Shown piece after piece: positions 1 to 64,000 of a stretch of 64,000 nucleotides of DNA. Made by a program: the position numbers and the translations under genes. Numbering within the stretch: position 1 is the stretch's first letter; the number at the start of each line of letters is the position of its first letter. Origin of the DNA: Pseudomonas marvdashtae (lineage in GTDB: Bacteria > Pseudomonadota > Gammaproteobacteria > Pseudomonadales > Pseudomonadaceae); the NCBI RefSeq assembly GCF_014268655.2, contig NZ_JABWQX020000001.1:3316001-3380000 (forward strand), in the 5' to 3' direction. The notes under the pieces were generated by a model that did no database searches, was not told the DNA's origin, and was given only the letters and a program-made list of their open reading frames with translations.

Positions 1-656
1 ACCGGTTCGACGTCCGCTATGGTCTGGATCGCCTGCAGGCCGAATCGTTCCTGCAAACCCTGCAGGCCTTGGGCGCAGCTTTCAAACAGTGAATCACGAA
101 TCCGTGGCAAATCCACCGCGACGGCGTCGCCCTTGAGCAAGGCCCGCCAGTTGGTCTTGTCCGCCACTTGGCTGCGAAACAGGTCTTCGACAAAGCCCGA
201 CTGCTGCCGGGTCGCCACTCGCAGGATCGGCAACGCCTGGCTCGCGCCCTGGTCCAGCCAGCGGGTCGGCAACTGCGTGGCACGGGTGATGCCGACTTTC
301 ACGCCTGAGGAGTTGGCCAGGTAGACCACATGATCGGTCATGCAGAACTGCTCGCCCCAGGCCGGATCCCGGCAAGTGCCCGCCTCGAAATGGCAACGTT
401 CCGGGCTCATGATGCACAGGTCGCACTGGGCCAGCTTGGTCATACAGGGGTAGCAATAACCCTGGCTGAAACTGGTCTTGGTCCGGCGTCCGCAGTGGGT
501 GCAGTGGATCGCACCGAGGTATTCCAGGCGGATCGTTCTGCCGATCAATGGATTGACCGGCACCTCGACGTCGCCCAGGCGAAAGGCGTATTGAACGTTC
601 GGCCCGTCAAGGCGTGCCGACATCTTGCTGATTGCACCGCGGCCAATCTCGATCAA
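1..656 (-). CDS. DUF2797 family protein, 3' end cut by the window edge
   Basis: An open frame runs leftward from a TTG codon (654-656) to the edge with no stop, giving about 218 residues of a family usually near 270-280. The TTG overlaps the TGA of the upstream DUF1315 gene, so the two are probably translationally coupled. No ATG lies at the start, which is why TTG is chosen. Three CxxC pairs are visible (C52/C55, C68/C71, C78/C81) with further cysteines after them, a likely zinc-binding N-terminal half typical of DUF2797. Biochemical function is unknown. The pairing with DUF1315 is, from memory, usual in pseudomonads. Confidence 0.8.
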   Translation of the reverse strand, partial: MIEIGRGAISKMSARLDGPNVQYAFRLGDVEVPVNPLIGRTIRLEYLGAIHCTHCGRRTKTSFSQGYCYPCMTKLAQCDLCIMSPERCHFEAGTCRDPAWGEQFCMTDHVVYLANSSGVKVGITRATQLPTRWLDQGASQALPILRVATRQQSGFVEDLFRSQVADKTNWRALLKGDAVAVDLPRIRDSLFESCAQGLQGLQERFGLQAIQTIADVEP

Positions 657-913
657 TGGATGGCGTCCGATTTGAACAGGATATTCGGCACTTCGGTCGC
701 TTTCGACTGGCATTCCTGCGGGCCCATGTAGCCGGTGCGCTCTTCCTCGGGCAGGTTCTGGATTTCCCAGGCGATCATCGCCTGCAGCGATAGTTCGCGT
801 TGCTCGGCGGTGAGCTTGTTGCCATCGGCCCATTTACCGATTTCCACGGCCAGCTTCAGGCTGCGGTAGATATCGGGGGTGATGTTCTTGATCATTTCGT
901 TAAAGGAAGACAT
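653..913 (-). CDS. DUF1315 (YeaC-like) small protein
   Basis: This encodes 86 residues starting MSSFNEMIKNI, a small acidic helical protein matching the DUF1315/YeaC family in length and in its ITPDIY and MGPQEC motifs. The start at 913 is preferred over an in-frame codon at 949 because GCGGAGAA lies about six bases before it. Its TGA overlaps the TTG start of the DUF2797 gene. It has no enzymatic motif and its function is unknown. Confidence 0.82.
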   Translation of the reverse strand: MSSFNEMIKNITPDIYRSLKLAVEIGKWADGNKLTAEQRELSLQAMIAWEIQNLPEEERTGYMGPQECQSKATEVPNILFKSDAIH

Positions 914-958
914 GGGTTCTCCGCGCAAACGCGCATTGTCAAAAGGCACAGGCGCCGG

Positions 959-1831
959 TCAAAGGGCCATTTTACGGCGAGCGAACAGCCCGCCCAACAA
1001 ACCCGTGAAGCAGCCGACGAGCAGCCCGCCGACGTGGGCCGCATTGGCGATTTCACCGAAACCGATCAGCGAGACCAGCCCGGACAGGCACAACAGCAAC
1101 CACACCAGCATCATCACCAGCACCCCACGGGGCAAGTGATAGGCCGGGTTCGGTGCGAGCAGTTGGTAAATCCAGCAATGCCCCAGCAGGCCGTATAGCA
1201 CCCCGGACAGCCCGCCGAACAGCGTCGCGCCACTGAACACGTACTGGGCGAAATTCGACACGAGGCTGAACAGCAGCGTCAGCCCCAACAGGTTGATACC
1301 ACCCTGGCGCGCTTCGATCCTGCGCCCCAGCTCCCAGTACCACATGCCATTCATGGCGATGTGCAGGAAACCGAAGTGAACCAGCATCGGTGTTACCAGG
1401 CGCCACCACTGTCCCGCCGCCAGGCTGTCGCCCAGCGGGGTGAACTGGATGTAGTCACCGACCACGCGAAATTCGAGGAAGGTCAGCCAGCGCAACGTCT
1501 CGAGGTTTTCACCCAGCAGGGTCACGGCCGCGACGATCAGGCTCGACAACAACACCAGCGCGGTGATCGGGCTGGCCTTCAGTTGCTGGACAAACCCGGG
1601 GCGAGTCGAGGTGCGGCCGGAGGCTGGAAGCTCCAACTGCTGGTCCGGATCGCCAGCGGGAAAACGGGCATAGAGCGAACGCACGTCTTCGCTGATTTCA
1701 TCCGGCACCCAAAGCACTTGCTCGCCCGCCTCTTCGCTGACGCGATGGGGCACTTGCATGCGTTGCAGCAGCTTGACGAAGCCGCTCAGGTCGACTGCCA
1801 GGGGCAGGCGCAAAACCGCGACGACACTCAT
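959..1831 (-). CDS. Rhomboid-family intramembrane serine protease
   Basis: The protein has 290 residues. The first ~85 form a soluble N-terminal domain of the kind found in GlpG-like rhomboids, followed by a Pro-rich linker and about six hydrophobic segments. The catalytic GLSG motif places the nucleophile near S209, and AHVGG places the catalytic His near H266. The WELGRRIEARQGG loop after the first membrane helices is also characteristic. It should cleave membrane-protein substrates within the inner membrane; the substrate is not predictable. Its start ATG overlaps the end of the metallophosphoesterase gene upstream by four bases, so the two are co-transcribed. Confidence 0.9.
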   Translation of the reverse strand: MSVVAVLRLPLAVDLSGFVKLLQRMQVPHRVSEEAGEQVLWVPDEISEDVRSLYARFPAGDPDQQLELPASGRTSTRPGFVQQLKASPITALVLLSSLIVAAVTLLGENLETLRWLTFLEFRVVGDYIQFTPLGDSLAAGQWWRLVTPMLVHFGFLHIAMNGMWYWELGRRIEARQGGINLLGLTLLFSLVSNFAQYVFSGATLFGGLSGVLYGLLGHCWIYQLLAPNPAYHLPRGVLVMMLVWLLLCLSGLVSLIGFGEIANAAHVGGLLVGCFTGLLGGLFARRKMAL

Positions 1832-2799
1832 CGCACAACCTCCGGCCGTTCGACATCGACCCAGACGAACTTGTGCGGATCCAGGCGGGTTTCCTGGTCG
1901 AGTCGATAGGCGACCAGCTTGCCATAGAGCACGGCGCTGTAATCCAGGCAGGCCAGGTTCGGACGCAGCGGCGCGGGTTTGCCGCTGCGCCAGTAATGGC
2001 CGACGAACAGCAACGGCTCGTCGACGCCATAGCGCAGCAGGTTGTTCTTTTCATCCGGGGACAACGGTGTGCGGGCCACCGGTTCGGGCAGCGCATCGGG
2101 TTGGAACACGATGTCGCCGTAGGTCTGCGGGTTGTCTTCCCAGAATTTGGTGCGAAAAAACGAGCGGGTCAGGCCATCGCCGCCGGTCAAGGTCATGCCA
2201 TGGGGCAAGCGCATATCGGTACCGCGCAGCAAACGGTCGAACACGGTACAGGCGAAACTGCCCGATTCAGCCGAGGCCTGGAGAAAATGCTCGTCGACGC
2301 AGCCATTGGGGAACAAACCCCGCAACGGCTCGATCAGGCCGGCGTCCCAGCAGGCGTGCACAACCCGGAAGCGCCCGGCGTCGATAAACAGCGGTAGCTC
2401 GTAGAACCACTTGAGGAAATCCTGCCAGTCGCCCGGATGTTGCTCGAATTGACTCAGGGTTTCGTTGAGCAGGCGTGCGTGTCGCGGCGTGTGTTCGCGC
2501 ACGTAGCGCTGGCCGCTGCCCGGCAACGCCGGTGTGCTCCAGCCCAGGGCGTTGAACTCATGGTTGCCCATGATGCACAACGCCTGGCCGGCCTGGACCA
2601 TGTCGTGGACGATGTGCAGCGCCTCGCGAATCCGCGGACCCCGGTCAATGATGTCGCCAAGGAACACGGCCATGCGCGACGGATGCCGCCAGACCCCGCC
2701 CTGCTTGTGGTAACCGAGTCGGTCCAGCAGGTGTTCCAGCGTCAAGGCGCATCCGTGCACGTCGCCGATCAGGTCGTAACTGCGCGCGGGATCGAGCAT
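1828..2799 (-). CDS. Calcineurin-like metallophosphoesterase
   Basis: This 323-residue protein carries the ordered metal-binding motifs of the PPP-like metallophosphoesterase fold: GDVHG at about residues 12-16, GDIIDRGP at about 48-55 and GNHEF at about 78-82, followed by later His residues (VVHA, FVGHYW). Activity on phosphoesters or phosphoproteins is expected, but the substrate is unknown; PrpA/ApaH-like roles are possible. It sits between nadK and the rhomboid gene, and its ATG directly overlaps the nadK stop codon. All three genes form a tight minus-strand operon. Confidence 0.88.
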   Translation of the reverse strand: MLDPARSYDLIGDVHGCALTLEHLLDRLGYHKQGGVWRHPSRMAVFLGDIIDRGPRIREALHIVHDMVQAGQALCIMGNHEFNALGWSTPALPGSGQRYVREHTPRHARLLNETLSQFEQHPGDWQDFLKWFYELPLFIDAGRFRVVHACWDAGLIEPLRGLFPNGCVDEHFLQASAESGSFACTVFDRLLRGTDMRLPHGMTLTGGDGLTRSFFRTKFWEDNPQTYGDIVFQPDALPEPVARTPLSPDEKNNLLRYGVDEPLLFVGHYWRSGKPAPLRPNLACLDYSAVLYGKLVAYRLDQETRLDPHKFVWVDVERPEVVR

Positions 2800-3689
2800 C
2801 AGTCGCCTCCACCCCCCAACCGACTGCCCCAGCCGAGCTTGGTCCGGCAGACTTCGTAGTAATTGTGGTCCAGCGGGTGGATCAGGCGCAGCTTCTGCGC
2901 TTTCTTGCTGACGGTGATGGTGTCACCTGGCGCGCAGGTGAAATGGTTCTGGCCGTCACAGGACACTTGCGGGTAGATCTGCATATCCTTGGACACGACG
3001 ATTTTCAGCTCACTGTTGCCATCGACCACGATGGGTCGCCCAGACAAGGTATGGGGGTACATCGGCACAATCACAATAGCGTCGAGCTTGGGGTGCATGA
3101 TCGGCCCGCCGGCAGACAGTGCATACGCGGTGGAACCGGTCGGCGTGGCGACGATCAGGCCGTCGGCCTTCTGGCTGCAGACGAACTGGCCGTCGATATA
3201 CAGCTCGAACTCGATCATGCGCGTGGATTTGCCGGGGTGCAGCACCACGTCGTTGAGCGCGTCGCCCTGGCCGATGGCCTCGGCGTGACGACGCACCTCG
3301 GCTTGCAGCAGGAAGCGGTTTTCCACCAGGTAATGGCCGTCGAGCACCTCGGCGACCTTGATTTCCAGCTCGTCAGGGCGGATATCGGTCAAGAAACCCA
3401 GGCTGCCACGATTGATCCCCAGCACCGGAATATTATGCCGGGCCAGTGCCCGGGCGGCGCCCAGCAAGCTGCCGTCGCCACCGACCACGATGACCATGTC
3501 GCAGACTTCGCCGAGCATCTTGCGTGACGAAGTCTGCAGGCCGTGGCCCGGCAGCACTTCGGCGATGGTATCTTCGAGAATCACGTGCAGGTGCCGCTCC
3601 AGGAGGAAGCGCTTGAGACGGCGAACGGTGTCCAGCACCTGCGAACTGCCCAGGCGACCGATGATGCCGATATTGCGAAATTGCTCCAT
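2799..3689 (-). CDS. nadK: NAD(+) kinase
   Basis: NadK phosphorylates NAD+ to NADP+ in the cytoplasm and is the only route to NADP. The 296 residues match the usual length. Diagnostic motifs are [11 protein letters not shown] near residues 70-80, [10 protein letters not shown] near 93-102, LNDVVLHPG, and the [15 protein letters not shown] signature near 182-196. The gene heads an overlapping operon with the metallophosphoesterase and rhomboid genes. Start 3689 is the first ATG and gives the canonical N terminus ([12 protein letters not shown]). It is divergent from the DUF1853 gene, with about 105 bp between them. Confidence 0.96.
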
Positions 3690-3794
3690 GAGGCTCCTGC
3701 GAAGGTCTGCGGCGGGCGAAAAACACGATTATGGGCGAAAGCGCTCCATAGACAAAATTCTTTAAGCCTCCGGCGCAACGGCTATGCTCGCAAG

Positions 3795-4760
3795 ATGATC
3801 CTGTTCCCTGAATTGCTGGACCTGCCCCGCCGCCTGCACCATCCCGAAGTGCGCGACCTGGCGTGGGTGATCGTCGCCCCGCCGATGCTCATCGACCCGC
3901 CTTGGCCCCAGCGCCATCCGCTGGCGGGCAGTGATTGGGTGCAACAGCCCCATCGGCTGGAAGATTGGCTGCGACAATTGGACCGCGACAGCTTTCCACT
4001 CCTGCAGTGCCTGTCCCAAGGGCGGACGCGGCGCCTGGGCCTGTATTACGAAAGGCTGTGGCAGTTTGCCGTGCAGCACGCACCGGGGATCGAGTTGATC
4101 GCGGCGAACCTGCCGATCCGCCGCGAAGGCCATACGCTGGGCGAGCTGGACCTGTTGCTGCGCGATGGCGAAGGGGTTCATCACTTGGAACTTGCGATCA
4201 AGCTGTACCTCGGGCCACAGCACGGTAACGGGCTCGATACCGCGCAATGGCTTGGCCCGGGCTGCCATGACCGGCTCGACCGCAAGCTGGCGCACCTGCG
4301 CGAGCATCAACTGCCGATCTCGGCACGTCCGGAGAGCCGCGAGGCCCTGGCAGCGCTGGGCATCGAACACTCGGGCATCGGGTCATTTCGCTCGCACCTG
4401 TGGCTCGGCGGTTATTTGCTTTACCCCTGGCCAGGCGAGGCCGAACCACCCAGCGGTGCTCATCCCAGGCACTTGCGCGGCCGGTGGCTGCACCAACGAG
4501 ATTGGCTCGGATTCGTCGCCCAGCGCCCGCCAGGCCGCTGGCAACCCCTGCCCCGCGCGGCCTGGTTGGCCCCGGCGCATTACCCGGCGGACCAGACCTG
4601 GACCGCCGCGCAACTGGACGCTTGGCGAGCGACCCTCGACCCCATGGCGCCAGCGCAACTGATGGTGCGCCTGACGGAAAATGCCAAGGGCGAGTGGGAG
4701 GAAGCTGAACGGGCATTCCTGGTAGCGGATCTGTGGCCGGATGTGCCGGGCAATGGCTAA
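3795..4760 (+). CDS. DUF1853 family protein
   Basis: The protein has 321 residues. The frame is open further upstream, but that part overlaps nadK; the ATG at 3795 ([10 protein letters not shown]) gives the natural N terminus. DUF1853 proteins have a restriction-endonuclease-like core, and here a sequence of the type [20 protein letters not shown] around residues 120-140 has the E-D-ExK layout of that fold. The function is unknown. It is transcribed away from nadK and is often its neighbour in pseudomonads. The ribosome-binding site is weak. Confidence 0.82.
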
Positions 4761-4807
4761 GCGCCCGCCCGGCTGAACGCCTGCTCGCGCGATGCGTCCG
4801 ACTCGAT

Positions 4808-6091
4808 CTAGAAGGACAGCCGTACCGCCAGCGCCGCCAACGTCACCAGCAACACCGGCACCGTCAGAACGATCCCGACCTTGAAGTAATAACCCCAACC
4901 GATCTGGATGTTCTTGCGCGCCAGCACATGCAGCCACAGCAACGTCGCCAGGCTGCCAATCGGGGTGATTTTCGGACCCAGGTCGCTGCCGATGACGTTG
5001 GCATAGATCATCGCTTCCTTCACCACACCGGTGGCCTGGCTGGCGTCGATGGACAAGGCACCGATCAGTACCGTCGGCAGGTTGTTCATCACCGATGAGA
5101 GCAACGCCGTCAACAAGCCGGTGCCCATGGCCGCGCCCCACACACCGTAGCCGGCGAAGGCGTCGAGCCACTGGGCCAGATAGTCGGTCAGCCCGGCGTT
5201 GCGCAGGCCATAGACCACCAGGTACATGCCCAAGGAGAAGATCACGATCTGCCACGGCGCTTCTTTCATCGCCTTGCGAGTAGAGATCTTGTGACCGTGA
5301 GCCGCGACAGCCAACAACAATGCGGCGCAGACCGCCGAGATCACACTGATGGGAATCCCCAGCGGCTCCAGGGCAAAGCAACCCAGCAGCAGGATCACCA
5401 GCACCGCCCAACCTGCATAAAACGTGGCCTTGTCGTGGATCGCCGTTGCGGGATCGTCCAACTGATCAGGGTCATAGTCACGGGGGATGTCGTGGCGAAA
5501 GAACCACAACAAGATCGCCAGGCTCGCCGCCACGCTGACCAGGTTCACCGGCACCATCACCGCCGCGTAGCGGTTGAAGCCAATGCCGAAGAAGTCCGCC
5601 GAGACGATGTTCACCAGGTTCGACACCACCAACGGCAGGCTCGCGGTATCGGCGATGAAACCGGCACCCATGACGAACGCGAGGGTCGCCGCCGGGGAGA
5701 ACCGCAACGCCAGCAACATCGAAATCACGATGGGCGTCAGGATCAGCGCCGCGCCGTCGTTGGCGAACAGCGCCGACACCAGTGCCCCGAGCAGCACCAT
5801 GAATGCGAACAGCTTGCGTCCGCTGCCTCGCCCCCATCGGGCCACATGCAGGGCGGCCCAGGCAAAAAAGCCGGCCTCGTCCAGCAACAGGCTGATGATG
5901 ATCAGCGCAACAAACGTGCCGGTGGCGTTCCAGATGATGTGCCACACCAAGGCGATATCACCGACCTGCACCACCCCGCTCAGCAACGCCAACAGCGCGC
6001 CGAGCATGGCGCTCCAGCCGACACCCAGCCCTTTGGGCTGCCAGATCACCAACGTTATGGTCAGCAGGAAAATCAACGACGCGAGAAGCAT
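4808..6091 (-). CDS. arsB: ArsB-type arsenite/anion permease
   Basis: This 427-residue integral membrane protein has about 12 hydrophobic segments and the ArsB/ion-transporter signatures [13 protein letters not shown] and [12 protein letters not shown] plus [19 protein letters not shown]. ArsB extrudes arsenite (and antimonite) across the inner membrane. The ATG at 6091 is preferred over TTG codons just upstream. No arsR, arsC or arsH is adjacent, unlike standard ars operons; the upstream co-directional gene is a ChrR-like flavin reductase about 190 bp away, separated by a REP-like hairpin. It may be an orphan arsenite pump or serve a related oxyanion. Confidence 0.85.
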
Positions 6092-6227
6092 GCGCAACAA
6101 CCTTGGGAGTAAAACGGTTTGAAAGAAAGCGTCAGCAACAGCGCGCCACCGGACGATCGGCCATGGCGTGCAAACGGTAGTAGACCCATTGCCCTTGGCG
6201 CCGGTCGCTTCGGCATTGCAATACGCC

Positions 6228-6261
6228 CCCGTGGCGAGGGAGCAAGCTCCCTCGCCACGGG
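6228..6261. repeat. Single REP-like palindrome
   Basis: Perfect 16-bp arms (CCCGTGGCGAGGGAGC) flank a 2-base centre, between the FMN reductase stop and the arsB start. It is one half-unit of the GTGGCGAGGGAGC family that recurs at four other sites in this window as paired units. As RNA it would form a strong hairpin and could attenuate or stabilise the reductase transcript. Confidence 0.85.
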
Positions 6262-6280
6262 ATCTACCGTACTGTCGAGA

Positions 6281-6838
6281 TCAAACCTTCTTGTGCTGCT
6301 CGACCCACTGGCCATAGGCATCGATGAATTTCTGCAGGAACGGTCGCACAGATTCCGACAGGTTACCGGCTTCGTCGACGGCAGTTCCCGCGCCACTCAG
6401 GTAAGCTTCAGGTTGCTGCATGCAAGGCACATCGAGAAACACCAGGGACTGGCGCAAATGGTGGTTGGCACCAAAACCGCCGATGGCGCCGGGCGATGCG
6501 CTGAAGACCGCGCCAGGCTTGCCGCTCAGGCAACTTTTGCCGTAGGGACGCGAGCCGACATCGATGGCGTTTTTCAGCGGAGCGGGCACCGAGCGGTTGT
6601 ATTCGGGCGTGACGAACAACAGCGCATCGGCAGCGCCCACCTGCTGGCGAAACGTGGTGTAGGCCGCTGGCGGCGTTACGTCGATGTCTTCGTTGTAGAG
6701 CGGCAGCTCGCCGATTTCGACAATTTCCAGTTTCAGATGAGACGGGGCCATGTCGGCCAGGGCCAGCGCAACCTTACGGTTGATCGATGCCTTGCGCAGG
6801 CTGCCCACTAAAACGGCCACTGTGTAGACATTACTCAT
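6281..6838 (-). CDS. NADPH-dependent FMN reductase (ChrR-like quinone/chromate reductase)
   Basis: This 185-residue flavodoxin-fold protein closely resembles ChrR/YieF. The N-terminal VGSLRKASINRK loop binds the FMN phosphate, PLYNEDID follows near residue 48, and TPEYNRSVPAPLKNAID near 80-95 is the family signature; a late GANHHLRQSL segment completes it. Such enzymes use NAD(P)H to reduce quinones, and chromate in vitro, which limits one-electron redox cycling. It is transcribed toward arsB, but with a 190-bp gap holding a REP palindrome, so co-transcription is uncertain. Confidence 0.88.
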   Translation of the reverse strand: MSNVYTVAVLVGSLRKASINRKVALALADMAPSHLKLEIVEIGELPLYNEDIDVTPPAAYTTFRQQVGAADALLFVTPEYNRSVPAPLKNAIDVGSRPYGKSCLSGKPGAVFSASPGAIGGFGANHHLRQSLVFLDVPCMQQPEAYLSGAGTAVDEAGNLSESVRPFLQKFIDAYGQWVEQHKKV

Positions 6839-7024
6839 GAGAGGCTTCTCGACTGTCGGTTAAAAGGGAGCCTGTAGTTATAGATGATCGGCACCACAAT
6901 TGGACCAATGGAACGTCGAAAACCTTCCGGCCGGACTATTTTTTTCATGTAGGAAAACTTACCGCACTTGATCAAGGTCTACAGAACCGCAAATCGAGTG
7001 ATCTATTTCCAGAGGTTCTAAGCA

Positions 7025-7255
7025 ATGGCAGCAGTACTTGTCGGACAATTTCATGCGCGGGACGCCGAAGGTCGCGTCTATTCGGTGCATGAATTCCAAG
7101 AATCAGACCCGTCGCCAGACGGTATTGGCAAGGATGTCATCACCTATAAACTGGCGATTGGCGACCGAGTCAACAAATTAGCTGAGGGCACGTTTGTCCT
7201 GGTGCAGTCCGGTGTCGAACTGACCCGCGAACCTGAAACACAGATAGCCTCATAA
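7025..7255 (+). CDS. Small conserved hypothetical protein
   Basis: A 76-residue soluble acidic protein (MAAVLVGQFHARDAEGR) with no signal peptide, membrane segment or known domain that I recognise. It looks like a beta-rich fold (repeated V/F/V patterns) with GDRVNKLAEGTFVLVQSG near the C terminus. The codon pattern is consistent with neighbours, and homologues of this type are common in pseudomonads. It is divergent from the FMN reductase and precedes a LysR regulator on the same strand. Confidence 0.7.
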   Translation: MAAVLVGQFHARDAEGRVYSVHEFQESDPSPDGIGKDVITYKLAIGDRVNKLAEGTFVLVQSGVELTREPETQIAS

Positions 7256-7343
7256 CCTCAGGTTCAATGAGCAGAAGTCGCACCCGCAATTGGGTTAGGA
7301 TTCAGCCACTCAATGGCTTACCTGCCTAATACGGACTTCTTGC

Positions 7344-8237
7344 ATGCGTTTACGCCACATCGAAGTGATCCAGGCGCTGCTGCAGACCGGCCATCTCGGT
7401 ACAGCGGCTGAATGGCTGCAATTGCCGGCGGTCGAAGTCGAGTCGATCCTGCGCGACGCGGAGGCCCAGCTCGGTTTCATGCTGTTCGCCAGCGTACGCG
7501 GACGGTTGCAGGCCACTCGAGAAACCCTGGAGTTGCGCGAAGGCATCACGCGACTGTACGACACCCTCGAACCGATACAGCGGCTGGCCAGCAGCCTGAA
7601 ACATTATCAGGCGCCGCCCCTGCGCATCATCTGCACCCCGCCGCTGGCCCAACAGCTGCTGCCCCTGAGCATCGCCGCCCTGCGCAGGCGCCATCCAGAT
7701 GCGCCTTGCACGCTGCTCAGCCAACCGACACGCGACATCGTCAAGAGCCTGCTGCTGCGTGAAAGCGACCTGGGCCTGAGCCTGCACGATCCCGAACATC
7801 CCGACATCCACTGCCAGATGATCGCCCAAGGCAAACTGCAATTGCTCGCGCCCCACGGCTGGCTGCAACCGCGGCAAAAATACATTTCGCTTCAGGATCT
7901 GGCGGGCCAATCGCTGGTCGGGCTCGAGGGCCACGATCCGCTGAGCCCGGTATTCGACCATAAGCTGGCGGCGCTACGGCCGGCACCGCTGGTGCAGATT
8001 CGCGTGCAGACCCACCAGATGATGCGTGCGATGGTCGAGGCTGGGGAAGGCCTGGCCATTGTCGACCCGTTCACCGCCTCCGGGGCCAAAGGCAGCGGGC
8101 TGGACATTTGCCCGGTGTCGCCGGCCGTTCCCATCTGTCTTTATGCACTGAGCCTGAACGGCGCGCCGCCTTCACCGACAGTGCAATCATTGCTGGAGCG
8201 GGTTACGGAACAAGCCGAGGCGTTGCTGAACCACTGA
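7344..8237 (+). CDS. LysR-family transcriptional regulator
   Basis: This 297-residue protein has a winged-helix N terminus (MRLRHIEVIQALLQTGHLGTAA onward, ~1-60) and a LysR substrate-binding domain (~92-295, beginning LRIICTPPLAQQLLP). The helix-turn-helix is unusual: the normally conserved SQPAVS recognition segment reads LPAVEVESI, but the following LFxR-like FMLFASVRGR is retained. The effector and targets are unknown. Its 3' end overlaps the convergent acetyltransferase gene by about 35 bp. Confidence 0.85.
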   Translation: MRLRHIEVIQALLQTGHLGTAAEWLQLPAVEVESILRDAEAQLGFMLFASVRGRLQATRETLELREGITRLYDTLEPIQRLASSLKHYQAPPLRIICTPPLAQQLLPLSIAALRRRHPDAPCTLLSQPTRDIVKSLLLRESDLGLSLHDPEHPDIHCQMIAQGKLQLLAPHGWLQPRQKYISLQDLAGQSLVGLEGHDPLSPVFDHKLAALRPAPLVQIRVQTHQMMRAMVEAGEGLAIVDPFTASGAKGSGLDICPVSPAVPICLYALSLNGAPPSPTVQSLLERVTEQAEALLNH

Positions 8238-8865
8238 CGGTCATGCCCAGCGGATCGTCGAACAACCGGTACCAGAACAACGCCACTTCGGCGGTGTGCC
8301 GATCGATGCCGCGATAGCGCAGGTGGTCGATTCCTCCCAGCACATAGCCGCAACGCTCGTAGAGCCGGCAGGCGCCCAGATTGTTGTTCTGGGTTTCCAG
8401 CATGATGCCCGGCAGTTTTTTCTTGCGACTCCAGAACTGGGCGACATCGAGCAGGGCCTTGGCTACGCCATGCCGGCGAGCCGGGGCATGCACCGCTAAT
8501 TCGTCGATGTGGGCGTAACCGTTCCAGTTGGTACTGACGACCAGATGCCCCACCGGCTGGTCATCCAGATAAGCCATGAAGATTTCGCTGTCCGGCGCGT
8601 CGCGAAAGCTGCTGAACTCTTCCGGATCGATGCCGTAGCACTTGCGATACGGAACGATGGGCGTCACGGGCCATTGATCCACGGGCCGACCGATCTGCGC
8701 CGCGCCGTAGACACTGACCTCGAAACTGAAGTCGCTGCCCCAGATGTAGGCCGCGAAGCCATCATCGACGACGCGCACCGACAGGCCGGGGTGCTTGGGG
8801 TTCATGACCGGTTGCATGCTGGGGAACGTCCTCATTCCTTGAGACAACCAACGGCGTCGTGCCAT
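8203..8865 (-). CDS. GNAT acetyltransferase resembling streptothricin acetyltransferase SatA
   Basis: The protein has up to 220 residues. The C-terminal half has the GNAT acetyl-CoA loop ARRHGVAKALLD and segments very like Bacillus SatA: STNWNGYAHIDELAV, GIMLETQNNNLGACRLYERC and EVALFWYRLF. SatA-type enzymes acetylate the beta-lysine of streptothricin. The similarity is recalled from memory and was not aligned. The start is ambiguous: 8865 has the best Shine-Dalgarno (AAGGG, six bases), while in-frame ATGs at 8835, 8817 and 8805 would give a shorter protein. It is convergent with the LysR gene, overlapping by 35 bp. Confidence 0.8.
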   Translation of the reverse strand: MARRRWLSQGMRTFPSMQPVMNPKHPGLSVRVVDDGFAAYIWGSDFSFEVSVYGAAQIGRPVDQWPVTPIVPYRKCYGIDPEEFSSFRDAPDSEIFMAYLDDQPVGHLVVSTNWNGYAHIDELAVHAPARRHGVAKALLDVAQFWSRKKKLPGIMLETQNNNLGACRLYERCGYVLGGIDHLRYRGIDRHTAEVALFWYRLFDDPLGMTVSGSATPRLVP

Positions 8866-8989
8866 CCATTGCCCTTGCCTCTCGAAACTTCACACATCAA
8901 AGCGGGTATCCATGGCCTGCCTTCACTTCAGGTTAGAAGAGACTGGCGATTGTCGCGAGATTGACATGACCGAACCCGTGGGCGGTGCA

Positions 8990-9751
8990 TCAGTTGGCCG
9001 CAGCCTGCGCCTCGGCCAATTGCGTCCACAATGCCGGGGCACCGGCCGACTTGGCGATGGCTTCCAGACGTGCGGCATGCTCAGCCAAATCGCTTTCGCT
9101 GGCACGGATGATCCGGGCCGGCTTGCGGTCCGCAGGCAGACGACGAATTTCGGTCGCCTGGTTACCCGAACCTTCACCGGTGCCGTTGCCGTCCGAAGCG
9201 TTGCCGGCCAGGGACAGGCTGGTCTGGCCGCCGGTCATGGTCAGGTAGACGTCAGCGAGAATCTCGGAGTCGAGCAAGGCGCCGTGCAGTTCACGACCGG
9301 AGTTGTCGACGCCGTAGCGCTTGCACAGGGCATCGAGGCTGTTGCGCTGTCCGGGGTGCCGCTCCCGGGCCATCATCAAGGTGTCGAGGATGGTGCAATG
9401 CTGGGTGATATCCGCCCGGTCATGCTGACCCATCAGGGCGAATTCATTGTTGATGAACCCGACGTCGAACGCCGCGTTATGAATGATCAGTTGCGCGCCC
9501 TGGATGAATTCGAAGAACTCATCGGCCACCTCGGCGAAACGCGGCTTGCCCACCAGGAATTCGTTGGTGATGCCGTGCACGCCGATGGCGCCTTCGTCGC
9601 TTTCGCGGTCCGGTTGCAGGTAAACGTGAAAGTGACGGCCGGTCAGGCGCCGACCCATCAGCTCGACACAGCCGATTTCGATAATCCGGTGACCGTCGGT
9701 CACCGGCATGCCGGTGGTTTCGGTATCCAGTACTACAGATCTGTTGGCCAT
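8990..9751 (-). CDS. dnaQ: DNA polymerase III epsilon subunit (3'-5' proofreading exonuclease)
   Basis: DnaQ is the proofreading subunit of the replicative polymerase. The 253 residues carry all DEDDh exonuclease motifs: ExoI VLDTETTGM (D9, E11), ExoII HNAAFDVGFIN (about residues 96-106) and ExoIII HGALLDSEILADVYL (about 160-175). A short C-terminal tail would bind the alpha subunit. It is the last gene of a minus-strand run, methyltransferase - rnhA - dnaQ, an arrangement matching the E. coli yafS/rnhA/dnaQ neighbourhood, with 125 bp between rnhA and dnaQ. Confidence 0.96.
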   Translation of the reverse strand: MANRSVVLDTETTGMPVTDGHRIIEIGCVELMGRRLTGRHFHVYLQPDRESDEGAIGVHGITNEFLVGKPRFAEVADEFFEFIQGAQLIIHNAAFDVGFINNEFALMGQHDRADITQHCTILDTLMMARERHPGQRNSLDALCKRYGVDNSGRELHGALLDSEILADVYLTMTGGQTSLSLAGNASDGNGTGEGSGNQATEIRRLPADRKPARIIRASESDLAEHAARLEAIAKSAGAPALWTQLAEAQAAAN

Positions 9752-9876
9752 CTAGTGTTCAGCTCTCAACGGACAGTCTTGCAAAAGCGCGGATGTTAAC
9801 ACGCTCACGTAAGGATGAGCCGAAGCCTGCTTTTTGTGGCCACAGTTTAATCCTGGCCAGACTGACGAGGCCCGGA

Positions 9877-10329
9877 TCAAGCCTGCTTGTAACCGCGCAC
9901 TTCATCCACCCCTCGGTTGGCCAACTGGTCGGCCCGCTCGTTTCCGTGGTGACCGATATGACCGCGCACCCATTTCCAGGTGACGTTATGACGGTTGACT
10001 TGCTCATCCAGGAGTTTCCAAAGATCAGCGTTTTTGACCGGCTCCTTCGCCGCCGTCTTCCAGCCGCGCTTCTTCCAGTTCGCCATCCACTCGTTGATGC
10101 CTTTCATCACATACTGCGAGTCGGTCACCAACAGCACGTCGCATGACCGCTTGAGTTCTTCCAGGCCGCGAATGGCGCCCATCAGTTCCATGCGGTTGTT
10201 GGTGGTGTTGGCTTCGCCGCCCCAGAGCTCCTTTTCCACGCCCTTGCACACCAGCAACGCACCCCAGCCGCCCGGGCCGGGATTGCCCTTGCAGGCGCCA
10301 TCAGTGAAAAGTTCTACGCTATCGCTCAT
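9877..10329 (-). CDS. rnhA: Ribonuclease HI
   Basis: The 150-residue enzyme cleaves the RNA strand of RNA-DNA hybrids and removes primers and R-loops. The catalytic carboxylates fall at their usual numbers: D10 ([11 protein letters not shown]), E48 (NNRMELMGA), D70 (LLVTDSQYV) and the final Asp of ERADQLAN near 134, with the GHIGHHGNE loop supplying the catalytic His. Length and motifs are canonical. It lies between the methyltransferase and dnaQ on the same strand. Confidence 0.97.
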
Positions 10330-10418
10330 GCCAATCTATCCAAAAAATTGCAAAGGCCTGCCGGTCGGGAGCGATCGACGCCCGAAGCCGAATGCCGGCA
10401 AGAACCATCAGAAAAGGG

Positions 10419-11177
10419 TTACGGCTCGATGTGACGGCGATTGACCTTGGCCATCGGCAAGGGAATCAGCTTGCCCATCGGTTCGCGTCGCGCCTGGCGC
10501 ACCGGGCGCAAGCCGACTGCGATCTTGCGCGCGACCAATAAATAGAAGCCGCCGCCGGACAGTTGCCAGTCACCGGCCTTGCGCTCCCAGCCGGCCAGAC
10601 GGGCCTGCCACTTGGGCGACGCAAGCGGCGGACGATAGCACCCGAAGCGGCGTTTCTCCAGCGCGAAGCCCAGCAGGTTCAGCCAGTCGCCTACCCGCGA
10701 GGCCGAAATGCAACGGGCCTGGCGCAACGCGTCGCTGGCAAAGACATGCCGCAGCCCCCAACTGCTCCACGGATTGATCCCAATGATCACCAAGTGCCCG
10801 CCGGGACGTACGCTGCTGGCGGCTTCTCGCAACAAACCATGGGGCGACAAGCAGAAATCCAGGCCGTGCTGCATCACCACCACGTCGGCGGCGTGCTCGC
10901 TCAACGGCCAGGCCTGCTCTTCACAGACAATCTCCACGCCAGGCAACGGCGCGCCCAGGCGAACGTTGCGCTGGACCTGCGGCGCCGAAGGCGGTGTCTG
11001 CGCCGAGGGACCGTAATGCACCAGATAACCGCCAAAGAACCGGCCCAGCTCGTCTTCGAGCATACGTCGTTCTTCTTCCAGCAAGAATTGCCCAACCGGG
11101 CCGGATAGCCATTCACGGGCGGAGCTGATCAGTGCCAGCCATTCAGGATCGGCCTGAGCGAACGCTTCATCGGTCAT
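10419..11177 (-). CDS. Class I SAM-dependent methyltransferase (YafS-like)
   Basis: This 252-residue protein has a central Rossmann-type core: the region around [31 protein letters not shown] is the strand beta-2 to beta-4 stretch of a methyltransferase 11-type fold, followed by [15 protein letters not shown]. The canonical GxGxG glycine loop is weak. The ATG at 11177 is chosen because GGAGA sits six bases upstream; a TTG at 11189 is the only longer start. Position next to rnhA/dnaQ and divergent from gloB matches E. coli yafS. The methyl acceptor is unknown. Confidence 0.85.
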
Positions 11178-11242
11178 TGCATTCTCCAACGCGCCAGGAA
11201 GTTCTAAGATGCGCCTTTGTTTTGAGCTTGGCGAATTCCGCG

Positions 11243-12010
11243 ATGATACAGATCACTGCCCTGCCCGCGTTTACCGATAACTACATTTGGTTGTTACAGG
11301 ATCACTCGACCCGGCACTGCGCCGTGGTCGACCCGGGCGACGCCGCCCCCGTCCAGGCCTGGCTCGACGCGCATCCCGGCTGGGTCTTGAGCGACATCCT
11401 GGTCACCCACCATCATCATGACCACGTCGGCGGTGTCCAGGCGCTGAGAAACGCGACCAACGCCACCGTGTACGGCCCTGCCAGCGAGAACATCCCGGCG
11501 CGGGACGTGGCCCTGGAGGACAACGCCAACGTCAACGTGCTCGGCCTGGATTTCGACGTCTACGCCGTCCCCGGGCACACGTTGGGGCATATCGCCTATT
11601 ACCACCGCGGCCTGCTGTTCTGTGGCGACACGCTGTTCGCCGCTGGCTGCGGCAGGCTTTTCGAAGGTACGCCACAACAGATGCACCACTCTCTGGGCCG
11701 ACTTGCCGCGCTGCCTGAAGATACCCTGGTCTATTGCACCCATGAATATACCCTGAGCAACCTGAAGTTCGCCGCAGCGGTCGAGCCAGCGAACCCGGAC
11801 ATTGCCGCCCGCCTGGAAAAAGTCATCCAGCAACGCGACCAAGGCGTCATCACACTGCCTTCGACCCTGGCCCTGGAAAAACTCACCAATCCTTTTTTGC
11901 GCACCGCTGAAACATCCGTTAAACAAAAAGCAGACGAACGGAACGGCCAGCGTAACCAGACGCCGAGTGAGGTTTTTGCGGCCTTGAGGGCGTGGAAAGA
12001 TAAGTTCTAA
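11243..12010 (+). CDS. gloB: Hydroxyacylglutathione hydrolase (glyoxalase II)
   Basis: GloB hydrolyses S-lactoylglutathione to D-lactate and glutathione in methylglyoxal detoxification. The 255 residues are typical. The metallo-beta-lactamase metal motif [10 protein letters not shown] lies at residues 55-64, followed by [10 protein letters not shown] near 110-119, [17 protein letters not shown] near 130-146, and CTHEYTLSN (the glutathione-binding region) near 170. The start ATG at 11243 gives the standard N terminus [10 protein letters not shown]. It is divergent from the methyltransferase gene and followed by mltD, as in E. coli. Confidence 0.96.
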
Positions 12011-12044
12011 GGCAGCTATCGATTGATACAAAAATTCTGAATGG

Positions 12045-12073
12045 TTGACCTGTTGGGGTGCGCTTCCTAGAAT
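12045..12073 (+). promoter_or_regulatory. Probable sigma-70 promoter of mltD
   Basis: TTGACC (12045-12050) and TAGAAT (12068-12073) are separated by 17 bp, near-consensus -35 and -10 boxes about 37 bp before the mltD ATG. This implies mltD can be transcribed separately from gloB. Confidence 0.6.
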
Positions 12074-12109
12074 CGGCCGACATTTTTGCCCGGAACTTAC
12101 TTCCAGCCA

Positions 12110-13558
12110 ATGTCGTCATCTATCCGTAGGTCCGTCCAGTCAGACACATTGACCCGCTTGGCTCAAGCCATCGCGGTGGCTGTGTCCGCCACGCTGGCGG
12201 GCTGTCAGAGCAGCGGCCAGGTTCCGCAGGCCGATGTTGCGCATACGCCGAAAATCGCTGCGCGGGCCAAGCAGAAGCCGGTTTGGCTCACCGAGAAGCC
12301 CACCCCCCAGGTGCCCCAGGACGTGTGGGAACGCATGCGCCAGGGTTTCCAGCTCCAGGAAACCGCCGGCGTCAACCCGCGCATCGAACAACAGCGCCTA
12401 TGGTTCGCCAGCAACCCGTCCTTCCTGGAGAACGCCGGCGAGCGTGGCAGCCTGTACATCCATTACATTGTCGAGCGACTTGAAGAACGCAACATGCCGC
12501 TGGAGCTGGCGCTGCTGCCGGTGATCGAAAGCGCCTACAACCCCATGGCTTACTCCCGGGCCAACGCAGTGGGGCTGTGGCAGTTCATCCCGTCCACGGG
12601 GCGTTATTTCAACCTGCGCCAGACCCGCTTCTACGACGGGCGTCGCGATATCACTGCTTCCACCACGGCCGCCATGGACTACCTGACGCGCCTGCATGAC
12701 ATGTTCAACGGCGACTGGCTGCTGGCGCTGGCGGCGTACAACGCCGGTGAGGGCACCGTCAGCCGGGCCATCGAGCGCAACGAGAAACTGGGCCTGCCCA
12801 CCGACTACTGGAACCTGCCGTTGCCCAGCGAGACCCAGGCCTATGTGCCGAAGCTGCTGGCGCTGTCCCAGGTGGTGCTGTCCCCCGATGCCTATGGCGT
12901 GAATCTCAACCCGATCGCCAACGAACCTTACTTCCAGGTCGTCGAGATCAACCAGCGCATGGACCTGTCCAAGGTCGCCGCGGTCGCGAACATCGACGAA
13001 GACGAACTGTTCCAGCTCAACCCGGCCTTCAAGCAGCGCACCACCATCGATGGCCCGCAGCATTTGCTCGTGCCGACGTCCAAGGCGCAGTTGCTGACCG
13101 CCAGCCTGTCGACGATGCGCCCGGAAGAACTGATCAGCCCGCGTTCGCTCAAACCGGTTTTCGAAACCGCCGAAGACAGCGACGTGGAAGGTGCCAGGCG
13201 CACCTACCGCGTCAAGCGCGGCGACAACCTGGCGCAGATCGCCAAGGCCAACAAGGTCCAGACCAAGGACCTGCAACGCTGGAACAAGCTCAGCGGCAAC
13301 AAGCTCAAGGTCGGCCAGACCCTGGTGATGCAAGACACCAGGGCTACAAAGGCTAACGGCAAGCGCATCAATACGGTCGTGGCCGCCAAGGGCAAGGAAC
13401 AAAAGAAGCAGACTCAGTACAAGGTCAAGCAAGGCGACTCGCTGTATGTCGTCGCCAAACGCTTCAATGTCGAGATGCAGCACCTCAAGCGCTGGAACCC
13501 ACGAATGGGCAAGGCGCTCAAGCCTGGGCAGATGCTGACGGTCTATTCCCCGCATTGA
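12110..13558 (+). CDS. mltD: Membrane-bound lytic murein transglycosylase D
   Basis: This 482-residue lipoprotein has a signal sequence with lipobox LAGC, placing the lipidated Cys at residue 32. A soluble lytic transglycosylase (SLT) domain follows (~110-250), with the catalytic Glu in the VIESAYNP motif, then AVGLWQFIPSTGRYF and LALAAYNAGEGTV. Two clear LysM repeats near the C terminus (YRVKRGDNLAQIAK and YKVKQGDSLYVVAK), plus a weaker one before them, bind peptidoglycan. The enzyme cleaves glycan strands with 1,6-anhydroMurNAc formation at the outer membrane's inner face. The ATG at 12110 is preferred over a TTG at 12086. Confidence 0.95.
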   Translation: MSSSIRRSVQSDTLTRLAQAIAVAVSATLAGCQSSGQVPQADVAHTPKIAARAKQKPVWLTEKPTPQVPQDVWERMRQGFQLQETAGVNPRIEQQRLWFASNPSFLENAGERGSLYIHYIVERLEERNMPLELALLPVIESAYNPMAYSRANAVGLWQFIPSTGRYFNLRQTRFYDGRRDITASTTAAMDYLTRLHDMFNGDWLLALAAYNAGEGTVSRAIERNEKLGLPTDYWNLPLPSETQAYVPKLLALSQVVLSPDAYGVNLNPIANEPYFQVVEINQRMDLSKVAAVANIDEDELFQLNPAFKQRTTIDGPQHLLVPTSKAQLLTASLSTMRPEELISPRSLKPVFETAEDSDVEGARRTYRVKRGDNLAQIAKANKVQTKDLQRWNKLSGNKLKVGQTLVMQDTRATKANGKRINTVVAAKGKEQKKQTQYKVKQGDSLYVVAKRFNVEMQHLKRWNPRMGKALKPGQMLTVYSPH

Positions 13559-13577
13559 CACCGGGGCTCCGGTGGCT

Positions 13578-13717
13578 GGGGGCTTGTTGTGGCGAGGGGA
13601 TTTATCCCCGCTGGGCTGCGAAGCAGCCCCCCCTGGATCTATCTGATACACCGAGTTGTCAGGTTCTAGGGCCGCTTCGCGCCCCAACGGGGATAAATCC
13701 CCTCGCCACAAGCCCCC
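13578..13717. repeat. REPIN-like inverted pair
   Basis: A left arm at 13578-13610 and a right arm at 13688-13717 are near-perfect reverse complements. Each contains its own short palindrome (GGGGATTTATCCCC), and inner sequences GGCTGCGAAGCAGCC and GGGCCGCTTCGCGCCC are also partly palindromic. The left arm has three extra bases. The unit separates mltD from the yej-like operon. Confidence 0.85.
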
Positions 13718-13791
13718 GCCTTTTTCCTGCCGATACAAGCTGTTACTGTACAGCCCATAAAAGCCCAAGCCGCCTGTATCGGATCCCAGAC

Positions 13792-15624
13792 TTGATACGT
13801 CCCCTCCTCCTGCTCCTGATCAGCCTGGCCCTGAGCTCACCCGCTGGCGCCACCATCAGCGAAAGCCATGGCTATGCGCAATTCGGCACGCTCAAGTACC
13901 CAGCCCGATTCACCCACTTCGACTGGGTCAATCCGCAAGCGCCCAAGGGCGGCACCTTGCGGATCATGGCGTTTGGCACCTTCGATACGCTCAACCCCTA
14001 CACATTCAAGGGCAGCAGCCCGGTCTCCACGGCGAATTTTCTGCAGTACGGCATCAACGAGCTGAACGAGCCGTTGATGGTCGGTACCGGCCAGTACGCG
14101 CCGTCCGGGGATGAGCCGACGTCGAGTTACGGCTTGATCGCCCAGTCCGTGGAATACAGCGAGGACCGCAGTTGGGTGGTGTTCAACCTGCGACCCGAAG
14201 CACGCTTCCACGACGGCGTACCGATCACCGCCTACGACGTGGCGTTTTCCTATCGAACGCTCCTCAAGGACGGCCATCCGCTGTACCGGACCAACCTTCA
14301 GGAAGTGCTGCGAGTCGATATCCTCAGCCCGCTGAAAATCCGCTTCGTCTTCAAGCGCTCGGGCAATCCGCTGCTGATCCTGCGCCTGGGTGAGTTACCG
14401 GTGCTGCCACAACATTATTGGAAAAACCGCGATTTCAAGGCGACCACCTTCGAGCCGCCCCTGGGCAGCGGCCCTTACCGCATCACCAAAGTCCAACCGG
14501 GCCGCCAATTGATCTTCGAGCGGGTCAAGGATTACTGGGGCAAGGACCTGCCGGTCAATCGCGGAAAATACAATTTCAACCGGATGGAAGTGGAGTTCTA
14601 CCGCGACAGCGAAGTCGCCTTCGAAGGGTTCAAGGCCGGCGAGTTCGATATCTACATCGAACACCAGGCCAAGAACTGGGCCAACGGGTACAACTTCCCG
14701 GCGGTCAACCGTGGCGACGTGATCAAGGCGCAGATCCCCCACCAGATTCCGACCCAGACCCAAGGCCTGTTCATGAACACTCGGCGCGCAACCTTCGCCG
14801 AGGTCAAGGTACGGGAAGCCCTGGGATTGATGTTCGATTTCGAATGGACCAACCGCACGCTGTTCAGCGGCGCCTACAAACGCACCCTCAGTTACTACCC
14901 AAACAGCGAATTCTCGGCGACGGGCCTTCCGGTGGGCCACGAATGGCTGTTGCTCAAGCCGTACCGCGAGCAACTGCCCGCTCAGTTGCTCACCGAGCCC
15001 TTCAGCCTGCCCAAGACCGACGGGCGCGGCATTCCCCGGGAAACCCTGCGCAGGGCCCTGGCCCTGCTGAAGGAAGCCGGATGGACCCTCAACGGCCAGC
15101 GCCTGCTGAACGCTGAAAGCCAACCCTTGCGCTTCGAGATCCTGTTGGTGAATCCGAACCTGGAGCGCATCCTCCAGCCTTACGTCGAGAACCTTGCCAG
15201 CATCGGCATCCAGGCCCGCCTGCGCACCGTGGACCGAGCCCAGTACAAGCAGCGCCTGGACCAGTTCGACTTCGACATGATCCTGCTGACCCTGGGCCAG
15301 ACCCTCAGCCCCGGCCTTGAACAATGGCAGTATTTCCACTCCAGCCAGGTCGGGATCAAGGGCAGCAAGAATTACGCGGGGATCGCCAACCCGGTGGTCG
15401 ACCATTTATTGGAAAAGCTGCTCGCCGCCCAGACTCGCGACGAACAGGTGGCCGCCGGCAAGGCGTTGGATCGTGTGCTGCTGTGGCAGCATTACTGCAT
15501 CCCCAACTGGTATCTCAATTATCATCGCCTGGCGTACCGCAACCGGTTCGCCTTTGTCACTACGCCGCCCTACACCCTGGGCCTGAGCGCATGGTGGCTG
15601 AAATCTTCGGAGAAAGATCAATGA
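13792..15624 (+). CDS. YejA-like periplasmic peptide-binding protein (first of two)
   Basis: The 610-residue extracellular solute-binding protein family 5 member starts with a signal peptide (IRPLLLLLISLALSSPAGA). Motifs shared with YejA include GTLKYPARFTHFDWVNP, APKGGTLR, DVAFSYRTLLKDG, GSGPYRI and [11 protein letters not shown]. YejA-type proteins deliver oligopeptides, and the antibiotic microcin C, to YejBEF. No ATG or GTG fits ahead of the signal peptide, so the start is inferred as TTG 13792, without a clear ribosome-binding site; an ATG-to-ATA change at the next codon is possible. It overlaps the second binding-protein gene by four bases. Confidence 0.85.
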   Translation: MIRPLLLLLISLALSSPAGATISESHGYAQFGTLKYPARFTHFDWVNPQAPKGGTLRIMAFGTFDTLNPYTFKGSSPVSTANFLQYGINELNEPLMVGTGQYAPSGDEPTSSYGLIAQSVEYSEDRSWVVFNLRPEARFHDGVPITAYDVAFSYRTLLKDGHPLYRTNLQEVLRVDILSPLKIRFVFKRSGNPLLILRLGELPVLPQHYWKNRDFKATTFEPPLGSGPYRITKVQPGRQLIFERVKDYWGKDLPVNRGKYNFNRMEVEFYRDSEVAFEGFKAGEFDIYIEHQAKNWANGYNFPAVNRGDVIKAQIPHQIPTQTQGLFMNTRRATFAEVKVREALGLMFDFEWTNRTLFSGAYKRTLSYYPNSEFSATGLPVGHEWLLLKPYREQLPAQLLTEPFSLPKTDGRGIPRETLRRALALLKEAGWTLNGQRLLNAESQPLRFEILLVNPNLERILQPYVENLASIGIQARLRTVDRAQYKQRLDQFDFDMILLTLGQTLSPGLEQWQYFHSSQVGIKGSKNYAGIANPVVDHLLEKLLAAQTRDEQVAAGKALDRVLLWQHYCIPNWYLNYHRLAYRNRFAFVTTPPYTLGLSAWWLKSSEKDQ

Positions 15625-17474
15625 AGCCTTTACGCGCCCTGCTCCTGCAGGCCAGCAGCCTGTTATTCGCCGGGCTGGCTTGTGCCGCGCCGCAGCACGC
15701 CTTGACCTTGTACAACGAGCCGCCGAAATACCCGGCCAACTTCAAGCATTTCGACTACGTAAACCCCGACGCGCCCAAGGGCGGGATATTTCGCCAGGGC
15801 GGGTTTGGCAGCTTCGACAGCCTCAACCCTTTTATCAACAAAGGCGTACCGGCAGAGGACATCGGCCTGATCTACGACACCCTGGCCAAGCAAGGCCTGG
15901 ATGAACCGTTCACTGAATACGGCCTGATCGCCGAGAAAATCGAGAAAGCCCCGGACAACGGCTGGGTGCGTTTCTACCTGCGCCCCGAAGCCCGTTTCCA
16001 TGACGGCCATCCGGTGCGCGCGGACGACGTGGTCTTCAGCTTCCAGACCTTGACCAGGGACGGCGCCCCGATGTTTCGCGGTTATTACAACGATGTCGCC
16101 GAAGTCATCGCCGAAGACCCGCTCAAGGTCCTGTTCAAATTCAAGCACACCCACAACCGCGAACTGCCGCTGATCCTCGGCCAACTGCCGGTATTGCCGA
16201 AACACTGGTGGGCCGACCGCGACTTCAACAAGGGCAACCTGGAGTTCCCCCTGGGCAGCGGCCCCTACAAGGTCAGCGAAGTGAAGGCCGGTCGCTCGAT
16301 ACGCTATGAGCGCGTGAAGGATTATTGGGGCAAGGACCTGCCGGTCAATCGCGGCTTCTATAATTTCGACGTATTGACCACCGATTATTACCGCGACAAC
16401 ACGGTGGCCGTCGAAGCCCTGAAAGCCGGGCAGTTCGATTTCTGGCTGGAGATGAGCGCCAAGAACTGGGCCAATGCCTACAACATCCCGGCCGTCACCG
16501 AGGGCCGGCTGGTGAAGGAACAGATCCCCAACGGCAACCCCACCGGCATGCAAGGATTTGTCTACAACCTGCGCCGGCCGGTGTTCCAGGATGTGCGAGT
16601 ACGCAAGGCCTTGAGCCTGTTGTTGGACTTCGAGTGGACCAACAAGCAGCTATTCAGCGGCGCCTACGCCCGCACACGCAGTTATTTCGAGAATTCGGAG
16701 ATGGCCGCCACTGGCCTGCCCGGCGAAGACGAGCTGAAGATCCTCGAACCACTGCGGGGCAAAATCCCCGAGCAGGTCTTCACCGAAGCCTTCCAGCCGT
16801 CGATGTGCGACGGTAGCGGCATGATCCGCGACCAGCAGCGCAAGGCCTATCAGTTGCTGCAAGAAGCGGGTTGGCGCATCGTCGACGACAAGATGGTCGA
16901 TACCCAAGGCAAGCCCGTGGTCCTGGAGTTCCTGCTGGCCCAGACCGAGTTCGAGCGGGTCCTGCTGCCATTCAAGCGCAACCTGAGTGACCTGGGCATA
17001 GAACTGGTGATCCGCCGCGTCGACGTGTCCCAGTACATCAACCGCGTGCGTTCACGGGATTTCGACATGGTGGTGGGCAGCTTCCCGCAGTCCAGCTCAC
17101 CGGGGAACGAACAGCGCGAATTCTGGATGTCGGCCGCTGCGGACAAACCTGGCAGCCGCAACACCATGGGCCTGAAGGATCCCGCCGTCGACCAGTTGGT
17201 GGAACAGTTGATCAACGCCGACTCGCGCAAGAGCCTGGTCACTCATGCCCGCGCGCTGGACCGGGTGTTGCAGTGGGGCTACTACGTGATACCCAACTGG
17301 CACATCAAGACCTGGCGCGTCGCCTACTGGAACCACATCGGCCATCCAAAAGTCCCGCCGACTTATGACATCGGCACCACCACCTGGTGGGTCAAACCGG
17401 AGATCAAGCCGGCCGATGAAGTGGAGAAACAAGTGATCGAGCAACAAATCGCCGCCCCCGCGAGTGTGGAGTAA
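15621..17474 (+). CDS. yejA: YejA-like periplasmic peptide-binding protein (second of two)
   Basis: This 617-residue family-5 binding protein begins [20 protein letters not shown], a signal peptide cleaved after ...ACA. It is paralogous to the gene just upstream across its whole length: both have the DAPKGG/QAPKGG motif, [31 protein letters not shown] and KNWANAYN. Its ATG overlaps the upstream TGA (ATGA), so translation is coupled. Two binding proteins feeding a single permease suggests that the importer takes two sets of peptides. Confidence 0.9.
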
Positions 17475-17478
17475 CAAC

Positions 17479-18552
17479 ATGCTGGCTTATATTTTTCGGC
17501 GACTGTTGCTCATCATCCCGACCCTGTTTGGCATCTTGCTGATCAATTTCGTGATCATCCAGGCGGCGCCCGGCGGCCCGGTGGAGCAGATGATCGCCAA
17601 GCTCGAAGGCTTCGAAGGCGCCACCAGCCGCATCGCCGGTGGCGGTGCCGAAGTATCGGTGGCCGGCTCCGCCTACCGTGGCGCCCAAGGCCTGGACCCG
17701 GCGCTGGTCAAGGAAATCGAGCGCATGTACGGCTTCGACAAGTCGGCCCCCGAACGCCTGTGGATCATGATCAAGAACTACGCCAGCCTGGATTTCGGCG
17801 ACAGTTTCTTCCGCGACGCCAAGGTCATCGACCTGATCAAGGAAAAGATGCCGGTGTCCATTTCCCTCGGGTTATGGAGCACGCTGATCATGTACCTGGT
17901 GTCGATCCCGCTGGGGATCGCCAAGGCGACGCGCCACGGCAGTCATTTCGATGTATGGACCAGTTCGGCAATCATCGTCGGCTACGCGATTCCCTCGTTC
18001 CTCTTCGCCATCCTGTTGATCGTGGTGTTCGCCGGCGGCAGTTATTTCGACTGGTTTCCGTTACGCGGGCTGACCTCCAACAACTTCGACGAATTGAGCA
18101 TGGGCGGCAAGGTCCTCGACTATTTCTGGCACCTGGCCTTGCCCGTGACGGCGCTGGTAATCGGCAACTTCGCCACCATGACCTTGCTGACCAAGAACAG
18201 CTTCCTCGATGAAATCAACAAGCAATACGTGGTCACCGCCAAGGCCAAGGGCCTGACGCGCAACCGCGTGCTGTATGGCCATGTCTTTCGCAACGCGATG
18301 CTGCTGGTGATCGCCGGTTTCCCGTCGGCATTCATCGGGATTTTCTTCACCGGCTCGTTGCTGGTGGAAGTCATTTTCTCCCTCGACGGCCTCGGGCTCA
18401 TGAGTTTTGAAGCCGCCATCAACCGCGATTATCCAGTGGTGTTTGGCACCCTGTTCATCTTCACCTTGCTGGGGCTGGTGGTGAAACTGATCGGCGACTT
18501 GACCTACACCTTCGTCGATCCGCGCATCGACTTCGAAAGCCGGGAGCATTGA
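17479..18552 (+). CDS. yejB: Peptide/microcin C ABC permease YejB
   Basis: This 357-residue inner-membrane permease of the oligopeptide (DppB/OppB) type begins [20 protein letters not shown]. It has about six membrane helices and a long periplasmic insertion after the first (residues ~40-120) containing MYGFDK and FGDSFF. The EAA-loop region is around [23 protein letters not shown] 17479 is preferred, with GTGGAG about ten bases upstream. It follows yejA by four bases and pairs with YejE. Confidence 0.94.
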
Positions 18553-18553
18553 G

Positions 18554-19573
18554 ATGAACCTGTCCCCTCTCAATCGCCGACGCTTCGAACTGTTCAAGGC
18601 CAACAAGCGTGGCTGGTGGTCGCTGTGGCTGTTCCTGATCCTGTTCGGGCTGAGCCTGGGCGCCGAACTGATCGCCAACGACAAGCCACTGGTGGTGCAT
18701 TACGACGACGGCTGGTATTTCCCGGCCCTCAAGCGCTACCCGGAAACCACCTTCGGTGGCGAATTCCCCTTGGAAGCCAACTATAAAAGCCCGTACATCC
18801 GCGAACTGCTCGCCGCCAAGAACGCCTGGGTGCTGTGGGCGCCGATTCCGTTCAGCTACCAGAGCATCAATTACGATTTGAAGGTCCCGGCCCCCGCGCC
18901 GCCCTCCTCGGTGAATTGGCTCGGCACCGATGACCAGGGCCGCGATGTAATGGCGCGGGTGATCTATGGCTTTCGCATTTCGGTGCTGTTCGCGCTGACG
19001 CTAACGGTGCTCAGCTCGATCATCGGCGTGATCGCCGGCGCCCTGCAGGGCTTCTATGGCGGCTGGGTGGACCTGGCCGGCCAGCGCTTCCTGGAAATCT
19101 GGTCCGGGCTGCCGGTGCTTTACCTGCTGATCATCCTCGCCAGTTTCGTCCAGCCGAACTTCTGGTGGTTGCTGGGCATCATGTTGCTGTTTTCCTGGAT
19201 GAGCCTGGTGGACGTCGTGCGCGCCGAGTTCCTGCGCGGGCGCAACCTGGAATATGTGCGGGCGGCACGGGCGCTGGGCATGCAGAACGGCGCGATCATG
19301 TTCCGCCACATCCTGCCCAATGCCATGGTCTCGACCATGACCTTCATGCCGTTCATCCTCACCGGCGCCATCGGCACCCTTACCGCCCTGGACTTCCTCG
19401 GTTTCGGCCTGCCGGCTGGTGCGCCGTCCCTGGGCGAACTGGTGGCCCAGGGCAAATCAAACCTGCAGGCGCCGTGGCTGGGTATCAGCGCGTTCGCCGT
19501 ACTGGCGATCATGCTGAGCCTGTTGGTGTTCATCGGCGAGTCCGCTCGCGATGCCTTCGATCCGAGGAAGTGA
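18554..19573 (+). CDS. yejE: Peptide/microcin C ABC permease YejE
   Basis: The 339-residue DppC-type permease begins MNLSPLNRRRFELFKANKRGWWSLW, typical of YejE. A periplasmic loop with NWLGTDDQGRDVMARVIYGFRIS precedes five further membrane helices, and the EAA loop reads EYVRAARALGMQNGAIMFRHILPNA. It starts two bases after the yejB stop and forms a heterodimer with YejB. Confidence 0.94.
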   Translation: MNLSPLNRRRFELFKANKRGWWSLWLFLILFGLSLGAELIANDKPLVVHYDDGWYFPALKRYPETTFGGEFPLEANYKSPYIRELLAAKNAWVLWAPIPFSYQSINYDLKVPAPAPPSSVNWLGTDDQGRDVMARVIYGFRISVLFALTLTVLSSIIGVIAGALQGFYGGWVDLAGQRFLEIWSGLPVLYLLIILASFVQPNFWWLLGIMLLFSWMSLVDVVRAEFLRGRNLEYVRAARALGMQNGAIMFRHILPNAMVSTMTFMPFILTGAIGTLTALDFLGFGLPAGAPSLGELVAQGKSNLQAPWLGISAFAVLAIMLSLLVFIGESARDAFDPRK

Positions 19574-19574
19574 T

Positions 19575-21185
19575 ATGAACCAGGACAATCTGATCGAAGT
19601 GCGCGATTTAGCCGTCGAATTCGTTGTCGGCGAACGCCGCCAGCGCGTGGTTGAGGGTGTCAGCTTCGACATCAAGCGTGGCGAAACCCTGGCGCTGGTA
19701 GGCGAAAGCGGCTCGGGCAAATCGGTGACGGCGCATTCGATCCTGCGCTTGCTGCCCTACCCGCTCGCCCACCACCCCAGCGGGACCATTCGCTACGCTG
19801 GCCAGGATCTGCTGGGCCTGAAGGAAAAAACCATTCGCCATATCCGGGGTAACCGGATCGCGATGATTTTCCAGGAGCCGATGACCTCGCTCAACCCTTT
19901 GCACTGCATTGAAAAACAGATCAACGAGGTGCTCGGTATCCACAAGGGCCTGACCGGCAAGGTCGCGACCCGACGTACCCTCGAACTGCTGGAGCTGGTC
20001 GGCATCCCTGAACCGCACAAGCGCCTCAAGGCCTTGCCCCATGAACTGTCCGGCGGCCAGCGCCAGCGGGTAATGATCGCCATGGCCTTGGCCAATGAGC
20101 CGGAGCTGCTGATCGCCGACGAACCGACCACCGCGCTGGACGTCACCGTGCAGCTGAAAATCCTCGACCTACTCAAGGAATTGCAGGCGCGATTGGGCAT
20201 GTCGCTGCTGCTGATCAGCCACGATTTGAACCTGGTGCGAAGAATTGCGCATCGCGTATGTGTCATGCAGCGCGGTTGCATCGTCGAACAGGCATCGTGC
20301 GCAGAGTTGTTTCGCGCGCCGCAACATCCGTACACTCGGGAACTGCTGGCCGCCGAGCCCAGCGGCAACCCGGCGACCAACGTCGTCGGCCCGCCGTTGT
20401 TGCAGGTCGAGGACCTGAAAGTCTGGTTTCCGATCAAGAAAGGCCTGTTCAAGCGCACGGTGGATTACATCAAGGCCGTGGACGGGATCCGCTTCAGCCT
20501 GCCCCAGGGCCAGACCCTGGGCATCGTCGGCGAGAGCGGTTCGGGTAAGTCCACGCTGGGGCTGGCGATCCTGCGGTTGATCGGAAGCCAGGGCGGGATT
20601 CGCTTCGAAGGCAAGCAGCTCGACAGCCTGACGCAACAACAGGTCCGGCCATTGCGCCGGCAGATGCAAGTGGTGTTTCAGGACCCGTTCGGCAGCCTGA
20701 GCCCGCGGATGTGTGTGAGCCAGATCGTCGGCGAAGGCTTGCGGATCCACAAGGTCGGCACCGAAGCCGAACAGGAACAAGCGATAATCGCGGCATTGAA
20801 GGAGGTAGGCCTGGACCCGGAAACCCGGAACCGCTACCCCCATGAATTTTCCGGAGGGCAACGGCAGCGTATCGCCATCGCCCGGGCCCTGGTGCTCAAG
20901 CCGGCGTTGATTCTGCTGGATGAACCAACGTCAGCCCTGGACCGCACCGTGCAACGCCAAGTGGTGGAGCTGTTGCGGTCGTTGCAAACCAAGTACAACC
21001 TGACGTACCTGTTTATCAGCCATGACCTGGCTGTTGTCAAAGCGCTGAGCCACCAGCTGATGGTGGTCAAGCATGGCCAAGTGGTCGAACAAGGTGATGC
21101 CCGCAGCATATTCGCCGCGCCGCAACACCCCTATACACAGCAGTTGCTGGAGGCCGCTTTCCTGGCTCCAACAACTGCCGAATAA
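19575..21185 (+). CDS. yejF: Peptide/microcin C ABC transporter ATPase YejF (two nucleotide-binding domains)
   Basis: This 536-residue protein carries two complete ABC ATPase domains. The first has Walker A GESGSGKS near residue 44, signature LSGGQRQR near 160 and Walker [13 protein letters not shown]. The second repeats them (GESGSGKS near 320, FSGGQRQR near 425, [12 protein letters not shown]). One polypeptide thus supplies both sites for the YejB/YejE permease. The start at 19575 lies just past the yejE stop. Upstream in-frame codons would run into yejE. Confidence 0.95.
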
Positions 21186-21204
21186 CCTGAAAGAGGAGCA
21201 ACAC

Positions 21205-21999
21205 ATGGGTTTTCTCGCCGGTAAGCGCGTACTGATCGTCGGTGTCGCCAGCAAGCTGTCCATCGCATCCGGCATCGCCGCCGCCATGCATCGCGAGGGC
21301 GCTGAGCTTGCCTTCACTTATCAGAACGACAAACTCAAGGGTCGTGTCGAAGAGTTCGCGCAAGGCTGGGGTTCGAGCCCTGAGCTGTGCTTCCCGTGCG
21401 ACGTGGCCAGCGATGAAGAAATCGCCAAGGTCTTCGAAGCACTGAGCAAGAAGTGGGACGGCCTGGACTGCATCGTGCACTCCGTAGGCTTCGCCCCGGG
21501 CGACCAACTGGACGGCGACTTCACCGAAGCCACCACCCGCGAAGGTTTCCGCATTGCCCACGACATCAGCGCCTACAGCTTCGTGGCCCTGGCCAAGGCC
21601 GGTCGCGAAATGATGAAAGGCCGCAACGGCAGCCTGCTGACCCTGTCGTACCTGGGCGCCGAGCGCACCATGCCGAACTACAACGTCATGGGCATGGCCA
21701 AGGCCTCCCTGGAAGCCGGCGTACGTTACCTGGCCGGTTCCCTGGGCCCGGACGGCACCCGCGTCAACTGCGTATCGGCTGGCCCGATCCGCACCCTCGC
21801 CGCTTCCGGCATCAAGAACTTCCGCAAGATGCTGGCCGCCAACGAAGCGCAAACCCCGCTGCGTCGCAACGTCACCATCGACGAAGTCGGCAACGCCGGC
21901 GCCTTCCTGTGCTCGGACCTGGCGTCCGGCATCAGCGGTGAAATCATGTACGTGGACGGCGGCTTCAACACCACCGCCATGGGCAACCTCGAAGAGTAA
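21205..21999 (+). CDS. fabI: Enoyl-[acyl-carrier-protein] reductase (NADH), FabI
   Basis: FabI catalyses the last step of each fatty-acid elongation cycle and is the target of triclosan. The 264 residues have the SDR-type cofactor loop [14 protein letters not shown], and the catalytic set Y149, Y159 and K166 ([19 protein letters not shown]) with the Y-x6-K spacing specific to FabI rather than the Y-x3-K of ordinary SDRs. ATG 21205 has a strong AGAGGAG ribosome-binding site. It is 19 bp downstream of yejF, so partial co-transcription is possible. A strong terminator follows at 22015. Confidence 0.97.
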
Positions 22000-22014
22000 T
22001 CTTCACGTTGCAAC

Positions 22015-22054
22015 AAAAACGCCGCTTGCCCTGGAAAGGCCAAGCGGCGTTTTT
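22015..22054. terminator. Intrinsic terminator, copy 1 (after fabI)
   Basis: A 40-bp segment with stem CGCCGCTTG/CAAGCGGCG is flanked by five A and five T, so it can work in both directions. It is identical base for base, in the same orientation, to the segment at 23538-23577. Here it ends fabI and, read on minus, the bacteriocin cassette. Confidence 0.93.
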
Positions 22055-22466
22055 AATTCGATTTTTGTGGAATGGCCAGCAGCAGCGAGGCGAAGGAAAA
22101 CAGAAACATCAACGCCGCCAGCACCCCGGATACGGTGTCGTACGAGTAGGCCAAGGAGACTACCCCACCCAAGAGTGACGTAAAAAATAGCGGAGCATTG
22201 GCAAATACATACACGCCAATACGCAGTGTGAAAGATCGATGCCTGAGAAACTGCTGGGCGAAACTGCCTAATCCCGTCAGGGCCACAGACGTCGCAGTCA
22301 GCATGATCAATATGACCAAGTACATCGCAACTGCGGGAACTCCTTGAGTATCGTTGGGGTTCTCAGGGTTCTCCATCACAGTGTCCGCTGGAAAAAAAAA
22401 CAGCATTGCGCACGCTGCCATTATGCAAATGATAGCGCCCCCCAGTCCTTTCTCTTCGCGCAACAT
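22053..22466 (-). CDS. Four-helix membrane protein, probable immunity protein for the colicin M-like bacteriocin
   Basis: This 137-residue protein is almost entirely hydrophobic, with four predicted membrane helices (roughly residues 8-25, 44-68, 83-105 and 112-132) and a short charged tail. It follows the colicin M-like gene by six bases on the same strand and shares its AT-richer composition. The P. aeruginosa pyocin M immunity protein PmiA is also described as a four-helix inner-membrane protein, so immunity is the obvious role, but that is inferred from position and topology; no sequence motif proves it. Confidence 0.72.
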   Translation of the reverse strand: MLREEKGLGGAIICIMAACAMLFFFPADTVMENPENPNDTQGVPAVAMYLVILIMLTATSVALTGLGSFAQQFLRHRSFTLRIGVYVFANAPLFFTSLLGGVVSLAYSYDTVSGVLAALMFLFSFASLLLAIPQKSN

Positions 22467-22472
22467 CGTGGG

Positions 22473-23297
22473 TCACCTTGAAAAATTAATGGGAAGCTCG
22501 CCAGTAATTCGTATTTCATAATCCTGCGCTCGGGCAACTCGCCCCACTTGACGCAGCGCAGTCGTCACCTTTTCATCAAATACCGGACGATGATTGCTGG
22601 CATTCGCGTCGTAGCGATCCGAGAAAGCTTTGGCAGTACCGGTAAACTTAAGGCTACCTGATGTATTGCGAATCACCTTACCGGTGATTTGAAGCGTGAT
22701 GTTTCCAAGATAGATCCTTGCGATATTCGAGTCTTGAGCTGTGGAGTAAGGAACCTTCAGATCTACAGTGGTTACTCCTATTCCGGCGGTGTTGATAACC
22801 GCCATCAAGTCGGGAATTTTATTCGGCGCCGGGCTGATTCCCGTTCGGTCGAGTCGAACGCTGGCCGGTTTACCTTTCCCGAGTAGCCAATGGCTTATAG
22901 CTTTGAAAGGAGTGAAAACGCCTCCAGAAAACTCCTGCTCGATAGCCAATTGTTCTATTTTTTTGATCTTCGCCCCCTCCTTTATCCCGAGCCTCCAGGC
23001 ACTGGCTGTGTCAAGCTTGGAGTTTTTCAGCATCAATAAATCAGCGCCGTGTGCGACCTTCAATTCACCAATGATGATACCGTCCAGTCCATAACGTACA
23101 GGTGAGTTATTACGCATGGCTACAAGATGGCGCCCCAGCATTTGAGGCCAATGACCTCGTGCGTACGCCACGTTGCGTTCTTCGATCATTTTTCCAATCA
23201 TCGCCATTGGGGCAGGTGATGGAAGTCCTCTCCCGCTTCCGCGCGACGTGCCGAACTCATCGGGATAAACAAATGTGATGGGTAATTCATTGTTCAT
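22473..23297 (-). CDS. Colicin M-like (lipid II-degrading) bacteriocin
   Basis: The protein has 274 residues, against 271 in colicin M. The C-terminal segment FSDRYDANASNHRP has exactly the colicin M catalytic spacing: D227, Y229, D230, H236 and R237 correspond to D226, Y228, D229, H235 and R236. Colicin M enzymes hydrolyse undecaprenyl-pyrophosphate-linked peptidoglycan precursors in the periplasm of target cells. The N-terminal ~40 residues are Gly/Ser/Pro-rich and presumably carry the uptake signal, with no secretion signal. ATG 23297 is chosen over a TTG at 23312; neither has a good ribosome-binding site. Confidence 0.85.
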   Translation of the reverse strand: MNNELPITFVYPDEFGTSRGSGRGLPSPAPMAMIGKMIEERNVAYARGHWPQMLGRHLVAMRNNSPVRYGLDGIIIGELKVAHGADLLMLKNSKLDTASAWRLGIKEGAKIKKIEQLAIEQEFSGGVFTPFKAISHWLLGKGKPASVRLDRTGISPAPNKIPDLMAVINTAGIGVTTVDLKVPYSTAQDSNIARIYLGNITLQITGKVIRNTSGSLKFTGTAKAFSDRYDANASNHRPVFDEKVTTALRQVGRVARAQDYEIRITGELPINFSR

Positions 23298-23380
23298 AGG
23301 GGTACCAGTCAAGTCGAATGATCGATAACGCTGCGGTTACAAGTCAGCATTACGCCGCGTAAAACTCATTCTGCGTGCTT

Positions 23381-23406
23381 ACCGCACCCCTCGTGCGGTA
23401 CATATG
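23381..23406. promoter_or_regulatory. Inverted repeat and 14-mer shared with the S-type bacteriocin upstream region
   Basis: ACCGCAC-CCCTC-GTGCGGT forms a hairpin or dyad and runs into TACATATGTA, a perfect 10-bp palindrome. The stretch GTGCGGTACATATG (23393-23406) recurs exactly at 49686-49699, upstream of the other bacteriocin. It lies about 85-110 bp ahead of the colicin M-like start. The role is unproven; a common operator is the natural suggestion. Confidence 0.5.
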
Positions 23407-23537
23407 TATCGCGTTGTGCCGGTTAAAATGTCGCGCTGTTTATAACCGCGCCTTCGAACTCAACCCCTTCAATACCCCTCCGGAAACGTCGGCAACGTCA
23501 CCAGGGGTAGCATTCCAGCAGCTTTCGAAACGCATAA

Positions 23538-23577
23538 AAAAACGCCGCTTGCCCTGGAAAGGCCAAGCGGCGTTTTT
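23538..23577. terminator. Intrinsic terminator, copy 2 (after the diguanylate cyclase gene)
   Basis: This is identical over 40 bp to 22015-22054, with longer A and T tracts outside. Read on the minus strand it ends the diguanylate cyclase gene. The rest of 23298-23537 contains only the shared bacteriocin motif and no gene that I can support. Confidence 0.9.
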
Positions 23578-23597
23578 TGTCTTCCGTAAATCCCTTC

Positions 23598-24557
23598 TCA
23601 GTGCCGTCCCTGCTTCTGCGCATACATCGCCGCATCCGCGTCGGCCAACAGGCTGTCGATCGATGCGTGCCGCTTGGGGTCGTATTCGATCTGGCCGACG
23701 CTGAAGCGAATGTCATAGCCGCGCTGCAAGGTCGCGTTGCGCTCTTCCGGGATCTCCCCGAGCCGCGCCATGATCGCCGCGGTCTCGACATGGGAAGCGC
23801 CGGTGAGCAAGGCGACGAACTCATCGCCGCCCAGGCGACCGATGACATCGCTTTCGCGAAAGGCGATACGCAGCACGTCGGCAAAGGTTTTCAGGGCGCT
23901 GTCACCCTCGGCATGGCCGAAGCGGTCGTTGATCGGCTTGAAGTCATTGAGGTCGAAGAACAGCAACGTGGCCGGTCGCGACAGCCGATTACACACGCCC
24001 AGCGCATGCTGGGCCAGCGTCTTGAAGCCTCGCCGGTTGGACAACAGCGTCATTTCATCCATGCTCGCCATCTGCACGGCAATCATTTCCTGCTCGGCCA
24101 TGCTTGCCAGGTCGCGCAGCATTTCGCGTTCGTCGTCGCTGAGCTTTCGCGGCTTGGTGTCCAGCAGGCACAAGGTGCCCAACTTGCTGCCATCCTCCAG
24201 GCCCAATGGATGCCCGGCGTAGTAGCGAATACCCGGCCTGTCCGTGACCAGCGGATTGTCGTAAAACCGTTCGTCCTGTTCCGCGTCGCAAATCTCCAGG
24301 ATTTCATCCTTTAGGATCGCATGTCCGCAGAAGGAAACCTCGCGCGGGGTTTCACTGGCGTCCAAGCCCGCATTGGACTTGAACCATTGCCGGTTGGCAT
24401 CCACCAGCGACACCAGGGCAATGGGCACGTTGAACAAGCGTCGGGCGAGACGGGTCAAGCGGTCAAATCGTTCCTCGGGTGCAGTATCCAGCAGCTTGAG
24501 CGACTGCAGGTGCTTGAGACGGACGGCTTCATTGTCCGGTTTGCGTGGTTCAAGCAT
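23598..24557 (-). CDS. GAF-GGDEF diguanylate cyclase
   Basis: This 319-residue cytoplasmic protein has a GAF-type sensor domain at ~20-155 (including REVSFCGHAIL and YYAGHPLGLEDGSKLGTLCLLD) and a GGDEF domain at ~165-317 with the intact active site RLGGDEFVALL and upstream FFDLNDFKPINDRFGH, so cyclic di-GMP synthesis is expected. A typical RxxD inhibitory site is not obvious. No membrane segment is present. GGAGC lies before the ATG at 24557. It is divergent from the AraC-type regulator gene. Confidence 0.92.
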   Translation of the reverse strand: MLEPRKPDNEAVRLKHLQSLKLLDTAPEERFDRLTRLARRLFNVPIALVSLVDANRQWFKSNAGLDASETPREVSFCGHAILKDEILEICDAEQDERFYDNPLVTDRPGIRYYAGHPLGLEDGSKLGTLCLLDTKPRKLSDDEREMLRDLASMAEQEMIAVQMASMDEMTLLSNRRGFKTLAQHALGVCNRLSRPATLLFFDLNDFKPINDRFGHAEGDSALKTFADVLRIAFRESDVIGRLGGDEFVALLTGASHVETAAIMARLGEIPEERNATLQRGYDIRFSVGQIEYDPKRHASIDSLLADADAAMYAQKQGRH

Positions 24558-24675
24558 CGTGAGCTCCGTTGGCGAGACTCACTGCAGTCTAGTTCACTGC
24601 CGTAGCGAACTCGAACAGCATTTTGCGGCGCAGGCTAATACAATCAGGCACAGCCCATCACACAGGACACGGACG

Positions 24676-25500
24676 ATGAAGCCTGCCCAACATGACGCCG
24701 CCCCGCGTTTCTGGCGCGACGCGGCCCTGCCCTTCATCGAGGCGCGGGCCATCGCCGATGGGCGCAAGGTCTGCTATTCGCGTCACTCCCACGATCATTT
24801 CTCCATCGGCGCGATCACGGCCGGGCGCAGCACCTACTTGCATGAGCAATCGCGATTCCAGGTGCGCAGCGGGACGGTGGTGCTGATGAACCCTGGCGAC
24901 GTGCACGCCTGCAACCCGATCGACGATCAGCCTTGGTCCTACGTGATGTTGTATGTCGACACCCACTGGCTGCGGGATTTGCAACGCCGCATTGGCTTTG
25001 ATCCGTCGCTGGATTTCCAGGCGTTCGACACCACCCACAGCCGCGATGCCGCGCTCTACTCGGGGTTGTGCGGCCTTTATGAGCGGTTGGTGGATGAACA
25101 AGTCGGTACTGGCGACAAGCAAGCCGCCGTCGAAGCATTTTTCACCGACCTGCAGCATCGTCTCAACCCGGCCGGGCGCCCGGACCGGGGCAGCCATCCG
25201 GCGCTGATGCGGGCAGCGCAGTTTATCCATGATCACTGCACCGAAGCCCTGAAGCTCGAAGACATCTGCGCCTTCGCCCAGCTATCGCCATCCTACTTGA
25301 GCCGGGCTTTCAAGCGTCATTACGGCATGACGCCCCACGCCTTCCTGATCAACCGCCGCATCCAGTTCGCCCGCCAACAATTGCGCGAAGGCAAGTTGAT
25401 CGCCGACGTGGCGCTGGACAGCGGGTTCGCCGACCAGGCGCATTTCCAACGGGCGTTCAAGCAACACCTGGCAGCCACGCCGGGGCAGTACCGCGGCTGA
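24676..25500 (+). CDS. AraC-family transcriptional regulator
   Basis: The 274-residue protein has an N-terminal cupin-like AraC ligand domain (~20-165; HSHDHFSIGAITAG and LMNPGDVHACNP) and a C-terminal double helix-turn-helix (~185-272) with LSPSYLSRAFKRHYGMTPHAFL and DSGFADQAHFQRAFKQHLAATPGQY. AGGAC precedes the ATG. The convergent neighbour is a LysE-family exporter, a frequent partner whose expression it may control in response to an amino acid or analogue. The ligand is not predictable. Confidence 0.9.
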   Translation: MKPAQHDAAPRFWRDAALPFIEARAIADGRKVCYSRHSHDHFSIGAITAGRSTYLHEQSRFQVRSGTVVLMNPGDVHACNPIDDQPWSYVMLYVDTHWLRDLQRRIGFDPSLDFQAFDTTHSRDAALYSGLCGLYERLVDEQVGTGDKQAAVEAFFTDLQHRLNPAGRPDRGSHPALMRAAQFIHDHCTEALKLEDICAFAQLSPSYLSRAFKRHYGMTPHAFLINRRIQFARQQLREGKLIADVALDSGFADQAHFQRAFKQHLAATPGQYRG

Positions 25501-25518
25501 TTGGCTTGTAGCGCTTCA

Positions 25519-26106
25519 TCAAGGCAGCAACAGATACACCGCACTGGCGACCAGCAATGCCGCCATCGCCCGGTTGAACAGGCGCATGGTCGCCGGGTTG
25601 CCCAGCCAGGTACGCAAGAAACTCCCGGCATAGGCCCAGCAGCCCACCGAGACGTAGCAGATCACCAGGTAGATCGCCGCGAACTGCCACACCAGTAGCG
25701 CCTCGCCGTCAGCCACGAACGCCCCCATTCCCGCCACACAGGCCAACCAGGCCTTAGGGTTGAGCCATTGCATCAGCGCACCGTAGAACATCGTCGGCGC
25801 GCGGCCCTCGTCCCGCTCGCCCAGCTCACCATCGTCGATCGCCAGTTTCCAGGCCATGAACAACAGGAACGCTACGCCGGCCCATTGCACCACCCGGGTC
25901 AGGCCCGGCCAGCGCTGCAACACCTCGTGCAACCCGAGGCCCATCAAGACCAGCAACAGGACAAACCCGAGGGTGGCGCCGGCTACATGACGCAACGTGG
26001 CCCGAAAGCCATACCGCGCCCCGGAGCTGAGGGCGACGATGTTGACAGGGCCGGGCGTGATGGAGGCGACCAGGGCAAAGGCCGCCATGGAAAAAACAAG
26101 GCTCAT
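25519..26106 (-). CDS. LysE-family amino acid exporter
   Basis: This 195-residue inner-membrane protein has about six hydrophobic helices. The N-terminal SITPGPVNIVALSSGARYGFRATLRHVAGATLGF segment is the LysE/RhtB family signature, and NPKAWLACVAGMG near residue 112 is the second conserved stretch. Such carriers export amino acids or related metabolites using the proton gradient. It is convergent with the AraC regulator, stop codons 18 bp apart. Confidence 0.92.
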   Translation of the reverse strand: MSLVFSMAAFALVASITPGPVNIVALSSGARYGFRATLRHVAGATLGFVLLLVLMGLGLHEVLQRWPGLTRVVQWAGVAFLLFMAWKLAIDDGELGERDEGRAPTMFYGALMQWLNPKAWLACVAGMGAFVADGEALLVWQFAAIYLVICYVSVGCWAYAGSFLRTWLGNPATMRLFNRAMAALLVASAVYLLLP

Positions 26107-26279
26107 CGCATACCTACTTCATTTGAGTGGGAAGGCTGCCAGGCTAAAGTACGGTGCCGGACGGGTATTGAAGAAAACTGCCTTGTCTTCGAACCTCATC
26201 GCTCTTTTTTACGCAAATTTTACGCGGCGAACGAGGGACCAAATCGATACTGTGCCACTCTTCCAATCAGGCGTTTCCC

Positions 26280-27734
26280 ATGTCCATTGCGGTACTGCGT
26301 CTCATCGGTTTCATCCTCGGTATTTTCTTGACTACCCTGGCGGTCAGCATGGTGATCCCGCTGTTGACGCTGATCTACTACGACCGCAACGATGACGTGT
26401 CGGCGTTCCTCTGGTCGAGCCTGATTACATTCGTCTCTGGGGTTGCGTTGGTAGCCCGAGGCAGACCGGAACAGGCCCAGATGCGCCCCAGGGAAATGTA
26501 CCTGCTGACCACCGCCAGCTGGGTCGTGGTTTGCGCCTTCGCCGCATTGCCAATGGTGTTCATCCAGCACATCAGCTACACCGATGCGTTTTTTGAAACG
26601 ATGTCGGGCATCACGACCACCGGCTCGACCATCCTGACTGGCCTGGACACGGCATCCCCCGGCCTGCTGATCTGGCGCTCGATGCTGCACTGGCTCGGCG
26701 GGATCGGCTTCATCGGCATGGCGGTGGCGATCCTGCCGCTGCTGCGGGTCGGCGGCATGCGACTGTTCCAGACCGAATCATCGGACTGGTCGGAAAAGGT
26801 CACGCCGCGCTCTCACGTCGCGGCCAACTACATCTTATGGATTTATGTCGGGTTGACAGCCCTCGCGACACTCGCGCTGTGGCTTGCCGGCATGACCCCA
26901 TTCGAGGCGATCAACCATGCGATGTCGTTGATTTCCACCGGCGGCTTTTCCACCTCGGATTCATCCCTGGGGCACTGGCCGCAACCGGCCATTCATTGGG
27001 TGTCGGTGGTCATCATGATGGCGGGCGCGCTGCCCTTCACTCTGTACGTCGCGACATTACGCGGCCACAAGCGCGCATTGCTCAGGGACCAACAAGTCAG
27101 GGGGTTCGTCGGTTTCCTGGTCATCACCTGGCTCGTGGTCGGGACCTGGCTGAGCTTCAACAGCGACCATACATGGTGGGACGCGGTCCGCATCGTAGCC
27201 GTCAACGTGACGTCGGTGGTCACCACCACGGGCGTGGCACTGGGCGACTACAGCCTGTGGGGCAGCTTTGCCTTGATGTTGTTCTTCTATCTGACATTCG
27301 TCGGCGGTTGCTCGGGATCGACCGCCGGCGGACTGAAAATCTTCCGTTTCCAGGTGGCCGGTGCGTTGCTAAAGAGCAGTCTGAAACAACTGATTCATCC
27401 CCGGGCGGTGATTCAGAAAAAATACAATAACCACCCCATCGACGAAGAAATCGTCCGCTCGCTGCTGACGTTTTCGTTTTTCTTCACCGTCACCATTGGC
27501 GTGATCGCCCTGGGGCTGGCGCTGATCGGCCTTGATTGGACAACGGCCCTGACCGGCGCGGCCACCGCAGTCTGCAACGTGGGGCCAGGACTGGGTACGA
27601 TCATCGGTCCGGCTGGCAATTTCTCCACCTTGCCGGACGCGGCAAAATGGCTGCTGACCATCGGCATGCTGCTGGGGCGATTGGAGATCCTGACAGTGTT
27701 GGTATTGTTCACGCCGGTGTTCTGGAGATACTGA
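26280..27734 (+). CDS. trkH: TrkH-family potassium uptake protein
   Basis: The 484-residue membrane protein is organised as four M1-P-M2 repeats. Selectivity-filter-like loops are visible at SGITTTGSTIL, SLISTGGFSTSDSSL, SVVTTTGVALGDY and AVCNVGPGLGTIIG, and LHWLGGIGFIGMAVAILPLL and GGCSGSTAGGLKIFR are TrkH hallmarks. It imports K+ with the cytoplasmic TrkA protein, which is not in this window. Its length equals E. coli TrkH/TrkG. It precedes ada on the same strand without an evident link. Confidence 0.95.
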   Translation: MSIAVLRLIGFILGIFLTTLAVSMVIPLLTLIYYDRNDDVSAFLWSSLITFVSGVALVARGRPEQAQMRPREMYLLTTASWVVVCAFAALPMVFIQHISYTDAFFETMSGITTTGSTILTGLDTASPGLLIWRSMLHWLGGIGFIGMAVAILPLLRVGGMRLFQTESSDWSEKVTPRSHVAANYILWIYVGLTALATLALWLAGMTPFEAINHAMSLISTGGFSTSDSSLGHWPQPAIHWVSVVIMMAGALPFTLYVATLRGHKRALLRDQQVRGFVGFLVITWLVVGTWLSFNSDHTWWDAVRIVAVNVTSVVTTTGVALGDYSLWGSFALMLFFYLTFVGGCSGSTAGGLKIFRFQVAGALLKSSLKQLIHPRAVIQKKYNNHPIDEEIVRSLLTFSFFFTVTIGVIALGLALIGLDWTTALTGAATAVCNVGPGLGTIIGPAGNFSTLPDAAKWLLTIGMLLGRLEILTVLVLFTPVFWRY

Positions 27735-27793
27735 AAAAATTCACTGTCGATTTTTCGGTGGAGTCGGCCTGGGCCCGGTTCTATGCTCACCCC

Positions 27794-28876
27794 ATGAACC
27801 TACAAGACACGCTACTGCCGCCGCACGCCGAAATGGTCCGCGCCATGCTCGAACGAGACACCGCCTACGAAGGGGTGTTTTTCACAGCGGTCAAGACCAC
27901 CGGTATTTTCTGCCGCCCCAGTTGCACCGCCCGCAAGCCGAAACCAGAGAACGTGGAATTCTTCGCCCATGCCGACGAAGCCATGTCCGCCGGCTACCGC
28001 GCCTGCCTGCGCTGCAAGCCGTTGGATGCCGCCGCGATCGCCCCCGACTGGGTCCAGGCGCTGCTCCAGGCCGTGGATGCCCAGCCGGACCTGCGCTGGA
28101 CCGATGCCCTGCTACAGGAACGAGGCATCGAACCGCTGAAGCTGCGCCGCTGGTTCAAGCAGCACTTCGGCATGACCTTCCACGCCTACCTGCGCACCCG
28201 GCGCCTGGGCATCGCCCTGGGCGGTATCAAGGAAGGCGCCTCGATCGACAACGCGGCGTTCGATTCCGGCTACGAATCGCTGAGCGGCTTTCGTGACGCC
28301 TTCGTGAAATCCTTCCACATCACGCCGGGCCGCGCCGGCCTCAGCGAGCCGTTGCTGTTCACCCGCCTGACCACACCGCTGGGGCCCATGCTGGCCATGG
28401 CCGAGCGTCATGGCCTGGTGCTGTTGGAGTTCCTCGACCGCCCGGCCTTGACCAAGGAACTGGAAGAATTGCGGCAACGCTACGGCTACACGGTCGCGCC
28501 GGGGCACAACGCTCATCTGCAACAGATCGAACGCGAGCTGGCCGACTATTTCGCCGGGAAGCTCACATGCTTCACCGTCCCGCTGCACATGCCCGGCAGC
28601 GCCTTCGCGGCGCGGGTCTGGGCGCAGTTGCAGAAAATCCCCTACGGCGAAACCCGCAGCTACGGTGCCATCGCCGCCGCCCTGGGCAGCCCCGGTGCCA
28701 GCCGCGCCGTGGGCTTGGCCAATGGCCAAAACCGCCTCGCCATCATCATCCCCTGCCATCGGGTGATCGGGGCGGATGGCTCGTTGACTGGCTATGGTGG
28801 CGGTCAGCCGCGCAAGGCGTTTCTGTTGCGGCTGGAGAGGGCCGCGGTGCAGGTTTCCCTGCCGCTGGCGTTTTGA
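27794..28876 (+). CDS. ada: Bifunctional Ada: methyl-phosphotriester regulator and O6-methylguanine-DNA methyltransferase
   Basis: The 360-residue protein has the Ada domains in order: the zinc N-terminal domain with C40, C44, C71 and C74 (IFCRPSCTARKP, CLRCKP), an AraC helix-turn-helix (~95-185), and the methyltransferase domain with the active-site Cys in IIPCHRVIG near residue 320. C40 takes the phosphotriester methyl group and converts Ada to an activator of the adaptive response. The ATG gives the standard N terminus. The 3-methyladenine glycosylase follows at once, forming an alkylation-repair pair. Confidence 0.96.
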   Translation: MNLQDTLLPPHAEMVRAMLERDTAYEGVFFTAVKTTGIFCRPSCTARKPKPENVEFFAHADEAMSAGYRACLRCKPLDAAAIAPDWVQALLQAVDAQPDLRWTDALLQERGIEPLKLRRWFKQHFGMTFHAYLRTRRLGIALGGIKEGASIDNAAFDSGYESLSGFRDAFVKSFHITPGRAGLSEPLLFTRLTTPLGPMLAMAERHGLVLLEFLDRPALTKELEELRQRYGYTVAPGHNAHLQQIERELADYFAGKLTCFTVPLHMPGSAFAARVWAQLQKIPYGETRSYGAIAAALGSPGASRAVGLANGQNRLAIIIPCHRVIGADGSLTGYGGGQPRKAFLLRLERAAVQVSLPLAF

Positions 28877-28899
28877 ACGATGCCCCGGACAAAGACCTG

Positions 28900-29517
28900 A
28901 TGCCTGTGCCCTATCACCAAGCGACGGCATTCCTGGCAAACCTTGACGAAGACTGGCGACGCCATGTCGAGGCGACCGGCCCCTGCCTGCTGCAACCCAA
29001 GCCGGCCCGCGATCCCTATGAGGCGCTGGTGCGGGCGATTGCCTATCAGCAACTGCATGCCAAGGCCGGGGATGCAATTCTCGGCCGGCTGTTGGGGCTA
29101 TTTCCCCAGGGGACCTTCCCGCGGCCCGAGCAAATACTGGCGACCGACGTTACGCAGATGCGCAGTTGCGGCTTTTCCGCCAGCAAGACCGCGACCATCC
29201 AAGGCATCGCCCAGGCGGCGCTGGACGGGATCGTACCGGATTACGCCACGGCGCTGGCCATGGACGATGAAGCGTTGATCGAACGCCTGGTCACCTTGCG
29301 CGGCGTCGGCCGTTGGACCGTGGAGATGCTGCTGATCTACAGCCTGGAGCGGCCCGACATCTTGCCAGCGGACGATTTCGGGGTTCGCGACGGTTATCGG
29401 CGGCTCAAGGGACTGGACGCTCAGCCGAGTCGCAGGCAGATGATCGACATCGGCCAGGCTTGGAGCCCTTATCGGACCGTCGCGGCGTGGTACTTGTGGC
29501 GGGTGCCTAACCGCTGA
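28900..29517 (+). CDS. alkA: DNA-3-methyladenine glycosylase II (AlkA-type)
   Basis: This 205-residue HhH-GPD protein has the helix-hairpin-helix LVTLRGVGRWTVEMLLIYS (~125-145) and the catalytic aspartate in LPADDFGVRDG (~152). It lacks the N-terminal domain of E. coli AlkA and so resembles the shorter AlkA/Mag1 class that removes alkylated purines from DNA. The ATG at 28900 is used; a TTG at 28873 overlapping the ada stop would add nine residues. Its position directly after ada supports induction by the adaptive response. Confidence 0.93.
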   Translation: MPVPYHQATAFLANLDEDWRRHVEATGPCLLQPKPARDPYEALVRAIAYQQLHAKAGDAILGRLLGLFPQGTFPRPEQILATDVTQMRSCGFSASKTATIQGIAQAALDGIVPDYATALAMDDEALIERLVTLRGVGRWTVEMLLIYSLERPDILPADDFGVRDGYRRLKGLDAQPSRRQMIDIGQAWSPYRTVAAWYLWRVPNR

Positions 29518-29562
29518 CCGTCTAAACTATCCGGGTCATTTCAATTCGGACCGGAGGCAACC

Positions 29563-30051
29563 ATGCAGCTCGAAGGATCCTGCCACTGCGGCGCCGTAAC
29601 GTTCAGCCTGGACTGCGTTCACCCCTACCCCTACCAGCGCTGCTACTGCTCGATTTGCCGCAAGACCCAGGGCGGCGGCGGTTATGCGATCAACCTGGGG
29701 GGCGACGCGAAAAGCCTGAAGGTGCAAGGTCGCAAGCACATTACGATCTACCATGCGCGCCTCAAGGACGAAAGCGACAAGCGGTCCCACCGCAGCAGCG
29801 CCGAGCGGCATTTCTGCTCACTGTGCGGCTCGGGATTGTGGCTATTCAGCCCGCAATGGCCGGAGTTGATCCATCCTTTTGCCTCGGCCATCGATACACC
29901 GCTGCCGGTGCCGCCGGAACACACCCATCTCATGCTCGGTTCCAAGGCGCCGTGGGTCGAAGTCGAGGCGCACCCGGGCGACCAACAATGGGAGGTGTAT
30001 CCAGAGGAATCGATTGCCCAATGGCATGAGCGCCTGGGTTTGACCCGTTAG
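29563..30051 (+). CDS. GFA-family zinc protein
   Basis: The 162 residues match the GFA (glutathione-dependent formaldehyde-activating enzyme) fold. Structural and catalytic zinc ligands are visible in SCHCGAVTF (residues 6-14), RCYCSICRKTQGGGG (~27-41) and FCSLCGSGLW (~86-95). Most proteins of this family are not true formaldehyde enzymes, so the substrate is open. A strong GGAGG lies before the ATG. It is convergent with miaE, with a four-base overlap. Confidence 0.9.
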   Translation: MQLEGSCHCGAVTFSLDCVHPYPYQRCYCSICRKTQGGGGYAINLGGDAKSLKVQGRKHITIYHARLKDESDKRSHRSSAERHFCSLCGSGLWLFSPQWPELIHPFASAIDTPLPVPPEHTHLMLGSKAPWVEVEAHPGDQQWEVYPEESIAQWHERLGLTR

Positions 30052-30650
30052 GCTGGCACGCCGCTGTGGAACCGAAACTCCGCGTCCGCCGACTCGATCA
30101 GCTCGCGCTCGGCGGCACGGACTCGGTCGATGACCTGGGCAATGTCCTTGGCGTCACCGTATTGGTAGGCCAGTTTCAAGTAACCCTGGAAGTGCCTGGC
30201 TTCGCTTTTCAGCAGGCCGAAATAGAACTTGCCGAGCTCCTCATCCAGATGCGGCACCAAGGCCTCGAAACGCTCGCAACTGCGGGCTTCGATGAAGGCG
30301 CCGACCACCAGCGTGTCCACCAGTTTCACCGGCTCGTGGCTGCGCACCACCTTGCGCAAACCCGAGGCATAGCGTCCGGCGGAGAGCTGGCGCAACGCGA
30401 CCTTGCGCTTTTTCATCAAGCGCATGACTTGCTCGTGATGCACCAGCTCTTCCCGGGCCAGGCGCGACATCATGTTGATCAGGTCGACATGGGAGTGGTA
30501 CTTGGCAATCAGGCTCAGGGCGGTGCTGGCGGCCTTGAACTCGCAGTTCTTGTGGTCGATCAGCAACGTTTCCTGGTCGGCCAGCGCGGCCTGGACCCAG
30601 GCATCGGGGGTGCGGCAGCCGAGGAATTCGTGGATTTCGGGAAGGATCAT
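30048..30650 (-). CDS. miaE: tRNA-(ms2io6A) hydroxylase
   Basis: MiaE is a ferritin-like diiron enzyme that hydroxylates the isopentenyl group of ms2i6A37 in tRNA. The 200 residues carry the expected Glu/His metal ligands in KNCEFKAAS, REELVHHEQVM, EARSCERFEAL and KSEARHFQGY. ATG 30650 (MILPEIHEFLGC) gives the family N terminus; a longer frame to 30722 lacks conservation signs. MiaE occurs in pseudomonads and Salmonella but not E. coli. Confidence 0.95.
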   Translation of the reverse strand: MILPEIHEFLGCRTPDAWVQAALADQETLLIDHKNCEFKAASTALSLIAKYHSHVDLINMMSRLAREELVHHEQVMRLMKKRKVALRQLSAGRYASGLRKVVRSHEPVKLVDTLVVGAFIEARSCERFEALVPHLDEELGKFYFGLLKSEARHFQGYLKLAYQYGDAKDIAQVIDRVRAAERELIESADAEFRFHSGVPA

Positions 30651-30810
30651 GGGGCTCACGGCAAGAAGGTAGTCGAGCGAAGGGCGCCGATTATACCGGC
30701 CTGCCCCCAGACCACCAGCCACCGCTGTTGATATGCATCAAGTCGACGGACCGTTCATAGCAACTATAGTTGAGCAACGCAGTGCCTTTTCATTGCTGGA
30801 GACACCGATC

Positions 30811-31674
30811 ATGCAAGCCATTCGCAGCATCCTGGTGGTCATCGACCCCGAACATTCGGAAAGCCTGGCACTCAAGCGCGCCAAACTGATCGCCGGCGTG
30901 ACCCAGGCGCACCTGCACCTGCTGGTGTGCGACAAACGGCACGATCACGCTGGCATGCTCGGCGTACTGAAGGCGGCCTTGGTGGCGGACGGCTACAGCG
31001 TCACCACCGAGCAAGCCTGGAACGAAAGCCTCTACGAAACCATCATTGACGTGCAGCAGGCCGAAGGGTGCGGCCTGGTGATCAAGCAGCATTTCCCCGA
31101 CAGCCCGTTGAAGAAGGCCCTGTTGACACCCGCTGACTGGAAATTGCTGCGCCATTGCCCAACCCCGGTGCTGCTGGTCAAGACTACGGGCTCCTGGAAG
31201 GACCGGGTCATCCTGGCCGCCGTCGATGTCGGCAATGCCGATGGCGAGCATCGCCACCTGCACTCCACCATCATCGATCATGGCTATGACATTGCCAGAT
31301 TGGCCAAGGCGCACCTGCATGTGATCAGCGCCCATCCGTCGCCGATGCTCTCGTCCGCCGACCCGACCTTCCAGCTCAAGGAAACCATCGAGGCTCGCTA
31401 TCGCGAGCAATGCCGCGCGTTCCAAGCCGAATTCGATATCGATGACCAACACCTGCATATCATGGAAGGCCCGGCGGACGTGCTGATTCCCTTCATGGCC
31501 CACAAGCTCCAGGCGGCGGTCACGGTGATCGGCACCGTGGCCCGCTCGGGTTTGTCAGGGGTGCTGATCGGCAACACCGCCGAAGCCGTGCTCGATACCC
31601 TGGAAAGCGATGTGCTGGTGCTCAAGCCGCAGGAAGTCGAGGATCACCTGGTGGAGCTGGCGGTCAAGGAATGA
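30811..31674 (+). CDS. Tandem universal stress protein (UspE-like)
   Basis: The 287-residue protein contains two UspA domains. The first (~1-135) begins AIRSILVVIDPEH and ends with HCPTPVLLVK. The second (~140-280) ends with the nucleotide-binding-type motif GTVARSGLSGVLIGNTAEAVLDTLESDVLVLKP. The layout is that of UspE. Such proteins respond to stress and anaerobiosis, but the molecular function is unclear. CTGGAG lies before the ATG. Confidence 0.9.
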   Translation: MQAIRSILVVIDPEHSESLALKRAKLIAGVTQAHLHLLVCDKRHDHAGMLGVLKAALVADGYSVTTEQAWNESLYETIIDVQQAEGCGLVIKQHFPDSPLKKALLTPADWKLLRHCPTPVLLVKTTGSWKDRVILAAVDVGNADGEHRHLHSTIIDHGYDIARLAKAHLHVISAHPSPMLSSADPTFQLKETIEARYREQCRAFQAEFDIDDQHLHIMEGPADVLIPFMAHKLQAAVTVIGTVARSGLSGVLIGNTAEAVLDTLESDVLVLKPQEVEDHLVELAVKE

Positions 31675-31691
31675 GGCGCGGACGATAAGGC

Positions 31692-31961
31692 TGTTGTGGC
31701 GAGGGAGTCCCCGCCGCGTCGCCGACGCTGCGCTGTCGCGCAGGGAACAGGTCTTGTGGCGAGGGGATAACGGTCCAACTGAGCCACACTGCAGCCTGTT
31801 GAAAAGTACTTTAAAAACATGGATTTGTAATTTGTTCCATAAGGGCTTGCTCCCGCTCGGCAGCGCAGCAGACGCCTGGATTTTCCAGGTTCAGGAATTA
31901 TCAGGATCAAGAGCGAGGGTCGCTTCGCAACCCAGCGGGAGCAAGCTCCCTCGCCACAAGA
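31692..31961. repeat. Composite REP/REPIN-like cluster
   Basis: Several pieces of the GTGGCGAGGGAGC family lie together: TGTTGTGGCGAGGGAG near 31692, CTTGTGGCGAGGGGATAA near 31753, GGGCTTGCTCCCGCTCGG near 31842 and, inverted, AGCGGGAGCAAGCTCCCTCGCCACAAG near 31934-31960. The left part looks like a broken unit. The cluster fills the gap between the Usp gene and the DUF1289 gene; no gene was found in it. Confidence 0.8.
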
Positions 31962-32009
31962 GCTACCTGGTCCAAAAACTAAAAGTAACTTGCCACACAT
32001 GAAGGCCTG

Positions 32010-32480
32010 TCAGCCGCCGATCGCATCCTTGAGAAACCCCGGCGCGATGTAGCGCTGGTAATGGGCTTCGGACAGCAGGAAAAATTCCCGATCAATGGCA
32101 TCACGCAGGTCCGGCAGCTCCCAATCGCGAAATTCCGGCATCAGCACCATGCCGTAGGCTTCGAGGTTGTTGATTACTCGCGCGCCCCGGGCGATCAACT
32201 GGTAGGCCCAGCAGTATTCCGACTGGTGGGGCACGAAGCGGATCTTGCGTGTCTCCAGTTGCTGGCGCAGCAGGCCCGGGTCGAACACCTCCAGCTTGGC
32301 CACCATCACCTGCACCAACAGCTGCTCCAGCCGCATCCACACCGCGCGTTTTTCCTCCTCGTTGTAGCCGTTCCAGTGAATCACTTCGTGGTGGAACCGC
32401 TTGCAACCACGGCACACCAAGTCACCGTAGACAGTGGAACAGAGGCCGACGCAGGGGGTCTTGATGAGCTGGTTGGGCAT
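32010..32480 (-). CDS. DUF1289 domain protein
   Basis: The 156 residues include an N-terminal DUF1289 module with KTPCVGLCSTVYGDLVCRGCKRFHHEVIHW (shown by C10, C14, C23 and C26 and the trailing W), a likely zinc or Fe-S knuckle found in short proteins of unknown function. The remaining ~100 residues form a helical extension ending near APGFLKDAIGG. It is divergent from acnB, with a 400-bp gap. Confidence 0.85.
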   Translation of the reverse strand: MPNQLIKTPCVGLCSTVYGDLVCRGCKRFHHEVIHWNGYNEEEKRAVWMRLEQLLVQVMVAKLEVFDPGLLRQQLETRKIRFVPHQSEYCWAYQLIARGARVINNLEAYGMVLMPEFRDWELPDLRDAIDREFFLLSEAHYQRYIAPGFLKDAIGG

Positions 32481-32568
32481 AGGTAACGCACACGCAAAAA
32501 AACAGGACAGGCCGGCATGTTAGCCCTTTGTCTAAGATTGATCACCCCTTCAAACTTCATGGGCCAAC

Positions 32569-32597
32569 TTACCTTTAATATTTTTTTCCCGTAGAAT
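32569..32597 (+). promoter_or_regulatory. Candidate acnB promoter
   Basis: A good -10 box TAGAAT (32592-32597) lies 17 bp after a weak -35 TTACCT (32569-32574), in an AT-rich stretch. It would make a leader of about 285 nt before the acnB GTG. Confidence 0.45.
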
Positions 32598-32677
32598 CAG
32601 CCAGCCTTTTAAGGCGCCAATGTCCGTTAGAAGCTGTTTTCAAAGCGTCACGAGCACAGTCGTTCCTTCAGAGCGGT

Positions 32678-32719
32678 GTTGGCGAAGGGTCTTTCCAGCG
32701 GGGAAAGCCCAACGCCAAC
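32678..32719 (+). promoter_or_regulatory. Strong hairpin in the acnB 5' leader
   Basis: GTTGGCG (32678-32684) pairs with CGCCAAC (32713-32719), and inside it GGG-CTTTCC pairs with GGAAAG-CCC around a five-base loop. Sixteen base pairs result, with only an AA/AA internal loop and one bulge. It is not followed by a T tract, so it is not a simple terminator. The leader 32598-32888 otherwise contains no gene that I can support. Confidence 0.6.
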
Positions 32720-32888
32720 CCTCATCAGCTCCCGTTCTGCAGGCGTAAAACTTTGAAAGCAGCTTCTGTGAGGAACTCCGGCAACTCTGGCGTGGAGGCC
32801 CAAAAGGCCCCTGACGCGCATGAGTGCCGTGAGTTTCTGGATGAGCGTCCCGGACACCCATTTGGGACCACTGATGAGGGTAATAACT

Positions 32889-35489
32889 GTGCTTGAAGCC
32901 TACCGCAAACATATCGAAGAGCGTGCAGCACTGGGTATCGTTCCCCAGCCGCTTAACGCCGAACAAACCGCAGGCCTGGTCGAGCTGCTGAAGAATCCCC
33001 CGGCTGGCGAAGAAGCTTTCCTCGTTGACCTGATCACCAATCGCGTTCCGCCTGGCGTCGACGAAGCCGCCTACGTCAAGGCCGGTTTTCTCTCCGCACT
33101 GGCCAAGGGCGAAGCCCAGTCCCCTCTGATTGACAAGAAGCGCGCGGTCGAACTGCTTGGCACCATGCAGGGCGGCTACAACATCGTCACCCTGGTCGAG
33201 CTGCTGGACAACGCCGAGCTGGCGCCGGTAGCGGCCAAGGAACTCAAGCACACCCTGCTGATGTTCGATGCGTTCCATGACGTCGCTGAAAAAGCCAAGA
33301 ACGGCAACGTTCACGCCAAGGCCGTGCTGCAATCCTGGGCCGATGGCGAGTGGTTCAAGAACCGCCCGGTGCTGGCCGACAAGATCAGCCTGCGCGTGTT
33401 CAAGGTGACTGGCGAAACCAACACCGACGACCTGTCCCCTGCCCCTGATGCCTGGTCCCGCCCGGACATCCCGCTGCACGCCCTGGCCATGCTGAAAATG
33501 GCCCGTGACGGCATCGTCCCGGACGAGCAAGGCAAGACCGGCCCGATGAAGCAGATCGAAGAGATGCGTGGCCAAGGCTTCCCGATCGCCTACGTCGGTG
33601 ACGTGGTCGGTACCGGTTCGTCGCGTAAATCGGCAACCAACTCGGTGCTCTGGTTCTTCGGCGATGACGTTCCGTACGTCCCGAACAAGCGTGCCGGCGG
33701 CTTCTGCTTCGGCAGCAAGATCGCGCCGATTTTCTACAACACCATGGAAGACGCCGGCGCCCTGCCGATCGAATTCGATGTGTCCAACATGCACATGGGC
33801 GACGTGATCGACCTGTACCCGCATGCTGGCAAAGTCTGCAAGCACGGCACCGATGAAGTCCTGACCACCTTCGAAATGAAGACTCCGGTCCTGTTGGACG
33901 AAGTCCGCGCTGGCGGCCGTATCCCGCTGATCATTGGCCGTGGCCTGACCGAAAAGGCACGCGCCGAGCTGGGCCTGCCACCGTCGGAGCTGTTCAAGAA
34001 GCCTGAAGCACCGGCCGAAAGCACCAAGGGCTTCACCCTGGCGCAGAAAATGGTCGGCAAGGCCTGCGGCGTGACCGGCGTTCGCCCGGGCACCTACTGC
34101 GAGCCGAAGATGACCACCGTCGGTTCCCAGGACACCACTGGCCCGATGACCCGTGACGAACTCAAGGACCTGGCGTGCCTGGGCTTCTCGACCGATCTGG
34201 TGATGCAGTCGTTCTGCCACACCGCGGCTTATCCGAAGCCGATCGACGTGACCACCCACCACACCCTGCCTGACTTCATCATGACCCGCGGCGGCGTGTC
34301 CCTGCGTCCGGGCGACGGCATCATCCACAGCTGGCTGAACCGCATGCTGCTGCCGGACACCGTCGGCACCGGTGGCGACTCCCACACCCGTTTCCCGATC
34401 GGCATCTCGTTCCCGGCCGGCTCCGGCCTGGTGGCCTTCGCCGCCGCCACCGGCGTCATGCCGCTGGACATGCCCGAGTCGATCCTGGTTCGTTTCAAGG
34501 GCAAGCTGCAACCGGGCGTCACCCTGCGTGACCTGGTCCATGCCATCCCTTACTACGCGATCCAGAAAGGCCTGCTGACCGTCGAGAAGAAAGGCAAGAA
34601 AAACGCCTTCTCCGGCCGCATCCTGGAAATCGAAGGCCTGGAAACCCTGACCGTCGAACAAGCTTTCGAGCTGTCCGACGCCTCGGCGGAACGCTCGGCC
34701 GCTGGTTGCACCATCAAGCTCTCCAAGGAATCGATTGCCGAGTACCTGCAGTCGAACATTACCCTGCTGCGCTGGATGATCGGCGAAGGCTACGGCGATC
34801 CTCGCACCCTGGAACGTCGTGCCCAGGCGATGGAAGCCTGGCTGGCCAACCCTGAGCTGCTGGAAGCCGACAAGGACGCCGAATACGCCGAGATCATCGA
34901 GATCGACCTGGCCGACGTCAAGGAGCCTGTGCTCTGCGCGCCGAACGACCCGGACGACGCCCGTCTGCTGTCCAGCGTTGCTGGCGAGAAGATCGACGAA
35001 GTGTTCATCGGCTCGTGCATGACCAACATCGGTCACTTCCGTGCTGCCGGTAAACTGCTGGAGCAGGTCAAGGGTCAGCTGCCAACCCGTCTGTGGCTGT
35101 CGCCGCCGACCAAGATGGACGCTCACCAGCTCACCGAAGAAGGCTACTACGGCATCTACGGCAAGGCCGGCGCACGCATGGAAATGCCAGGCTGCTCGCT
35201 GTGCATGGGTAACCAGGCGCGCGTTGAACCGAACTCCACCGTGGTGTCGACGTCGACCCGTAACTTCCCGAACCGCCTGGGCGACGGCGCGAATGTCTAC
35301 CTGGCTTCGGCCGAGCTGGCGTCCGTGGCGTCCATCCTGGGTCGCCTGCCGACCGTCGAGGAGTACATGGAATACGCCGGCAAGATCGACAGCATGGCAG
35401 CGGACGTGTACCGCTACCTGAGCTTCGACCAGATCGCCGAGTTCCGTGAAGCGGCTGCAAATGCCAACATCCCGGTCGTTCAAGCCTAA
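32889..35489 (+). CDS. acnB: Aconitate hydratase B / 2-methylisocitrate dehydratase
   Basis: AcnB is the main TCA-cycle aconitase, converting citrate to isocitrate. The 866 residues match the usual length when translation starts at GTG 32889 ([16 protein letters not shown]), which has GAGGG upstream; the longer ATG frame from 32820 is unlikely. The 4Fe-4S ligands lie in [13 protein letters not shown] and [12 protein letters not shown] contexts in the C-terminal half, with [21 protein letters not shown] and [15 protein letters not shown] as substrate and cluster motifs. The swivel domain [12 protein letters not shown] precedes them, as is specific to AcnB. Confidence 0.97.
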
Positions 35490-35507
35490 CGCTTAAAACG
35501 CCCGACT

Positions 35508-35545
35508 AAAAACGCCGCCCCTCTCGCGAGGGGCGGCGTTTTTTT
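35508..35545. terminator. Intrinsic terminator after acnB
   Basis: A stem AACGCCGCCCCT/AGGGGCGGCGTT is flanked by A and T tracts, usable from both sides: it ends acnB on plus and the permease gene on minus. Confidence 0.93.
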
Positions 35546-35570
35546 ATGCCTGCCTACAGAGCGGCGCCGG

Positions 35571-36851
35571 TCAGGCCGTCAGCGAATAGACCAGCGCGGT
35601 AATCGCCACCAGACCCACCAGCCCCACGAAGACATTGGACGCCTGGCCGCGATAGCGCGCCATGGCCGGGACTTTGCGGATGGCGTACATCGGCATCAGG
35701 AACAAAATCGCCGCAATGACTGGACCGCCGAGGGTTTCGATCATGCCCAGGATGCTCGGGTTGAGCGTGGCGACGATCCAGCACACCAGCAACATGAACG
35801 CCGCAGTCAGGCGATCGAGGGTCTTGGCGGCTGGACGGCGTCCGCTCTTGACGATCAGGCCCTTGAGACCTTCGCTGGCACCGATGTAATGGCCGAGGAA
35901 TGACTTGGAGATCGCCACGAACGCAATCAATGGCGCTGCGAAGGCAATGGTCGGATTGCTGAAATGGTTGGCCAGGTACGACAGGATCGACAGGTTCTGC
36001 GCCTTGGCCTCGGCCAACTGCGCCGGGGACAGGGTCAACACGCAACTGAACACGAAAAACAGCACCATCACCACCATCAGCAGATGGGCACGCGACAGGA
36101 TCTGCGCGCTGCGCTCTTCAGCGCGAGGACCGTAGCGACGCTTCTGATCCACCGCAAACGCCGAGATGATGGGCGAATGATTGAACGAGAACACCATCAC
36201 CGGAATCGCCAGCCACAGGGTATGCAGCAGCGCCGAAGGCTGCGGCAACGTGGAGGCCGTGGCCAGGATGCCGCCGTTCCAATGCGGAACCAGGAACACC
36301 GCCAGGAACAGCAGCGCCACGATGAAAGGATAGACCATCAGGCTCATGGCCTTGACGATCGCCTGCTCGCCGCAGCGGACCACGGCCAGCAGGCCCAGGA
36401 TCAGCATCAGCGATAGCACGGCGCGAGGTGGCGGCTGCACATGCAGTTGGTGCTCCAGGAAGCTGCCCACCGTATTGGTCAGCGCCACGCTGTAGATCAG
36501 CAGGATCGGAAAAATCGCAAAAAAGTAGAGCAAGGTGATCAGCGCACCGGCCTTGATACCGAAATGCTCCTCCACCACCTCGGTGATGTCCGCGCCTTCA
36601 CGGCCGGACAACACGAAGCGGGTCAGGCCACGGTGCGCGTAAAAGGTCATGGGGAACGCCAGCAAGGCGAGGATCACTAGCGGCCAGAAACCGCCGAGGC
36701 CGGCATTGATCGGCAAAAACAGCGTGCCGGCGCCAATGGCGGTCCCAAACAGGCCCAGCATCCAGGTCGTATCGTGGCGACTCCATTGGCTGAGGGTGGC
36801 AGGGGCTGTCGTTTCAAAGCGCTCTTCGACGCTATTGGCCTGATCATTCAT
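35571..36851 (-). CDS. HAAAP-family serine/threonine-type permease
   Basis: The 426-residue inner-membrane protein has about 11 helices and the hydroxy/aromatic amino acid permease features GLFGTAIGAGTLFLPI near the N terminus, AFPMTFYAHRGLTRFVLSG, and PVMVFSFNHSPIISAFA. It is closest in pattern to SdaC/TdcC, proton symporters for serine or threonine. ATG 36851 (MNDQANSVEE) gives a short cytoplasmic N terminus; a longer frame to 37112 would add unconserved sequence. It is divergent from the hydroxyacid dehydrogenase gene. Confidence 0.9.
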   Translation of the reverse strand: MNDQANSVEERFETTAPATLSQWSRHDTTWMLGLFGTAIGAGTLFLPINAGLGGFWPLVILALLAFPMTFYAHRGLTRFVLSGREGADITEVVEEHFGIKAGALITLLYFFAIFPILLIYSVALTNTVGSFLEHQLHVQPPPRAVLSLMLILGLLAVVRCGEQAIVKAMSLMVYPFIVALLFLAVFLVPHWNGGILATASTLPQPSALLHTLWLAIPVMVFSFNHSPIISAFAVDQKRRYGPRAEERSAQILSRAHLLMVVMVLFFVFSCVLTLSPAQLAEAKAQNLSILSYLANHFSNPTIAFAAPLIAFVAISKSFLGHYIGASEGLKGLIVKSGRRPAAKTLDRLTAAFMLLVCWIVATLNPSILGMIETLGGPVIAAILFLMPMYAIRKVPAMARYRGQASNVFVGLVGLVAITALVYSLTA

Positions 36852-37148
36852 CCGGTCGGATCTCCGCATTCCGGTCACATGCACCCGGCCGGGACGAGTC
36901 GGAAAAACCCGACAGGCAGCGCCCTGGCCGAAACAGGGGCGCGATTGTCCGGGATTCGTGAGCAGAAGCAAAGGCTTAGCTGAAGAGCGGTCAAGCGGAT
37001 CAGAGGGTTCAAGTTCGAAACGCAAGTCGAAAATCCATGACCGCCAGTGGATCCGAAATGAACAGCTAAAAAGCCCCGCCTCCCGTCCTTCGCCCCCTAC
37101 AATCAAGTTCATTACCGATGATCAACAAACCGCCCACAGGAGCACAGC
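36852..37148. other. Divergent intergenic region
   Basis: These 297 bp separate the permease and dehydrogenase start codons and should hold both promoters. No clear operator, hairpin or small gene was seen. Confidence 0.4.
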
Positions 37149-38102
37149 ATGACCGCAACCGTTCTGGTACTGGTGGAAACTGTCAACGAATACCTGCCGA
37201 TCCTGGAACGCCAGGGCTATCACCTGGAATTGGCGCCAACCCCTGCCGAACGCAGGACGGCGATATTCGAACACGGCGATCGCTTCAGCGCCGTATTGAC
37301 CCGCGGCCCGCTGGGTTTGACGGCGGAGGAAATCGCCGCCCTGCCCAACCTGAAAATCATCTGCGTGATCGGCGCCGGTTATGAACAAGTGGACCTGCAA
37401 GCGGCCAGCGACCGTGGCATCGTCGTCACCAACGGTGCCGGGGTAAACGCTTCCTCGGTGGCCGACCATGCCATGGCGCTGCTGCTGGCGCTGGTGCGTG
37501 ACATTCCTCGCGCCGATGCCAGCGTGCGCCGTGGTGAATGGGCGAAAGTCATGCGCCCGTCCCTGGCCGGCAAGCGCCTGGGTGTACTCGGCCTGGGCTC
37601 CGTGGGCATGGCCATTGCCAAGCGGGCGGCCCTCGGTTTCGACATGAGTGTCAGCTACCACAACCGCAGGGTGCGCAATGATGTCTCCTATACCTTCTGC
37701 GCCACGCCCATGGAACTGGCTCGCGCCTCCGATTTCCTGATCATTGCCACGCCCGGTGGCCTGGACACCCGCCAGCTGATCAACAAACAAGTCCTCAATG
37801 CCTTGGGGCCCAACGGCTTTTTGGTCAACATCGCCCGGGCCAGCGTCGTCGCGACTGGCGATCTGCTCAACGCCCTTGAACAACGGCGAATTGCCGGAGC
37901 GGCCCTGGACGTGTTCGATCACGAACCCGAGGTACCCGATGCGTTGAAAAAACTGCCAAACGTGGTGCTGACGCCCCACGTCGCAGGCCTGTCGCCGGAA
38001 GCGACCCGCGGGACGGTGGAGCTGGTGGGCCAGAACCTGACCGCGTTCTTTTCCGGTAAACCAGTGCTGACCCCAGTGCCATTGCCCGAGGCGCAGATTT
38101 GA
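37149..38102 (+). CDS. D-isomer-specific 2-hydroxyacid dehydrogenase
   Basis: The 317 residues carry the NAD(P) Rossmann motif LGVLGLGSVGMAIAKRA near 142-157 and the catalytic residues of the family: Arg in NIARASVV (~232), Glu in DHEPEVP (~262) and His in LTPHVAGLSPEA (~280). Short-chain 2-ketoacids such as glyoxylate or hydroxypyruvate are likely substrates, with the GHRA/GhrB-like subclass most similar. AGGAG precedes the ATG. Confidence 0.92.
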   Translation: MTATVLVLVETVNEYLPILERQGYHLELAPTPAERRTAIFEHGDRFSAVLTRGPLGLTAEEIAALPNLKIICVIGAGYEQVDLQAASDRGIVVTNGAGVNASSVADHAMALLLALVRDIPRADASVRRGEWAKVMRPSLAGKRLGVLGLGSVGMAIAKRAALGFDMSVSYHNRRVRNDVSYTFCATPMELARASDFLIIATPGGLDTRQLINKQVLNALGPNGFLVNIARASVVATGDLLNALEQRRIAGAALDVFDHEPEVPDALKKLPNVVLTPHVAGLSPEATRGTVELVGQNLTAFFSGKPVLTPVPLPEAQI

Positions 38103-38286
38103 GCCGAACACTGGCTCAACTCCACCGTTGTCCTCGGGACAGACTGGCAAACCCGCAGGCCATCAGGCCGGCTGATTACCTTGCAACACGCTAACCTATA
38201 AGACCCGTGCGTGCTTGTGGCGCCTGCGTCACCCCATTAGATTAGCCAATGATCGATGGCCTCCAAAATAAGCAGAAGGGATAAGC

Positions 38287-39354
38287 ATGGCAGTTACTGA
38301 TCAGTCCACCCGGGTGCGCGACGGTGAAGAACTCGATGCCAGCCTGATCGACCCGTACCTCAAGGCCCACATTCCCGGCCTGACCGGCACACCGGTGATC
38401 AGCCAGTTTCCTGGCGGCGCGTCGAACCTGACCTACCTGCTGGAATATCCCGAACAGGAATTCGTGCTGCGCCGTCCGCCGTTCGGCCACAAAGCGAAAT
38501 CCGCCCATGACATGGGCCGCGAGTTTCGTATTCTCAATCAGTTGCGCGACGGTTTCCCGTATTGCCCGAAAGGCTATGTGCATTGCACCGATGAGTCGGT
38601 GATGGGCGCCGAGTTCTACGTGATGGAACGGGTCAAAGGCATCATCCTGCGCGCCGAGTTGCCGCCGGAACTGGGCTTCGACGCAGCCCGTACCGAAGCG
38701 CTGTGCAAGAGTTTCATCGACCGTCTCGTCGAACTGCACCGGGTCGATTACCAGGCGTGCGGCTTGGCCGACCTGGGCAAGCCTGAAGGCTACGTGGCCC
38801 GACAGATTCGTGGCTGGAGCGACCGCTACGAAAAAGCGCTGACCCCCGACGCGCCGAAATGGGAGGTGGTGAAGGCCTGGCTCAACGACAAGATGCCCGC
38901 CGATCACCCCACCTCAAGCATCGTCCACAACGACTATCGCTTCGACAACGTGATCCTCGACCCGGAAAACCCGATGCAGATCATCGGCGTGCTGGACTGG
39001 GAACTGACCACCCTCGGCGACCCGCTGATGGACTTGGGTAACAGCCTCGCCTACTGGATCGAGGCCGGCGATCCGGCGCCGGTGCAATTGCTGCGCCGCC
39101 AGCCCAGCCATGCGCCGGGCATGCTGACCCGTCGGGAATTCGTCGATTATTACGCCGAGCGCGCCGGCATGCGCATCGACAACTTCGACTTCTATTACAC
39201 CTACGGGCTTTTCCGCCTGGCGGGTATTGTCCAGCAGATCTACTACCGCTTCTTTCATGGCCAGACCCAGGACAAACGCTTCGCGCAGTTCGTTCAGATG
39301 AACCAGCTGCTGGAACAGATGAGCCTGCAAGTCATCCATAAATCCACGCTCTGA
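38287..39354 (+). CDS. Phosphotransferase (APH/ACAD10-like kinase) family protein
   Basis: The 355-residue protein has the aminoglycoside-phosphotransferase/choline-kinase fold: a glycine-rich loop FPGGASNLTYLLEY (~40-53), the catalytic loop SIVHNDYRFDNVILDP (HxDxxxxN, ~215-230) and the metal-binding VLDWELTTLGDPLMDLG (~240-256). It resembles the kinase domain of ACAD10/11, which phosphorylates 4-hydroxyacyl-CoAs, rather than antibiotic kinases. The SDR gene follows by 24 bp, and the pair probably acts in one fatty-acid or hydroxyacid catabolic route. Confidence 0.88.
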   Translation: MAVTDQSTRVRDGEELDASLIDPYLKAHIPGLTGTPVISQFPGGASNLTYLLEYPEQEFVLRRPPFGHKAKSAHDMGREFRILNQLRDGFPYCPKGYVHCTDESVMGAEFYVMERVKGIILRAELPPELGFDAARTEALCKSFIDRLVELHRVDYQACGLADLGKPEGYVARQIRGWSDRYEKALTPDAPKWEVVKAWLNDKMPADHPTSSIVHNDYRFDNVILDPENPMQIIGVLDWELTTLGDPLMDLGNSLAYWIEAGDPAPVQLLRRQPSHAPGMLTRREFVDYYAERAGMRIDNFDFYYTYGLFRLAGIVQQIYYRFFHGQTQDKRFAQFVQMNQLLEQMSLQVIHKSTL

Positions 39355-39378
39355 GCGCACCTATAACAAGGAAACAGC

Positions 39379-40146
39379 ATGTCCAAGACTCAGTTGTTCG
39401 ACCTCGACGGCAAGATCGCCTTCGTTTCCGGCGCCAGCCGCGGCATCGGCGAGGCCATCGCCAAACTGCTGGCCCAGCAAGGCGCCCATGTGATCGTCTC
39501 CAGCCGCAAGCTCGACGGTTGCCAGCACGTGGCCGATGCGATCATCGCCGCTGGCGGCAAGGCCACCGCCATCGCCTGCCACATTGGTGAAATGGAACAG
39601 ATCAGCCAAGTGTTCGCCGGGATTCGCGAGCAGTTCGGTCGTCTGGACATCCTGGTAAACAACGCAGCCACCAACCCGCAATTCTGCAACGTGTTGGACA
39701 CCGACCTGGGCGCGTTCCAGAAGACCGTCGACGTCAACATTCGCGGCTATTTCTTCATGTCGGTGGAAGCCGGCAAGCTGATGCGTGAAAACGGTGGCGG
39801 CAGCATCATCAACGTCGCGTCGATCAACGGTATTTCGCCGGGCATTTTCCAAGGCATCTACTCGGTGACCAAGGCCGCGGTGATCAACATGACCAAGGTC
39901 TTCGCCAAGGAATGCGCGCAGTTTGGCATCCGCTGCAACGCGCTACTGCCGGGGCTGACCGACACCAAGTTCGCCTCGGCGCTGGTCAAGAACGACGCCA
40001 TCCTGAAAACCGCCCTGGCGCAGATCCCCCTCAAGCGTGTGGCCGATCCAAGCGAAATGGCCGGCGCAGTGTTGTATCTGGCCAGCGATGCGTCGAGCTA
40101 CACCACAGGTGTGGCGCTGAATGTGGACGGGGGTTTCCTGTCCTGA
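39379..40146 (+). CDS. Short-chain dehydrogenase/reductase
   Basis: A 255-residue classical SDR. It has the cofactor loop VSGASRGIGEAIA (~15-27), NNAA (~94), the catalytic Ser in NVASINGIS and the Y-x3-K in YSVTKAAV (~161), and a C-terminal SSYTTGVALNVDGGFLS. It is co-transcribed with the preceding kinase-like gene, with AAGGAAA before the ATG. The substrate is unknown. Confidence 0.93.
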   Translation: MSKTQLFDLDGKIAFVSGASRGIGEAIAKLLAQQGAHVIVSSRKLDGCQHVADAIIAAGGKATAIACHIGEMEQISQVFAGIREQFGRLDILVNNAATNPQFCNVLDTDLGAFQKTVDVNIRGYFFMSVEAGKLMRENGGGSIINVASINGISPGIFQGIYSVTKAAVINMTKVFAKECAQFGIRCNALLPGLTDTKFASALVKNDAILKTALAQIPLKRVADPSEMAGAVLYLASDASSYTTGVALNVDGGFLS

Positions 40147-40163
40147 GATGCTCCTCGCAAAAA

Positions 40164-40177
40164 TGAATATTTATTCC
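40164..40177. promoter_or_regulatory. Operator half of a pair, TGAA-N6-TTCC
   Basis: TGAATATTTATTCC has the same core as the site at 40193 with one outer mismatch. It lies 18 bp after the SDR stop and 73 bp before the dehydrogenase ATG. Confidence 0.55.
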
Positions 40178-40192
40178 ACCAATTGCAATTTA

Positions 40193-40206
40193 GGAATATT
40201 TATTCC
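40193..40206. promoter_or_regulatory. Operator, GGAA-N6-TTCC (RpiR/IolR-like)
   Basis: GGAATATTTATTCC is an inverted repeat (GGAATA/TATTCC), centred 29 bp from the first copy. GGAA-N6-TTCC is the motif reported for the RpiR-type inositol regulator IolR of Sinorhizobium. A repeated site directly ahead of a Gfo/Idh/MocA gene makes regulation of that gene likely; the identity of the regulator is inference. Confidence 0.6.
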
Positions 40207-40249
40207 ATAAAGAGCCCTTCTGAAAATAAAAATTCAAAGGGCTCTTCTC

Positions 40250-41365
40250 ATGCGTGAACTCGGCATCGGTCTGATTGGCACCGGCTTCATGGGCCGTGCC
40301 CATGCCTTGGCGTTCCACAATGCCAAAGCGGTGTTCGACCTTCCCCTGGACCTGAAACTGGCCGCCCTGGCTGACGCCGATCCGCAGCGTGCCCGACAGT
40401 GCGCCCAGAGCTGGGGGTTCGAGACGTCCCACGGCGACTGGCAGCAACTGATCGACAATCCCAACGTCCACCTGATCGCCATCACCACGCCCAACCATTT
40501 GCATTATCCGATGGCCTTGGCCGCGCTGGCCGCGGGGAAACCTGTCTACTGTGAAAAACCCCTGTCAGTTTCCCTGGAACAGGCCGACCGCATGCGACAG
40601 GCCGCCAAGGCCGCCGGCGTGGTGACGCGGGTCGGCTACAACTATCAGCACAACCCGATCATCCAATTGGCGCGGGAGATGATCCAGCGCGGGGACTTGG
40701 GGCGGATCGTCAGTTTCCAGGGCGAATTCAGCGAGGACTTCATGGCCGACCCCACCTCGCCGTGGTCATGGCGCTGCGAAGCCGAGCATGCCGGCGGTGC
40801 CTTGGCCGACCTGGGCAGCCACTTGCTGGCCATGGCCCGGCATCTGCTGGGTGACATCGAAGCGGTATGCGCCGACAGCCAGACCGTGCACAGCCAACGC
40901 CCCGCTCGCGCAGGCACCGCCGAACAATGTGCCATCGCGGTGGACGACCAGGTCCACGCGCTCTTGCGCTTCGCCAATGGCGCGCGGGGCACGGTCAGCA
41001 GCAGCTGGCTCAAGCACGGCTACAAGAACCACCTGAGTTTCGAGATCAGCGGCACCCTCGGCACCCTGGCATTTGATCAGGAACGGCTGAACGAATTGCG
41101 CGTCTGTCGCGCCGGCCAGCCGGGCTTCCAGCGCTTGCTGGCCGGGCCGGACCTGCCCGGCTATGCCGCATTCAGCCCGGCCGCCGGACACCAGTTGGGG
41201 TACAACGAATTGAAGACGTTGGAAGTGCAGGAACTGATCATGGCCCTCGCTGGCGAAGGCGGCAGCGGCACGGATTTCGAGGAGGCTTGGGAGGTGGAGC
41301 GACTGGCGGCGGCGATTCGCGTGGCGGCGCGGGAGGAGCGTTGGGTGAAAGTCAGGGAGCGCTAG
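40250..41365 (+). CDS. Gfo/Idh/MocA-family oxidoreductase
   Basis: The 371-residue protein begins MRELGIGLIGTGFMGRAHA, a Rossmann NAD(P) site, followed by ITTPNHLHYPMALAALAAGKPVYCEKPLS (the family EKP motif at about residues 102-104) and the catalytic-domain segment ADLGSHLLAMARHLLG with the conserved D-x3-H. These enzymes oxidise or reduce sugars and inositols. Two GGAA-N6-TTCC-type operators lie upstream, hinting at inositol or sugar control. AAGGG precedes the ATG. Confidence 0.9.
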   Translation: MRELGIGLIGTGFMGRAHALAFHNAKAVFDLPLDLKLAALADADPQRARQCAQSWGFETSHGDWQQLIDNPNVHLIAITTPNHLHYPMALAALAAGKPVYCEKPLSVSLEQADRMRQAAKAAGVVTRVGYNYQHNPIIQLAREMIQRGDLGRIVSFQGEFSEDFMADPTSPWSWRCEAEHAGGALADLGSHLLAMARHLLGDIEAVCADSQTVHSQRPARAGTAEQCAIAVDDQVHALLRFANGARGTVSSSWLKHGYKNHLSFEISGTLGTLAFDQERLNELRVCRAGQPGFQRLLAGPDLPGYAAFSPAAGHQLGYNELKTLEVQELIMALAGEGGSGTDFEEAWEVERLAAAIRVAAREERWVKVRER

Positions 41366-41401
41366 CCACTGATTTCCCACTCTGGCCATACAGAGGCATG
41401 T

Positions 41402-42853
41402 TCAGCCTGAATTTTCTTGGGCTTGCAACCCAACCAACCGCCCCGCCAACGCCTTGGCCTGGCTCGCCACATCAGTTACGGCAGTACTTTCCCACCACAT
41501 CCCCCGCAGTGGCGGGCCCATGGCGAACAGGCGGCTGGCCGGCTCGCCTTTGGCATCCAGCACCGCGCCGTCGGCACGCGCGGCGATGCCCAAGGCCAGC
41601 GGCCCCGGCTGGATCAGCCCTCGGGCCAGCAACTGTTGCGGCAACGGTCGTGCAACGCGTCGCCAGTCATATTCGATGCCGCTGGAGTTGATCAACGCGG
41701 CGCCCTGCACCACTTCCAGTCCGGCCTCTCCCCGTCGGCGAACATTAATGGCCACCGATCCCCCGCCAGACACCGCCAGTCCCTTGAACGACGCCGCCTG
41801 GATCCGCAGCCGCCCTTCCTCGTGCAGACGCGCCACCAGCTCCGCGCTCAACGGTGGCGAGCGATGGTGATGGCTTTCCCACCACGGCCGCACATGCCGC
41901 ACGAACTGTCGGCGCTGCACATCGCTGGCCTGGTTCCACAAACGCCCGATGTGCGCGCGCACGGTGTCCAGCGGTGCCTGCCAATCAACCCCTTCGGCCT
42001 GCGCTTGACGGCATTGCTCGCGCAGGGCGCGCATCAACTGGCGGGGCGAACGCAGGTTGTGATCTTCGGCGAGGAAGTCCACCCAGGCCGGTGGCTGGCG
42101 GCGCACATGGGGCAGCAGGCCGTGGCGGGAAAACACTTCGATCGGCCCGCGATGCCCGGCCTGCTCAAGCGATACCACCGCGTCGACCATGGTCAGCCCC
42201 GAGCCGATGATCAGCACGGTGGATTGCGGATCCAGTTCACGCATCGCGGCCACATCCCAGGGATCCAGGGCCGCGGCATTCAAGCCGCTGGATTCGGTTT
42301 GCGGAGTGCGCGCCGCCGGGAACATGCCCGTGGCCAGCACCGCGAAACGGCCACGCAGGACTTGGCCGTCGTTCACCGTCACCCTCACGGCATCGTCGAC
42401 AAGCCGCAGGTCCACGGCCTCCCCACGCACGTGCTCGGCGGTCGAACCGTTTTGTGCGCCCCACTCCCGAGCCTCGGCCAGGCGCTGCTGCACATAAAGG
42501 CCAAACAGCCCTCTTGGAGGAAACAGCTCGCTGACCGGCACGTGCTGCTGGTCCGACTCAGGCCAGCCGCCCGCCTCGATGAACTCGGTAAGCCATTGCG
42601 TAAGGTCGTCGGCATTGTCCGGGTCGACGCTCATGCGCGCCGCGTTGCCGTTCAGCGTATGGCCCAACTCCACCGCGCTATAGGCCTCGCCCCGGCCCAG
42701 CTCACTGCGCGGCTCGACAATCAACACCTCGCGCCGGCCCGGCAGGCGCAGCAACTGCGCGGCCAGCATGGCCCCGCTCAGGCCGCCGCCGATGATCAGG
42801 ATGTCGGCTTCGCGGGTATTGCCTTTCATCGTTTGCGCCAGCGCTGTGTCCAT
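41402..42853 (-). CDS. FAD/NAD(P)-binding protein (YdhS/HpnW-like)
   Basis: The 483-residue protein starts with an FAD dinucleotide-binding motif IIGGGLSGAMLAAQLL (~20-36) and a second nucleotide motif VLIIGSGLTMVDAVVSLE near 205-222, with FAVLATGMFP between them. This is the FAD-NAD(P)-binding family related to E. coli YdhS, of unknown substrate. GGAGAG precedes the ATG. The XRE-cupin regulator gene lies upstream on the same strand, 15 bp away. Confidence 0.85.
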   Translation of the reverse strand: MDTALAQTMKGNTREADILIIGGGLSGAMLAAQLLRLPGRREVLIVEPRSELGRGEAYSAVELGHTLNGNAARMSVDPDNADDLTQWLTEFIEAGGWPESDQQHVPVSELFPPRGLFGLYVQQRLAEAREWGAQNGSTAEHVRGEAVDLRLVDDAVRVTVNDGQVLRGRFAVLATGMFPAARTPQTESSGLNAAALDPWDVAAMRELDPQSTVLIIGSGLTMVDAVVSLEQAGHRGPIEVFSRHGLLPHVRRQPPAWVDFLAEDHNLRSPRQLMRALREQCRQAQAEGVDWQAPLDTVRAHIGRLWNQASDVQRRQFVRHVRPWWESHHHRSPPLSAELVARLHEEGRLRIQAASFKGLAVSGGGSVAINVRRRGEAGLEVVQGAALINSSGIEYDWRRVARPLPQQLLARGLIQPGPLALGIAARADGAVLDAKGEPASRLFAMGPPLRGMWWESTAVTDVASQAKALAGRLVGLQAQENSG

Positions 42854-42868
42854 ACCGCTCTCCAGGAA

Positions 42869-43444
42869 TCAAATCACCACATTGCGTACGAATCGCGCCG
42901 CCACCGCGCCATCATTGCGATAGGCATGGGGCTGGTTGCTGGCAAACATGAAAAACTCACCGACGCCTATGCGGCGCTCTTCACTGCCCAGCAGCAACGT
43001 CAGGCAGCCTTCGAATACATAAAGTTGTTCGCTCCATCCATCTGCATCGCACTCGGAATGGTAATGCTCGCCCGGCTCCAGCCGCCATTCCCAGAGTTCT
43101 ACCTCACGGCTGGCGGTGGCCTTGGCGAGCAACACAGCTTTGCTGCCCGGGATCACACCGGCCCAGACCAGTTCGTTGATGCGGCTCGGGTCGCGGGCTT
43201 CGGGGGCCTGGATCAAATCGCTGAAGGCCACGTCAAGGGCTTCGGCGACCCGATCAAGGGTGGTCAGGCTGACATTCTTTTCGCCGGCCTCGATGGCCAC
43301 CAGCATCCGCCGGCTGACCCCGGACCGTTCGGCCAGCGCCGTCTGGCTGAGCTGGGCGGCATGCCGCAAGCGGCGGACGTTCTGGCTGACGTGTTGCAGG
43401 ACGGAGGCCCGCTGCCCATTTTCTTTGTGCACTATATTGCTCAT
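42869..43444 (-). CDS. XRE-family regulator with C-terminal cupin
   Basis: The 191-residue protein has a helix-turn-helix at ~17-72 (LRHAAQLSQTALAERSGVSRRMLVAIEAGEKNVSL region) and a cupin domain at ~115-190 (EPGEHYHSECDADGWSEQLYVFEG, GVGEFFMFASNQPHAYRN). ATG 43444 is chosen over a frame start at 43492. It is divergent from an EamA exporter gene, 79 bp apart, an arrangement typical of a regulator controlling an amino-acid or drug exporter. Confidence 0.88.
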   Translation of the reverse strand: MSNIVHKENGQRASVLQHVSQNVRRLRHAAQLSQTALAERSGVSRRMLVAIEAGEKNVSLTTLDRVAEALDVAFSDLIQAPEARDPSRINELVWAGVIPGSKAVLLAKATASREVELWEWRLEPGEHYHSECDADGWSEQLYVFEGCLTLLLGSEERRIGVGEFFMFASNQPHAYRNDGAVAARFVRNVVI

Positions 43445-43523
43445 TTGCCGGGGTTGCGCATTATACTGCCCACCTTCTTCATCCGGGCGCATTGTGCGTC
43501 CGCCTCATGTGGCGCGCAAGGTC

Positions 43524-44456
43524 ATGGCATCGGTGAATTCCCCTCAAGCATCCTCCCGTTTTCCAAGGCTCAGCAAGGCCGAATGCGTGCTCGTGCTGAT
43601 CACCATGATCTGGGGCGGCACCTTCCTGCTGGTGCAGCACGCCATGACGGTCAGCGGGCCGATGTTTTTTGTCGGCCTGCGCTTCGCTGCCGCGGCGGGC
43701 TTCGTTGCGCTGTTCTCCTGGCGCCATCTGCGAGAACTGACACTGTTCGAACTCAAGGCTGGGTGTTTCATCGGCGTGGCGATCATGCTCGGTTATGGCT
43801 TGCAAACCGTCGGCCTGCAAACCATTCCCAGCAGCCAATCGGCGTTCATTACCGCGCTCTATGTACCCTTCGTGCCCTTGCTGCAGTGGCTGGTGCTGGG
43901 TCGGCGGCCTGGATTGATGCCGAGCATCGGCATCATGCTGGCGTTCACCGGGTTGATGCTGGTGTCCGGCCCGGCCGGGGCGTCGTTGAATTTCAGTCCG
44001 GGCGAAATCGCCACGCTGATCAGCGCCATCGCCATTGCTGCGGAGATCATCCTGATCAGCGCCTATGCCGGCCAGGTCGATGTGCGCCGGGTGACCGTGG
44101 TGCAACTGGCAAGTACGGCGGTGTTGGCCTTCCTGATGGTGGTGCCGACCCAGGAAGTGATTCCTGACTTTTCCTGGCTGCTGTTGATCAGCGCCGTCGG
44201 CCTGGGCGCCGCCAGCGCAGCGATCCAGGTGGCGATGAACTGGGCACAGAAAAGCGTCTCCCCCACCCGCGCCACGCTGATCTATGCCGGCGAACCGGTG
44301 TGGGCCGGCATCGCCGGGCGCCTGGCGGGCGAACGGTTGCCGGCGATTGCACTGTTGGGCGCTGGATTGATCGTGGCGGCGGTGATTGTCAGCGAGTTGA
44401 AGACCCGGGGCAAAAATGCCGTTGAGGTGATTGAAGTGCCTGAACGCGAGGGTTGA
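43524..44456 (+). CDS. EamA/DMT-family exporter
   Basis: The 310-residue protein consists of ten hydrophobic helices in two EamA repeats; LVLITMIWGGTFLLVQHAM (~22-40) and the C-terminal YAGEPVWAGIAGRLAGERLPAIALLGAGLIVAAVI are typical. It should export small metabolites such as amino acids. ATG 43524 is used; the longer frame to 43116 overlaps the divergent regulator gene. Likely regulated by the adjacent XRE-cupin protein. Confidence 0.9.
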   Translation: MASVNSPQASSRFPRLSKAECVLVLITMIWGGTFLLVQHAMTVSGPMFFVGLRFAAAAGFVALFSWRHLRELTLFELKAGCFIGVAIMLGYGLQTVGLQTIPSSQSAFITALYVPFVPLLQWLVLGRRPGLMPSIGIMLAFTGLMLVSGPAGASLNFSPGEIATLISAIAIAAEIILISAYAGQVDVRRVTVVQLASTAVLAFLMVVPTQEVIPDFSWLLLISAVGLGAASAAIQVAMNWAQKSVSPTRATLIYAGEPVWAGIAGRLAGERLPAIALLGAGLIVAAVIVSELKTRGKNAVEVIEVPEREG

Positions 44457-44496
44457 TTACCCTTCCCTCGCACGGATTTGAAAGATCCGGACGAAG

Positions 44497-46332
44497 TCAG
44501 CCACGAACAATCAAGTTATCTAGATCGTAGACGCCACCGCCTTGCATGACGTCGACACGGTGCAAGATGCGCAGCGCCCGATTACCGGGTTGCTCGCTGC
44601 GAGGCGCCGAACCGCTGAGCAGTAACGCCCTGTTGTCCAACGTGAACTGTGCGTTGAGTGTCGGCGTCGCCGCGACAGCTTTCCAGAAAGCATGTTTGAA
44701 CAGGTCGAAACGCTCGAAGACTTGCCCGCGCAATTGATCGGCAACCAACGCCGGGACAGGGGCACCCTGGCTGCTCGCCGCTTGCGTCTGCCAGGCCTCA
44801 GCCACCGCCAGCCCTGCTCCGCTGACGACACCGGGACAATCCCGACGGTCGTTGAACATCACGTAGACCGGCTCCAGCCCGGAATCGTGGGGGAACACCA
44901 CGACGTAATCATCGAATCGCACCTCTTCGACAGAGTCGAACGAGGCCAATTCTGGCACCGATGAAGACCGGACAAAGCCAGCGGAGTCGAGCCGATCCTG
45001 CTTGGGCGTCGCGGCTGATTCCACGCCACGGGGTAGCGCCCATTCGACAACGGAGGACTGCGGGCCATCCGTCGTCAAACGGTAAACCCTCTCGTCTTCA
45101 TGCCAGAGCGCCGGCCTGACACGAACCTTTGCGGGCAACGCCCCGGCGCAGGGAGTGATGTAGATTTCAAAAAGCTCGCGTATTGCTTTCAGCCCATAAG
45201 ACAGGCTGCCGGGTTTCACGGCGACCGTCGTGGTGCCCATTCGCATCGGCAACTCGACTTCGCCACGCTGAGCGGCAAGTGCCTGCCAATCAGGATCGAT
45301 CAGCGAGAGTTCGGCCAACGCCACGCAGAGGCCAAAGCGCACTGCCTTGGCTCGACTGGCGAACCTGAAGTTCAGCACGCCGACGTATTTTCCGAGATGC
45401 TCCCGCGCGCCGTCAGTCATCGACCAATTGAACTCGGCGACTGCGGAACGGAGCGTCTTTTGCAGGTCTGTTCGCTGGCGGGGCACCAGCGGCTGCGCAT
45501 TGCTGATTAACAGACTTGGGCGTTCCAGATTGTCGGCGGCAGACAGACGAAACAAAGTGGCGCCGAGGTCTGTTCCCCGTATATGCACAAGCTGCCCCAA
45601 GGTATTGTCCAGCGCGGTTTCGGCCTTGGAGTGAAGCTCCGCGTGGCGCTGGGCAATCAACGACAAACGCGCAATATAACGGCTGTGGTTGACAGTCGCC
45701 TGCTGCAGATTGGCTTGCCAGGTGGTCCCGTCCGCTTTGTTGTAGGCAAGATTTTGCTTGGCTGCGTTCTTCGCAAATTCAAGGCGCATTTTTTTGCGTC
45801 CGAATGCACCTACGGCCATGAGCACATCGTGCTGTGCGCGCTCGACGTGACGGATGGCTTTTTCCATGTTCGCCAGTGTCGCGCTTGGACTCTGTTGGGT
45901 TTGCAGCGCCTTGATAGAACTCTCAAGCAGCGTGAAGGCCGATTCGGTCGTTCGCTCCGCAGCGGCAAGGTCCGCTGTCACCCGCTGCGTGTTGGCAAGC
46001 TCGCGCTTGGCTCTCGCTGTCGCCTGCTCGGCTGAGCTCAACCTGGGTCCTGGCTTGACCGACGCCGGAAGCGCCCCGCCCTTGAAAGGAATGATGTTGT
46101 TTTTAAGATGCCAGTGTTTTACGTAATAAACGACTGCCCCGGAGGAGTTCCGGTTCGTGGTGTCCTCTGGGTAAAACAGCAGGTCCGCACCGCCGGGATG
46201 CCCCACTATTCGATCAAAGTGATTAATCAGCCTGTCATGATCTTCTTCACGAATATCGACGTTCCAGATCTGGTCGACGAACATCTGAAACTCGGACTCG
46301 GTGTAATCCTGGAGTTTTGCTTTAAGTTCCAT
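44497..46332 (-). CDS. Chimeric colicin-DNase immunity / S-type pyocin-like protein with a dead HNH domain
   Basis: The 611 residues start with a full Im7/Im9-type immunity domain (1-~88: MELKAKLQDYTESEF, HPGGADLLFYPED), keeping D50, F53 and Y54 where Im9 has D51, Y54 and Y55. A helical, coiled-coil-prone region follows (~95-250), then a pyocin S-type translocation region (~330-515) ending in the family linker FDDYVVVFPHDSGLEPVYVMF. The last ~80 residues match the colicin E9 DNase (LRGQVFERFDLFKHAFWKAV) but end at VYDLDNLIVRG: the HH pair reads H591-R592 and the final H-x3-H is missing, so it cannot be an active HNH nuclease. AAGGAAAA precedes the ATG. Confidence 0.85.
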   Translation of the reverse strand: MELKAKLQDYTESEFQMFVDQIWNVDIREEDHDRLINHFDRIVGHPGGADLLFYPEDTTNRNSSGAVVYYVKHWHLKNNIIPFKGGALPASVKPGPRLSSAEQATARAKRELANTQRVTADLAAAERTTESAFTLLESSIKALQTQQSPSATLANMEKAIRHVERAQHDVLMAVGAFGRKKMRLEFAKNAAKQNLAYNKADGTTWQANLQQATVNHSRYIARLSLIAQRHAELHSKAETALDNTLGQLVHIRGTDLGATLFRLSAADNLERPSLLISNAQPLVPRQRTDLQKTLRSAVAEFNWSMTDGAREHLGKYVGVLNFRFASRAKAVRFGLCVALAELSLIDPDWQALAAQRGEVELPMRMGTTTVAVKPGSLSYGLKAIRELFEIYITPCAGALPAKVRVRPALWHEDERVYRLTTDGPQSSVVEWALPRGVESAATPKQDRLDSAGFVRSSSVPELASFDSVEEVRFDDYVVVFPHDSGLEPVYVMFNDRRDCPGVVSGAGLAVAEAWQTQAASSQGAPVPALVADQLRGQVFERFDLFKHAFWKAVAATPTLNAQFTLDNRALLLSGSAPRSEQPGNRALRILHRVDVMQGGGVYDLDNLIVRG

Positions 46333-46415
46333 CTTTGGTTTTCCTTGTTTAAGCGTGTGCCTTCGATGACGCGCCTGCTCACGACGGGTTGAGCAGGTGC
46401 GTTCAAAGGGCTGGT

Positions 46416-46576
46416 TTATTCTGGCTTGAAGCCTGGTTTGTTATGGCGGGATCGCCATTCCTTGACTTCTTTCAGGGTCCCTACGAGGCCGTCATCTTGG
46501 CCTTTGCTGGGGGACGAGAAATAACGCCATAACCGTCTGGATGCTCAGTGACAGCTTCGAAATAGGGAAGCGCTCA
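46416..46576 (-). pseudogene. Frameshifted 3' half of a colicin-DNase immunity (Im) gene
   Basis: Reading on minus from 46573, one frame gives ALPYFEAVTEHPDGYGVI and a second, from about 46500, gives DDGLVGTLKEVKEWRSRH followed by NKPGFKPE and a TAA. Joined, they match residues ~35-86 of Im9 (HFEEMTEHPSGSDLIYYP, then [21 protein letters not shown] in pattern). The reading frame breaks near 46490-46505, and the N-terminal half is absent, replaced by the end of the neighbouring immunity gene. It has no start codon and is not expected to be translated into a working protein. Confidence 0.8.
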
Positions 46577-46585
46577 TCACCTTGA

Positions 46586-47062
46586 TCAACGGTGTCCTTT
46601 ATCTATTAACGTGAAGACCAAGGTTTTTACTCTCATATCCTGGGTATATTGAAAAACAACCTTTTTATCGGGATACAATTCTGGGTCCAACGGGTACGAA
46701 TCCCACCCCCCAGTCATCCCTATCGGAACTGGCATTTTTATAGGGCCTTTCGATTCCATCGGCTCACCAAAAATGGCATGGACATCAGACTGCGTCATCT
46801 CTGGCATATAGGGGGCAGGAAGCTCGCCTTGATATTTGGAGGTCGAAGGTGTGGTTCGTATGAGGGTAACGAAAAGCGTCTCGAATCTCCTTGTCTCCCG
46901 CCAGAAGTCCAGCTCTATGCCCGGTTCCGGGTCAAGTCCAAGTCGATCTCGCCCCTCATACATTTCGGTCAATGTTTGGTCGGGAAGTACACCCTGCCCT
47001 ACCAATACCTCGTGCGAAGTTCCGATACGTTCGATTAGGACTTCAAATTCAAAAGCTTTCAT
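46586..47062 (-). CDS. Probable immunity protein of the S-type bacteriocin (DUF6392-like)
   Basis: The 158-residue soluble acidic protein (MKAFEFEVLIERIGTSHEV) has the pattern of DUF6392, a family seen next to Pseudomonas S-type bacteriocins: GQGVLPDQTL, LDPEPGIELDFWRET, ELPAPYMPEMTQSDVHAIFGEP. Its ATG overlaps the killer gene's TGA by one base (TGATG), and AGGGGTGG lies seven bases upstream, so it is translationally coupled, as immunity genes usually are. It is AT-richer than the chromosome around it. The family assignment is from memory; the immunity role follows mainly from position. Confidence 0.75.
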   Translation of the reverse strand: MKAFEFEVLIERIGTSHEVLVGQGVLPDQTLTEMYEGRDRLGLDPEPGIELDFWRETRRFETLFVTLIRTTPSTSKYQGELPAPYMPEMTQSDVHAIFGEPMESKGPIKMPVPIGMTGGWDSYPLDPELYPDKKVVFQYTQDMRVKTLVFTLIDKGHR

Positions 47063-49635
47063 CAATACCACCCCTGGTTTTTATGCAGATCGTGCAACAA
47101 CTTTTGGGCCGCATCTATATCTGACTCTGAAGCTCCAGATTCGACAAGTCCCGGTTTTAGTGCTGCTAAATTACTGTTCACTGCTGCCTCCAGATCTGCA
47201 GCGTCATTCATGCTTTTCTCGACGCTGTTGCGCCCACCATACGTCTCACTGAATTTCTGATGAACACTCGAAGGAATAGCAATACACGGCGCCCGTCGGA
47301 TGGCGTCCCGAATTTCGGAGGTGCTCATATTTTCATAATGCATACCCATATGAATTTCCAACGCCTTCCTAGACGGTATGTGATCAATGTCCAACCCATC
47401 CCCTCTGCTTCGACCACTGAGCTCGTTATACGGCCCTACCTCCAACGGTTCCACCGGAGGGCCGACAAACACCAATCCCGGCGAAGGCAGTTCCATATCC
47501 CCCGGATACCCCGGAATACTCGCACCGCCCTGCACCGGATCAATAGCCGGAAACGTCTGGTTTTCCGGTAGGACGGGGATGACAGGGTTGCCGGGGTAAA
47601 CCTGCGACAGCGGTGGCGCACTCGGTAAGGTGGTCGGGCCGAGCAGTTCGATGCCCGGCGGGACCAGGGGTGTTCGGGTGCCGTCGCCGACAGGCGCCGC
47701 CGGCCAAGGTATGACGGCCGGGACGATACCCGGTGTGCCGAGCAGGCTGTTTGGCGTGGTGATGCTGATGCGGTCGAGGTTGAATGGGTTTTCACCCAGC
47801 TCTGCCCGCTCCTGGTAACGCAGTTCGAATTGGCGACGCTCACCCACCCAAGTGCTTTTCGGCGCATAGGGGGCAAAGCCTCGTTCGATGCGTTTCTGAT
47901 TGACCTCGTCTGCGTTGCTGAACAGCGTCGGATGCTCGGCCAGGGTTTGCCATACGGCCTGATCGAAAGCACTGAACGACTTGATTTCCCGCGCCCGTAG
48001 CTGGTGGCCGAGCTGTTCGGGAATGGCCGCGCCCTGGGCCCGGCTTGCGGTGTTCCACCAATCATTCGCTGCCGGTTTGCCAGCGCCCGTGACGATGCCC
48101 GAGCCGAGGGGTGGCAAATCGAAAGAGAAATAGGTGGGTGGCAGGCCAGGCACGCAGACGATGCAGTCTTGAATGCGCAGGTCCACGCCCGCCGGCAAAG
48201 TCACCACCTGAGGCGCCATTGCCGTCAGCACCGGTGGGCTTGCAGGCATCGCCTGGCTGGCGGCATCGGCGGTAAATTGCAGGTGTCGGGTCGGTGAGCC
48301 GGGGACTTCGGCGTTGTAGAGGCCGGTCAGGGGATCAAATACCGCGCTGACGACAGGGACATGAGTTGCGATCATGTTGCCGGTATTGGCAACGTGAAGC
48401 GCAGTGCCTTCGGTCACAGCTTGTGGCTTGAGCCGGTACGCCACTTCAACCGAACCGCCGGCATCAGCAATCGATCGCAGCGCGGGGCTGTCGGTGACGC
48501 CGAGCGCTTGCGCCGGTACGCCGACGCCCTGGAACAAGCGGCTACGTTGTTCGGGCGTCAGCTCGCCGTTGCCCAGCTCCGGCGAGTAGACCATCGCGGT
48601 GACGAAGACCGGGCCCGTCCTGGCCAGGATCCGTCCGTAGTCCTTGAGCGTTTCGACGGACGCGGCGACAGCCTGTTCCAACACCGCTGCAGCTTGCTGG
48701 CCGACAAACACGGCGTCCCGCGTCAATACCATCCCGCCCGCAGTCATCGAAAGCGCAGGCACACTCAGGGTATGGACTTGCCTGAACCGCTCCAGTCGAA
48801 TGCTTTCATCCACTTGCTGTTTAAAGCGGATGCGCTCCGCTCGCTGCTCGGCATACTGGCGTTGGCGCTCCCAGACAACCTCTCGCTCCCGCCAAACCAC
48901 GGTCTGTTCGGCATGGTGCCGGGCCAGCGCGTTGGATTTTTCGGTCAGGGCCTTGATCTGCGCAGACAGTATTTGCGCCTCTTGGGCAGCGGTATAAGCC
49001 TGCTCCCAGAGTCGATGACCTTCTTCAGCCGCGGCGCCGAATTGAGCCAGTCGCGTGCGGTAGTCGTTCGCCGAACGGATGAGCGGATCCTGTCCGTCGA
49101 AGACACGGGCCGCGCTGTTCTTGGCGTTGAGTTCCGTGGTTTTTCGGGCGATCAGCCCGTCGATCTCATTTTTCTCTTTGGTGATGGTGTAAAGGTGCCA
49201 GCGCTCGGTCGAGTTCGAAGTGGGCGGCCGTCTTGCCGCAGAGATTTCCTTTTGCAGCGACGCGTCGAGTTGTTGCTTTTTATTCGCGAAGTGTCGATCC
49301 ACCTCGGCCCGGGCGGAGGTGTGGCGCTGCACCATGGTCGCCAGCACTTGTTGGCGCGCTTGGTCCTTGGCCTTCGCGGCAGCGACGGCCTTGGCTTTCG
49401 CAGCGTCGGCTTTCGCTTTTGCAGCGGCTTTCGCTTCTTCGGCCTGGCGTTGGAGCGTCGCTCGCCGCCGCTTTTCCATCCCCTTGGCTGAACGCTTTGG
49501 GCCGCCTGTCGCTCCGACGCGGTTTCCTCCGAAGCCGCCGCCATACCCGCCGCCGGAACCGCCACCCGGTGCGGGCCGCCCCGGTCTGATGACTACTGTT
49601 CCATCTGATCCATCGTTAAGTGTTTGCTTTGCCAT
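47062..49635 (-). CDS. S-type (colicin-like) bacteriocin with a replaced C-terminal toxin domain
   Basis: The 857 residues read: Gly-rich disordered N terminus (~1-45), long Ala/Lys/Glu coiled-coil receptor region (~50-330), pyocin S translocation domain (~380-520, ending PPTYFSFDLPPLGSG), a degenerate HNH DNase-like domain (523-628; FELRYQERAE in place of FELHHEKP, then LDRISITTP), a Pro-rich linker (629-733), and a new C-terminal domain (734-857) with GPYNELSGRSRGDGLDIDHIPSRKAL and PSSVHQKFSETYGGRN. The D751-H752 and H792 pattern suggests an HNH/endonuclease VII-type toxin. GGAGAA precedes ATG 49635. Confidence 0.85.
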   Translation of the reverse strand: MAKQTLNDGSDGTVVIRPGRPAPGGGSGGGYGGGFGGNRVGATGGPKRSAKGMEKRRRATLQRQAEEAKAAAKAKADAAKAKAVAAAKAKDQARQQVLATMVQRHTSARAEVDRHFANKKQQLDASLQKEISAARRPPTSNSTERWHLYTITKEKNEIDGLIARKTTELNAKNSAARVFDGQDPLIRSANDYRTRLAQFGAAAEEGHRLWEQAYTAAQEAQILSAQIKALTEKSNALARHHAEQTVVWREREVVWERQRQYAEQRAERIRFKQQVDESIRLERFRQVHTLSVPALSMTAGGMVLTRDAVFVGQQAAAVLEQAVAASVETLKDYGRILARTGPVFVTAMVYSPELGNGELTPEQRSRLFQGVGVPAQALGVTDSPALRSIADAGGSVEVAYRLKPQAVTEGTALHVANTGNMIATHVPVVSAVFDPLTGLYNAEVPGSPTRHLQFTADAASQAMPASPPVLTAMAPQVVTLPAGVDLRIQDCIVCVPGLPPTYFSFDLPPLGSGIVTGAGKPAANDWWNTASRAQGAAIPEQLGHQLRAREIKSFSAFDQAVWQTLAEHPTLFSNADEVNQKRIERGFAPYAPKSTWVGERRQFELRYQERAELGENPFNLDRISITTPNSLLGTPGIVPAVIPWPAAPVGDGTRTPLVPPGIELLGPTTLPSAPPLSQVYPGNPVIPVLPENQTFPAIDPVQGGASIPGYPGDMELPSPGLVFVGPPVEPLEVGPYNELSGRSRGDGLDIDHIPSRKALEIHMGMHYENMSTSEIRDAIRRAPCIAIPSSVHQKFSETYGGRNSVEKSMNDAADLEAAVNSNLAALKPGLVESGASESDIDAAQKLLHDLHKNQGWY

Positions 49636-49680
49636 ACAGTTCTCCTTTTCTGTATGGCGCAGCATGGCGATGGAGCCCTG

Positions 49681-49712
49681 TTCGGGTGCGGTACATATGC
49701 ACCGCACCCGAA
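49681..49712. promoter_or_regulatory. 32-bp near-perfect palindrome upstream of the bacteriocin
   Basis: The arms TTCGGGTGCGGTACAT and ATGCACCGCACCCGAA match at 15 of 16 positions, centred on CATATG. It lies 46-77 bp before the bacteriocin ATG and about 180 bp before the divergent mrp operon, with no gene end nearby, so an operator is more likely than a terminator. GTGCGGTACATATG within it recurs at 23393-23406. Confidence 0.65.
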
Positions 49713-49893
49713 CACTGTCTTTAAGGCAGGAGTGCCTTGTTACCCTTGGCCGATCCCAACGAACCGGCGCTTACCGAAACATCCAAAAATAGGAAAAATC
49801 CATCTGCCTTGTAGGATTCTGCGACACCCTCGCGGTTGGTGATCTGGAATACGCCACGTATGATCCCGGACAACCTTTGCCGAATAGAAACCT

Positions 49894-52814
<2,921 letters not shown>

Positions 52815-52815
<1 letters not shown>

Positions 52816-53159
52816 TGGAAGAAGTCATCGCAATTGCAATCGGCGTGCTGGCCGCCTCGGGGGTCTGGCTGGTGCTGCGGCCGCGAACCTTCCAAGTGGT
52901 CATGGGCCTGTGCCTGCTGTCGTATGGCGTCAATCTGTTTATCTTCAGCATGGGCAGCCTGTTCATCGGCAAAGAGCCGATCATCAAGAACGGCGTGCCC
53001 CAGGATCTGTTGCACTACACCGACCCACTGCCCCAGGCCCTGGTGCTGACCGCCATCGTGATCAGCTTCGCCATGACCGCGTTGTTCCTCGTGGTGTTGC
53101 TCGCGTCCCGGGGACTGACCGGCACCGACCATGTGGACGGTCGGGAGCCCAAGGAATGA
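52815..53159 (+). CDS. mrpC: Mrp antiporter subunit C
   Basis: The 114-residue NuoK-like protein has three membrane helices: start MEEVIAIAIGVLAASGVWLVLR, then VVMGLCLLSYGVNLFIFSMG and PLPQALVLTAIVISFAMTALFLVVL. It overlaps mrpA by one base and mrpD by four, and GGAGCC lies before the ATG. Confidence 0.94.
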
Positions 53160-54841
53160 TGCTGACGTCTCACCTGATCGCCGCGCCCATCCTGTTGCCG
53201 CTGCTGACTGCCGCGTTGATGCTGATGCTCGGCGAAAAGCACCGTCCGCTCAAGGCGCGGATCAACCTGTTTTCCAGCCTGCTGGGCCTGGGCATCGCCG
53301 TGCTGTTGTTGCGCTGGACCCAGGACCAGGCGCTGCCCGCGTCCATTGGCGTATACCTGCCGGGCAATTGGCAGGCACCGTTCGGTATTGTGTTGGTGGT
53401 CGATCGCCTGTCAGCCCTGATGCTGGTCCTGACCGGCATCATCGGTGTGTGCGCCCTGCTGTTCGCCATGGCCCGATGGGACCGTGCCGGGACGAGTTTT
53501 CATGCCTTGTTCCAGATCCAGCTCATGGGCCTGTACGGCGCGTTCCTGACGGCGGACCTGTTCAACCTGTTCGTGTTTTTTGAAGTCTTGCTGGCGGCTT
53601 CCTACGGTTTGATGCTGCATGGCTCGGGCCGGGCGCGGGTGTCGTCGGGGCTGCATTACATTTCCATCAATCTGCTGGCTTCGTCGCTGTTCCTGATTGG
53701 CGCGGCCCTGATCTACGGCGTCACAGGGACATTGAACATGGCCGACCTGGCCTTGAAAGTGCCCCTGGTGCCGGAAGCCGACCGCGGCCTGCTACACGCT
53801 GGGGCGGGGATTCTCGCGGTGGCGTTCCTGGCCAAGGCCGGCATGTGGCCGCTGAACTTCTGGCTGGTGCCGGCCTACAGCGCGGCCAGCGCCCCGGTGG
53901 CGGCACTGTTTGCGATCATGACCAAGGTGGGCGTCTATACGATCCTGCGCTTGTGGACGCTACTGTTTTCCGGGCAGGCCGGCGCGTCGGCGTATTTCGG
54001 GGCGGATTGGCTGATCTACGGCGGCATGGCGACGATCGTCTGCGCGGGGATCGCCATCCTCGCGGCCCAGCGCCTGGAGCGCATGGCCAGCCTGAGTATC
54101 CTGGTCTCAGCGGGGATCCTGCTGTCGGCCATCGGCTTTGCCCAGCCCAACCTCGTCGGGGCCGCGCTGTTTTACCTGGTGAGTTCGACCCTGGCGCTCT
54201 GCGCGCTGTTCTTGCTGGCCGAATTGATCGAACGGTCACGCTCGGCCAACGAAGCGCCATTGGACGATGACCTCGACAGCCTGCCGCGCCCGCTGGAATC
54301 CCTACAGCCGCCCAAGGGCATCAACCTCGACGACGAGCAGAAGGCCGTGGTCGGCCAAGTGATTCCCTGGACGATGGCCTTCCTCGGCTTGAGTTTCATT
54401 TTCTGTGCATTGTTGATTATCGGCATGCCGCCGCTTTCAGGCTTCATCGCAAAATTGGGTCTGCTCCATGCGTTGCTCAATCCCCAGGGGCTCGGCGCGA
54501 GTTCCGAGGTACCCGTGTCGCCCGCGGCGTGGGGCTTGCTAGGGTTGCTGATCCTGTCGGGGCTGGCTTCGCTGATTGCTTTTTCACGACTGGGCATCCA
54601 ACGATTCTGGACGCCGCAAGAACGGCCCTCACCGCTGCTGCGACCGTTCGAATGTCTGCCGATCATCGTCTTGTTGGGCCTGGGGATCGCCTTGACCTTC
54701 AAGGCTGAGCCGTTGCTGCGCTACACCCAGTCCGCCGCCGACGCGCTGAACAACCCCGAACATTATGTGATGTCGGTGCTCGCCACCCGCACCGTGCCCA
54801 ACCCTGAAACCCGCGCTGGGTTGCGCGAGGTGCAGCCATGA
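53156..54841 (+). CDS. mrpD: Mrp antiporter subunit D
   Basis: This 561-residue NuoM/N-like antiporter subunit has about 14 helices. The conserved glutamate is in LFVFFEVLLAASYGLMLHG (~130-150), and the lysine-bearing helix LAKAGMWPLNFWLVPAYSAASAPVAA lies near 220-245. A hydrophilic insertion around residues 360-400 (ERSRSANEAPLDDDLDSLP) is also present. AAGGA lies just upstream, and the start overlaps mrpC (ATGATG). Confidence 0.95.
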   Translation: MMLTSHLIAAPILLPLLTAALMLMLGEKHRPLKARINLFSSLLGLGIAVLLLRWTQDQALPASIGVYLPGNWQAPFGIVLVVDRLSALMLVLTGIIGVCALLFAMARWDRAGTSFHALFQIQLMGLYGAFLTADLFNLFVFFEVLLAASYGLMLHGSGRARVSSGLHYISINLLASSLFLIGAALIYGVTGTLNMADLALKVPLVPEADRGLLHAGAGILAVAFLAKAGMWPLNFWLVPAYSAASAPVAALFAIMTKVGVYTILRLWTLLFSGQAGASAYFGADWLIYGGMATIVCAGIAILAAQRLERMASLSILVSAGILLSAIGFAQPNLVGAALFYLVSSTLALCALFLLAELIERSRSANEAPLDDDLDSLPRPLESLQPPKGINLDDEQKAVVGQVIPWTMAFLGLSFIFCALLIIGMPPLSGFIAKLGLLHALLNPQGLGASSEVPVSPAAWGLLGLLILSGLASLIAFSRLGIQRFWTPQERPSPLLRPFECLPIIVLLGLGIALTFKAEPLLRYTQSAADALNNPEHYVMSVLATRTVPNPETRAGLREVQP

Positions 54842-55326
54842 AGCGTCTGTTTCCCGCGCCGTGGCTGTCCCTCGCGCTGTGGCTGCTCTGGCTGGCGTTG
54901 AATCTGTCCCTCAGCGCCGGTCATGTCCTGCTTGGCGCTGCGCTGGGCTTCCTGGCGCCGTTGATGATGCGCCCGCTGCGACCACGCCCGATCCGCATCC
55001 GGCGACCGTGGGTAATGCTGCGGCTGTTCTTGTTGGTGGGGCGCGACGTACTGGTGTCCAACGTGGCCGTCGCCTGGGGCGTCCTGAATGCCGGGCGCCG
55101 TCCACCTCGCTCGCGGTTCCTCAAGGTGCCGCTGGATCTGCACGATGCCAACGGCCTGGCGGTGCTGTCGATGATCACCACGGTGATTCCCGGGACGGTC
55201 TGGTCGGAACTGGCGCTGGACCGCAGCATCCTGTTGATGCACGTGTTTGATCTGGAGGACGAAGCGGCATTCATTGCGCATTTCAAGGCCACCTACGAGC
55301 GGCCCTTGATGGAGATTTTCGAATGA
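54838..55326 (+). CDS. mrpE: Mrp antiporter subunit E
   Basis: The 162-residue membrane subunit begins MKRLFPAPWLSLALWLLWLALN, and its conserved MLRLFLLVGRDVLVSNVAVAW segment and STITTVIPGTVW-like MITTVIPGTVWSEL motif mark MrpE. The ATG overlaps the mrpD stop by four bases. Confidence 0.94.
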   Translation: MKRLFPAPWLSLALWLLWLALNLSLSAGHVLLGAALGFLAPLMMRPLRPRPIRIRRPWVMLRLFLLVGRDVLVSNVAVAWGVLNAGRRPPRSRFLKVPLDLHDANGLAVLSMITTVIPGTVWSELALDRSILLMHVFDLEDEAAFIAHFKATYERPLMEIFE

Positions 55327-55601
55327 GCCCGCTGCTCTCCAATGCGATCCTGCTGAGCCTGTTTCTGTTTTCGCTGACTATGGTCCTGACCCTGGTGCGT
55401 CTGTTCCAAGGCCCTTCGGCCCAAGACCGGGTCCTGGCGCTGGATTACCTGTACATCGTTGCGATGCTGATGATGCTGGTGCTGGGTATCCGGTATGCCA
55501 GTGACACGTATTTCGAGGCAGCGCTGCTGATCGCCCTGTTCGGCTTTGTCGGCTCGTTCGCCTTGGCCAAGTTCCTGTTGCGTGGCGAGGTGATCGAATG
55601 A
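55323..55601 (+). CDS. mrpF: Mrp antiporter subunit F
   Basis: The 92-residue protein has three helices with RLFQGPSAQDRVLALDYLYI, the family hallmark (GPSxxDRVLA), in the first loop. The ATG overlaps mrpE by four bases. Confidence 0.94.
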   Translation: MSPLLSNAILLSLFLFSLTMVLTLVRLFQGPSAQDRVLALDYLYIVAMLMMLVLGIRYASDTYFEAALLIALFGFVGSFALAKFLLRGEVIE

Positions 55602-55951
55602 TGGGCGAACTGTCGTTGTGGGTGGAGATCCCGGTGGCAATCCTGCTGGTGTCCAGCAGTGTGTTCGCCCTGACCGGGGCGATCGGGCTGGTGCGGTTGA
55701 AGGATTATTTCCAGCGCATGCATCCGCCGGCGCTGGCCTCGACGCTGGGCGCCTGGTGCGTGGCGCTGGCCTCGATCATTTATTTCTCGGCCCTCAAATC
55801 CGGGCCGGTATTGCACGCGTGGCTGATACCGATCCTGCTGTCGATCACCGTGCCGGTGACCACCTTGCTACTGGCACGGGCGGCCTTGTTCCGCAAGCGC
55901 ATGGCGGGGGACGACGTGCCGGCGGAGGTGAGCAGTCGCCGGACCGACTGA
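55598..55951 (+). CDS. mrpG: Mrp antiporter subunit G
   Basis: The 117-residue protein has three helices with GAIGLVRLKDYFQRMHPPALASTLGAWCV, the MrpG signature. It is the last gene of the operon, overlapping mrpF by four bases, and is followed by a REPIN-like repeat. Confidence 0.94.
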   Translation: MMGELSLWVEIPVAILLVSSSVFALTGAIGLVRLKDYFQRMHPPALASTLGAWCVALASIIYFSALKSGPVLHAWLIPILLSITVPVTTLLLARAALFRKRMAGDDVPAEVSSRRTD

Positions 55952-55977
55952 CAGACATTTCGAGCTGGTACAGCTTT

Positions 55978-56110
55978 TGTGGCGAGGGAGCTTGCTCCCG
56001 CTGGGCTGCGCAGCAGCCCCAAGGCCTGCCACCTTGGTGTGTCAGGCTGATTGTGTTCAATTTTTCTGGGAGGGCTGCGCCCTCCAGCGGGAGCAAGCTC
56101 CCTCGCCACA
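55978..56110. repeat. REPIN-like inverted pair
   Basis: Left TGTGGCGAGGGAGCTTGCTCCCGCT (55978-) and right AGCGGGAGCAAGCTCCCTCGCCACA (-56110) are perfect reverse complements over 25 bases, each internally palindromic. The inner segments GGGCTGCGCAGCAGCCC and GGAGGGCTGCGCCCTCC are palindromic too. It separates mrpG from the convergent DUF3995 gene. Confidence 0.9.
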
Positions 56111-56124
56111 ACGGCATTCGTGAA

Positions 56125-56562
56125 TCAAGCCCACGCCACCGTCAGCAACCCCGCCCCTAACACGACACACAACGGCGAGTAGACCCAGGTGTCGAGCCGG
56201 GCGAACGTCGAGTCCTTGACCTCCTTGAAGAAGCCCACCAGGTTCGACTCGCCGATGGCGCGGGCAAACATCACCAAGGCAATCGCGCTGATCAGCCACT
56301 GCAGGGCCCGGTGGGTGACGGGCGGCGCGAGCAAGCCGACCCGCAGGCACACCAGCACCGCAATCATCAGCAGCGCGATGGCCACCAACAACGTCAGCCA
56401 TCCCGACGGGTTGAATGCCGGCCGCAACGTGCCGCCCTGCTTCACCGGAACCTGCGGCACCACCGCCGAAGCCGCCCATCGGCCACCGAGGGCCCAGTAC
56501 ATATGAATCAAGCTGATGGTCGCAAACACTGCGACCAGCGACCGAGCCACTAAAAGCGTCAT
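56125..56562 (-). CDS. DUF3995 membrane protein
   Basis: This 145-residue protein with four hydrophobic helices includes SLIHMYWALGGRWA (~17-30), the conserved HxYW-G segment of DUF3995, and RAIGESNLVGFFKEVKDSTFARLDTWVYSPLC near 95-126. ATG 56562 has a strong AGGAGG. No function is known. It is convergent with the mrp operon. Confidence 0.85.
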   Translation of the reverse strand: MTLLVARSLVAVFATISLIHMYWALGGRWAASAVVPQVPVKQGGTLRPAFNPSGWLTLLVAIALLMIAVLVCLRVGLLAPPVTHRALQWLISAIALVMFARAIGESNLVGFFKEVKDSTFARLDTWVYSPLCVVLGAGLLTVAWA

Positions 56563-56699
56563 TCGCCAGCCTCCTGAATAAGGTTGAACAATCATCCTAG
56601 CTGGAATTTGGCATTTCGCTGGACGGGCGCAGGTTGCCAGTTTCCAGCGAATGACGCCTTGCCCAGGATCAACTGTTCAATCGGCTGGCATCGAGCGCG

Positions 56700-57710
56700 C
56701 TACAGGGCGGCGGAAACCTTGTCGGCAACGTCCTTGGGCAACCATGCTTGCCAGACCTGGGGATGGGCCTTGAGGAACGCCTCGGCCGCTTCACGTGAAG
56801 GGGTGCGTTTCTCGCTCATGTCGGCCAGGGCCTTGTTCAGCGGTTCGATGGGCAAGTCGACCTTGCTGAAGAACTCGGCGATGTCGGGATGCTGCTTCTG
56901 GAACGGCGCGGACACGCCAATCGACAGTTTCGAGGCCAAGGACCGGGTTGGCTTCGGATTCGGGTTGTCGGCGTCGGTCAGGGTTTTCCAGGCCTCGGCA
57001 TCGAACGGCGGCTCTTGCAGTTGCACCAGTTTAAAACGTCCGAGCAACGGCGTCGGCGACCAGTAATAAAACAGGACGGGCTTGCCACGACGGATCGAGG
57101 AAGTGATTTCCGCGTCGAGGGCGGCTCCGGAGCCGCTGCGAAAATTGACATAGCTGTCGGAAAGACCGTAAGCCTTGAGCTTCTGTTTATTGACCACTTC
57201 GGACGTCCAGCCGATGGGGCTGTTGAGGAAACGTCCCTTGTCGGGGCTTTCCGGGTCCTTGAACACGTGCTTGTAGCGCGCCAGGTCCTCGACGCTACGC
57301 AGGTCCGGCGCCAACGCCTTGATGCCCTTGGCCGGGTCACCCTTGATGACGTATTCCGGCACCCACCAACCTTCGGTCGCACCCTTGACGGTATCGCCCA
57401 GGGCGACCACCTTGCCTTCAGCCTCGGCCTTGACCCACACCGGGCTGCGCCCCGCCCATTCCTCGCCGATCACTTGGATGTCGTTATTGGCCAGGGCGGT
57501 TTCCAGGGTAATGGTGGTGCCCGGCAACGTATCGGTCGGTAGCCCGTAGCCCTTTTCGACGATGACCCGAAGGATGTCGGTGATCAGGCTGCCGCTCTCC
57601 CAGTTCAGGTCGGCGAAATGGATCGGCGCCGATGCGGCTGATGACGGGAGTGGCGAAACCAATGCAGCGAGGGTGGCCCAGGCAGCCAGCCACTGTCGAA
57701 CGCGTTTCAT
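56700..57710 (-). CDS. Periplasmic glycine betaine/choline-type ABC binding protein (OpuAC/ProX family)
   Basis: The 336 residues begin with a signal peptide (MKRVRQWLAAWATLAALVSPLPSSAA) cleaved near residue 26. Binding-protein features include FADLNWESGSLITDILRVIVEKGYG, EEWAGRSPVWVKAEAEGKV, TEGWWVPEYV and LFYYWSPTPLLGRF, whose aromatic residues form cation-pi cages for quaternary amines in this family. No permease or ATPase is adjacent, so it is an orphan component. A 14-bp palindrome lies 73 bp upstream. Confidence 0.88.
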   Translation of the reverse strand: MKRVRQWLAAWATLAALVSPLPSSAASAPIHFADLNWESGSLITDILRVIVEKGYGLPTDTLPGTTITLETALANNDIQVIGEEWAGRSPVWVKAEAEGKVVALGDTVKGATEGWWVPEYVIKGDPAKGIKALAPDLRSVEDLARYKHVFKDPESPDKGRFLNSPIGWTSEVVNKQKLKAYGLSDSYVNFRSGSGAALDAEITSSIRRGKPVLFYYWSPTPLLGRFKLVQLQEPPFDAEAWKTLTDADNPNPKPTRSLASKLSIGVSAPFQKQHPDIAEFFSKVDLPIEPLNKALADMSEKRTPSREAAEAFLKAHPQVWQAWLPKDVADKVSAAL

Positions 57711-57782
57711 GCTTGATACCTCATGCCGGATACAGCAGTGACCGAACGGCGTTGCGAACCAAGCGCAAGCCTGTGAATAATT

Positions 57783-57796
57783 CAGTCAATTGACTG
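57783..57796. promoter_or_regulatory. Perfect palindrome upstream of the betaine-type binding protein
   Basis: CAGTCAATTGACTG is its own reverse complement and lies 73 bp before the start codon. It is a candidate operator; it does not match a BetI box that I can recall, so the regulator is unassigned. Confidence 0.4.
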
Positions 57797-57899
57797 TAGC
57801 CAAGGTTCCAGCAAGCGCCGTGTAAAAACTGTTACAGGTGCGCAAAGTCCGAAAGCGATTCAAACCGATGCGTCCGTTTACTTAGCTGCGGCGCACTTT

Positions 57900-58370
57900 C
57901 TATTCGCTGGCCTTGAATGTCACGAGTTCGCCCTTGCGCCATTTGGCTGCCTTCGCAGTGACCGCTTTCAGAGTCTTGGTCAAGCCTTCCAGCAACTGCT
58001 CGTTGGCCGCGAACACCGTCACCACGCTGTGGCCTTCCTTAAACAGGATGGCATGACCGTCTGCTGTCGTGACGAACGCGTAGTCACCCAGGCCATAGAC
58101 TGTCAACTTGATCTCACGAAACTTGATTTCAAACTTGCCACCCTCGCGACTTGGCAATACCGCCGCGCGAAAATGGTCGCCAACCTTGAGTTCGAGCCTG
58201 GGCTTGTCATCCACCACCAGCGCCGATTCGGTATCGATTTCGGCAATGTAAATACCTTCGGCGGTCTGCTCGGTAACGTAGACAAACCGTGACTGGAATT
58301 GCTTGACCAGTTTTGCCCGCAGGTCACCCAGAACAAATAACGCATGCATGTCGAGATTACTTACTGCCAA
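57900..58370 (-). CDS. Conserved hypothetical protein
   Basis: The 156-residue soluble protein begins LAVSNLDMHALFVLGDLRAKLVKQ, is rich in beta-strand pattern (FVYVTEQ, GIYIAEID, FEIKFREIKLTVYG) and ends in a Lys-rich helix (ALKAVTAKAAKWRKGELV). No known domain was recognised. The start is uncertain: a TTG at 58370 with GGGG upstream, or an ATG at 58349 without a ribosome-binding site. Confidence 0.65.
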   Translation of the reverse strand: MAVSNLDMHALFVLGDLRAKLVKQFQSRFVYVTEQTAEGIYIAEIDTESALVVDDKPRLELKVGDHFRAAVLPSREGGKFEIKFREIKLTVYGLGDYAFVTTADGHAILFKEGHSVVTVFAANEQLLEGLTKTLKAVTAKAAKWRKGELVTFKASE

Positions 58371-58763
58371 GGAAACATCCCCATCTTTTTAAACGGCCCA
58401 CGCTCCAGGCGTGGACCAAGAGAACCCGCACGGTCGCAAGGGACCTGTCATTGAATTCAAAAGTGAACGGCGCACCCTGACCCAGGGCGAGAGAAGACTA
58501 AAGGATCGCCACGCTCGCTGTCTTTCCCAGAGATCGTCAGGGGCTGAAGGAAAACACCACACTGATTATCGGAAAAGGTGGGACTACTAACTTTAGGGAA
58601 ATTTCTCACTTAAAAAAGCATTTTTCTGACATCGAGACCAAAAAAAATTGCTTTAGATAGGCACCACATCCACACGGTGCTGCTGATTCTAGAGCAGCCA
58701 ACGGCGTGGAGACTACTCGAAACAACCGACAATTCGTCGGTAAACCATAGAAAAGGAATTCAC
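58371..58763. other. Intergenic region without a recognised feature
   Basis: These 393 bp lie between divergent small genes. The right half is AT-rich (58600-58660) and probably holds the promoter of the next gene; a short inverted repeat CACC..GGTG lies near 58662-58678. No coding frame with conserved features and no convincing RNA gene was seen. Confidence 0.4.
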
Positions 58764-59024
58764 ATGGGTACTTTCACAACCCTGATCCGCCCCGTTACCT
58801 CGCGTGTTGTCCAAGCACACGAGCCCGCTGATGGCTGCGAAGGCAGTGCAAATTCCTTGATCCAGCCGCAATACAGGGTCGTTCTGGCTGGCAAGTGCTT
58901 TTTTCATATCGAAGAGACGTCGACTGGACGTGTAAGAGGTTTCCGAGCCGATCATAACGAAGCCTGCCACTTGGCCAGGAGCCTGGAACAGAACCTTGCC
59001 GTCCCATCTGCGCCCTGTCCATGA
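58764..59024 (+). CDS. Small conserved hypothetical protein
   Basis: An 86-residue protein (MGTFTTLIRPVTSRVVQAHE) with no known domain. The central segment FHIEETSTGRVRGFRADHNEACHLARSLEQ looks like a compact alpha/beta fold. The AAAGGAATT ribosome-binding site supports the start. A perfect 13-bp stem-loop follows at 59071-59101. Confidence 0.65.
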   Translation: MGTFTTLIRPVTSRVVQAHEPADGCEGSANSLIQPQYRVVLAGKCFFHIEETSTGRVRGFRADHNEACHLARSLEQNLAVPSAPCP

Positions 59025-59070
59025 CTTAACTGAGCCGCCGACCTGCAACTGCTGCCATACTGGCGGCCCA

Positions 59071-59101
59071 GCGAAGACCGCCGCCTATCGGCGGTCTTCG
59101 C
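59071..59101. terminator. Stem-loop terminator
   Basis: GCGAAGACCGCCG-CCTAT-CGGCGGTCTTCGC is a perfect 13-bp stem. It is not followed by a T tract on plus, so termination efficiency is uncertain. Confidence 0.65.
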
Positions 59102-59132
59102 ACAATAATATGACTTGAACGGAAGGCGCGAC

Positions 59133-59363
59133 GTGACGGAACTTGATATTGGCGATTTTTTCATCCGTGGCGAAGCGAGAGAGGTCGAAGGCGAGTTCCA
59201 GGCCGTCATTGTAATGCGCGCCAAATCACCTTCGACCGCTGTCACCTATCACCAGGTGGAGAAGGATCGCTGGTTCAAGACCTCGGAAATCGCTGCCGAG
59301 GCCGCAAGGGATGCGGCAAAAGCCTTGAAGCTTGCGGTGGACGAAGGTGCGCTGAAAGCTTGA
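59133..59363 (+). CDS. Small conserved hypothetical protein
   Basis: The 76-residue protein begins at GTG 59133 (MTELDIGDFFIRGEARE), supported by GGAAGG about seven bases ahead; a TTG at 59115 is less likely. It is acidic, with a helical Ala-rich C terminus (EIAAEAARDAAKALKLAVDEG). No known function. Confidence 0.68.
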   Translation: MTELDIGDFFIRGEAREVEGEFQAVIVMRAKSPSTAVTYHQVEKDRWFKTSEIAAEAARDAAKALKLAVDEGALKA

Positions 59364-59450
59364 AATCGATCGAACTCCTGGTGAGCGCTTGCCCTCAGAT
59401 AAGGGAAGCAACCGAGGCGCCATGACGGTGCCAGCCTAAAGGAGTCCCCC

Positions 59451-59687
59451 ATGCAACAGCCATCCCATGATCTCAAGACCCTGTTCGACCAACTCGGGCT
59501 GCCCTCGGAGGGCACCGACATCGACGGTTTCATCGGGGAGCACCCACTGGACCCGGACACCAAGCTGGTCGATGCGCCTTTCTGGTCGGATCAGCAAAAG
59601 GATCTTCTCAGGGATTGGCTGCTCGCCGACGGTGAGGAAGCGGTGCTGGTGGATCAACTGAATGTGCGCTTGCACGACGGCAAGTAA
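59451..59687 (+). CDS. DUF2789 family protein
   Basis: A 78-residue helical protein starting MQQPSHDLKTLFDQLGLPS. The DIDGFIGEHPLDPDTKLVDAPFWSDQQKDLLRDWL region is typical of DUF2789. AAAGGAG lies before the ATG. No function is known. Confidence 0.85.
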   Translation: MQQPSHDLKTLFDQLGLPSEGTDIDGFIGEHPLDPDTKLVDAPFWSDQQKDLLRDWLLADGEEAVLVDQLNVRLHDGK

Positions 59688-59702
59688 CCTCAACCACCAG
59701 GC

Positions 59703-59810
59703 GGCTCTTGTGGCGAGGGAGCTTGCTCCCGCTCGGCTGCGCAGCAGTCGCCGGCCTTATTGGGCCCGCTTCGCAGGCCAGCGGGAGCAAGCTCCCTCGC
59801 CGCAAGAGCT
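59703..59810. repeat. REPIN-like inverted pair
   Basis: GGCTCTTGTGGCGAGGGAGCTTGCTCCCGCT (left) and AGCGGGAGCAAGCTCCCTCGCCGCAAGAGCT (right) are reverse complements with one or two mismatches. The loop carries GGCTGCGCAGCAGTC and CCGCTTCGCAGG. It lies between the DUF2789 gene and the end of the chemoreceptor gene. Confidence 0.9.
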
Positions 59811-59833
59811 CGGCGCACAGGTTGCGTTGAGAT

Positions 59834-61504
59834 TCAGCGCGCCTTCTCAGGCTTATAGCCCAACCGCAACCCACCCCAATGACGGCCCTTGAGCATGATC
59901 GGCACCGACAGGTCATGCATCAATTCACCCGTATCGCGCGTGTACGTCTGCAGCAGCACCGGCTGCTGGTGGCTGCCGCAGCGGATCCCGGTGCGATCGG
60001 AAAACTTGCGCTTGGTGCGGTTATTCAGGGTATCGACCTGAGGATCGCCGGTCAGCGGCTGGCAGAACGCATTGTTATGGGTCGGCACGTAGCCTTGCTG
60101 GGTACAAGCGATCGCAAACACCAGGCCCTCGTGCCGGGCCAACAACGGCTCCTGGATACCTGGCAACACCTGATCGGTGTAGCGGTCGAAACGCGTCTGG
60201 AACTTGGCCGGATGGGTGTTGGGGATGGGCTGGTAGCTGCGGTCGAACAGGTCGTCCAGACTGATACGACCCTGGTCGATGTCCGCTTCGAACTGCGCAG
60301 CAATCCGGCTCGCCCCTTCGCGCGCAAGGTCATAGACCCGCTGGTGATAATCGTCCAGGCCCACTTCGGCCAGGCGTTCGCTGATGGTTTCGGCCTGGCC
60401 TTCCATCTGGATGGCAGCCTCGGCCAGGCGCTGGGTCTGTTGGTCACTGACCGCCAGGTCGCTGCGCATTTGCTCGATGGCATGGAACAGGCTATCGAGT
60501 TGCCCACGGTTGGTGTCCGTGCCTTGGGCGATGGCGCTGACCTGGGTTTCGACGCCGGCCGCGAGCCGGGCAATGTTCTCCAGGTGTTGGCCGGTGTGCT
60601 CGACTTGCTGCACGCCGCTGTCCAGGTCGCCGGCCAGTTGGCGGATCTGTTCGACCACTTGCGCGGTGCGCTGCTGGATGTCCGCCACCATGACCCCGAC
60701 CTCACCGGTCGCCGCAGCCGTGCGTCCGGCCAGGCCGCGAACCTCATCGGCCACCACAGCGAAACCGCGTCCATGCTCACCGGCCCGCGCCGCTTCGATG
60801 GCGGCATTGAGGGCCAGCAAGTTGGTCTGGCTGGCGATCGATTGGATCACCAGGGTGACACGCTGGATTTCGTCGCTGCGCACGCTCAGCGCCTCGATCA
60901 ACTCGCGGCTGTCGTTGGCGCGCTGGCTGAGCTGGTGCATGCGGCTGATGGACTCCACCAGCTCGCTGCGCCCGGCCACACTGCTGCGATGGGCCTCGCT
61001 GGCCGCGCCCAAGGCCTGCTGGCTGAGCTGCGAGGTAGCCTGCTCGGTTGCGATCATCGCTTCGGCGTTGCTGACAATCTGCGCCGCAGCGCCGAGCTGC
61101 GACTGGACCTTGCCGGCCAACTGCTTGACGGAATAGGCCACGCCCGCGGCAGACAATGCGTTATGGCTAGTGGTGTAGGAGAGGTCGCGGGTCAGTTCGG
61201 CCAGGCTGTCGCTCGCCGCCGATACCGGCGCGCTGGCCAGGCGCGAGCGCAGGCGTGGCAACCAGACGATGAGCATCGCCAGGGGTAGGCCCACGTACAA
61301 CGGCCAACCGCCCAGGGTCACGCCGCACAGCAGCAAGACCAGCGCGAGGCTTTGCAACGTCGGCGCAAGCCAGCGTGCCGTGCCACGCGTCGCGGGCACC
61401 GATGCCGGCACCGTCCCCGCCAGAGATCCGTCTGTCGCCATTTTCGCCACCATAGTTCTCATTGTTATGCACGCATTAAACGCCACTACGGGGCCATTAT
61501 CCAT
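59834..61504 (-). CDS. Methyl-accepting chemotaxis protein with a C-terminal sensor-like domain
   Basis: Up to 556 residues. Two closely spaced membrane helices (~48-85) have no periplasmic domain between them. The signalling coiled coil follows (~95-390) with the hairpin tip [40 protein letters not shown]. After it comes a 150-residue cytoplasmic domain (~400-556) containing [49 protein letters not shown] and [11 protein letters not shown], probably the sensor. The start is uncertain: ATGs at 61504, 61459, 61450 and 61441 all lack strong ribosome-binding sites. Confidence 0.9.
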
Positions 61505-61561
61505 GGTCCATTAGTCGTGTTTTTGCGTCAGCTCAAGAGAAACGGGCAGGCAGGCGAAAAC

Positions 61562-61600
61562 AAAAGATCGCAGCCTCCGACAGAAGGCTGCGATCTTTTT
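61562..61600. terminator. Intrinsic terminator after the DksA-like gene
   Basis: AAAAGATCGCAGCC and GGCTGCGATCTTTT form a perfect 14-bp stem with a 10-base loop and T tracts on either side. Confidence 0.9.
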
Positions 61601-61612
61601 ACGGAACGCGGA

Positions 61613-62017
61613 TCAGGCCTGACGCTGGTGCTTGTCGATCTGTTCGTGACGTTCCTGGGCTTCGATGCAGTACTTGGTGGTCGGGCTGATCAGCAGGCGC
61701 TTGAGGCCGATCGGCTCGCCGCTGTCGTCGCACCAGCCGAAGCTTGCGTCGTTGATGCGGTCCAGGGCCTGCTCCAGTTGCGGCAGCATGCGTTGGTCGC
61801 GATCGATGGCGTTGACCAGCCAGGTGCGCTCTTCTTCCACGGAAGCGGCGTCCGCCGGGTCGGCCGGGGTGTCCAGACTCTCAATGGCGATTCGGTTCTG
61901 TTCGATGCGCTCGTGGGTTTCAACCTTCATGTTCTGCAACAGCTTGGTGAAGTAAGCCAGCTGCTCGGCATTCATGTAGTCATCCGCCGGCATGGCCAGC
62001 AACTTTTCCTTTGTCAT
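61613..62017 (-). CDS. TraR/DksA-family protein with an incomplete zinc site
   Basis: The 134-residue protein has a coiled coil (~20-95) including the acidic tip DTPADPADAAS (the DksA DxxDxA element) and a C-terminal knuckle FGWCDDSGEPIGLKRLLISPTTKYCIEAQE. Only two of the four zinc cysteines remain (C-x2-S and C-x2-A), so zinc binding is unlikely or altered, recalling zinc-independent DksA2-type proteins. It may act on RNA polymerase with ppGpp when zinc is scarce. A Zur box was not recognised upstream. Confidence 0.85.
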   Translation of the reverse strand: MTKEKLLAMPADDYMNAEQLAYFTKLLQNMKVETHERIEQNRIAIESLDTPADPADAASVEEERTWLVNAIDRDQRMLPQLEQALDRINDASFGWCDDSGEPIGLKRLLISPTTKYCIEAQERHEQIDKHQRQA

Positions 62018-62343
62018 TGATTTCTCTATAAAAAAACGTGCATTAAGGCGAATTATGAAGCGTCCCGCATTAAGCCGCCACGCTCATCGGGAAGGCGCCG
62101 TCTATTCCAAGCGCCACCCGGCACTCAATTTACGAGGGGCGGCAGTCTAAGGCCGAGTTGTGGCGTCAGCAACTGAAAACATGGGGAAAATGTCCGACAA
62201 CCCCTACAAATGCTGTCTGACAGGCTAAAGGCGGTCATCGGAGTGCGTTTATAACAAGAAATTCAGTGCAATGGATGTATTAAGAAGACAAATGGCAACG
62301 CCACGCGGGTCAGGCGTGGCGCGTTGTCGCATCGGCGGGAGGC
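62018..62343. other. Intergenic region
   Basis: These 326 bp hold the DksA-like gene's promoter region on the left and, on the right, a hairpin that may end the sugar ABC transporter operon. No gene was seen. Confidence 0.4.
62299..62321 (-). terminator. Weak terminator candidate after the ABC permease
   Basis: CGCCACGC and GCGTGGCG form an 8-bp stem with a 7-base loop. On minus it is followed by TTGCCATTTGTCTT, a poor T tract. Confidence 0.45.
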
Positions 62344-63366
62344 CTAGCGCTTGAGTTTGCGTTTGTTGCGGTATTGGTCGATGACCACCGCGACCACAAT
62401 GATCAGCCCCTTGATGATGTCCTGGATATAGGCATCGACGCCGACGAAGGTGAATCCGCTGGCCATCACCCCGAGGATCAGCGCACCGATCACCGTTCCG
62501 GTGATGCGCCCCACCCCACCGGCAAGGCTGGTGCCGCCGATCACCGCCGCGGCAATCGCGTCCAGTTCATAGGACATGCCCATGCCGGCCTGCCCGGTCG
62601 CCGCCCGCGCCGATGCCACCACCCCGGCCAGGCCCGCCAGCAACCCGGCGATGCTGTAGACAATCACCAAGTGACGCTTGACGTTGATGCCCGAGGTGCG
62701 CGCCGCCTGCATGTTGCCGCCGATGGCGTAGGTGTATTTGCCGTACTTGGTGTAGCGCAAGGCGATGTGGAAGATCACCGCCACCACCAGGAAGATGATC
62801 ACCGGCATCGCGCCGTGGCCGATGGCGGTGTAGGAATCGGACAACATGCTCACCGGCTGGCCTTCGGTGTAATAACGCGCCAGGCCACGGGCCGAGACCA
62901 TCATGCCGAGGGTGGCAATAAAGGGCGGGATACCGGTCATGGCGATGATGCTGCCGTTGATGGCCCCGGCCAGCAAGCCAACGCCCAGTCCGGCGATCAC
63001 CGGGATCCACACCGGCAAGTCCGTCAGGGAAGGAAACACCGCTCGGGCGAAATCCGAAGTCTGGGCCAGGCTGGCGGCGATCATCGCCGACAACGCCAGC
63101 ACCGAGCCGGATGACAGGTCGATGCCAGTGGTGATGATCACCTGGGTCACGCCGATGGCCAGCAGGCCAATGATCGACACTTGCAGGATCATCAGTACCA
63201 GGCGCTGGGAGTTCATCAGGAAACTCTGGTCACGCATGATCCAACCGAACATCTCGAACACCAGGCCGATGCCGATCAGCACCAGGAAGATGCTCAGTTC
63301 CGTCGGCAGCCGCCGACGCGGCCTGGCCGGTGTGGCCGCAGGTTTGTTTTCCAGTATCGCGTTCAT
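62344..63366 (-). CDS. Sugar ABC importer permease (RbsC/inositol type)
   Basis: This 340-residue inner-membrane protein has about ten helices. VTQVIITTGIDLSSGSVLALSAMIAA (~78-103) is the family's N-terminal signature, GMMVSARGLARYYTEGQPVS lies mid-protein, and the EAA-like GGTSLAGGVGRITGTVIGALILGV is near 285-308. RbsC-family permeases import monosaccharides or polyols; the type is close to inositol permeases of pseudomonads, though that is from memory. ATG 63366 has AAGGTGAG upstream. It is the last gene of an operon entering from the right. Confidence 0.92.
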   Translation of the reverse strand: MNAILENKPAATPARPRRRLPTELSIFLVLIGIGLVFEMFGWIMRDQSFLMNSQRLVLMILQVSIIGLLAIGVTQVIITTGIDLSSGSVLALSAMIAASLAQTSDFARAVFPSLTDLPVWIPVIAGLGVGLLAGAINGSIIAMTGIPPFIATLGMMVSARGLARYYTEGQPVSMLSDSYTAIGHGAMPVIIFLVVAVIFHIALRYTKYGKYTYAIGGNMQAARTSGINVKRHLVIVYSIAGLLAGLAGVVASARAATGQAGMGMSYELDAIAAAVIGGTSLAGGVGRITGTVIGALILGVMASGFTFVGVDAYIQDIIKGLIIVVAVVIDQYRNKRKLKR

Positions 63367-63400
63367 AGCCACTCACCTTTTCTATTCGGACTGACGGGCA

Positions 63401-64000
63401 TCAGGACAAACCCGAGGCCAGTTGCATCACTCGTTCCTGGGTCGCTTCGCTGCGCTCGAGGGTGCCCATCAGGTCGCCTTCGTGCATCACCATGACCCGG
63501 TCGCTCATGCCCAGCACTTCGGGCAGTTCCGAAGAAATCATGATGACCGCCATGCCTTCGCTGGCGAGGTAGGAAATGAGCCGGTAGATCTCGGCCTTGG
63601 CGCCGACGTCGATGCCGCGTGTCGGCTCGTCGAGAATCAGGATCCGCGGGTTGGTCATCAGCCATCGGGCCAGCAAGGCCTTCTGCTGGTTCCCGCCAGA
63701 CAACGTGTCAATGCACTGCTCAAGGGACGGGGTCTTGACCCGCAACTTCTTGCACATGTCTTCACACAACGCACGCAGGGCCTTCTGCTGGATGAATCCA
63801 TTACCGACGTAATGGGGCAGCACTGCCATTTCCATGTTTTCCAGCACCGAAAGGCACGGAAACAGCCCGCTGAGCTTGCGGTCCTCGGTCAACAGCGCGA
63901 AGCCCTTCTCGATCGCCATGTGCGGGTCGGTGATGCGCACCGGTTGTCCGTCCAAGAGGATTTCGCCACCGGTGCTCGGCGTCACGCCGAAGATCGCCTC
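63401..64000 (-). CDS. Sugar ABC importer ATPase (RbsA type), 5' part beyond the window
   Basis: Only the C-terminal 199 residues are present; the frame stays open to the right edge. This is the second nucleotide-binding domain of a tandem RbsA-like ATPase: [17 protein letters not shown] (Q-loop equivalent region), the signature [15 protein letters not shown] and Walker [17 protein letters not shown], followed by [24 protein letters not shown]. It ends 34 bp before the permease start and feeds it. Confidence 0.93.

What the first reader, a model, noticed from the sequence alone, without database searches (positions are those of the whole stretch)
44497..46332. Immunity domain fused in-frame to a pyocin translocation region and a dead DNase domain
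Seen: one 611-residue frame starts with an Im7/Im9-type domain that keeps the DNase-contact residues (D50, F53, Y54), continues into S-type pyocin sequence and ends with a colicin E9-like DNase fold lacking the second catalytic His (H591-R592) and the final H-x3-H. Known: in colicin E/pyocin S loci the killer and Im are separate genes and the killer is active. Inference: this chimera cannot kill by DNase activity; it may be a stand-alone immunity device, a decoy that sequesters DNase bacteriocins, or a recombination relic kept for its Im domain. I know of no characterised function for such a fusion.
Basis: partly seen in the sequence, partly recalled or inferred. Interest (0 to 1): 0.85.

Follow-up and report, generated by a model that had tools for sequence, protein, structure and literature searches.

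The report
Immunity domain as bacteriocin docking clip
In many Pseudomonas genomes an antidote-like protein is fused to bacteriocin entry machinery and travels with a large bacteriocin that carries a dead copy of the enzyme the antidote once blocked, which suggests that an old poison-antidote pair now serves as a clip that holds a two-protein weapon together.

Summary
In detail: an open 611-codon frame (minus strand, 44497-46332) encodes an Im7/Im9-type domain, a coiled coil, a pyocin inner-membrane translocation domain (IMTD) and a catalytically dead colicin-type DNase tail. It is neither a relic nor a one-off: 107 of 112 listed homologues join Im to Pyocin_S, most without the tail, under purifying selection. 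Of 298 Pseudomonas genomes 31 have the fusion and 28 a full partner core; all 28 have the fusion, and the other three have broken partners. The partner's mid domain has lost its HNH histidines, yet its Im-contact positions are its more conserved ones; the fusion's Im specificity positions are conserved too, whichever toxin is attached. The salt bridge reported in all DNase-Im structures is charge-swapped in 55 of 71 pairs (the window's own copy is one of 2 like-charge exceptions). Best explanation: Im and dead DNase have become a constant docking clip joining two subunits of one bacteriocin. Binding is inferred, not measured; what the fusion adds to killing (a second IMTD, perhaps) is open.

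The parts
44497..46332 (-). Im-coiled coil-IMTD-dead DNase fusion protein (611 aa)
46075..46332 (-). Im7/Im9-type domain (residues 1-86): inferred clip half A; residues 31-45 are the least variable of the 33 fixed 15-residue bins over residues 1-494
45562..46050 (-). long coiled-coil region (residues 95-257)
   Evidence: AlphaFold2 helices 100-254
44854..45561 (-). inner-membrane translocation (Pyocin_S) domain, residues 258-493
   Evidence: extent compared with the PyoG IMT domain 256-485 in PMC9040868
44500..44850 (-). dead colicin-type DNase tail (residues 495-611); keeps the H103 equivalent, lacks H102, H127, H131; exosite loop shortened by 3 residues
46425..46511 (-). remnant of a stand-alone Im gene (Im profile positions 54-82), frame-shifted
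46586..47071 (-). DUF6392 (PF19929) protein, 161 aa, probable immunity protein of the partner's C-terminal toxin
   Evidence: place in the exchangeable cassette; function inferred
47062..49635 (-). partner S-type pyocin, 857 aa from the likely ATG (the longest frame opens at GTG 49707)
47746..48102 (-). partner's mid-chain dead DNase domain (residues 512-630): inferred clip half B
47854..47880 (-). conserved Im-exosite loop GFAPYAPKS of the mid domain (residues 586-594)
47065..47433 (-). partner's C-terminal toxin cassette (about residues 735-857, DIDHIPS...SETYGGRN type); boundary approximate

Best explanation
The fusion is the constant second subunit of a two-protein S-type bacteriocin. Its N-terminal Im domain no longer neutralises a nuclease; it binds the catalytically dead DNase domain in the middle of the partner pyocin. 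Shown by sequence: the two genes co-occur almost without exception, lie in one order on one strand, have parallel histories, keep the two complementary faces, and in most pairs carry swapped charges at the one salt bridge common to DNase-Im structures. Inferred: that they bind in the producer and are released as one complex (partner with receptor region, exchangeable toxin and its own immunity protein, plus the fusion with a coiled coil and an IMTD). Inferred and weakest: that the fusion helps delivery, most likely by bringing a second IMTD for the toxin, which in the common lineage hangs on a long Pro-rich linker and not directly behind an IMTD.
For: Co-occurrence: of 298 genomes 31 have the fusion over about residues 1-485 or more, 28 a partner core through the mid domain, and all 28 have both; 2 more partner genomes (G245, G155) have a partner that lacks the mid domain and G112 only a fragment, all three with the fusion; Fisher p 3e-36 for 28/3/0/267, relatedness not corrected. 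Order: the fusion lies downstream of the partner on the same strand, cassette(s) between, in 48 of 48 locus pairs. Cassette-independent: C-termini of 71 pairs are DNase in 35, DIDHIPS/SETYGGRN in 33, unclassed and apparently frame-shifted in 3, with the same Im face. Mid domain: E-[LIVF]-H-H in 0 of 71; exosite motif N-x3-phi-x2-G-x-[ASP]-P in 71 of 71 with Val allowed as phi, 42 of 71 in the strict published form. Recalled Im-contact positions of 39 mid domains are less variable than the rest (0.90 vs 1.40 bits), the reverse of 24 active C-terminal DNases (1.97 vs 1.10), reached by 0 of 20000 permutations. Fusion Im specificity positions 1.04 vs 1.53 elsewhere, stand-alone Ims 2.04 vs 1.07, p 0.0006. 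PMC4548480 (passages) reports Im Glu30 - E2 Arg501 (Arg54 of the domain, my numbering) in all DNase-Im structures: fusion/mid pairs have K/R with D/E in 55 of 71, E with R/K in 2. Fusion Ims one clade 99/92, mid domains one clade 100/98. Distance-matrix correlation in 17 loci: fusion Im-mid 0.66, stand-alone Im-C-terminal DNase 0.73, four cross pairs 0.105-0.27. Purifying selection.
Against: No direct evidence of binding; no co-folded model. The window's own copy has E29 opposite D558 (like charges, with R28 beside E29); L027 likewise; 12 of 71 pairs are neutral or gapped there. The two classical E/R-K pairs (L037, L047) are sister lineages in the tree, so the swap may be one event. A column-by-column covariation scan was null (29x54 ranks 1784 of 11684). 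Three of 51 loci with Im, coil and IMTD hits have no intact partner (L005, L076, L077), so the fusion can outlive the partner for a while. The parallel history of fusion Im and mid domain may reflect linkage in the constant part of the locus rather than contact; with L037 included the cross-pair correlations rise to 0.58-0.67. The partner has an IMTD of its own, so a second one is not obviously needed. The helix III hotspot positions alone did not differ (p 0.15). The coiled coil is less constrained (dN/dS up to 1.29 in L012-L013).
Confidence: 0.62

Rival explanations
1. Chassis-directed immunity: the fusion is a producer-side antidote that binds the constant dead DNase of any incoming bacteriocin of this family and so protects whatever toxin is attached.
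For: Predicts the same Im:mid-domain contact; toxin cassettes vary while the fusion stays. In three loci the fusion persists beside a broken partner, as an antidote might.
Against: An attacker would gain by varying the exosite, yet it is the more conserved part of the mid domain. Of 268 genomes without the partner core at E 2e-61 only 1 has a long fusion match, G112, whose partner is a fragment, so it is rarely if ever kept as an orphan defence (the search scored at most 4 candidates a genome). A coiled coil and an IMTD under selection have no obvious place in a cytosolic antidote. Between partner and fusion the loci still list an Im or DUF6392-type frame of their own (10 of 10 of the latter that were profiled match PF19929, 8 over its cut-off).
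Confidence: 0.15
2. Producer-side chaperone or release factor: the fusion binds the dead DNase to fold, stabilise or export the partner and is not part of the delivered weapon.
For: Same co-occurrence and contact evidence; Im proteins stabilise their DNases (general knowledge, recalled).
Against: Does not explain why an IMTD, a domain reported as needed for passage of PyoG across the target's inner membrane (PMC9040868), is kept at low dN/dS.
Confidence: 0.14
3. First reader's decoy or stand-alone immunity against foreign DNase bacteriocins.
For: The Im fold and hotspot D50/F53/Y54 are kept; the window copy keeps Glu at the Glu30 position.
Against: Specificity positions conserved, not diversified; the Glu30 equivalent, which meets Arg54 of active DNases (Arg in all 24 C-terminal DNases examined), is Lys or Arg in about 80% by weight of 40 fusions; strict tie to one partner.
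Confidence: 0.05
4. Relic of recombination kept by chance.
For: The tail is dead and most listed homologues lack it; remnants exist in some loci.
Against: dN/dS 0-0.36 for Im over 25 pairs, also 0.12-0.16 for the tail among WIN, L003 and L050; long matches in 31 of 298 genomes.
Confidence: 0.02

Closest known systems
DNase colicin/pyocin - Im pairs (E9/Im9, S2/ImS2, AP41/ImAP41)
   Same: Im fold, DNase fold, exosite motif, hotspot D-L-x-[FY]-Y; homologous on both sides
   Different: Here the DNase is dead and in mid-chain, the Im is fused to an IMTD, the salt bridge is mostly charge-swapped, and both faces are conserved rather than diversifying
Nuclease bacteriocins with an inner-membrane translocation domain (PyoG and others, PMC9040868)
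   Same: The fusion has the IMTD at the same place relative to an N-terminal region and a C-terminal nuclease fold
   Different: No active toxin, and an Im at the N-terminus. The legend of Fig. 1D in PMC9040868 lists Colicin_Pyocin among domains found in IMT-domain proteins, so the co-occurrence was counted before, with no function given in the parts I read
CL7/Im7 engineered tag (inactive colicin E7 DNase bound by Im7)
   Same: Works like it: a dead DNase and an Im used as a clip between two proteins
   Different: Man-made; known to me from recall and a search listing with starts of abstracts; not a member of the same system
Inactive domains in polymorphic toxins (inactive transglutaminases, PMC3482391)
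   Same: Dead enzyme domains proposed as binding modules inside toxins (passages)
   Different: Other fold, other partner; anchoring to the cell surface is proposed there

Membership tests
Colicin/pyocin immunity proteins (PF01320) | Im four-helix fold over the Pfam cut-off | tested here: met
Colicin/pyocin immunity proteins (PF01320) | helix III hotspot D-L-x-[FY]-Y | tested here: met
   D50, F53, Y54; in 40 fusions D 100%, F 100%, Y 94% by weight; D in 69 of 71 pairs
Colicin/pyocin immunity proteins (PF01320) | conserved Glu30 of helix II that meets DNase Arg54 | tested here: not met
   K/R in about 80% by weight of fusions; Glu in the window copy, but with Asp at the facing position of the mid domain
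Colicin/pyocin immunity proteins (PF01320) | separate small protein encoded next to an active DNase and inhibiting it | tested here: not met
   fused to an IMTD; no HNH DNase at 33 of 71 partner C-termini; inhibition itself not testable
S-type pyocin / nuclease bacteriocin | Pyocin_S (IMTD) domain | tested here: met
S-type pyocin / nuclease bacteriocin | active C-terminal toxin domain | tested here: not met
   fusion tail lacks H102, H127, H131 equivalents
S-type pyocin / nuclease bacteriocin | receptor binding and TonB/Tol engagement | not testable with these tools
   no receptor known for either protein
Two-subunit bacteriocin (proposed) | obligate co-occurrence of both genes | tested here: met
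   28 of 28 full partner cores have the fusion; 28 of 31 fusions have a full partner core, the other 3 a broken partner
Two-subunit bacteriocin (proposed) | physical complex and joint requirement for killing | not testable with these tools
   needs a bench test

The most novel reading that the evidence does not exclude
A toxin-antitoxin interface has been exapted into a permanent assembly joint: a binary S-type bacteriocin in which one subunit (Im + coiled coil + IMTD) is clipped by its immunity domain onto a pseudo-DNase in the other, so that toxin cassettes can be exchanged freely while the joint and the second translocation subunit stay constant.
Probability: 0.5. Interest if true: 0.85.

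Novelty: new variant of a known kind. Interest (0 to 1): 0.72.

Why it matters
Colicin DNase-Im pairs are a textbook model of ultra-tight, specific and fast-diverging protein recognition. A natural family in which the same interface stopped diverging, lost its enzyme and reversed its key salt bridge would be a ready test case for how such interfaces are rewired, and would show a natural counterpart of the CL7/Im7 clip. If the complex is real, S-type bacteriocins would include obligate two-protein weapons with plug-in toxin cassettes, which bears directly on how nuclease bacteriocins cross the inner membrane. Genes now often named 'bacteriocin immunity protein' in databases would need another name.

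Tried and rejected
Column covariation (mutual information with APC, 70 pairs): null, probably dominated by relatedness. The AlphaFold2 model of the partner is poor overall (pLDDT 59); its one clear Foldseek match (1v15_D, E 5e-11, 119 columns, TM 0.83 to the target) is to E9-type DNases, and since the listing gives no model range I assign it to the mid domain by inference. No model coordinates were in the Python box (listing), so contacts between Im and tail in the fusion model could not be measured. Spread outside Pseudomonas: 2 of 390 genomes of the order matched at 1e-40, both same genus, 142 genera sampled. Literature: full-text searches listed no paper that I could see describing this fusion or its partner; I read passages of 7 papers (PMC5536347, PMC9040868 with its section 5 whole, PMC3390384, PMC4548480, PMC3482391, PMC4219678, PMC9598984), not whole texts, and most subscription papers are not held. 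DUF6392: 0 papers.

Full report
What is there. The frame at 44497-46332 lies on the minus strand and runs from ATG to stop without interruption. It has, in order, an Im7/Im9-type domain (residues 1-86), a coiled-coil region (helices 100-254), an inner-membrane translocation domain (IMTD, Pfam Pyocin_S, about 258-493) and a colicin-type DNase fold (495-611). The DNase tail is dead: H591 aligns with H103 of E9, but H102 is Leu, E100 is Arg, and the chain ends before H127 and H131 (E9 numbers are recalled).

It is a family. A search of 5.8 billion proteins gave 112 clusters at E <= 1e-3 (7998 candidates were scored): by precomputed Pfam 17 have Im, Pyocin_S and DNase, 90 have Im and Pyocin_S only, 4 show Im only and 1 lacks Im; the two-domain members that I read end close to the DNase boundary. 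Names given by NCBI are mostly 'bacteriocin immunity protein' or 'S-type pyocin domain-containing protein', nearly all from Pseudomonas. Among 298 Pseudomonas genomes 31 have a match over about residues 1-485 or more, and at least 2 have fragments (G215, G159; the list of weaker matches was cut). In 390 genomes of the order (142 genera) only 2, both of the same genus, matched at 1e-40. Nei-Gojobori dN/dS over 25 pairs with dS below 0.9 (from 52 distinct coding sequences) had medians of 0.17 (Im, range 0-0.36), 0.20 (IMTD) and 0.28 (coiled coil, 23 pairs, up to 1.29 in L012-L013); for the dead tail, the three comparisons among WIN, L003 and L050 gave 0.12-0.16 (two further 'tail' values, 0.58 and 0.73, come from L007, L010 and L055, which show no DNase hit there). 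So the fusion is maintained, dead tail included where it is present.

The partner. Directly upstream on the same strand are a DUF6392 protein (46586-47071) and a large S-type pyocin. Its longest frame starts at GTG 49707, but an ATG at 49635 behind AAGGAG (857 aa) fits the homologues better. Pfam finds Pyocin_S and Col-Pyo_DNase in it, but the DNase domain is in mid-chain (residues 512-630 of the 857), followed by a Pro-rich stretch and a separate C-terminal toxin. A frame-shifted scrap of a stand-alone Im gene lies at 46425-46511, just before the fusion. Using the first 660 residues as query, 30 of the same 298 genomes match at E <= 2e-61, 28 of them through the mid domain; all 30 also have the fusion. 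The two partial ones, G245 and G155 (L076, L077), have partner genes broken with the mid domain missing. The one fusion genome without a match, G112, is the L005 locus, where the partner is a fragment. For full partner core against fusion the table is 28/3/0/267, Fisher p 3e-36, relatedness not corrected; each genome search scored at most 4 candidates. A more distant partner-like gene in G146 (L079, 30% identity) also has a diverged fusion next to it. Of 61 distinct fetched loci scored, 48 have both genes, 3 a fusion with a broken partner (L005, L076, L077), 1 a partner with a damaged fusion (L014), and 9 neither by these thresholds: L041, L042 and L045 look like ordinary DNase pyocin plus Im, L038, L043, L046, L048 and L080 hold remnants, and L079 is the diverged pair just named.

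What varies and what does not. Between partner core and fusion sit exchangeable toxin/immunity cassettes: an HNH DNase with a stand-alone Im, or a DIDHIPS...SETYGGRN toxin with a DUF6392-type protein, sometimes stacked (10 such proteins were profiled and all 10 match PF19929 at E below 0.01, 8 over its cut-off). Among 71 unique fusion/partner pairs the partner's C-terminus is a DNase in 35, the other toxin in 33, and 3 are unclassed, apparently frame-shifted. The fusion lies downstream of partner and cassettes in 48 of 48 locus pairs; what follows the fusion was not surveyed. The Im face of the fusion is the same whatever the cassette, so the Im is not the antidote of the cassette toxin.

The two faces. 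None of 71 mid domains has E-[LIVF]-H-H (that set was chosen by profile score, not by absence of His, whereas the 39 were partly sorted by it). Yet the exosite motif reported for DNase-Im complexes (N-x3-phi-x2-G-x-A-P, PMC4548480 passages) is kept in 71 of 71 if Val is allowed as phi and Ser or Pro for the Ala, in 42 of 71 in the strict form. Over 39 mid domains and 24 active C-terminal DNases, the 15 recalled Im-contact positions have mean entropy 0.90 in mid domains against 1.40 at the other 98 positions; in active DNases 1.97 against 1.10; none of 20000 permutations of position labels reached this contrast. On the other side, 7 recalled specificity positions of Im have 1.04 against 1.53 in 40 fusion Ims but 2.04 against 1.07 in 30 stand-alone Ims (p 0.0006); the 5 hotspot positions alone do not differ (p 0.15). 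Residues 31-45 are the least variable of the fixed 15-residue bins over residues 1-494 of the fusion. Active pairs diversify at this interface; this pair has largely frozen.

The charge swap. PMC4548480 states that Im Glu30 and E2 Arg501 (Arg54 of the domain in my numbering) form a salt bridge in all DNase-Im structures. Position 54 is Arg in all 24 active DNases examined here. In the 71 pairs the fusion has K/R with D/E in the mid domain in 55, E with R/K in 2 (L037, L047), like charges in 2 (WIN and L027), and 12 are neutral or gapped. The window's own copy is therefore an exception: R28-E29 facing D558. L037 and L047 are sisters, so the swap may have happened once. A general covariation scan found nothing at this sample size.

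History. Fusion Ims form one clade against stand-alone Ims (99/92), mid domains one clade (100/98), and tails one group on the side of the active DNases (93/92) (few columns, some long branches). Distance matrices of fusion Im and mid domain correlate at 0.89 over 38 loci; in the 17 loci with all four parts (L037 left out) the values are 0.66 for fusion Im with mid domain and 0.73 for stand-alone Im with C-terminal DNase (the known kind of binding pair), but 0.105-0.27 across; with L037 they are 0.86, 0.83 and 0.58-0.67. This shows two co-inherited blocks; it does not by itself prove contact.

Interpretation. The simplest account of all this is that the fusion Im binds the partner's dead DNase (my probability about 0.85) and that the two proteins form one bacteriocin, the fusion adding a coiled coil and a second IMTD (about 0.6). 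The IMTD is reported to be required for inner-membrane transport of PyoG (PMC9040868, passages and section 5). In the common lineage the toxin is attached by a linker rather than directly behind an IMTD, whereas the basal L037 and L079 partners have a second IMTD before a second DNase (in L037 that DNase is in a separate overlapping frame); a trans-acting IMTD would fit, but this is the weakest step. A chassis-directed immunity is the strongest rival; conservation of the exosite in the attacker's own chain and the near lack of orphan fusions speak against it. The legend of Fig. 1D in PMC9040868 shows that Im/IMTD co-occurrence has been counted before; I found no functional account in the searches named in Tried and rejected.

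Noticed in passing
L037:5164-8321 and L079:761-3601: Basal partner pyocins carry a second IMTD and a second, active-looking DNase after the dead one (in L037 the last DNase is in a separate overlapping frame); this may be the ancestral state from which the linker form arose.
   Followed up: partly
window 46586-47071 and 47065-47433: DUF6392 protein next to a DIDHIPS...SETYGGRN...QGWY toxin tail: a recurrent toxin/immunity cassette of Pseudomonas bacteriocins for which no held paper contains the word DUF6392.
   Followed up: partly
L018, L020, L021, L062, L063 between partner and fusion: Stacked orphan toxin ends and immunity genes, as if displaced cassettes pile up between the two constant genes.
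   Followed up: no
L076 and L077: Partner genes broken with the mid dead-DNase region missing while the fusion frame stays open.
   Followed up: partly
partner residues C491 and C494 (P0114 numbering): An invariant C-x-x-C in 53 aligned partners stands where ordinary pyocins and the fusion have the D-D-Y-[IV]-V-V-F-P stretch; the distant L079 partner lacks it.
   Followed up: no
G000:C2:440321-440722 and G000:C1:3481629-3482021: Two further Pyocin_S frames (431 and 412 aa) elsewhere in the window's genome.
   Followed up: no
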